This document shows, piece after piece, positions 1-28,169 of a stretch of 28,169 bases of DNA. A model generated the notes under the pieces. It was not told the DNA's origin. It did not search any database and worked only from the letters and a program-made list of their open reading frames with translations. Position 1 is the stretch's first letter; every line of letters starts with the position of its first letter. Source of the stretch: a virus; IMG/VR virus record IMGVR_UViG_3300023184_000425, positions 1-28,169 of that record; one strand, given 5' to 3'. Made by a program: the position numbers and the translations under genes.

Positions 1-811
1 CTCTAAAATTAGTTGTCCAGTTAGCTGAAGCTGATGTTGTGTAATATAAAACACCTTGAGTAATAACATCGTAGTTAACTGTGCCTGTAGCTGCTGTTGC
101 CGATACAGTAGTTGTTTCACCAAGTGTTGTAACACCATTAGCATTAAGCGTTGTAAATGCACCAGTAGCTCCAGAAATAGTCCCACCTGTAATAGCTACG
201 GCATTAGCATTTTGTGTAGACATGGTTCCTAATGAACCTGTTGCGGCTGTTACCGCTGTAGTTACAAATGCTGTTGTTGCTACCTTTGTAGTATTATCTC
301 CTGTTGTAGGTGTCGGAGCTGTAGCAGCCCCTGTAAGTGTTGTAGTTCCTGTAACTGATAAATTCCCTGCTACCGTGGCGTTTCCGGCAATGCTAAAGTT
401 ACCCGAAGCTGCTGATATACCTGAATAAAAATTACTTCCATCACAGAATACTAAAGTTGACGATGAAGCCGGCACTGTAGCTAACGTACCTGTAGCTCCA
501 CCAATAGTAATAGCATATCCACCTGAGGTATTGTTGTATACCACATACACTTTCGGTACCAACGGGGCTACGATTTGACGTATTGCCGAATTCGTTCCAC
601 CTACAAATAACACCATGTTACGTGCTTCGTCTGAAACACCATTAAGTACTGTTAATGTATAATTGGCATTAATCATGGTAATAGACTGCACACCTGCTAC
701 TGCTTGTTCTATTAAATTCCAGTTAGTATTAGTCGTGGTACCCCAAACACCAGACTGTTCGCCTGAAGCTATAAGCTGTATTTGAAGACTTGTTGAGTAG
801 GTAGATGCCAT
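1..811 (-). CDS. Tail fibre/appendage protein, 3' end outside window
   Basis: An open frame of 270 codons starts at the ATG at 811 and leaves the left edge without a stop, so the C-terminus is missing. The protein begins MASTYSTSLQIQLIASGEQ and continues with SGVWGTTTNTNW, then GVQSITMINANYTLTVLNG. This N-terminal pattern is one I associate with fibre proteins of aquatic phages. After about residue 125 it becomes a low-complexity Ser/Thr/Ala/Gly stretch (SGNFSIAGNATVAGNLSVTG) typical of beta-rich trimeric fibre shafts. A good SD-like AAGGAT lies just upstream, 10 bases after the previous gene. It is the last visible gene of the appendage block. Receptor-binding function cannot be judged because the tip is not in the window. 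Confidence 0.85.
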   Translation of the reverse strand, partial: MASTYSTSLQIQLIASGEQSGVWGTTTNTNWNLIEQAVAGVQSITMINANYTLTVLNGVSDEARNMVLFVGGTNSAIRQIVAPLVPKVYVVYNNTSGGYAITIGGATGTLATVPASSSTLVFCDGSNFYSGISAASGNFSIAGNATVAGNLSVTGTTTLTGAATAPTPTTGDNTTKVATTAFVTTAVTAATGSLGTMSTQNANAVAITGGTISGATGAFTTLNANGVTTLGETTTVSATAATGTVNYDVITQGVLYYTTSASANWTTNFR

Positions 812-821
812 GATTTATCCT

Positions 822-1724
822 TTATTGAGAATCATCTATTGATGCCCAAGTAGTTGTTTGTGTATTATTAATTGTATTCCAACTTGCAGACTGTGTATTA
901 TTAATTTGTGCCCAAGTTATTGTATCAGAATCATCTATTCTAAACCAGCCTCGTGGGAATTGTTCATCTAATAATGCAAATGTTTCAACAATAGAAGACT
1001 GGAACTGTGCTGTAACTGTAGGTGTATCTGCTAAATTAACGTTTTCAGCCAATGATACAAGGTAGTTTGTAATAACACTATTAGCATCAGCTGGGTTCAG
1101 ATTCTCTGTAATCGTAAAGAAGAACATTGAAATAATGGTTTCAATATCATTCATTGTAATATTTTCAGTTCTTGAAGCTATAAAGTTAGCTATAGCTACA
1201 TAAGCATCTGCCATCGTTATGTTTTCAGTAATAGATGGTTTAAACTGAGCTGTAATACTTGGCGTATCAGCAAGGTCTACATTCTCTGTTTGTGAAGCTA
1301 GGAACTGAGCCGCTATACTTCTTACATCATCCATTGTAAATGGTTCATCACGAGTTTCTAATGCCGCAAAGTATTGCACGGATGAATCATCCATATTGAT
1401 GTTCTCGGCTCTTGCTGCTGCAAACTGAGCTGTAATCGTTTGGTTGTTATCTAAGTTTAAGTTCTCTGATATGCTTTGACCAAATGTACTGGCTTGAGTG
1501 CTTGAATCATTCAGCGTAATAACTTCTGTAATTGAACCATTAAATAACCCTGCTTGAGAGTTAAAGTCATTTATTGTAATTGGCTCAGCAAGACTTTGTA
1601 GAAAAGTAGAAATTTGACTACTTAAATCATCTATACCAAAGTTTTCTGTTAAAGACAAACTAAAAGCCGTGCCACTACCTAGGGTTGCAAAGGGGGCTTG
1701 GGCAAAGGCTGAGTTACCAAACAT
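822..1724 (-). CDS. Virion appendage protein built of 12 x 20-residue repeats
   Basis: A 300-residue protein. The N-terminus [18 protein letters not shown] resembles starts of other phage appendage proteins. From residue 24 to 263 it is made of exactly twelve 20-residue units with pattern S-x-T-E-N-hydrophobic-x-hydrophobic-x-D, then a variable half ending in a Phe or other aromatic/hydrophobic residue (for example SITENITMADAYVAIANFIA). The C-terminal end switches to an 11-residue repeat, W-x-x-I-[ND]-[ND]-[ST], with Trp at 260, 271, 282 and 293. Regular length with diverged sequence suggests a stacked beta structure such as a fibre or spike shaft. The start overlaps the previous stop (TAATG). 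Virion location is inferred from neighbours; the ligand is unknown. Confidence 0.8.
   Translation of the reverse strand: MFGNSAFAQAPFATLGSGTAFSLSLTENFGIDDLSSQISTFLQSLAEPITINDFNSQAGLFNGSITEVITLNDSSTQASTFGQSISENLNLDNNQTITAQFAAARAENINMDDSSVQYFAALETRDEPFTMDDVRSIAAQFLASQTENVDLADTPSITAQFKPSITENITMADAYVAIANFIASRTENITMNDIETIISMFFFTITENLNPADANSVITNYLVSLAENVNLADTPTVTAQFQSSIVETFALLDEQFPRGWFRIDDSDTITWAQINNTQSASWNTINNTQTTTWASIDDSQ
825..947 (-). repeat. 11-residue Trp repeats (four units, last truncated)
   Basis: This part of the repeat fibre encodes four 11-residue units aligned on Trp260, Trp271, Trp282 and Trp293: WFRIDDSDTIT, WAQINNTQSAS, WNTINNTQTTT and the shortened WASIDDSQ at the C-terminus. The two central units are nearly identical. 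The period changes from 20 residues upstream to 11 here, so this is a separate repeat class within the protein. Confidence 0.85.
936..1655 (-). repeat. Twelve in-frame 60-base tandem repeats
   Basis: Twelve consecutive coding units of 60 bases (20 residues), with no insertion or deletion between them, cover residues 24-263 of the fibre. Units 7 (SQTENVDLADTPSITAQFKP) and 11 (SLAENVNLADTPTVTAQFQS) are closest to each other, four units apart, hinting at duplication of a four-unit block. The remaining units are well diverged at the DNA level, so this is an old protein repeat and not a recent slippage tract. Confidence 0.88.
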
Positions 1725-1879
1725 TAGTCAGCCTGTTCTGGCGTATTGCCTTCTTCAAGCCATGTTAGGTAGGCTTGGTAGTCTGTGTTATCTGGGTCAA
1801 ATGGGATGAATGCGTTATCTGAAAGACGTTGAACAGAATTTATTGTATTTGTAATTACATTATTAACTAATTTATACAT
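1724..1879 (-). CDS. Small fibre-associated protein (assembly-chaperone-like)
   Basis: A 51-residue protein starting [10 protein letters not shown]. Its second half reads [20 protein letters not shown] followed by GNTPEQAD, a pattern often seen in small proteins and chaperone C-termini beside phage tail-fibre genes. The frame is open further upstream to 1951, but that would overlap the upstream fibre gene by about 70 bases; the ATG at 1879 lies 1 base after the previous stop, with GGAG 8-9 bases before it, so this start is chosen. A role in folding or trimerising a neighbouring fibre is inferred, not shown. Confidence 0.75.
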
Positions 1880-1880
1880 A

Positions 1881-3074
1881 TTATAACTCCGCAGATGCAA
1901 CATAATGATATGAAATTGACATAGAATTTGCAGTTCCAGAACTATATACAATAAAATTATTATTTCCTTCTAAAGTTGATACAACTGTACTATTAGCTGT
2001 TGTACTAACACCAAAATATTCTCTATTACATTTACCAGAATTACCAGATTGGTCATAAATAGTCATAGTAGGTGCGGCTCTTTTTGATACTATAAATCCT
2101 TTTCCATCTGATAAATATGATGTGGTTAATCCACCGTTAGAACCTGCAGAATATATTGCACCACTCCCAGTAGCTGTTGCTGGGACAGTTCCAATATCAT
2201 AACTTTTTTCATAATACCTCTGACAATTAGCCAATTCCTGATTATAAAGTCTGCGTTCAAACGGTGTTGCAGATGAGCCTACCTCTAGTTGGACACCTGT
2301 GATGTAGAAGGTAGCTCCGTTTGTTGCTACTACAGATGTTGCTCCTGTGGCAGAATAATATCCAGTTGCTGTCCATGCTCCTGCTGTTCCGCTTAATGTT
2401 GCTCCAACACCAAGCCCGAACCAAATACGAATGCCAATACCGTTAGTAGTAAGCCAAGTTCCAGCAGTGGGTCCAGCAATAGTAATACTGATTGTTGTCC
2501 AAGTATTTGCTGTTGGTATTGAATATGTAAATGGATATGAATACGCTTGGCTACTGTCGGCAATGCTTCCACCAAAAGTACCTGTTAATGATGAATATAC
2601 TTGAAAAGATAATGTAACCGTTTTTGCGTTAGCTGTACCCCAAGCCAAGTCTGTAACATTCAAACCTTCTATAACTTGATTAATCAAAAATACTTCACTT
2701 GAACCAACTGTATATGCAGATGAGGAAGTTACTTTCAAACTATTAATAAAACCAACTGGTGCAGTTGATGATTGTTGCACGGTAAATTTTGATGCTTGTG
2801 ATAATTGAGCAGCCCATCTATCAAGAGTATATTGCCCGTTTGTCGGAGTAACACTAGCACCAGCATTTCTCTGGTCAATCACCATTGCACCATTTATAAT
2901 ACGGTTCTTTAGCACATAAGGTGACGCTGCAGCAGTTTGCACACTTGAGTCAGAAAAGGTTACACCAGGAGTTGTGACTGTACCTGTAAACGTAGGAGAC
3001 GCACTTAAAGCTACAGTTGTTCCTGTTCCTGTAGTAGAAGTTAAAAGCGCTGGTGGGACTTGGGTTAATGCCAT
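1881..3074 (-). CDS. Tail fibre with NGAM/DRW-type C-terminal binding domain
   Basis: A 397-residue protein. Residues 1-50 are a Thr/Ala/Val-rich collar-like segment ([19 protein letters not shown]). From about residue 56 it carries a domain with [16 protein letters not shown] and then YTLDRWAAQ. It ends with [36 protein letters not shown] and a last 100-residue jelly-roll-like part. This combination is widespread in phage tail fibres and is thought to form a carbohydrate-binding head. It is followed directly by the 51-residue chaperone-like gene. Function as a receptor-binding fibre is inferred from family resemblance. Confidence 0.8.
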
Positions 3075-3083
3075 GATTTATCC

Positions 3084-4073
3084 TTATGCTGTATATGTAC
3101 TTGATGATGTAAATGTGTGATATGTATAGCCACCTGATGTTGTAACAGTGCCACCAGAACCTTTTTGAGAGCCAGAATAACGTATTATAACTATACCAGA
3201 GCCACCATTAACTGCTGTTTGAGATGCAAGACCAGTTCCACCTCCGCCACCTCCAGTATTTGCAGTTCCAGATGTTGGAACATTACTACCATCTCCTCCA
3301 TTACCGCCTCCACCTGTTCCACCACTTGATGTTCCTGTTACATTTTCGTTACCACCGCCACCGCCACCAGCATAAGTAGAACCATTTAACCATGTATATC
3401 CTGCACCGCCAGCACCGCCTGGGCTACTAGAAGAGCCATTTTGATTAACACCTACCGCTCCAGCACCGCCACCACCAGAACCTGCATAATAAGTTGAACC
3501 TGTTGTTGTACCGCCAGTAAAGCCGACTCCAGTTAATCCTCCACTAGTGCCTTGAGTTGCTGCTGTGTTAGGTCTATTTGAACCATTTACGGTAGCTCCA
3601 GCAGCACCACCGCCAGAGCCACCAGTTAAACCTGTATATCCATTTATTGCACCAACACCGCCAGCAAGTGCTGTAGCACTATTGAAAACAGAGTCAGTAC
3701 CTTTAGAGCCGATAGTATTTGTAGAAGCACCACCAGTACCACCAGCACCTATAGTTACTGAGTAAGCAGTTCCACCAGTTAATGTCATAGAACCATATAA
3801 TAATCCTCCAGCACCAGAACCACCAGAGCCTGTACCTCTACCACCACCACCGCCACCAGCAACAATCAATACATCTGTAGCGTATGTATTGCCTGATGTA
3901 CCAGCATTTGCCCAAGTACTATAAGTAGCATTATAAATCTCAATTTGCCCTGTAGTTGTATTGTATCCCATCTGCCCTGTAATAGGCGAAGCTGGACGAG
4001 TTGCCGTTGTCCATGTAGCAATGGCTGTGCCTCCGTTAGAACCTAGTGCTGATAGATTGACTGCGTTAGTCAT
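3084..4073 (-). CDS. Glycine-rich tail fibre/adhesin (paralogue A)
   Basis: A 329-residue protein. The N-terminal ~55 residues (ATWTTATRPASPITGQMGYN, then IEIYNATYSTW) form a small domain common at the start of phage fibre proteins. From residue ~70 it has VLIVAGGGGGGRGTG and long runs of Gly interrupted by Ser, Thr and Asn up to GGSGIVIIRYSG. The end is TFTSSSTYTA. Gly-rich regions of this type occur in phage adhesins such as gp38 of Salmonella phage S16, where they fold as packed polyglycine II helices and present binding loops. It is clearly related to the protein at 4385-5419, and only the 98-residue gene lies between them. Confidence 0.82.
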   Translation of the reverse strand: MTNAVNLSALGSNGGTAIATWTTATRPASPITGQMGYNTTTGQIEIYNATYSTWANAGTSGNTYATDVLIVAGGGGGGRGTGSGGSGAGGLLYGSMTLTGGTAYSVTIGAGGTGGASTNTIGSKGTDSVFNSATALAGGVGAINGYTGLTGGSGGGAAGATVNGSNRPNTAATQGTSGGLTGVGFTGGTTTGSTYYAGSGGGGAGAVGVNQNGSSSSPGGAGGAGYTWLNGSTYAGGGGGGNENVTGTSSGGTGGGGNGGDGSNVPTSGTANTGGGGGGTGLASQTAVNGGSGIVIIRYSGSQKGSGGTVTTSGGYTYHTFTSSSTYTA

Positions 4074-4076
4074 GTA

Positions 4077-4373
4077 TTATCCTTGTGGTACTTCTGTAAC
4101 TGTATCTTCCCATAACCATGTTGTTTCGTTTAACACTGCTGTGTCTGATGGTTTAGGGGCTATGAATACATCATTTTGTGCATCGTATGTGTAACCAATG
4201 CCTGCGTAATTACCTCGTAAAGGTCTGCCTTCTGGGTGTTGATTACCATGCGTATTATAGCTTGTTTGTATCCAAGTACCTGGACTTGAATCTACGAATG
4301 TATCAAAAAATTCTGGTTCAGCCACAATGACTGAAACTACTTTACCGTCTACTACTTTTGCGAAATGTGACAT
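4077..4373 (-). CDS. Small conserved fibre-region protein
   Basis: A 98-residue protein: MSHFAKVVDGKVVSVIVAEP, then GTWIQTSYNTHGN, LRGNYAGIGYTYD and, near the end, TTWLWEDTVTEVP. I recognise this as a very common small protein in the fibre regions of marine and freshwater phages; no function is established to my knowledge. Its position between two Gly-rich fibre genes fits a fibre-assembly or fibre-cap role, but this is a guess. It starts 11 bases after the 344-residue fibre gene, with an AAGGAG-like ribosome site. Confidence 0.8.
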   Translation of the reverse strand: MSHFAKVVDGKVVSVIVAEPEFFDTFVDSSPGTWIQTSYNTHGNQHPEGRPLRGNYAGIGYTYDAQNDVFIAPKPSDTAVLNETTWLWEDTVTEVPQG

Positions 4374-4384
4374 TGTTTTTCTCC

Positions 4385-5419
4385 TTACGCTGTATAACTG
4401 CCTGATGCAGTGAATGTTAATATTGTATTAGAACCTGATGTTGCAACCGTTGGGCTTCCTGTTGTTGTACCAGAATAGTTAGCTGTAGGAACGCTTAATA
4501 TGACAACGCCAGAACCGCCAGCACCTCCACCTCCACTAGCTAAAGAAGGGGTTGCATTTGCAGTAGAACCGCCACCACCGCCACCTCCACCAGTATTAGC
4601 TGTCCCATTTGCACCATTACCTGCAGTAGCTGAGCCAGAAGTTGAACCTGTACCCCCAGTACCACCACCGCCTGAACCTCCAGAACCAGCAGATGCTTGA
4701 TTATAGTTACCACCGCCTCCACCGCCTGCATAAGTTACAGACGAACCTGAAATAGATGATGCTGTGCCAGCACCGCCATTACCTGAAGCATCACCAGTAG
4801 CTCCAACAGCAGAAGCACCTCCGCCTCCGCCTCCACGACCTGTGGTACCTGTATTACCACTTAATGCTGCACCACCAGCAGAACCTTGCCCAGATGTACC
4901 TGAACCACCAGCAGAAGAAGCTCTACCCCCACCACCACCTCCAGAACCGCCATTACCACCAGCGGTATTAAATGTACCACCATAACCGCCAGCAGTTGCA
5001 GTGATAGTCGTTATACCAGAACCAGCTATAGATGAATTATTTCCAGGATTACCATTAGTATTTGCGCCAGACGCTACTGAAGCACCACCAGCACCTACAG
5101 TAATAGTATAAACTACCCCTATACTTAATGTTTGTGTACCAGTAAGTAATCCACCAGCTCCACCACCACCACCAGTTGATGATGCACCTCCTCCTCCACC
5201 AGCAACAACTAAATAAGTTGATGAATAACTAGCTAAGGATGCTGTAGAAATCCAAGCAATACCATTATAAAACTCTAATCCACCTAAAGTAGAATTATAG
5301 CCAGTTTGCCCCGCAACAGGGCTTGACGGTCTACCAGCAGTTGTCCAAGTAGCCACAGCTAACCCTGTAGAACTATCTAGTGTACTTGCTCCTGCTGCGC
5401 CTGTAAGTATGAGTGCCAT
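4385..5419 (-). CDS. Glycine-rich tail fibre/adhesin (paralogue B)
   Basis: A 344-residue protein with the same plan as the one at 3084-4073: an N-terminal block ATWTTAGRPSSPVAGQTGYN followed by LEFYNGIAWI, then YLVVAGGGGGASSTGGGGG and a long Gly-rich body, a segment GGSGVVILSV, and the ending LTFTASGSYTA. The Gly runs reach eight residues (GGGGGGGG near residue 280). The body likely forms a polyglycine-II-type sandwich by comparison with phage S16 gp38; this is by analogy only. The start codon overlaps the stop of the preceding 91-residue gene (TAATG), so the two are translationally coupled. Confidence 0.82.
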   Translation of the reverse strand: MALILTGAAGASTLDSSTGLAVATWTTAGRPSSPVAGQTGYNSTLGGLEFYNGIAWISTASLASYSSTYLVVAGGGGGASSTGGGGGAGGLLTGTQTLSIGVVYTITVGAGGASVASGANTNGNPGNNSSIAGSGITTITATAGGYGGTFNTAGGNGGSGGGGGGRASSAGGSGTSGQGSAGGAALSGNTGTTGRGGGGGGASAVGATGDASGNGGAGTASSISGSSVTYAGGGGGGNYNQASAGSGGSGGGGTGGTGSTSGSATAGNGANGTANTGGGGGGGGSTANATPSLASGGGGAGGSGVVILSVPTANYSGTTTGSPTVATSGSNTILTFTASGSYTA

Positions 5420-5694
5420 TATGCTGTTCCTTTAGGATACTTATTCTTAACTGCGTTACAAGCGTCTATGTATGCTTGCACTTGTGCGTTATCACCTTTG
5501 ACGATACCATCTAGGTAGTCTGTATATGGTGGATATTCTGCTGCACGTTTAGCCTTGTATGCTTCAGATGCTACTAAAGCGTCTACAGCATTGTTGTCAT
5601 AGGTTACTTCTTGTTCGTCTTTATCGTAAGCAACATCACCATTAATATGGGTTACATTAGAATAAAGTTTATATATAGCTGAATGTTTATCCAT
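5419..5694 (-). CDS. Small conserved fibre-region protein
   Basis: A 91-residue acidic protein containing KAKRAAEYPPYTDYLDGIVK and then NAQVQAYIDACNAVKNKYPK. This YPPxxDYLDGxVKGD pattern recurs in small proteins of the fibre regions of many aquatic phages; its function is not known to me. Both ends overlap neighbours by one base (TAATG), linking it to the 194-residue fibre upstream and the Gly-rich fibre downstream. A fibre-assembly role is possible but untested. Confidence 0.78.
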   Translation of the reverse strand: MDKHSAIYKLYSNVTHINGDVAYDKDEQEVTYDNNAVDALVASEAYKAKRAAEYPPYTDYLDGIVKGDNAQVQAYIDACNAVKNKYPKGTA

Positions 5695-6278
5695 TATGCT
5701 GCAATCTCCATAAGTGTAATTGTTGATGTTGCATAGGCAGTATAGTAATTTTGAACATATACAACAGCATTATTAGTGCTTGAACAAAATTGAGTTGAAT
5801 ATGTTGTTGAAGATGTTGTTGCAGGGCTATCTAAATATGAAGCTGCTATAGCACCATTACCATATAAAGCAGTGGTAGTAGCAGTATAACAATTACCATC
5901 ATCAATATTTAATATAATACTTGCTCCTCGCAACAATGCTATTCTTAAAGCAGAATTACTTGCTCCTTTTGCACACGCATTATGGTATACTAAAACAAGA
6001 ATTTTGCTAGTATTGGATGTAGGAGTAATGCTTGCAGTTAATCCAGTATTCACTAAAGTGCTTGTAGAAGAAGATACTGTTGTACCATACGACCCAGTAA
6101 CTACTTGCAATACACTTCCTGTTGGTAAAGATGCTTTATTAATTACTTGTCCAGTAGAACCTGTAGTTAATACAGTCCCACTTGTCGCTGGCAAAGTAAG
6201 TGTAGTTGTACCTGATACTGCTGGGGCAGCTAAGGTTACGGTTCCTGAGGTATCTCCTGCTATGACTACGCTACTCAT
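5694..6278 (-). CDS. Short tail fibre/receptor-binding protein
   Basis: A 194-residue protein. Residues 1-40 are a repetitive beta segment (SGTVTLAAPAVSGTTTLTLP). The C-terminal ~140 residues contain GSVLQVVTGSYGTTVSSS, NTGLTASITPTSNTSKILVL, SYLDSPATTSSTTYSTQF and the ending TITLMEIAA. This C-terminal domain is one I associate with the tips of many phage appendage proteins. Its start overlaps the stop of the 88-residue gene by four bases (ATGA). It probably forms a trimeric fibre tip; the ligand is unknown. Confidence 0.8.
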   Translation of the reverse strand: MSSVVIAGDTSGTVTLAAPAVSGTTTLTLPATSGTVLTTGSTGQVINKASLPTGSVLQVVTGSYGTTVSSSTSTLVNTGLTASITPTSNTSKILVLVYHNACAKGASNSALRIALLRGASIILNIDDGNCYTATTTALYGNGAIAASYLDSPATTSSTTYSTQFCSSTNNAVVYVQNYYTAYATSTITLMEIAA

Positions 6279-6541
6279 AGTGATGCTCCTAATTTAATTC
6301 TGTTAGCTTCTTGTTGTGCTTGGTATGCTGCAATAACTTCTGGCGTATGTGCCACTCTACATATATCTTGAACTTGTTGTTCTTGTGCAGAATAATTATC
6401 GCCTGGAGCTATGCACCATCTATGAAATGTGCGAGATATTTGGTTGCCATCTTCTGTAATAATAGTAGCCTGACGGACTTGAACTGTTCCATTCTCTACT
6501 ACTTCTATTTTGTCTATTAATACTTGTTTATCTAATGCCAT
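6275..6541 (-). CDS. Small conserved fibre-region protein
   Basis: An 88-residue protein: MALDKQVLIDKIEVVENGTV, VRQATIITEDGNQISRTFHR, then a Trp-Cys and APGDNYSAQEQQ. A helical C-terminus (TPEVIAAYQAQQEANRIKLG) follows. This is a recurrent small protein of phage appendage loci without an assigned function that I know of. It lies between two fibre genes and overlaps the next by four bases. Confidence 0.78.
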   Translation of the reverse strand: MALDKQVLIDKIEVVENGTVQVRQATIITEDGNQISRTFHRWCIAPGDNYSAQEQQVQDICRVAHTPEVIAAYQAQQEANRIKLGASL

Positions 6542-6553
6542 AATGTTTCCTTA

Positions 6554-7189
6554 TTAAGTTGTAAAGTAAGTAAAACTCATACTAATAATTGAAGTTGATG
6601 AGATTGCACTTACTACTAAATCCGCCCATCCTGATGTACTTTGAGAAGAAAATTGCATATTAACAGTTATACCATTTGCTGGTATACTACCAACAGGAAT
6701 ATATGATGCCAGCCCTATTGAATTTGCAGTTATGCTTGCCGCAGGGCTAGTTCCATTATTTGCTGATGTAAATGGCAAACCATTTAAAGTATTAACTTTA
6801 CTTCCAGATATTGCAGATGTAGTCCAAGACATATTGCAAGTGACTTGTCTGCCAATTTTTGTATAAGTTGCAGCAGAAGAAGAAGCTGTCCAAGAGCCGC
6901 CAGTAACACCCCAACTAGGTGTCCATGTTCCTTCCTCATAATCATCTAGCGTATTAGCATCTGCACTAGCACTTTGCGTTGCTGGAAATGTAATTTGACC
7001 ACCAGTTAAGTTAATAGTAGGTATTGTAGCTTGACCACTAGCACTTAATGTACCTGTGACTGCCATGCCTGTAGATGTAAGGGCTGCTATTGTTGTACCC
7101 GCAGCTTGAAGTTGCAATTGTCCACTAGAATCTCCAGTAGAAACGATGCCACCAAAACCCGAATTACTTGCATTTATTTGAGAAGCCAA
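6554..7189 (-). CDS. Tail fibre protein with DDYEEGTWTP domain; TTG start
   Basis: A 211-residue protein. The N-terminal ~75 residues form a beta-rich shaft (GQLQLQAAGTTIAALTSTGM). From residue 80 it carries LDDYEEGTWTPSW, then ATYTKIGRQVTCNMSW and NTLNGLPF, a C-terminal domain found in numerous phage appendage proteins. The only sensible start is TTG at 7189: an SD-like AAGGAT lies 6 bases upstream and the N-terminus (MASQINASNSGFGGIVSTGD) matches the usual start of this kind of protein. No in-frame ATG lies near it. It sits 9 bases after the large GGTG fibre. Confidence 0.8.
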   Translation of the reverse strand: MASQINASNSGFGGIVSTGDSSGQLQLQAAGTTIAALTSTGMAVTGTLSASGQATIPTINLTGGQITFPATQSASADANTLDDYEEGTWTPSWGVTGGSWTASSSAATYTKIGRQVTCNMSWTTSAISGSKVNTLNGLPFTSANNGTSPAASITANSIGLASYIPVGSIPANGITVNMQFSSQSTSGWADLVVSAISSTSIISMSFTYFTT

Positions 7190-7198
7190 TTTTTATCC

Positions 7199-9154
7199 TT
7201 AAATAACAATATATCTACTGCCCGCTGAGACAGTAACGGTTACACCACTTGCCGCTGTTACAGGACCCGTACTCATGGCATTACTGCCTACAGGAATTGT
7301 ATAAGAAGCCGTGATGGTTTGGTTATTGATGATTATACCATTAGTTGCATTAATTACTGCACCTGTACCTGTGGTTGTAGTTGGAAGGGCTAAATAACGG
7401 CATGAGATATTATTTGTACCTAATGGTGGCGCTGTTGAAAATGTTAAAGTCGTTCCTGATACTGTGTAATTACCTGGGTCTTGAACTACACCTGATATAG
7501 CTACGACTACTGATTGAGAATTAGCAGGTGTTACAGACATAGTAAATGCTACTTGAGAGCCTGTACCACTAAACGTATCATAAGATATAGTAGCTGCTGT
7601 ATTAACTGCAGAAAAGGCTATAACTTCAATCACATCACCCACGTTAGCACCCGTAGCTAAAACAATTGTAGTTCCGTTAGACGCTGTGTAGTCAGCAATA
7701 GCAAGTTTCACACCGTTTCTATAAACTTCAACAAGACCTACCGTATAGGTGACTGTAAATGTAGTTTGACCTGCTGTCGCTGTAAAATCTGTTTTATTAT
7801 ATGAAGCGCCCGTTGCCGAGTTAGCTGCCCACGAAGGGACACCAGAAGCTAGCGTTAAAATATATCCATTAGTGCCTGCAGCTAGTTTAGATAATGTATT
7901 TGTAGCTGATGCATAAATAATATCGCCAGTAGTATAAGAAGTTAATCCTGTACCGCCTGATGTAGCACCTAATGTACCTGCTAAAGTGACAGCACCACTT
8001 GTGGCTGTATTGGGTGTTAATCCACTTAAAGATGTTTGGAATGTAGTAACTGCTGAACTAGATAATGTGCCCCATGTTGGAGCAGACCCTGTATTACCTA
8101 TTAATACTTGTCCTGTAGTTCCAGCTGCTGTTACACCTAATGCAGATGTACCGTTACCATAAAGAATACCGTTAGCAGTAAATGAAGTCACTGCTGTACC
8201 ACCCGCTGCAATAGGTAGTGTACCTGCTGCTAAAGCTGAACTTGATGTGGAATATAGAGCGTTGTTAGCTGCAGCAAAAGTCGTTAATCCTGTACCACCA
8301 TAACCTGAAGTAATTGTACCGCCATTCCATGTGCCGTTTGTAATAACAGTAGAACCAAGATTTAAAGCATTGGTTCCCCATGTAACGTTTTCAGGAAGAT
8401 ATCCGTGTACATCCCATGTACCCGCAACAGTGCTATTAGCTAGTAAAACAAGTTCAACAGCACCACCCGTAGTAATAGTTCCAATAGAGCCAGTAGCATA
8501 ATCTTGTAATGTAAGGGTTCCTGTTGCATTGTTATTAAATACAAACGCTACACCTGTTGTTAGCGTAGTAGCATCGGGCATTTTATAAGTCTGTGTACCT
8601 GTGCCTGTTAAAGTTTGAGAATAACTAGAAGCTGCTGTTAATGTGGTTGTTCCAGCTGCAGCTGTGGTATTTGTGTTGGATTGATTAAGTCGGTTTACAG
8701 CTACGTTTTGATTTGCATCTCTCAACATCACAGAGTTAGCACCAGAAGATGATGTAACGCCTGTACCACCATAAGCTACGCCTACAGTTGAACCTTGCCA
8801 AATACCAGAAGATACTGTACCTAAAGCACTGACATTACTTGAACCATCTAGGTTAACTGATTTACTTGAAGGGTAGGTAACAAAGACATTGACTGTGCCA
8901 GAGAAAGTTACAGCACTGCCAGAATTACTTGAAGATAAGATTGTAGTACGAGTAAGTGTAGGACCAGAAGTTGCGTAAGTACCAATACCTACTTCCCAGT
9001 TACCTGATGCATCTGTAGCGCTATAATAGGTCGTGTTTCCGTTGCCAACTACGGCAAAAGATTGAAAGCCTGTAACTGAACCACTTAGGGTAAAACTAAT
9101 TGTGGTATTAGCTGTACCCGTCTGCTGGACACGGTCATTTAACGCTAGAGCCAT
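7199..9154 (-). CDS. Large tail fibre with GGTG repeats
   Basis: A 651-residue protein, the longest fibre in the window. Residues 1-100 (MALALNDRVQQTGTANTTIS ... NVFVTYPSSKSVNLDGSSN) are an N-terminal domain shared by many phage fibres. The shaft has repeated [YS]GGTG[VL]T motifs near residues 130, 290 and 400, including GGTGLTSYTTGDIIYASATN. Residues ~450-590 contain two beta modules of the type TAGQTTFTVTYTVGLVEVYR and SGTGSQVAFTMSVTPANSQS, known from T7-like and cyanophage fibres. It probably attaches the appendage array to the tail or baseplate and may be the scaffold for the shorter fibres downstream; that part is inference. Confidence 0.85.
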   Translation of the reverse strand: MALALNDRVQQTGTANTTISFTLSGSVTGFQSFAVVGNGNTTYYSATDASGNWEVGIGTYATSGPTLTRTTILSSSNSGSAVTFSGTVNVFVTYPSSKSVNLDGSSNVSALGTVSSGIWQGSTVGVAYGGTGVTSSSGANSVMLRDANQNVAVNRLNQSNTNTTAAAGTTTLTAASSYSQTLTGTGTQTYKMPDATTLTTGVAFVFNNNATGTLTLQDYATGSIGTITTGGAVELVLLANSTVAGTWDVHGYLPENVTWGTNALNLGSTVITNGTWNGGTITSGYGGTGLTTFAAANNALYSTSSSALAAGTLPIAAGGTAVTSFTANGILYGNGTSALGVTAAGTTGQVLIGNTGSAPTWGTLSSSAVTTFQTSLSGLTPNTATSGAVTLAGTLGATSGGTGLTSYTTGDIIYASATNTLSKLAAGTNGYILTLASGVPSWAANSATGASYNKTDFTATAGQTTFTVTYTVGLVEVYRNGVKLAIADYTASNGTTIVLATGANVGDVIEVIAFSAVNTAATISYDTFSGTGSQVAFTMSVTPANSQSVVVAISGVVQDPGNYTVSGTTLTFSTAPPLGTNNISCRYLALPTTTTGTGAVINATNGIIINNQTITASYTIPVGSNAMSTGPVTAASGVTVTVSAGSRYIVI

Positions 9155-9163
9155 TTAAGCTCC

Positions 9164-9778
9164 TTAGCTAGTCGCAGTAGTGCTATAAGTAACCGACACA
9201 GTATCACCCGCTGTTGTTACTTTAGCTGTTGCAAAATTACCTTCACTATATAATGTGCCTGCTGTTGAGCTTTGTGTACTTACAGCACCAGAACCTGTGA
9301 CTAAGAAACAACCATACACTGTACCACCTGCACCTGTAATAGTGTAAGTGATTGCAGTAGCTGCTGATGTTGTGACGTTTGATGGTGTTGTACCCGTTGA
9401 AGTTGAAGCTCCAAACACTGCTGTACCACGCACTGCTGAACCACCTACTGTGTAGTTAATAAATTCAGCTGCATTAGTCGTTACCAATGTAGTCATCGTA
9501 TCTGTAGCTACAGGTGTTAATGATACTTTAGTAAGACCTAAGAATGGTCCAACTGTGGTATATGTACCTGATGTACGTAGTAAAGTATCTAGTAATAATT
9601 GTTTACCTGCTGCAACAACTAAATTAGGAAAGCTTTCTTCCCATTTTAAGTTACCGTCTTTATCATGGCATACTACGTGGTATTGACCATGTACGCCTAA
9701 TACTTCATTGGAAGCGGCCCCAGCATTTAACGTGATGGTAGCATTATCGCCAAATCCGCCTTGTTCTTTTTGAATCAT
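9164..9778 (-). CDS. Conserved phage virion protein
   Basis: A 204-residue protein. Its charged N-terminus includes YHVVCHDKDGNLKWEESFPN followed by LVVAAGKQLLLDTLLRTSG, a motif common in a phage structural family found between neck proteins and fibres. The remaining ~130 residues are Thr/Ala/Gly-rich beta sequence. I know of no biochemical function. It starts 9 bases after the 142-residue gene and ends 9 bases before the large fibre, so a tail or fibre-attachment role is plausible. Confidence 0.7.
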   Translation of the reverse strand: MIQKEQGGFGDNATITLNAGAASNEVLGVHGQYHVVCHDKDGNLKWEESFPNLVVAAGKQLLLDTLLRTSGTYTTVGPFLGLTKVSLTPVATDTMTTLVTTNAAEFINYTVGGSAVRGTAVFGASTSTGTTPSNVTTSAATAITYTITGAGGTVYGCFLVTGSGAVSTQSSTAGTLYSEGNFATAKVTTAGDTVSVTYSTTATS

Positions 9779-9787
9779 AATATACTC

Positions 9788-10216
9788 CTATGAGAATCGT
9801 ATTACAGCGTCCGTGGCAGTGTCCGCTGGAAATGTTATTGTAAATGAATTAGTGCAGGTCTTATCAGACCCAAAGTTTAGCACACAAACAGCTGAACCGG
9901 TTGTACTATTGTATATCAAAGCACCTCTACAAGTAAATGCGGCAGGGCTCCAAGTTACATTACTAAAAGACACATAAGCCGTGTTTGCAGTTGTGTTTGA
10001 TGTAGGTGCAATAGGACTTAATACAATGCCCGTTGCTGTATATCCTGTACCTGTTATTTCGTTTGTTGATGTATATGCTGTTGTACTATTATCTAAATTA
10101 GCATTACCGTTGTATAGAGCTACTTTATATGTATAGGGTGATGTATTGGAAAAGTTCTCCAATGCATTTAAGCAGTTTTGCTTGAATATAGTTGTTAGTC
10201 CTTGAGCTATAGCCAT
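9788..10216 (-). CDS. Conserved phage virion protein
   Basis: A 142-residue protein: MAIAQGLTTIFKQNCLNALE, then YTYKVALYNGNANLDNSTTA, GTGYTATGIVLSP, SFSNVTWSPAAFTCRGALIY and a hydrophobic beta-rich end (FTITFPADTATDAVIRFS). The KVALY...T.YT...E..GTGYTA.G pattern is typical of a small structural protein present in many phages of this type. It overlaps the adaptor stop by one base (TAATG). A role in the tail or fibre base is inferred from position. Confidence 0.7.
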   Translation of the reverse strand: MAIAQGLTTIFKQNCLNALENFSNTSPYTYKVALYNGNANLDNSTTAYTSTNEITGTGYTATGIVLSPIAPTSNTTANTAYVSFSNVTWSPAAFTCRGALIYNSTTGSAVCVLNFGSDKTCTNSFTITFPADTATDAVIRFS

Positions 10217-11139
10217 TATGGGTTAACCTGTATTCTTGCTTGGCCATCGCGATAGGAATCACCCCGTTCTAATCCTGTGCCAAGACGATTAAGTTGTTGC
10301 ATAGCTTCTTGATATTTAGCTTCGTAATATCCGACCATATCGGCTTCACCTTTCATAAATATCATCGCTTCACGCATAGCGCCATAAAGAAGGACTGGGT
10401 CATAGTTATCACCTAACCATGAAGTACCGTTTGTATTACTGATTGCAGTAACAGATATAGAAAAACCTGAACCTGAGCTACCAATTGTAGTTGTAGCTGC
10501 AGATAGTGAATCTCCTACCACATAGAAGTTTCCACCAAATCTTAGTGATACTGATGTAACACGACCGCCACTTACTACAATATCTGCATATGCGCCAGAA
10601 CCAGAACCCCCTGTAAGAGGAATATTTTGATATACCCCGTTGGTATATAACGAACCACCGCTAAATGATGCAGTATTAAGTGTTGTAATCTGACCTTGTA
10701 CAATAGTGGGTGGATAATAATAGTAGTGCATTTCTACACTATAACTAGAATCCGGCGTAGGCCCTAAGATAAGTGACATTTCATTAATGTCTGTATATTG
10801 AGACCCAAAAAGTGCATAGTGTTTAGGTAACCCTGTTTTAGTAGGGTTTGGATATGCTTCACGAATAAAGTTAACATCTTTATTTAATAAATATGTGTAA
10901 TTACCAGATGCATCAATCACTGCAATAGAATAATTGGATAACCAATCATTAGGTAGTGATACATATTTATTACTTGAGGTTAACGTACCTGTTACGTTTT
11001 TACGCAAAGCTGGAATTTGAACTGAGTTATATATGCGGTCTTCAGATTCTTGCACAAAGACAGGAATATTAGCCACGAACAACGCTTCGGTGTTCTCGGC
11101 ATATGCTTGAATACTGTTATATAACGTTTCGTAATTCAT
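10216..11139 (-). CDS. Head-tail adaptor-like protein with inserted beta domain
   Basis: A 307-residue protein. The N-terminal part (MNYETLYNSIQAYAENTEAL, FVQESEDRIYNSVQIPALRK, then LPNDWLSNYSIAV) and the helical end (LLYGAMREAMIFMKGEADMV, YYEAKYQEAMQQLN) match, as far as I recall, the phage SU10-type adaptor family of short-tailed phages. Such proteins form the ring under the portal. Residues ~151-236 interrupt the core with a Gly/Ser-rich beta module (PLTGGSGSGAYADIVVSGGR, then VTSVSLRFGGNFYVVGD) that also occurs as a module in fibre proteins. Overlaps its neighbours on both sides by one base. Confidence 0.7.
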   Translation of the reverse strand: MNYETLYNSIQAYAENTEALFVANIPVFVQESEDRIYNSVQIPALRKNVTGTLTSSNKYVSLPNDWLSNYSIAVIDASGNYTYLLNKDVNFIREAYPNPTKTGLPKHYALFGSQYTDINEMSLILGPTPDSSYSVEMHYYYYPPTIVQGQITTLNTASFSGGSLYTNGVYQNIPLTGGSGSGAYADIVVSGGRVTSVSLRFGGNFYVVGDSLSAATTTIGSSGSGFSISVTAISNTNGTSWLGDNYDPVLLYGAMREAMIFMKGEADMVGYYEAKYQEAMQQLNRLGTGLERGDSYRDGQARIQVNP

Positions 11140-11471
11140 TAGCCCATTTTTCCACTAATTTTACGACCTTTAGTAGCTGCACCATAACCACGCATTTCAC
11201 CTACACCGTGTGGATTAATAACTTTATAGTTGCCTTTAGAAGTACCTGCTACAGAAATATTATATTCTTGCATAGCATTACCATTTTTATCAACTACATC
11301 TTCTGGTGCTGCATGTGCATTTGGCATAGGTTGTTTATACACACCAATATCATTACCGCCGCCTGTAGGATATTCAAATCCTGTGTATGCACTAGCTGCT
11401 TTGTTTTCTTTAGCGTGACCTAATGGATAGGCTTCTGCTGGTGTTGGTTTTGGAAAGTCATTCTTAGCCAT
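11139..11471 (-). CDS. Small virion-associated protein, function unknown
   Basis: A 110-residue hydrophilic protein: MAKNDFPKPTPAEAYPLGHA, then YTGFEYPTGGGNDIGVYKQP, PHGVGEMRGYGAATKGRKIS and a final GKMG. It belongs to the run of small Gly/Lys-rich proteins in this part of the genome and its basic GxGAATKGRKxxGKMG end is of a kind frequent among such phage proteins. No domain, membrane segment or catalytic motif is visible. It is one base from the 69-residue gene and overlaps the adaptor start. Confidence 0.65.
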   Translation of the reverse strand: MAKNDFPKPTPAEAYPLGHAKENKAASAYTGFEYPTGGGNDIGVYKQPMPNAHAAPEDVVDKNGNAMQEYNISVAGTSKGNYKVINPHGVGEMRGYGAATKGRKISGKMG

Positions 11472-11472
11472 A

Positions 11473-11682
11473 TTATTTTCCTCTTGATGAACCTTTTTGG
11501 TTAGCTACACGAGCTAAATTACGACCCATTCTCTTCATATCTGCTGAAGTTGGACCACCTTTTTTAAGACTAGCTAAACTAGTACCTTTACTGCCTTTAT
11601 GTTCTTGTGCATCATGCATTTTAAAAGCTTTTTTAATTAGCTTTTTATCTTGCGATAAATCTGATTTATCTTTTTCTGCCAT
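11473..11682 (-). CDS. Small lysine-rich protein, function unknown
   Basis: A 69-residue, strongly basic protein (MAEKDKSDLSQDKKLIKKAF, then SLKKGGPTSADMKRMGRNLA and ending in RVANQKGSSRGK). It contains LKKGG, a motif echoed in several neighbours. Codon frame is tightly packed between the zinc-ribbon gene (11 bases away) and the 110-residue gene (1 base). It may be a capsid-internal or neck-associated protein; nothing in the sequence decides. Confidence 0.65.
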   Translation of the reverse strand: MAEKDKSDLSQDKKLIKKAFKMHDAQEHKGSKGTSLASLKKGGPTSADMKRMGRNLARVANQKGSSRGK

Positions 11683-11693
11683 TTTATTACTCC

Positions 11694-12128
11694 TTATGTT
11701 GTAGATATTGTTACTGTACCGACTTGTGTGTTACATATCAAGTCATTTGGGGTTAATCCTGTATCATTACTTCTTGCACCACCAACCGGACCCCAACCCC
11801 ATTGGAATATTCTACTACCTGCTTCTGGATATCCATATTCATCTGCACTATTTACGTTAGCTGCATATAAATTTGTTAATACACCACTTTGTCCTGATAC
11901 ATAGTATGACACGTCCGGACGCGGTTCCTGCACAGCTTGTGGGTCAAAAACAGGAAAAGTTCCAAGTAATAACTGTGGCTGGTCAGGATTAAAACAAGTT
12001 CTACATACCTTAATTCTGTAAGGTTTGGTCTTAACAATTTCAGTACGTAATTCATGCAACTTGTATCTAAATGCACATCTATCGCATTCGGCAATAGCAT
12101 TTTTTCCACTAGAGTATTTAGTTGACAT
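11694..12128 (-). CDS. Zinc-ribbon phage structural protein
   Basis: A 144-residue protein with two CxxC pairs (Cys15/Cys18 in ECDRCAFRYKLHELR and Cys42/Cys45 in VCRTCFNPDQPQLLLG), forming a probable zinc ribbon at the N-terminus. The rest is an extended, Pro/Gly/Asn-rich region (VFDPQAVQEPRPDVSYYVSG, IFQWGWGPVGG). Proteins with this zinc ribbon followed by a PDQPQ-like motif are common in the neck region of phages. The start lies inside the end of the HNH gene (11-base overlap). Virion role inferred from context; no enzymatic motif is seen. Confidence 0.75.
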   Translation of the reverse strand: MSTKYSSGKNAIAECDRCAFRYKLHELRTEIVKTKPYRIKVCRTCFNPDQPQLLLGTFPVFDPQAVQEPRPDVSYYVSGQSGVLTNLYAANVNSADEYGYPEAGSRIFQWGWGPVGGARSNDTGLTPNDLICNTQVGTVTISTT

Positions 12129-12624
12129 ATTTGTTATTCTTTAATAAGTTTTCTGCGCCTGGTATTACTTGTAAATTTTCTATTACATGCAATCCTGAAA
12201 CTAATTTACCATTTAGTGGAATTATATGGTCTACATGCCATTCAAATTTAAATAATTTAGTTCTTAATACTGCTAGTTCATATGCTTCTTTAATCATCCA
12301 TAAATGGTCTTTATCTACCCATTTAGGAGTTCTATTCTTTTTATTTGCCCTATACTTTGCCTTAGTAGATAATATTCTTGCTTTACATTTTTGCCTAGTT
12401 TTTTTTGATACCGCAGCTGCTCGTTCAGGATTAGCTTTTTTCCATCTATCTGTTTTAGCCCTTAATATTTCCGGATATCTTTTAGCATATCTTTTATTTT
12501 GCTCTGCTCTTTTATCTGGATTATCTTTTCTCCATGCTTGTCTATATGCACGAAGTTTATCTTTATTTTTTTCCCTATATAATTTACCGTATTCTGCTCT
12601 AGCTATAGGGTCTTTTCTAGGCAT
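12118..12624 (-). CDS. Free-standing HNH (homing) endonuclease
   Basis: A 168-residue, very basic protein. The HNH core is at residues 129-165: WHVDHIIPLNGK (His130, Asp132, His133), SGLHVIENLQVIPGAENLLK with Asn150 and Asn159. The first ~80 residues hold repeated helical units of the form W/Y-R/K-x-x-NP-[DE]-[KR], typical of DNA-contacting arms in phage HNH nucleases. It sits between two structural genes, 2 bases after one and overlapping the next by 11 bases, and looks more A+T-rich than its neighbours. This fits a mobile homing gene inserted in the late operon rather than a packaging nuclease, which would sit beside the terminases. Confidence 0.88.
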   Translation of the reverse strand: MPRKDPIARAEYGKLYREKNKDKLRAYRQAWRKDNPDKRAEQNKRYAKRYPEILRAKTDRWKKANPERAAAVSKKTRQKCKARILSTKAKYRANKKNRTPKWVDKDHLWMIKEAYELAVLRTKLFKFEWHVDHIIPLNGKLVSGLHVIENLQVIPGAENLLKNNKYVN

Positions 12625-12626
12625 TT

Positions 12627-13565
12627 TTATCTATAATAAAATGTATTTCTTGGTACCCAACGCAATGGAGCTTTCTCTCGGTCTTCATCGGCTGCTTGCT
12701 GCCATGTTTCTTCATAGGCTGCTTTTAGTCCCATAATACGTTGCATATCAACGCCTTCAAGTTTTACACTTAAATGATAGGCTAAACCTGCAGCCATAGC
12801 AGGAATCATACGGAATGGAATATCTTCTGTATTAACCCCATTACCTGCATCTTGTAATCTACGCATACGATAATATACAAGTGTGTACTGATTACCCGGT
12901 GGATTCGGTGTAGGCCAAACATTAAGACTTGGTAAATAATTTACATATACACTAGCACCTGCAGTATGACTTGCAGCTGTTGTACCATTTTGACCACGCC
13001 ATGCATTTAAAATTTGATTACCTACAATATTTTGATAACCAATCGTTTCGTTATCAATATTAATAAATCCTACTGTAGGAAGTCCTGTAACTGATGTTAA
13101 TGTAATGGTTGTATCACTTGCAGAGATTGGATATCCTGTAGCCACTGTTGTTTGCGCTATATCTGCCACATTACCAGATTGACGATTTACATACATTTGA
13201 ATTGGACGACCTGTAGCATTTTTATTAGGAATCGTAGAGTAGGTTGATTCACTAATGCGATTGATATTAATATCAATTTGATTTGTTTGCATACCATTAT
13301 ATTGACGCGTTACAGCATCAAGTATATCAATAGTATCTACAGGAAGTGGGTATATGGCTTGGCCCGTATTCATTACAATTTGACCTTGCTCAACTGTCCA
13401 AAGATTAATACCTTTGTTAGCCCATTCAATTGTTAATAAATTGATTGAGCGTCTGGCTGTGCGAAAGTCATAACCTGAACGAAGTTGTTTTCCGCATCTT
13501 TCAAATGCTTCTTCAACTATCTCGTTCATGTCTAAATTAAATGTACTTAGACCTGTAGTTGCCAT
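12627..13565 (-). CDS. Neck/head-completion protein with inserted beta domain
   Basis: A 312-residue protein. The N-terminus (MNEIVEEAFERCGKQLRSGY, then FRTARRSINLLTIEWANKGI) and C-terminus (MIPAMAAGLAYHLSVKLEGV, then AAYEETWQQAADEDREKAPL) are a helical neck-protein core found in many short-tailed phages. The core is split at residues ~138-207 by a beta module TTITLTSVTGLPTVGFINID, WRGQNGTTAASHTAGASVYV, a type also used in fibres. After it the core resumes with LNVWPTPNPPG. Exact family not certain. It overlaps the upstream small gene by one base (TAATG). Confidence 0.7.
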   Translation of the reverse strand: MATTGLSTFNLDMNEIVEEAFERCGKQLRSGYDFRTARRSINLLTIEWANKGINLWTVEQGQIVMNTGQAIYPLPVDTIDILDAVTRQYNGMQTNQIDININRISESTYSTIPNKNATGRPIQMYVNRQSGNVADIAQTTVATGYPISASDTTITLTSVTGLPTVGFINIDNETIGYQNIVGNQILNAWRGQNGTTAASHTAGASVYVNYLPSLNVWPTPNPPGNQYTLVYYRMRRLQDAGNGVNTEDIPFRMIPAMAAGLAYHLSVKLEGVDMQRIMGLKAAYEETWQQAADEDREKAPLRWVPRNTFYYR

Positions 13566-13816
13566 TATTTTTTCCTTGCGGTTTTAGCTGAATTAATAAA
13601 GGACTGTTTAGTTGGCGCACCTTTAGAACCAGGTTTGCGCATTTTCTCGCCAGAACCTGCAGCTATTCTTTTTTGTTTTGCATGAATATTTGCGTAAAGC
13701 CCTACCTTACCGCCTTTTTTATACTGAGTAAAATCAGTATCATCACGACGAGCCTTTTTAACTGCTTTCGGCATTTTAGATGGGGCTATATCACCCATAC
13801 CACGAGAAGCTCTCAT
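13565..13816 (-). CDS. Small basic KKGG protein, function unknown
   Basis: An 83-residue protein, more than a quarter Lys/Arg. It has MRASRGMGDIAPSKMPKAVK, then FTQYKKGGKVGLYANIHAKQ, KRIAAGSGEKMRKPGSKGAP and a Lys-rich end. The combination KGGKVxLYANIHAKxxRIAAGSGEKMRKPG is recurrent in small proteins of aquatic phages but has no function that I know. The YKKGGKV motif also occurs in the C-terminal tails of the proteins at 22028-22963 and 22965-23876. Four bases separate it from the 121-residue gene. Confidence 0.7.
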   Translation of the reverse strand: MRASRGMGDIAPSKMPKAVKKARRDDTDFTQYKKGGKVGLYANIHAKQKRIAAGSGEKMRKPGSKGAPTKQSFINSAKTARKK

Positions 13817-13820
13817 AGTA

Positions 13821-14186
13821 TTAGCACTTGCCGCCTTTTTTCATTACAATTTGTTTGCCTTTTGTGTGACCTTTGATAACAACACCGTCACGACTAGGAG
13901 CAGCAGTTTTAACTTTACCCATAGCAGAAGCAGCTACGCCGCCTTTAGACATTTTTTTAGCTTTCATAATTCCACCTTTATTTAAAATTGCGTCTTGACC
14001 ATGTTTAGTCTTCGGCGCGTTAATTTTCTGTAAGTCTGCACGACCTCCAGACCCAAACTTCTTGCCTTTGTCAGCATCTGAAAATTCTTTACCAACAGAG
14101 ACAGGAATTCCTACTTTTTTAGCAAATGCTGGGTTATGTGCCACAGCTGCCATTAAATTGTGTTGCTTTTTACTCTTGCTCGGCAT
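13821..14186 (-). CDS. Small basic protein with MPSKSKKQHNLM-type N-terminus
   Basis: A 121-residue, Lys/Gly-rich protein. The first 45 residues (MPSKSKKQHNLMAAVAHNPA, FAKKVGIPVSVGKEFSDADK) form a conserved motif known from many small phage proteins, where the same stretch can occur alone. The remainder has several KGG elements (LNKGGIMK, MSKGGVAAS) and ends VMKKGGKC. No catalytic site is apparent. Its start lies within the end of the holin-like gene (17-base overlap). Possibly a minor capsid or internal protein; function not known. Confidence 0.72.
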   Translation of the reverse strand: MPSKSKKQHNLMAAVAHNPAFAKKVGIPVSVGKEFSDADKGKKFGSGGRADLQKINAPKTKHGQDAILNKGGIMKAKKMSKGGVAASAMGKVKTAAPSRDGVVIKGHTKGKQIVMKKGGKC

Positions 14187-14370
14187 TTTTCTTTTTTAAC
14201 CAAGATTGTACAGTTTTAGTTTCATATATACGTATGGCTGTCCATACGATAGTAAATATAGCTGCCATAGCTGGAAGAATATTTGCCAATGTTCCCAATA
14301 CTGTAGCAATAGAAGCTCCATCAATTACGTGCTTTGTATGTTCGTTTATTTCGTTAAAATGTTTAATCAT
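14170..14370 (-). CDS. Putative holin
   Basis: A 66-residue protein with a hydrophobic stretch at residues 19-47 (ASIATVLGTLANILPAMAAI, FTIVWTAIRIYE), long enough for one membrane span or a tight hairpin. It has a charged, helical N-terminus and a Lys-rich C-terminus (VQSWLKKKNAEQE). Size, topology and the IVWTAIRIYETKTV ending are as in small holins of podoviruses. A holin would form lesions in the inner membrane to release the muralytic enzyme. The start overlaps the stop of the 87-residue gene by four bases. An alternative is another small membrane protein of the virion. Confidence 0.6.
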   Translation of the reverse strand: MIKHFNEINEHTKHVIDGASIATVLGTLANILPAMAAIFTIVWTAIRIYETKTVQSWLKKKNAEQE

Positions 14371-14630
14371 TTACAGTTCCAGCGTTTTAATGACGCTGCC
14401 TTTCTTGTTGGACGGCCTTGTTCATCTTTCATCGGACCTGGCATTCCAGACATTCTTGCACAGAATGACTTTTTGCGAGGACCGCCTTGTGGTTGCGGGG
14501 CTTTTAAATTAGAACCTGTAGCTCTATTATACTTTGCTCTTCCTTTTGCGGTAAGTCCTGCACCTTGCGATACAGGTAATTTTTCCCCACGTCCAACTGC
14601 TAGAGAAGGACCTTTTTTCTTACTAGCCAT
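14367..14630 (-). CDS. Small basic protein with SFCARM...RWNC C-terminus
   Basis: An 87-residue, Lys/Arg/Gly-rich protein. Residues 24-45 (AGLTAKGRAKYNRATGSNLK) and the C-terminal block KKSFCARMSGMPGPMKDEQG with RPTRKAASLKRWNCK form a conserved phage motif; Cys57 and Cys86 flank it and could bind metal or form a disulfide. I believe similar C-termini are catalogued as a domain of unknown function (possibly DUF6321, not checked). It overlaps the upstream shell-protein gene by eight bases and the holin-like gene by four. Confidence 0.7.
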   Translation of the reverse strand: MASKKKGPSLAVGRGEKLPVSQGAGLTAKGRAKYNRATGSNLKAPQPQGGPRKKSFCARMSGMPGPMKDEQGRPTRKAASLKRWNCK

Positions 14631-15135
14631 AATAAATATTTACTGCAACTAAATTAGTTATGTAAGCATATACTCCAGTAATGGCTTTTACACCTTCTCC
14701 TGGAATAAATGGTGCGTTGTTATAACTATCGTTTGCGGCAGTATCATATGAAGCTAACCATTTTCCTGTTGAATATACAAGGGATGGGCTAGCAGTAATT
14801 GTTCCGCTATTAATATCTGTAACTGTAAAAGTACTAGAGTTAGTAACTGTAACAGCATAGTTACCATTAGTAGCCGTTCCTCCAGTACCCGCAGCAAAAT
14901 CAATACCAATAATTTGCCCAGTTGTTAAACCATGGGCTGCTTGTGTAATAGTAACTGTGGTTCCTGAACGTCCATAAGTAGCTGTAGTTACAGGTGCCGT
15001 TACTGTATCAAATAAGGTAAGAGTACCAGCAGTAGCACTTCCAGTAAACGATACACCTTTAATGCGAGTAGTAAATGGTACTAAAATACCGCTACCATTA
15101 AGATGCGCCTGTTTTACATCATATTGCATTGTCAT
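14623..15135 (-). CDS. Probable shell/decoration protein with inserted beta domain
   Basis: A 170-residue protein. The start (MTMQYDVKQAHLNGSGILVP, TTRIKGVSFTGSATAGTLTL) and end (NNAPFIPGEGVKAITGVYAY, NLVAVNIYYG) look like the two halves of a compact ~100-residue virion protein. Between them, residues ~49-120 carry an Ig-like module with SGTTVTITQAAHGLTTGQII, then NGNYAVTVTNSSTFTVTD, a sequence type otherwise common in phage fibres. Second gene of the transcription unit that starts downstream of the capsid gene. Decoration function is inferred. Confidence 0.65.
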   Translation of the reverse strand: MTMQYDVKQAHLNGSGILVPFTTRIKGVSFTGSATAGTLTLFDTVTAPVTTATYGRSGTTVTITQAAHGLTTGQIIGIDFAAGTGGTATNGNYAVTVTNSSTFTVTDINSGTITASPSLVYSTGKWLASYDTAANDSYNNAPFIPGEGVKAITGVYAYITNLVAVNIYYG

Positions 15136-15158
15136 AATTAATCTCCTTAGTTATTAAG

Positions 15159-15177
15159 AGGGGCCAAAGCCCCACTT
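15159..15177 (-). other. Intergenic GGGGC hairpin without U-tract
   Basis: In the 49-base gap between two virion genes, GGGGC (15160-15164) pairs with GCCCC (15169-15173) around a four-base loop, with a further TAAG/CTTA helix outside a mismatch. No clear run of U follows on the minus-strand RNA, so it is more likely a transcript-stability or processing hairpin, or a weak attenuator, than a full terminator. Confidence 0.5.
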
Positions 15178-15184
15178 AGATTAA

Positions 15185-15679
15185 TTATACTTCTTGTTGA
15201 GCATTATCAGATACAAAGTAACTAATAAAGCCACTTGCTGTACCTGAAGCTACACCATTAGCAGCTGATGTAATTACAACTACATTAGTAGCATTAGCAA
15301 CATTTCCTAAAGAAGCACCTGTATTAGCACCACCTGTTGAAAATACTGCGCGTGTAGCAGTAGATGCATTAAGTAATAATCCTGTTGGAACTGCTGTACC
15401 TGTTGTAGTTGTTTGGCCTGGACCAATGTTTGATAATGGTGTAAAGCCTAAATCAACTTTACCTGTACCTGTAGCAGTTACTGCAATGTTTGTAACAATT
15501 GCATTAGCTGGTAAAACAACTGCAGCATTAGGTAAGCTTGATGAAATAACAACGTTTGCTGTAGCAGCAACGTTTGCAATGTAAAACGGAACAGACATTT
15601 GCATAGAACCGGCAGATGTAGTACGTGTTTGGTCCCCACCGTTAGAGCGCCAAACAGCTAGTGTGGTAGAACGAGCCAT
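15185..15679 (-). CDS. Probable capsid-associated virion protein
   Basis: A 164-residue Ala/Thr/Val-rich protein with a beta-type composition: MARSTTLAVWRSNGGDQTRT, FYIANVAATANVVISSSLPN, LPANAIVTNIAVTATGTGKV and NATNVVVITSAANGVASGTA. It is the first gene after the capsid terminator and is preceded by its own promoter-like sequence and a ~90-base leader, so it may be expressed at high level. I do not recognise a named family. A role as decoration or tail protein is inferred from position and composition. Confidence 0.65.
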   Translation of the reverse strand: MARSTTLAVWRSNGGDQTRTTSAGSMQMSVPFYIANVAATANVVISSSLPNAAVVLPANAIVTNIAVTATGTGKVDLGFTPLSNIGPGQTTTTGTAVPTGLLLNASTATRAVFSTGGANTGASLGNVANATNVVVITSAANGVASGTASGFISYFVSDNAQQEV

Positions 15680-15727
15680 AATTTATCCTTCATACAAAGT
15701 TAAGTTTATTAGTTATGTATGTATCTG

Positions 15728-15758
15728 CCGGGACAGTCTAATAAACCGGATTACCCGG
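15728..15758 (-). other. 5' leader hairpin
   Basis: Downstream of the promoter at 15767-15794, the minus-strand leader contains CCGGG and CCCGG arms (15754-15758 and 15728-15732) about 21 bases apart, and the direct repeat ATCCGG-gta-ATCCGG. This may fold at the 5' end of the transcript and protect it. Stem is short, so confidence is low. Confidence 0.3.
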
Positions 15759-15766
15759 ATATAACT

Positions 15767-15794
15767 ATATTACTACATTTTTATCATAAAGCAA
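15767..15794 (-). promoter_or_regulatory. Candidate sigma70-type promoter after capsid terminator
   Basis: On the minus strand TTGCTT (15789-15794) is followed after 16 bases by TAATAT (15767-15772). It lies between the capsid terminator and the 164-residue gene, exactly where a restart of transcription is needed. Spacing and -10 match are good, the -35 is moderate. A 5' leader of about 80 bases would result. Confidence 0.5.
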
Positions 15795-15806
15795 GTAATT
15801 ATAAAT

Positions 15807-15834
15807 AAAAAAAGGGGCAATTAAGCCCCTTTTT
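15807..15834 (-). terminator. Rho-independent terminator after capsid gene (bidirectional form)
   Basis: The sequence A(7)-GGGGC-AATTAA-GCCCC-T(5) gives a five-base G/C stem with A and T runs on both sides. On the minus strand it ends the transcript 24 bases after the major capsid stop. Because the flanks are symmetrical it could also stop rightward transcription. Confidence 0.85.
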
Positions 15835-15857
15835 AGTAGTACGTAGCAAGTTGCTAA

Positions 15858-16766
15858 TTAAGCACCTGCTGAACCGAACATACCTAATGGGTCAGACCAA
15901 CCGAATGAATAACGTTCACGTGATTTATAACGTACGTTACCTGTATCGAAGTCACCGTCCATAGATTGTTGTAATGGAACACGAACAAAGTGTTTCATAC
16001 CGTTAGGCACATCAGTTGTTAAGAACCAACCATTTGTGTCAGTCAAGAAGTGGTTAATTGCGTAACCTTCTGGAATAGCACCGTTGTTTTTTAACGCATT
16101 GATGTCATTATCGTTTGTACCAACACGTAACTCAGTTTCTAACAAGCGTGTTGCAACGAATTGCAATGCTGGTGGAACAATAAGTTTACGTGGTTTAGCA
16201 GCGATAAGTAAGCTACGTTCATCAGTCCATAAAGAAATTTGAATTACTGCTGCTTCTAAAGAAGTTTCATTCAAGTCTGCTGGTGTTGATGGAATGTTGC
16301 TGTTTGTACCGCCTGAAACGAGTGGATGAGATGCAGAAAATAATGGTTGACCATCACCGCCGTTATAACCAGCAGTAAAACCATTATTAAGAACTGCAGC
16401 AGCCTTAACTTGTTTTGTGTAAGCCATAGAACGAGCTAATGCTTTTGTATAACGTGCTGATAATGAATCATACAAGTTATCTTCAATAGCTTCTTCAGTT
16501 AAGCTGAAGCCTTGAGCAATAGTTTCGTGTGTATAGCGAGCTGTCCAAGCTTCTTGGCCATTGTCATAAGCAATTGCCGCGCCTTCGTTTTTAACTGGGG
16601 CAGCTGAGAAGCCTGAAAGTTTTGTTTCTTCTTCGAATGAACGTTCAGAATTTTCTGTTTCATAAATTTCTTTATGTTCTTCGCCGTATTTTGCGTATTC
16701 TAAACCGAATAGCGCATTAAGTCCTGGTAATAGCTCTTTTAGGAGCTGTGCACGTGAAATAGCCAT
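15858..16766 (-). CDS. Major capsid protein (Mu gpT-like)
   Basis: A 302-residue protein with features of the gpT-like HK97-fold major head subunit family: YETENSERSFEEETKLSGFS at residues ~35-54, FSLTEEAIEDNLYDSLSARY near 93-112, then GDGQPLFSASHPLVSGGT (~136-153) and ADLNETSLEAAVIQI. Later parts give LIAAKPRKLIVPPALQFVA and VRYKSRERYSFGWSDPLGMF. It would form the icosahedral shell. The ribosome site (AAGGAG, 8 bases before ATG) is strong, and a terminator follows directly, both usual for a highly expressed capsid gene. Upstream neighbours are the scaffold and two head-associated proteins. Confidence 0.93.
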   Translation of the reverse strand: MAISRAQLLKELLPGLNALFGLEYAKYGEEHKEIYETENSERSFEEETKLSGFSAAPVKNEGAAIAYDNGQEAWTARYTHETIAQGFSLTEEAIEDNLYDSLSARYTKALARSMAYTKQVKAAAVLNNGFTAGYNGGDGQPLFSASHPLVSGGTNSNIPSTPADLNETSLEAAVIQISLWTDERSLLIAAKPRKLIVPPALQFVATRLLETELRVGTNDNDINALKNNGAIPEGYAINHFLTDTNGWFLTTDVPNGMKHFVRVPLQQSMDGDFDTGNVRYKSRERYSFGWSDPLGMFGSAGA

Positions 16767-16781
16767 GTTTATTTCTCCTTA

Positions 16782-17390
16782 TTAAGCTAGATTGTTTGCA
16801 AGAGCAACGTTGTATTGTTGTGTATTGATTTTAACGAGAACTTCACAGAAAGTTGTTGAAGTAACGTTTGTATCAGGCACAACACGAATAACGCGCCATG
16901 GAAGTGTTGATGTATTAGCACCAGATGCTGCAGTAACCCATGCACCTGAATCACCAGTAGTGGCTGAACCAGTACCAGCGTAGTATGACATGTTTGTACC
17001 AACTGCATTTTGTTGCACTGTTGTAACTACACCGTTAGCATAACCAACTGCTACTTGGAAAGCAGCCATTGGGTCATCAACAACGTACGCAATTGCGCTT
17101 GTTACTGATGTGCCAGGATAGTACTGAGCTTGCACAGTTTGACCTTGTGCATTTACATATTGGACACCTACAAAAATACCAGCAATAACTGCTGATGTAA
17201 TTTCAGAGCCCGATGTTGAAGATTTTGCAATAGTTCCACCTGTAACAATCGCAACTGGGTCACCGTAATAAATTGCAGTATTATAATTACTAGCAATAGG
17301 TAATTGACGGAAAGCACCAGCATATGGTAAACCGTCGATACGGTTTAACGGGCGAAAGCCATAGGGATTACTAACGACAGGATAAGCCAT
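16782..17390 (-). CDS. Conserved head-associated protein
   Basis: A 202-residue protein that begins MAYPVVSNPYGFRPLNRIDG and continues LPYAGAFRQLPIASNYNTAI, YYGDPVAIVTGGTIAK, GIFVGVQYVNAQGQTV and PMAAFQVAVGYANGVV. I recognise this start and the GIFVGVxY element as a conserved protein that lies directly upstream of gpT-like capsid genes. Length, beta-rich composition and position fit a head decoration or head-fibre protein. No enzymatic motif. Confidence 0.7.
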   Translation of the reverse strand: MAYPVVSNPYGFRPLNRIDGLPYAGAFRQLPIASNYNTAIYYGDPVAIVTGGTIAKSSTSGSEITSAVIAGIFVGVQYVNAQGQTVQAQYYPGTSVTSAIAYVVDDPMAAFQVAVGYANGVVTTVQQNAVGTNMSYYAGTGSATTGDSGAWVTAASGANTSTLPWRVIRVVPDTNVTSTTFCEVLVKINTQQYNVALANNLA

Positions 17391-17414
17391 TTATAACTCC
17401 TTTTATATTAATTA

Positions 17415-17861
17415 TTAACCTTTACCAAAACTAGTCGTAGTCTTACGTTCATTGAACAAAGGCATACGAGGGTCGCTTTGGCGCATTAAAGTTTGGTCCA
17501 CCGCTTGAGTTTGCATATCGCTTTGTTTGGCGTAATGTTCATTACGTTGTTGGACAAATTCGATAGGAGTCTTACAGAGGAGTAACCCGCCAATCTCAAC
17601 ATTGTCTTTATATCGACTGTTGGGGTCAGCTAACAGTTTAAATTTGGGTTGTTCTTCAAGTCTTACAGGCTCCCATCCTTCACGCAATTTAGCGGAAAGG
17701 TTACGTGGGTCTGCGCTGTTTAGTGTTGAAACACGAATCCATCGATATGCATAACCAGCCTCTTTGTCAGGCTCAGGGAGAAGTTCAGGTTGCGTCCACT
17801 GTTTAGGGCGCTCATTAAATTCACGATTATCTATATCTCTACTTATTTTATTCTCAGCCAT
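17415..17861 (-). CDS. Conserved phage protein upstream of capsid genes
   Basis: A 148-residue hydrophilic protein. Central motif YRWIRVSTLNSADPRNLSAK then LREGWEPVRLEEQP, followed by VEIGGLLLCKTPIEFVQQRN and a Gln/Met-rich helix ending in RKTTTSFGKG. The WIRV...D..N...K...GWEPV pattern is characteristic of a small phage family of unknown function placed between scaffold and capsid genes. One base separates it from the scaffold gene. May act in prohead assembly. Confidence 0.7.
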   Translation of the reverse strand: MAENKISRDIDNREFNERPKQWTQPELLPEPDKEAGYAYRWIRVSTLNSADPRNLSAKLREGWEPVRLEEQPKFKLLADPNSRYKDNVEIGGLLLCKTPIEFVQQRNEHYAKQSDMQTQAVDQTLMRQSDPRMPLFNERKTTTSFGKG

Positions 17862-17862
17862 C

Positions 17863-18852
17863 TTAGGCCTCCATTTTCAAAAGTTCACGAACGTACTGCT
17901 CTGGTGTTAAGCCAAGTTTCTTAGCAATTGCAACTTGCGATTGCGAGAGCCTGACCCGCTTCGGTGCCGTCGACCGTGTAGCCGGAGCTACATTCGTTGT
18001 CGGCTTAGTTTTAGAAGTGTCCTCTTTAGACCTTGCCCCTTCTTTTGGTTCTTCAGTATCTTCAGGATTGAAGTATTCTGAAAAACGTTTATGCATCGTT
18101 TTGTCCAACTCTGCGTAATATCTATCTGAACCCACTACAATGCCGTTATCTTTAAGCTCTTCATGGAGCCCAAGTGCAAATGCAGTCATGGCTTTGTTCT
18201 GTCCGAACCAGTCATTATCTGCTTGCCAACGCATCACCCTATCATCTGGGCGAGGCACTTGTGGAGTTGCATACTCACTTTGTACAGGATTTTCTTCCTG
18301 TTGTAAAGGGGGTAGCTTAAATCTTTTTACTTTTTCTAGTTCAAGCTGGGCATTAGTCATTTCTTCTTGAGCTTCAACCATCTTGTCACCATCACCTGCA
18401 TCATATGCTTCTTTATATGCACGTTTAGCTTCTTTAACCTTGGCTTCTGCTGCGCCCTTCACCGCTTCTTTGTATTCTTCCTCACCTTGAGAAAGCATAC
18501 CTTTCATACGTCTATTTTCTTCCATTAAACGTTGTGCGGCTTCAATTGCTGCTTGACTTTGACGTTCTGCAGTTTCTGCACGGCGACGTTCGTCATTCCA
18601 TACTCGCTTCATGCGAATAAGTTTGTCCTTAGCGTCTTTACTATATTTATCTAAGTCATCAACTTCTACTTCAAGTTCTTTGACTTTGTTTGGGTCTGAA
18701 GGTGTACGATTACGGTCCTCTACAGGTGTATCGTCTTCAATATCAATTTGAAGCTCATTATTAGCTTCATCATGAATCTCTATTTTTTCTTCAGTCTTTT
18801 TTTCTACTACTTCGTCAGGAAATTGATATTCCTCTTTTTGTTCTTCGGCCAT
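17863..18852 (-). CDS. Probable capsid scaffolding protein
   Basis: A 329-residue, highly charged protein. Acidic N-terminus (MAEEQKEEYQFPDEVVEKKT), a long predicted coiled coil at ~70-190 (LIRMKRVWNDERRRAETAER, LMEENRRMKGML), an unstructured Pro/Thr section and a short helical end (LSQSQVAIAKKLGLTPEQYV, RELLKMEA). Acidic, helical composition with a compact C-terminal helix that binds coat protein is the rule for phage scaffolds, and the gene stands between portal and capsid genes. No protease domain is seen. Family-level identity was not established by homology. Confidence 0.75.
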   Translation of the reverse strand: MAEEQKEEYQFPDEVVEKKTEEKIEIHDEANNELQIDIEDDTPVEDRNRTPSDPNKVKELEVEVDDLDKYSKDAKDKLIRMKRVWNDERRRAETAERQSQAAIEAAQRLMEENRRMKGMLSQGEEEYKEAVKGAAEAKVKEAKRAYKEAYDAGDGDKMVEAQEEMTNAQLELEKVKRFKLPPLQQEENPVQSEYATPQVPRPDDRVMRWQADNDWFGQNKAMTAFALGLHEELKDNGIVVGSDRYYAELDKTMHKRFSEYFNPEDTEEPKEGARSKEDTSKTKPTTNVAPATRSTAPKRVRLSQSQVAIAKKLGLTPEQYVRELLKMEA

Positions 18853-18864
18853 GTCCGCCTCCTA

Positions 18865-19323
18865 TTAAAATTTACGTTTAATTCCACGAGGGTCTTCTAC
18901 TACTGCCTCGACAGAATCGTCATTGATGATTCTAAATTCCCTACCATGAATAACAAGTCGAGTACCTGCATTAGGTCTAACCAATACAAAGTCCTTTTCT
19001 TTACACCATGGGCCATTTGGAAATCTAGTTGGGTCCTTAAAGCAATCTGGACCTAGAGCTACTACATATAGTACTGTAGATAAAAGTTCTTCCCGTCTAA
19101 TATATTCATCAGGGAGGGCTAACCCACTATCGGTTTCTTTATCTACTTCTGGTATTGCGCATAGAATGCGGTATCCAGAAGGTTTAGGAAGCTGCTTTGC
19201 TTTTTCAATATCTGTTGCATCGCCTACAATTGCTCGTATTTCTGCTTCTTCTTGACCTTCTTTCTTAGCACGTTCTGCCATGTCTGACAAATCTAGCGCT
19301 CTGTCAAAGCTAAGGTTACTCAT
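18865..19323 (-). CDS. Phage GroES-like co-chaperonin
   Basis: A 152-residue protein. Residues 1-45 are a charged, phage-specific extension. From ~49 a Cpn10 fold can be followed: GYRILCAIPEVDKETDSGLA with a mobile-loop-like segment, then STVLYVVALGPDCFKD, KEKDFVLVRPNAGTRLVIHG and REFRIINDDSVEAVVED, which aligns with the end of GroES. Such phage co-chaperonins (T4 gp31 is the classic functional case) pair with host GroEL to fold the large capsid protein. Location in the head-gene cluster agrees. It overlaps the 63-residue gene by eight bases. Confidence 0.8.
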   Translation of the reverse strand: MSNLSFDRALDLSDMAERAKKEGQEEAEIRAIVGDATDIEKAKQLPKPSGYRILCAIPEVDKETDSGLALPDEYIRREELLSTVLYVVALGPDCFKDPTRFPNGPWCKEKDFVLVRPNAGTRLVIHGREFRIINDDSVEAVVEDPRGIKRKF

Positions 19324-19507
19324 CGTCCGAGTTCTCCATTCTGTTTTTCAGGTCTTTGATAATGGCACATGCAGCTTCAAGACCGCGTAACTGACCACAT
19401 GTGTATTTATATTCTTCAAAAGATGCGCATTGTCCACGGGAGGCAGCATCACTTAGCATTGTCATGCGTTCAGTGATTTCCTTTTGAAGGTAATCGAGGG
19501 TATCCAT
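19316..19507 (-). CDS. Small conserved protein beside the portal gene
   Basis: A 63-residue helical protein (MDTLDYLQKEITERMTMLSD, CASFEEYKYTCGQLRGLEAA, then CAIIKDLKNRMENSDDE). Small proteins with the pattern Y...G.IRGL..A...I.DL directly after the portal gene are frequent in phages; function is not known to me. It begins 6 bases after the portal stop and overlaps the GroES gene start, so it is translationally linked. Confidence 0.75.
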   Translation of the reverse strand: MDTLDYLQKEITERMTMLSDAASRGQCASFEEYKYTCGQLRGLEAACAIIKDLKNRMENSDDE

Positions 19508-19513
19508 TATTTA

Positions 19514-22018
19514 TTATTCTCCTTGTTTAGGTTTCTGTTCCTTTTGATTCTGAAGCATGTCCTCATGTTTTAGTATTTCTAAAGCATGTTTCTTTGTAGT
19601 TGTATCTTTATCATGTTTCATTTGAGCTACTGTTTTTAATGCATCAAGATTACGATTTGCTTTTTCATTCTTTTGTCTATCACCAATTTGAGCAGCAGCT
19701 TTCATTGCATCAATTTGAATTTCTTTATTTTTTAACTCAATATCAGCTTTATCTTTTGCTGCTTTACGTTGTTGCTCTTGAGCTTTAAGTTGAAGTTCTT
19801 GCATTTGCATTTGAATGATTGGGTCTTGAGCTTGCTGTTGAGCTTGTGCTTGTTGAGCTTGCTGTTGACTTTGTTGTAATAAGCGTTGTGCAGCCATTGA
19901 CAACATTGGAGCTAATCTTGCTTCTGTTTCTGGGTCAATATGTGTATCTTCACCAGATGCATCTACTTGTGCTGGTAAATTAAATCCTAATTGATTTTCA
20001 ATTTCAACTCTATATTGGAAACCTAAATGTTCATTAATGTGAGCCATCATTGCAGCTTGTAATGCTTGTACCATTGGATTATTTTGTAATAACGCCATAA
20101 TTTTGGGGTCTTGCATAGCTGCCATATGTACTGTGATATGAGCTTGGTGGTCTTGATATGCAAAAGCTTTTACAGGTTTTGACATTAAGATATTTTGATT
20201 CTCTGTCACAGGGTCACATGGTTTCATATCTTCCACCATTGGAATTAATTTCTGTGCGTTCTTAACACCTAACACATCTAACATCTGACGATGTAAAAGT
20301 GGCATGTTATACATCTGTGGCGCAGATTGTGCTAACTGTAATACTGCTTGGTACTGAACAATCTTCTGTGCCATGGTTGACGCATTAGGGTCAGATACTG
20401 GAATAACGTCAACGTTATCATAGTCTGATTTTTTAGCACGGCGGTCACCTTCAGATGGGTCATAGTTATATTCTTCTGGTGTGTAATCAGCAATAATCTT
20501 TTTAAGAAGTTTTAATTCTTGTTTTAAGCTGTAATGAATACGTGCTTGTACAGCTGACATTACTTTGAGTGTACGTTCCAGAATAGCAAGCGTTGTGCCT
20601 ACAGGTGCTTGTGCAGACATATCTGAAAGGTTTAAATCGGCCGTATTTGCAAAGCGTCTACCTTCTTCAATAATCTTATCCATCAACATAGCAAGTACTT
20701 GGCTAGGTTCTTTATATGGTAATGGCATAATATTGTCACGCATCGCACCACTTGGTACGTCTACGTCACGCCATTCGCCTGGAGCAATCGGTGTATCATC
20801 ACCTTTAACTCGTAAACCACGTGTTTTAAAGCCACCTGGTAGGTTACTTAGTGTACCTGCGTCAACAAGTTGACGAATAATTGATGTACCTGACTTAGCA
20901 TATGCACCAATAAGGTGAATAAGACCAAAACAATAGAATCCAAAGCCAGGAATATAGCCATAATGCACAAAATGCTGACGTTTAGCTTTTAATTTGTCAT
21001 CCGGCTGCCAATTTCTACGTATAGCAAGAATTGTGCCAGTACCTTTTTCAATAGTCACTACATAAGGTAGTGCAATTCCTGTTTCTTCACCATTTTCATC
21101 AATATCTTCAAAGCCTGGGAGGTCTAAATCAACATGCATCTCTAAAACTTTGTATCTATCGTCAGAAGACGCCCGGAAACCTAGTTTTTCTGCAATTTTC
21201 TTCTCAACTTCATCTAAAGAGGCAACCGGCTCACCTAAATCTACGTCTCTATAGAAGCCATTTACCTGTAAAACACGTAATTCATTCTCTGTTTTACGCA
21301 TAACATGCGATACACGCGGGGAAGATGCTAAATCTGATGCCCCATAAGGGACAACAATGTCCTCTGCAGGTACATACATAGCCACTTGACGCTGTAATTG
21401 TGGGTCATAATAGACTTTTTTGAACGCATTTCCTGCTAATCCTAGACCCCAAAGCATTCTTTCGGTCTCAGGACGGTATTCTGGCATCTCTTCTGTGAGC
21501 TGATAGTTCATATCATCTTCAACGCGCTCAGCAGATTCTTTCTTTTCAGGTGTTTCTTTACCCACAATGATAGTTTTTACAGGTCCCTTTGCAGGGAATA
21601 TAGACATCATAGTTTCTGATTGGAATTTAACTAAAGCTTCAGCTAATAACGGGTGATATACACCACATGCGCCTTCCCATGGCTCAGCTCTTTCTTCAAT
21701 TTTTAAACCTAATAACTCTAAACCGTCTACATAAGTTTGTATCCAGTCTTTTCGTGATGATACATCACCATCAAAGTCACCAATTAAATCACCAGATAAT
21801 TCAGCTAACTCACCATCAGATAAAAGTTCTGCAAGATTTTCGTTAAATTCGTCTTCACCTTTTTCTACTGAATTGTCAAGGATAACTTCTAAGCCATCCA
21901 TTCCAATCTTGACAGACTCAGGGTCTTCAATTTGTATTTCAATTGGAGCCTCTTGTTGAGCTGCCTCTTCAATTCCTTGAGGTGCTGCGTATAAACCTTT
22001 ATCTATATTAGTTGCCAT
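19514..22018 (-). CDS. Portal protein
   Basis: An 834-residue protein, size typical of portals in podoviruses with large C-terminal barrels. Evidence: RKDWIQTYVDGLELLGLKIE and ERAEPWEGACGVYHPLLAEA near the N-terminus, MPEYRPETERMLWGLGLAGN followed by AFKKVYYDP, and VPAEDIVVPYGASDLASSPR, all characteristic portal elements. The last ~140 residues are Gln/Ala/Lys-rich coiled coil (LLQQSQQQAQQAQAQQQAQD). The portal forms the dodecameric DNA entry vertex and the motor platform for the terminase. It lies between the packaging genes and the scaffold/capsid genes as expected. Confidence 0.92.
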   Translation of the reverse strand: MATNIDKGLYAAPQGIEEAAQQEAPIEIQIEDPESVKIGMDGLEVILDNSVEKGEDEFNENLAELLSDGELAELSGDLIGDFDGDVSSRKDWIQTYVDGLELLGLKIEERAEPWEGACGVYHPLLAEALVKFQSETMMSIFPAKGPVKTIIVGKETPEKKESAERVEDDMNYQLTEEMPEYRPETERMLWGLGLAGNAFKKVYYDPQLQRQVAMYVPAEDIVVPYGASDLASSPRVSHVMRKTENELRVLQVNGFYRDVDLGEPVASLDEVEKKIAEKLGFRASSDDRYKVLEMHVDLDLPGFEDIDENGEETGIALPYVVTIEKGTGTILAIRRNWQPDDKLKAKRQHFVHYGYIPGFGFYCFGLIHLIGAYAKSGTSIIRQLVDAGTLSNLPGGFKTRGLRVKGDDTPIAPGEWRDVDVPSGAMRDNIMPLPYKEPSQVLAMLMDKIIEEGRRFANTADLNLSDMSAQAPVGTTLAILERTLKVMSAVQARIHYSLKQELKLLKKIIADYTPEEYNYDPSEGDRRAKKSDYDNVDVIPVSDPNASTMAQKIVQYQAVLQLAQSAPQMYNMPLLHRQMLDVLGVKNAQKLIPMVEDMKPCDPVTENQNILMSKPVKAFAYQDHQAHITVHMAAMQDPKIMALLQNNPMVQALQAAMMAHINEHLGFQYRVEIENQLGFNLPAQVDASGEDTHIDPETEARLAPMLSMAAQRLLQQSQQQAQQAQAQQQAQDPIIQMQMQELQLKAQEQQRKAAKDKADIELKNKEIQIDAMKAAAQIGDRQKNEKANRNLDALKTVAQMKHDKDTTTKKHALEILKHEDMLQNQKEQKPKQGE

Positions 22019-22027
22019 AGTTTTTCC

Positions 22028-22963
22028 TTATATTAAACTTGAACCGCCGCCGTGTTTGTAACCATCAGGTAGTTTTACTTTTCCACCTGCTTTGTATTGA
22101 GGTATTGTATTTCCTATTTGTTTTTTTGATTCTTCTACTTTTGCATTAATTAAATTTTGTATTTCTGGATGTTCTATAGCTAAACTTGTAATTTGCGCAG
22201 CATCGGTTGCCCCAGGCATTACGTATCCCGTTTTTGAATTAGTTGGCATTACTGGACGTGGATTTACATTATAAGCCTCACGTACTTTATTATACATAAG
22301 TGTTTGCAACATATCTGGGTCTGCTTGTTGTAATAATTTTTGAGCATTAGGGTCTTTAACTTTATTTATCCAATTGTTTAAATTAGATACATATGGGTCA
22401 TTTTCTTCTTGGGCTCTAATTTTATTAACAAGAAGTTCTTGGGGAGATAACTTATCATTCATTGCTCTATCTATATAATCTACCAATTCTGTATTTTTAG
22501 AGTGGGTTGCTGCATAGTGCATTTGTTTAGCTTCTTTAGCATAATCAGCGCCTGACCTTCCTTCTGATGTTACGCCTACGCCATTCCATGCATGTTCAAA
22601 TGGAATTTTTAATCTATTAGCTACTTGATGTTTGTCATATACAGCTGCAGCAAATAAAGCACCATCTTCACTAACACCTTTATCTTTTAATATTTTAGCT
22701 ATTTCCATAGCGTTTTTATTTTTACTATTTGCTAAGTTTAAACCAAAGTCATCACGACCTTCGTGTAGTGCAATGTTAGCAAGTTGTTCTTTTGTTAATT
22801 GTGGAACACCATAAGGTTTTCCTTCCTTCATACCTTTAGCATAATTACCTAAAGTATATGCATCAAACTCCGTAGGAAGCGTTTCCATATAATCTTTAGC
22901 GCCATATTTATTTTTTGGATTAGCGCGGTAACCGTGTATATAATCTTTTATTGTTCCTGGCAT
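22028..22963 (-). CDS. Putative virion muralytic-type protein with KKGG-like tail
   Basis: A 311-residue, mainly helical protein. Residues 60-75 read QLANIALHEGRDDFGLN with Glu68 in a position resembling the catalytic Glu of lysozyme-like domains, followed by EDGALFAAAVYDKHQVANRL and IPFEHAWNGVG at 99-130. I associate this EGR.DFG...AWNG arrangement with internal virion proteins of podoviruses that may open the cell wall, but the enzymatic assignment is tentative. The C-terminus YKAGGKVKLPDGYKHGGGSS-LI is almost the same as that of the upstream neighbour. It is one base downstream of that gene. Confidence 0.55.
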   Translation of the reverse strand: MPGTIKDYIHGYRANPKNKYGAKDYMETLPTEFDAYTLGNYAKGMKEGKPYGVPQLTKEQLANIALHEGRDDFGLNLANSKNKNAMEIAKILKDKGVSEDGALFAAAVYDKHQVANRLKIPFEHAWNGVGVTSEGRSGADYAKEAKQMHYAATHSKNTELVDYIDRAMNDKLSPQELLVNKIRAQEENDPYVSNLNNWINKVKDPNAQKLLQQADPDMLQTLMYNKVREAYNVNPRPVMPTNSKTGYVMPGATDAAQITSLAIEHPEIQNLINAKVEESKKQIGNTIPQYKAGGKVKLPDGYKHGGGSSLI

Positions 22964-22964
22964 A

Positions 22965-23876
22965 TTAAATTAATCCTGAATTGCCACCGTTTTTATATCC
23001 GTCGGGTAGTTTAACTTTTCCACCTTTTTTATATGTTGTAGACTTCTTCATATAATCTCTTACTGTATCTATAATACTTTTACTTTTTGCTTCATCTACT
23101 TTAGGTTCTTCATATTTATATCTTTTAGACCCAAAATCTTCTGTCATACTTGGCACGTTCTGTGGGCGCGTTGCACTAAAATAAGTTTGTAACAATTCAG
23201 GGTGTCCTCCAAATACTTCTTTACCAAAATCAGTATCTAACATATTAATGCCTGGAGGTAATGTTCTTTCATATGCTTTCATTTCAGCAAAAAAACCTTC
23301 ACGAGGAAAATCTACAGACAATCTATCTTCATATTTTTTAAATATATTATTTAAATGCATTTGAGTGTTTACAGGGTGTTCTGGATTCTTTATATCTGTC
23401 ATTTTTTGAGATGACGTAACTGCATCTGGATTATCCCATGTATATTTAGGGTCTTGGTTTAATCTCATATGATGTTCTATATAAGGTCTATATGATGTTT
23501 CATTTGCTGGAACATTGTATAAATATGGATTAATAGGATATATATTTTCATCTTTTCTTGCTCTATCTATAGCATGTTGTCTTTCATGCTCAAATACCCC
23601 ATATAAAGAACTATGTTGTGGTAATCTATTTGCTATCTGAGGTGCTATTGATTCCCGCAAATGTAAATAGTTAGGGTCTTTAGGTGTTACATATCCTAAT
23701 AAATTATAATTAGCTTCATTACCATCCATAGAAGTAGTAATCCCTTCAGTAGGATATGATTCAAAATATTTACCTTTAGGACGTTGTTGCTCTAAGGTTT
23801 TAGCAAGGCTATATGAATCCACAGGAATTCCTTGGAACGTAGCTAAATCTTTTAATCCATCTGATTTTTTTGCCAT
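22965..23876 (-). CDS. HExxH-containing protein (putative metallopeptidase) with shared C-tail
   Basis: A 303-residue protein. FEHERQHAID at 96-104 contains an HExxH zinc-binding motif (His97, Glu98, His101); FFAEMKAYE at 195-203, ~97 residues later, could supply the third, acidic ligand (Glu198), as in gluzincin-type peptidases. The rest is charged and rich in Tyr, Asn and Pro. The last 24 residues (YKKGGKVKLPDGYKNGGNSG-LI) match the tail of the next protein. Located just after the large terminase and before the portal. It may act in the virion or in head maturation; the substrate is unknown and activity is inferred from the motif only. Confidence 0.55.
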   Translation of the reverse strand: MAKKSDGLKDLATFQGIPVDSYSLAKTLEQQRPKGKYFESYPTEGITTSMDGNEANYNLLGYVTPKDPNYLHLRESIAPQIANRLPQHSSLYGVFEHERQHAIDRARKDENIYPINPYLYNVPANETSYRPYIEHHMRLNQDPKYTWDNPDAVTSSQKMTDIKNPEHPVNTQMHLNNIFKKYEDRLSVDFPREGFFAEMKAYERTLPPGINMLDTDFGKEVFGGHPELLQTYFSATRPQNVPSMTEDFGSKRYKYEEPKVDEAKSKSIIDTVRDYMKKSTTYKKGGKVKLPDGYKNGGNSGLI

Positions 23877-23877
23877 A

Positions 23878-25428
23878 CTAGTAATACCCTTTAGTTCTTC
23901 TTGATTTAAACATTTTTAATTCATCAGGTTCATCTGAAGGTAACCTAATAAACCCACCTTGTCTGAATCGCATGAGTGCCATTGTGGTTGAGTCAACCAA
24001 GTCATCATGACTCATAAATGGGAAACCTGCAATCTCTTCTATAACTTCTTCGCCCCACCTTGCTTCTGGTATCCAACATAGTCCAGATTTCACAATATCG
24101 GCTACACTATTTAATCTTGCTAGTTTATCACCACTTCCACGATGTGGGGTATATTCTTGCACCGGCATACCCATTCTTCGTAATTCTTGGTATAAAGCTG
24201 TACCTGCTGACTTCTTTTCTACAATAAAACTATCAGGTTCCCATTCTTTATACTCATTTAAAGCTAAATCTTTTAGGTCTGGAAATTCTAACCGTTTCTT
24301 AATACTATTTAATAGTATTATATTATACGCTTCTTTTTCCTCATTCATAAATACTCCCCAAGTAGTTAAGGCAGTAAAGTCAGCTCGATTGTTAGTTTCG
24401 GCTGCGGCGTCAAGACTCATAATAATATATTCACATTGTGGTGGTCTTTCTTCTTTCCATATATTCCACCATTCTCTTTTTATAACAGATGCTTCTTCTG
24501 CCGTAGGATTCTGTTGATACTGTGCGTTCCACTGGAACACAGGCATGGACGCTTTTGTTTGACGTAATGCTTGTAAGGTATATTGTTCTGGCCAAAGTGC
24601 TTTCTCATCCTTAGCGCCTTCATTAAATATTGCAGGGAACTCAACCACTTCATACTGGTCTGCTTCCTCATTATTGAGCATGTCACGGACAACACGTCCA
24701 GTTAAGTCATCTTGGTGCCATCGAGTTTGTACAATCGCAACGCGTCCTCTTGGCATAAGCCGTGTTCGGGCTCCGTATGTAAACCATTCATACGCCTTCT
24801 CGAATATCTCGAAGTTCCCACTAATAATATCTTGCTCGTTGTGAGGGTCATCAACAAGGAGTAAGTCAGCGCCACGACCAGCAAGAGCGGAACCCACACC
24901 GCAAGCAAAATACTCACCCCCAACATTCGTGTTCCACCGACCAGCAGACTTATTATCTGCAGCCAGAGTAACTGTAGGAAAAATTTGTTTATACGCAGGA
25001 TTATCAATTAAGTTCCTTACCTTTCTACCAAAGTCAACCGCTAAGTCAGTCGTATGCGATACCATCAAAACTTTTTTATCAGGATACTTTCCTAAGAACC
25101 ATGCTGGAAAATATATAGATACAAGTTGAGATTTACCATGACGAGGTGGCATGTTGACACATATTCTTGTCTCAGTACCTTCTGCAATATTCATTAACAA
25201 GTCTGCAAGTCGTCTGTGGTGCTTACCCACTTTATAATCAGACTGCATCTTTTTACAAAACTCAATCAAGTCTTCACGACACGCTTGAGCACTCTGACGT
25301 CTTTCTAACTCAACTAATACTAAGTCTATTTCTTCCTGGTCAGTTAAATCAAACTCATCTAAATTATTGAGGAGAAAATTTAATTCCACATCATCTAAAG
25401 ACTCAAGCTGGTTTGTCTGTGTTGTCAT
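23878..25428 (-). CDS. terL: Terminase large subunit
   Basis: A 516-residue packaging ATPase/nuclease. Walker A MPPRHGKSQLV at 93-103, Walker B ADLLLVDDPHNEQD with Asp193/Asp194, and a motif VQTRWHQDDLTG (233-244) usual in this ATPase family. The C-terminal RNase H-like nuclease shows SLDAAAETNNRADFTALTTW (Asp340), FIVEKKSAGT (Glu404) and FMSHDDLVDSTTMAL (Asp475, Asp476, Asp479). It cuts concatemeric DNA and drives it through the portal. The start overlaps the hydroxylase gene by 26 bases. Length and all key residues are intact. Confidence 0.96.
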   Translation of the reverse strand: MTTQTNQLESLDDVELNFLLNNLDEFDLTDQEEIDLVLVELERRQSAQACREDLIEFCKKMQSDYKVGKHHRRLADLLMNIAEGTETRICVNMPPRHGKSQLVSIYFPAWFLGKYPDKKVLMVSHTTDLAVDFGRKVRNLIDNPAYKQIFPTVTLAADNKSAGRWNTNVGGEYFACGVGSALAGRGADLLLVDDPHNEQDIISGNFEIFEKAYEWFTYGARTRLMPRGRVAIVQTRWHQDDLTGRVVRDMLNNEEADQYEVVEFPAIFNEGAKDEKALWPEQYTLQALRQTKASMPVFQWNAQYQQNPTAEEASVIKREWWNIWKEERPPQCEYIIMSLDAAAETNNRADFTALTTWGVFMNEEKEAYNIILLNSIKKRLEFPDLKDLALNEYKEWEPDSFIVEKKSAGTALYQELRRMGMPVQEYTPHRGSGDKLARLNSVADIVKSGLCWIPEARWGEEVIEEIAGFPFMSHDDLVDSTTMALMRFRQGGFIRLPSDEPDELKMFKSRRTKGYY

Positions 25429-25915
25429 AAACTTTTTTAAGAAAATCTAATATTAAAATAACTCTATCTGCATTTGAATTGTTCTGTACTTCATGCGTGT
25501 TTGTATCATCAAATACAAACGCTTCTCCTTCTGTCCAAGTCATAACTTCATCACCTACTTTTATCCATGCGCCTTCTGGACATATCAGTCCTAAGTGAAC
25601 TCTATATACTTCGTCTGTATATCCTTCATGAGGATGAATGATTGTGCCTGCTTTTAATATAGAAAACCCAGCTGTCGTAACATCAGCTATTTCATTTATT
25701 ACTCTCATAGTTACAGGACATAATGCTTGCACAGACTTATTATCTTCTGTTTGAAATCTTAGTCCTATGACTGACCATCCATCTGTATATAAAAATTTTT
25801 CAGGCCATTCAACTGCAAGTGCTTGTACTTTTTTATACTCTTCTAATATAGCTGGCCAATTATTCATTAGCTTTTGTAAGAATGGATATTTATCTACTCC
25901 ACTAAAATACTTCAT
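25403..25915 (-). CDS. Aspartyl/asparaginyl beta-hydroxylase-like 2-oxoglutarate oxygenase
   Basis: A 170-residue protein that matches the catalytic pattern of the AspH-type family. IIHPHEGYTDEVYRVHLGL (His96 as first iron ligand, followed by Gly98, and RVHLGL), then the W-x-x-GEAFVFDD-x-x-x-HEV-x-N block (127-145) with His141 as second iron ligand, and NADRVILILDF with Arg151 for 2-oxoglutarate. In this family Gly takes the place of the usual acidic iron ligand. The enzyme would hydroxylate Asp/Asn (or another residue) of a protein substrate using Fe(II), O2 and 2-oxoglutarate. It sits between the two terminase genes, overlapping both (ATGA upstream, 26 bases downstream). Substrate unknown; a phage or host protein are equally possible. 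Confidence 0.82.
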   Translation of the reverse strand: MKYFSGVDKYPFLQKLMNNWPAILEEYKKVQALAVEWPEKFLYTDGWSVIGLRFQTEDNKSVQALCPVTMRVINEIADVTTAGFSILKAGTIIHPHEGYTDEVYRVHLGLICPEGAWIKVGDEVMTWTEGEAFVFDDTNTHEVQNNSNADRVILILDFLKKVYDNTDKPA

Positions 25916-26553
25916 TCTTTCTGTTCCACGTCATCGTCATATGTTTCTTGTGGGTTAGTTTCGGCAATGCCTAATTCTTTATCTATATCTATAGTCTCAC
26001 CATCAAGTTCAACTGACTCCACAGTCTCAGCGTCCTGAACATTTTCTTGTGGGTACATAAGTTTTCTAATTTTATCTTTGAGTGTATTGACTAACTCTTG
26101 TGATGAACGGTTATTCACTGTGACTTCTGATTTTTCTGTGAAGAGTCCCACGTCTGTAATCTTACCTAGTAGCTCGAGTGCACGAAGTCTAATCTTCGCA
26201 TCTTCATTCTCTGACTCCATGATGAGTTTATTTGTTACTAACAGTCTTATCTGTGTGGCGTTCTCGACAACCTTCAACGCATAAGAATCTAATATGTGTT
26301 TAGTCTGTATATATGTGGGTGCTGAAAAATGTTTAGATTGCGTCAGAGCTTTCCGGTTCCCCTTGTCTGGGTCTTCAGCAAGCTTGAGAATAACTTCTTC
26401 AGCTTTCTCTTTATCTTCTTCGGTGGGTTCTATCTTTAGTTCGAGATACTCAGCTGTCGCACATGCGGCATCCGCTTTCTCTTTAAAGTCAGCTAGTGGA
26501 ATATTATGTTCAGGTAACTCAATACCTATATCGGGCTCTATATTTAGTTGCAT
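25912..26553 (-). CDS. Putative terminase small subunit
   Basis: A 213-residue protein from the ATG at 26553 (an adjacent TTG at 26556 adds one residue). Acidic N- and C-termini surround a helical central part: ATQIRLLVTNKLIMESENED, then AKIRLRALELLGKITDVGLF and TEKSEVTVNNRSSQELVNTL. The RLRALELLGK..(D)VGLF...VEVTV pattern is one I associate with phage small terminase or DNA-packaging proteins. Position directly ahead of the large terminase (separated only by the hydroxylase) agrees. Small subunits recognise packaging sites and regulate TerL. No strong ribosome site is visible. Confidence 0.62.
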   Translation of the reverse strand: MQLNIEPDIGIELPEHNIPLADFKEKADAACATAEYLELKIEPTEEDKEKAEEVILKLAEDPDKGNRKALTQSKHFSAPTYIQTKHILDSYALKVVENATQIRLLVTNKLIMESENEDAKIRLRALELLGKITDVGLFTEKSEVTVNNRSSQELVNTLKDKIRKLMYPQENVQDAETVESVELDGETIDIDKELGIAETNPQETYDDDVEQKE

Positions 26554-26604
26554 CAAATCTTATGTCCAGATTGATATGGGGTTTGCGCATTATATATTAA
26601 TTTG

Positions 26605-26949
26605 TTAGAACGTGTCTATATCAAACATATATATGTCACATATTCTTTGAGCCAAACTTATGAAGTTATGGTTATGTGAATCAAAATCCCACTTGCCGTT
26701 GTGGTATCGACACAAGTGAATCATCTCATGCAATAATGTCTCACTCATTTTGTGCCACGTATCATTCGATATATCGAGTTCAATTCGGCAAGGTTCTGTA
26801 TGGAAGTATCCAAGTGCCCCGTCTAACTTCATCACTGCAAATTGAATCTTGTGGGGTGCAGGCATACGATACTGATTAAACGGCGGCATTTTAATAAGTG
26901 CACCATATAGTATTCTTAAATTTCGTCTAGTAAGTATTTTGGGGGCCAT
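26605..26949 (-). CDS. SprT-like zinc metalloprotein
   Basis: A 114-residue protein with SETLLHEMIHLCRYHNGKWD: HExxH (His74, Glu75, His78) followed after 14 residues by a His-rich FDSHNHNF (His92/His94) that would give the third zinc ligand, as in SprT/Spartan-like proteins. Small SprT-like proteins occur in many phages; Spartan in eukaryotes digests DNA-protein crosslinks, but the phage role is not established. The frame is open to 27003, but that would pass through a terminator, so MAPKILTRRN at 26949 is taken as the start. No SD is present, and a -10-like TATACT ends 6 bases before the ATG. Confidence 0.75.
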   Translation of the reverse strand: MAPKILTRRNLRILYGALIKMPPFNQYRMPAPHKIQFAVMKLDGALGYFHTEPCRIELDISNDTWHKMSETLLHEMIHLCRYHNGKWDFDSHNHNFISLAQRICDIYMFDIDTF

Positions 26950-26961
26950 ACTATATAGTAT
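26948..26961. promoter_or_regulatory. 14-base palindrome overlapping SprT start
   Basis: ATACTATATAGTAT is a perfect dyad that includes the A and T of the start codon of the SprT-like gene. On the minus strand it contains TATACT (with one base outside the dyad), which with TTAACG 16 bases upstream forms a weak promoter starting close to the ATG (leaderless transcript). It could therefore be an operator on a late promoter. Confidence 0.35.
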
Positions 26962-26965
26962 ACAC

Positions 26966-26995
26966 AAAAAAAGAGGGGCGTTAAGCCCCTTTTTT
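26966..26995 (-). terminator. Terminator of pqqA (bidirectional form)
   Basis: A-run, GGGGC (26975-26979), loop GTTAA, GCCCC (26985-26989), T-run. It begins about 25 bases after the pqqA stop on the minus strand, so pqqA forms its own transcription unit. Both sides carry A/T tracts, so rightward transcripts would also be stopped. Nearly the same module terminates the capsid gene. Confidence 0.85.
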
Positions 26996-27019
26996 AATAA
27001 CAATCCGTTACGATAATCA

Positions 27020-27091
27020 TTATTTATTCATTACGTACATAGTTACTTCAAAGCCAAAACGCATTTCTGTTGCAGCTGGTTTAGTCCACAT
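27020..27091 (-). CDS. pqqA: PQQ precursor peptide PqqA
   Basis: A 23-codon gene. The peptide begins MWTKPAATEMRFGFEVTMY and ends VMNK. It has the length of Klebsiella-type PqqA and keeps the diagnostic pattern: Trp2, Lys4-Pro5-Ala6, Arg11, Gly13, Glu15-Val16-Thr17 and Tyr19. In the PQQ pathway PqqE, with PqqD, joins the Glu and Tyr side chains of this peptide, and further enzymes release the cofactor, so each PQQ uses up one PqqA. AAGGAG stands 7 bases upstream of the ATG, and a terminator follows the stop. No pqqB-E gene is in the window, so processing would rely on the host. Chance occurrence of this peptide is very unlikely. Confidence 0.93.
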   Translation of the reverse strand: MWTKPAATEMRFGFEVTMYVMNK

Positions 27092-27098
27092 AGTAATA

Positions 27099-27104
27099 CT
27101 CCTT
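27099..27104 (-). promoter_or_regulatory. Strong ribosome binding site of pqqA
   Basis: The minus strand reads AAGGAG followed by seven bases (TATTACT) and the ATG. Perfect SD at optimal distance, which supports real and efficient translation of this 23-codon gene. Confidence 0.85.
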
Positions 27105-27113
27105 ATAAGTTAT

Positions 27114-27131
27114 ATAGAGTTTTCACTCTAT
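27114..27131 (-). other. pqqA leader hairpin with GAAA tetraloop
   Basis: On the minus-strand RNA AUAGAGU pairs with ACUCUAU around the loop GAAA (a GNRA tetraloop). It lies 9 bases upstream of the SD. It may stabilise the short mRNA or modulate ribosome access; no known riboswitch is recognised. Confidence 0.55.
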
Positions 27132-27140
27132 GACTGCATT

Positions 27141-27169
27141 ATTTCAAATTGAATGAAAACATACATCAA
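27141..27169 (-). promoter_or_regulatory. Weak candidate promoter for pqqA
   Basis: Minus-strand TTGATG (27164-27169) and TGAAAT (27141-27146) are 17 bases apart, each matching four of six consensus positions. It would give a 40-50-base leader that includes the GAAA hairpin. A phage-specific promoter type cannot be excluded. Confidence 0.3.
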
Positions 27170-27180
27170 GAAAATCATGA

Positions 27181-27210
27181 TTTACACGGCCGAAATTTCA
27201 CGCGTAATAT
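27181..27210 (+). promoter_or_regulatory. Candidate rightward promoter
   Basis: TTTACA (27181-27186, five of six consensus positions) is followed after 18 bases by TAATAT (27205-27210). The start point would fall within the palindrome at 27210-27227, the usual arrangement of a repressed promoter. No well-supported gene follows closely; the next one begins at 27515. Confidence 0.45.
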
Positions 27211-27227
27211 GTAAAGTATACTTTACA
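27210..27227. promoter_or_regulatory. 18-base perfect palindrome (operator-like)
   Basis: TGTAAAGTATACTTTACA is a perfect dyad without spacer. It overlaps the -10/+1 area of the rightward promoter candidate. Length and form are those of a binding site for a dimeric repressor; the protein is not in the window. Confidence 0.55.
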
Positions 27228-27399
27228 CTCGATTTGAGCTAAGTCCTTGATTCTAAAAAATAATATATAAAATTTTTTTAGCTAGGTACTTAAAAATGAT
27301 GACGGGGGGTATTTTAAAATATTGGTCTAAGAGTGTGCAGAATAGTAAACCCTAAACCCTAGATGGAACCAAATCTACAAAATGGGGGGTGGGGTATCG

Positions 27400-27419
27400 T
27401 GTTAGTCACAGGACTAACA
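27400..27419. promoter_or_regulatory. Dyad TGTTAGTC-N4-GACTAACA, copy 1
   Basis: TGTTAGTCacagGACTAACA: two eight-base perfect arms around four bases. It is about 30 bases ahead of the TATAAT at 27450. The same arms recur at 28069-28088 with a different centre, which makes a regulatory or RNA-hairpin function likely. Confidence 0.65.
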
Positions 27420-27428
27420 GCGTTTACA

Positions 27429-27455
27429 GCATGGCATGGCATGAACCCGTATAAT
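27429..27455 (+). promoter_or_regulatory. Promoter of the rightward gene with GCATG triplet repeat
   Basis: Perfect -10 TATAAT at 27450-27455. Where a -35 would be expected there are three tandem GCATG units (27429-27443) and no good TTGACA, which suggests an activator-dependent promoter. The transcript would start near 27462, in front of a hairpin (27462-27491: TGTC/GACA and GCAA/TTGC), with AAAGGA before the ATG at 27515. Confidence 0.45.
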
Positions 27456-27514
27456 AGGAACTGTCGGCAAGGCAATAACGCGTTGCAGACATTAACATAA
27501 AGGAAATACATATC

Positions 27515-28021
27515 ATGGCTACATTAAAAGAACTAACTCAAGTATCAATCACTAACGTTGTTAGTGCTACTCAAGATGTAAAAGGTAAAACTAAAAAGAT
27601 GGTGGATTTATTGGTTGCAGATGGTGTTAAGTCATCAATGCTTGATAAGCCTAGTAAAAAGACTGACGCGAACCCTAACGCCACGTTGCAATTTGGTATC
27701 ACTCAAGCAATTATTAAGGGGCTACCTGCAGAATGGGTTAGCTTAATTGCTAAGGATACTAAGACGCTAAGTGACAGTGACAAAAATGCTAAGCGATACG
27801 CGCAACAACAAGTGGGTTCGTATTATGGCAAAGTAAAACGCGCTTTGATTGATTTTGAAAATCCAAAATCTACTGCGCCACGTGTCACACGTACAGCACA
27901 GCAACGTATCATTGACGCGTTGAATGACGCGATTGATGTAGCACAAGGTTCAGAAGATTTGAACATGGACGTTGCATTGTTTATCAAAAATATCAAGGCA
28001 AATATTGCACTTGTTAAATAA
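27515..28021 (+). CDS. Conserved phage protein, function unknown (rightward)
   Basis: A 168-residue, mostly helical, Lys-rich soluble protein: MATLKELTQVSITNVVSATQ, DVKGKTKKMVDLLVADGVK, then FGITQAIIKGLPAEWVSLIA, NAKRYAQQQVGSYYGKVKRA and, near the end, QQRIIDALNDAIDVAQ. The KRYxQQQVGSxxxxxKxAL element resembles small unknown proteins of T7-like and other aquatic phages. It is the only complete gene on the plus strand, with its own promoter and terminator, so it is probably an early or separately regulated gene. No enzymatic or HTH motif is obvious. The ATG has AAAGGA about 10 bases upstream. Confidence 0.75.
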   Translation: MATLKELTQVSITNVVSATQDVKGKTKKMVDLLVADGVKSSMLDKPSKKTDANPNATLQFGITQAIIKGLPAEWVSLIAKDTKTLSDSDKNAKRYAQQQVGSYYGKVKRALIDFENPKSTAPRVTRTAQQRIIDALNDAIDVAQGSEDLNMDVALFIKNIKANIALVK

Positions 28022-28037
28022 TAAGTAATAACATCTC

Positions 28038-28065
28038 AAGGCCCCTTAATTGGGGCCTTTTTTTT
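28038..28065 (+). terminator. Rho-independent terminator
   Basis: AAGGCCCC (28038-28045), loop TTAATT, GGGGCCTT (28052-28059) and eight T in 28058-28065. It begins 16 bases after the stop of the rightward gene. Strong stem and U-run. Confidence 0.92.
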
Positions 28066-28068
28066 GCC

Positions 28069-28088
28069 TGTTAGTCGCAAGACTAACA
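28069..28088. promoter_or_regulatory. Dyad TGTTAGTC-N4-GACTAACA, copy 2
   Basis: TGTTAGTCgcaaGACTAACA: same eight-base arms as at 27400-27419, with GCAA in the centre. It comes directly after a terminator and before the next rightward frame, the same relative position as copy 1 before its gene. Confidence 0.65.
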
Positions 28089-28113
28089 TTAATATCTTAC
28101 TGAATATTTCGCT

Positions 28114-28169
28114 ATGCGAAAAGATACCAGTGACTTTTTAACGCGTGTAGCACAGGGTAAATTAGTTTC
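28114..28169 (+). CDS. Possible start of next rightward gene (partial)
   Basis: An ATG at 28114 opens a frame of 18 full codons to the edge (MRKDTSDFLTRVAQGKLV). It follows dyad copy 2 and reads as a plausible protein start. No SD is visible and a TTTCGC-TAT-GCGAAA dyad (28107-28121) overlaps the ATG. Too short to be certain. Confidence 0.3.
   Translation, partial: MRKDTSDFLTRVAQGKLV

Follow-up and report, generated by a model that had tools for sequence, protein, structure and literature searches.

What would a phage gain from a gene for PqqA, the precursor peptide of PQQ, if it brings none of the enzymes that turn the peptide into the cofactor? The question is raised by a viral stretch of DNA of 28,169 nucleotides (IMG/VR record IMGVR_UViG_3300023184_000425), referred to here as the window. 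An initial annotation, made from the letters alone, had proposed a PqqA frame with an AAGGAG ribosome site and a terminator at 27020–27091.

Results

A pqqA gene in a phage genome

The proposed frame is real and its coordinates are right:

27020..27091, minus strand: pqqA, 23 aa MWTKPAATEMRFGFEVTMYVMNK, PQQ precursor peptide (PF08042; identical to Methylophilaceae host peptides and to that of MW202481.1)

The minus strand encodes the peptide MWTKPAATEMRFGFEVTMYVMNK*, with the ATG at 27091 and a TAA that ends at 27020, giving 23 residues and 24 codons including the stop; the plus-strand reading of 27020–27091 is meaningless. A search with the Pfam PqqA model (PF08042), one of the checks proposed in the annotation, returned a significant match of 42.4 bits (E 6.4e-11, cut-off 21.1) that spans model positions 1–19 of 19. 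Across the whole record this gene was the sole PqqA match (E 1.9e-11), and a degenerate PqqA DNA pattern matched the record once, where 0.00 matches were expected (none in 100 shuffles). Every residue listed in the annotation (Trp2, Lys4-Pro5-Ala6, Arg11, Gly13, Glu15-Val16-Thr17 and Tyr19) is present, and the Glu-x-x-x-Tyr core (E-V-T-x-Y) reads E15-V-T-M-Y19. PQQ is described in published work as deriving from a Glu and a Tyr of PqqA, with the crosslink made by PqqE together with PqqD; in the window peptide these are predicted to be Glu15 and Tyr19. The record also contains terminase and major capsid genes, which place pqqA in a viral context, that of a tailed and probably lytic phage. As a metabolic gene of host type carried by a genuine phage, pqqA is a candidate viral auxiliary metabolic gene.

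A self-contained expression cassette

The gene stands in a self-contained cassette consisting of a candidate promoter, a 5' hairpin, a strong ribosome site, pqqA, a micro-ORF that would be translationally coupled to it, and a terminator. The annotation had recognized pqqA, the AAGGAG and the terminator, and had missed the micro-ORF, the extended −10 and the hairpin. The elements and their surroundings are as follows:

27515..28021, plus strand: divergent rightward gene, which marks the conserved divergent site of the cassette (95% identical in relative L457, 91% in L160, 66% in L427)
27210..27227, no strand: perfect 18-bp palindrome TGTAAAGTATACTTTACA, upstream of the candidate promoter (shared with L402, L427 and L457)
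27138..27146, minus strand: candidate extended −10 promoter TGAAATAAT (conserved leader block)
27114..27131, minus strand: 7-bp hairpin ATAGAGT-GAAA-ACTCTAT with a GAAA loop, predicted 5' end of the pqqA mRNA (sequence and fold)
27099..27104, minus strand: Shine-Dalgarno AAGGAG, 7 nt before the pqqA ATG (sequence)
26994..27020, minus strand: 8-codon micro-ORF MIIVTDCY*, whose start overlaps the pqqA stop (TAATG) (conservation of M-x-x-V-T-D-C-Y)
26964..26990, minus strand: intrinsic terminator AGGGGCTTAACGCCCCT plus T-run (sequence; kept in the pqqA-less sister L160)
26605..26949, minus strand: SprT-like protein gene, ATG at 26949, next gene past the terminator (PF10263, 35.2 bits)

The leader block with the putative promoter TGAAATAAT is common to 25 phage loci, in some of which the −10 reads TGGTATAAT. 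The hairpin (27131–27114) would begin at the expected transcription start and presumably stabilises the mRNA; in one locus (L045) its stem carries a compensatory change from A-T to G-C (GTAGAGT-GAAA-ATTCTAC). Perfect stems of at least 6 bp occurred in 116 of 220 distinct phage pqqA leaders, compared with 28 in shuffles, and in 23 of 121 Methylophilaceae host leaders, compared with 12; the 5' hairpin is therefore much commoner in the phage copies. Terminator-like sites followed 141 of 232 phage copies (4 in shuffles) and 104 of 124 host copies (6 in shuffles).

The palindrome TGTAAAGTATACTTTACA is a possible operator. It fits the TyrR-box consensus TGTAAAN6TTTACA, and variants of it occur in other pqqA phages. 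A second palindrome, ATACTATATAGTAT at 26948–26961, overlaps the start of the SprT-like gene. Elsewhere in the window, an aspartyl/asparaginyl beta-hydroxylase family gene (PF05118, 131.7 bits; 25403–25915, minus strand) overlaps the terminase start, and a Cpn10/GroES-like gene (18865–19323, minus strand; 20.8 bits, just under the Pfam cut-off of 21.1) sits between portal and scaffold-like genes and is conserved in relatives. An Rfam search gave sub-threshold matches only, and a tRNA search found none.

Conservation in related phages

In two relatives pqqA occupies this divergent site as well, one close (L457; terminase 97%, divergent gene 95% identical) and one more distant (L427; divergent gene 66%). 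All 7 of 7 differences from the window in pqqA and the micro-ORF are synonymous in the first, and 7 of 7 in the second. Across 213 distinct phage pqqA genes pN/pS was 0.17 (pS 0.58). Phage pqqA is under purifying selection, and the conserved frame and synonymous pattern that the annotation had named as a test were both found. The phage genes are nevertheless more varied than those of Methylophilaceae hosts, for which pN/pS was 0.07.

A sister phage (L160), with terminase and capsid both 99% identical, has no pqqA. It retains the stretch that in L457 comes after the micro-ORF, terminator included, and most likely lost the cassette cleanly; the cassette is thus not essential. In about 60 further relatives, with capsid proteins 81–92% identical to the window's, pqqA mostly follows the major capsid gene at a distance of ~150–165 nt and is transcribed in the same direction. 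This position and the divergent site are the two favoured genome sites of pqqA. The best 80 terminase relatives listed had no pqqA in the stretch examined, many of these stretches being short, and some of them may infect other hosts.

pqqA is widespread in methylophages and goes unnamed

Pattern scans of IMG/VR gave at least 120 pqqA loci per scan, and the viral loci fetched from among the matches listed hold 275 copies, isolates and the window included. We also searched 50,697 annotated phage records by tblastn with PqqA. Hits came from nine methylophage records (Venkman, P19250A, MEP301, MEP401, MEP402 and four Melnitz) and one uncultured phage (MW202481), and Acinetobacter PqqA as query returned the same list of phages. 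Phages of isolated methylotrophs thus carry the gene as well. The six named methylophages belong to podo-, sipho- and myovirus groups. Their genomes are unrelated, and like the window they carry pqqA, 77–96% identical to the window's at the peptide level, without the enzymes; they differ from it in having no micro-ORF in the genome stretches inspected. When we speak of all cultured methylophages we mean all those found in the collection; MEP431-434, HIMB624-A and Venkman EXVC038S did not come up in the searches.

None of the 10 phage records names PqqA: five have no feature there and five a 'hypothetical protein', which in MW202481 and Melnitz is a frame on the other strand. PQQ is not mentioned in the papers on MEP301 and MEP401/402, and in the Melnitz paper it appears only in the growth medium. 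Most gene callers apply a size limit that pqqA does not reach, so virus surveys will often have overlooked it.

Two hits labelled 'Acinetobacter phage MD-2021a' (CAKLQF020000010.1 and CAKLQH020000055.1) appear to be bacterial chromosome contigs, of which the one read has pqqBCDE downstream as well as mod and ent genes; both were excluded from the phage tally and later served as a control. Other PqqA types (e.g. ...RLGFEVTMYFKNS/R) occur in viral contigs L020, L029, L036, L051, L059, L012 and L022, which suggests that phages of other PQQ-making hosts also carry pqqA.

Substrate without enzymes, and the likely host

A tblastn search with Acinetobacter PqqB, C, D and E found none of these enzymes in 200 viral loci or in the window, while the positive control (L008) was found; the stretches covered were often 5–15 kb, so that a distant enzyme gene is possible in any one phage. 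The window therefore does not have the pqqB-E neighbourhood that marks a bacterial pqq operon.

The C-terminal PqqA form MRFGFEVTMYVMNK occurs in at least 120 genome contigs, and those listed are almost throughout named Methylophilaceae or unresolved proteobacterial bins. Comparison with Methylophilaceae PqqA, along the lines that the annotation had recommended, produced letter-identical copies: the window peptide is identical to 36 of the 125 host copies examined. Peptide and cassette type together point to a Methylophilaceae host. The window terminase had no close match in 187 Methylophilaceae genomes and so gave no prophage link.

All 120 Methylophilaceae genomes searched contain pqqA, and 114 of them carry two or more copies, up to 12. 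A published survey likewise reports 3–12 pqqA copies and one pqqBCDE set per genome (PMC4109929). With pqqA multiplied beside a single enzyme set, these hosts already raise the dose of the precursor. In four OM43-type hosts (L272, L280, L285 and L467) two pqqA genes stand in tandem with about 200 nt between them, and the second kind ends in MYVCNR. The bacterial genes share the 23-residue peptide, ribosome site and terminator with the window, and many of them also lie away from pqqB-E. Unlike host pqqA, many phage copies are fused by TAATG to a micro-ORF.

A conserved micro-ORF linked to pqqA

The form M-x-x-V-T-D-C-Y occurs in more than 120 phage copies, nearly all directly after pqqA. The pattern MVIVTDCY preceded by TA was found in 68 viral contigs and followed pqqA directly in 68/68. 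When junctions were picked by the PqqA end and TAATG alone, blind to what comes after, 52 of the 75 distinct sequences read M-x-x-V-T-D-C-Y. In these 52 all five third positions of the VTDCY codons vary and no first or second position does, which is the codon-type conservation expected of a translated micro-gene. One junction has a stop in place of Trp: in L438 and L448 the micro-ORF reads MD*VTDCY, with TAG replacing the TGG of MDWVTDCY and the rest intact, which may represent decay, error or read-through. Searching without demanding pqqA gave 127 viral copies, 122 of them directly after pqqA; of the other five, one lies 77 nt past a PqqA core motif, another sits at the edge of its contig, and the remaining three represent a match in a different context that lacks a ribosome site.

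A stand-alone MDWVTDCY with its own Shine-Dalgarno was present in 8 of 187 Methylophilaceae genomes. Four arrangements occur among these host copies (L478-L485), each with a same-strand pqqA 72–745 nt away, and the five neighbourhoods inspected resemble ordinary chromosome. A relaxed pattern with the three middle codons almost free returned exactly the same eight genomes and only V-T-D; it brought up no longer or varied host form. No copy was found in 399 Burkholderiales genomes.

We considered an RNA hairpin as the cause of the conservation and rejected it. A consensus fold across the junctions (alifold) gave no pairs, the changes fall on third codon positions, and the host flanks differ; a single-sequence fold does pair the stretch, contrary to alifold. 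We found no published description of the micropeptide in the literature searched, and this pqqA-linked 8-codon micro-gene (M-x-x-VTDCY in phages, MDWVTDCY in hosts) is apparently undescribed.

Discussion

We consider it likely that the phage supplies the PQQ precursor through its own cassette and that host enzymes process it, keeping PQQ-dependent methanol dehydrogenases running until lysis. Each PQQ made uses up one PqqA. As infection shuts off or degrades host mRNA, a phage copy would keep the precursor flowing while the enzymes persist, and PqqA output would be high from a short mRNA that is stable, or from a gene placed next to that of the capsid. Because the peptide is identical to host PqqA, it should be a substrate for host PqqD/PqqE and for the enzymes that act after them; its identity with host substrate peptides predicts that PqqE, together with PqqD, crosslinks it. 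The methanol dehydrogenases (XoxF/MxaF) could then keep delivering electrons and carbon until lysis. Cell-free extract has been described as turning added PqqA into PQQ, in work cited in PMC9851590.

The annotation's idea that the phage supplies the substrate and leaves the enzymes to the host fits the 200 viral loci without pqqB-E and a peptide equal to host copies. Of the dehydrogenases it named (methanol, glucose or alcohol), we favour the methanol/XoxF type over glucose; the host is more specifically Methylophilaceae.

The same pattern of substrate carried and enzymes never, in the viral loci searched, would also suit a decoy or regulator, an excess of PqqA that saturates PqqD/PqqE or the processing protease and so lowers PQQ or alters host regulation. 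In Acetobacter, over-expression of pqqAB raised PQQ by only 29% and of the whole pqqABCDE cluster eightfold (PMC7936290), so that the supply of precursor may not by itself limit PQQ in uninfected cells; the small yield of precursor with PqqB alone in that system is congenial to a decoy. However, the peptide matches the host's natural substrate letter for letter, with all PQQ-forming residues kept, hosts amplify pqqA likewise for their own use, and a lytic phage has no obvious gain from starving its host of energy. We therefore regard a decoy as improbable.

Still less probable is that the functional unit is mainly the micropeptide (x-x-V-T-D-C-Y), with pqqA there for translation coupling. Such a peptide might regulate PQQ synthesis, arrest the ribosome ahead of the terminator, or itself undergo modification as a second small peptide, and its protein-level conservation in phages and its separate host gene with its own ribosome site near pqqA agree with a function. 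Yet the micro-ORF is missing beside pqqA in the isolate methylophages and in many other phage copies, and pqqA therefore stands on its own. That pqqA is host DNA picked up by chance and functionless in the phage, as its identity to host copies and its variable presence among close relatives such as L160 might suggest, is barely credible: the codon pattern (pN/pS 0.17, and divergence from same-site relatives by synonymous changes alone) already contradicts it, and against it also stand the gene's presence in several unrelated phage groups, its recurrent placement by the capsid gene, and its dedicated hairpin and terminator.

Supply of the precursor to host enzymes thus remains our preferred reading. 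More tentatively, and with rather less than even confidence, we speculate that PqqA is near-universal in methylotroph phages but has been overlooked, that many unrelated lineages acquired it, and that in a large group it is coupled to the new 8-residue micropeptide M-x-x-V-T-D-C-Y, which on host chromosomes is found only near pqqA and might act in PQQ synthesis or its control. At 8 codons this gene would rank with the smallest known, and it would hint at a step or control in PQQ biology that has yet to be described.

PqqA had been recorded in viruses before. The T4-like Methylophilaceae virus VP_266 from Lake Baikal, described in 2020, carries PqqA and methanol dehydrogenase and was proposed to aid methanol oxidation (PMC7678222), and viral pqqA also appears in a reservoir study of 2026 (PMC13188868). 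Both VP_266 and the window phage are methylotroph viruses with PqqA; the window represents a different type of phage, in which a dedicated cassette carries PqqA on its own. As far as we have searched, what is new is the presence of pqqA in all cultured methylophages found, the self-contained cassette, the two favoured sites together with the clean loss in L160, and the micropeptide gene linked to pqqA. In size the micro-ORF is comparable to mccA of microcin C7, a 7-codon gene; we found no modifying enzyme beside the micro-ORF and claim no sequence similarity.

Oceans and lakes harbour Methylophilaceae (OM43, Methylopumilus) in abundance, and there these bacteria consume methanol. If methylophages routinely supply the precursor of the methanol dehydrogenase cofactor, infected cells should keep oxidising methanol, in parallel to the photosynthesis genes of cyanophages. 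With the auxiliary genes psbA and hli, cyanophages supply a quickly consumed component of host energy metabolism; there the component is a protein subunit, whereas in the phages described here it would be the peptide substrate for a cofactor.
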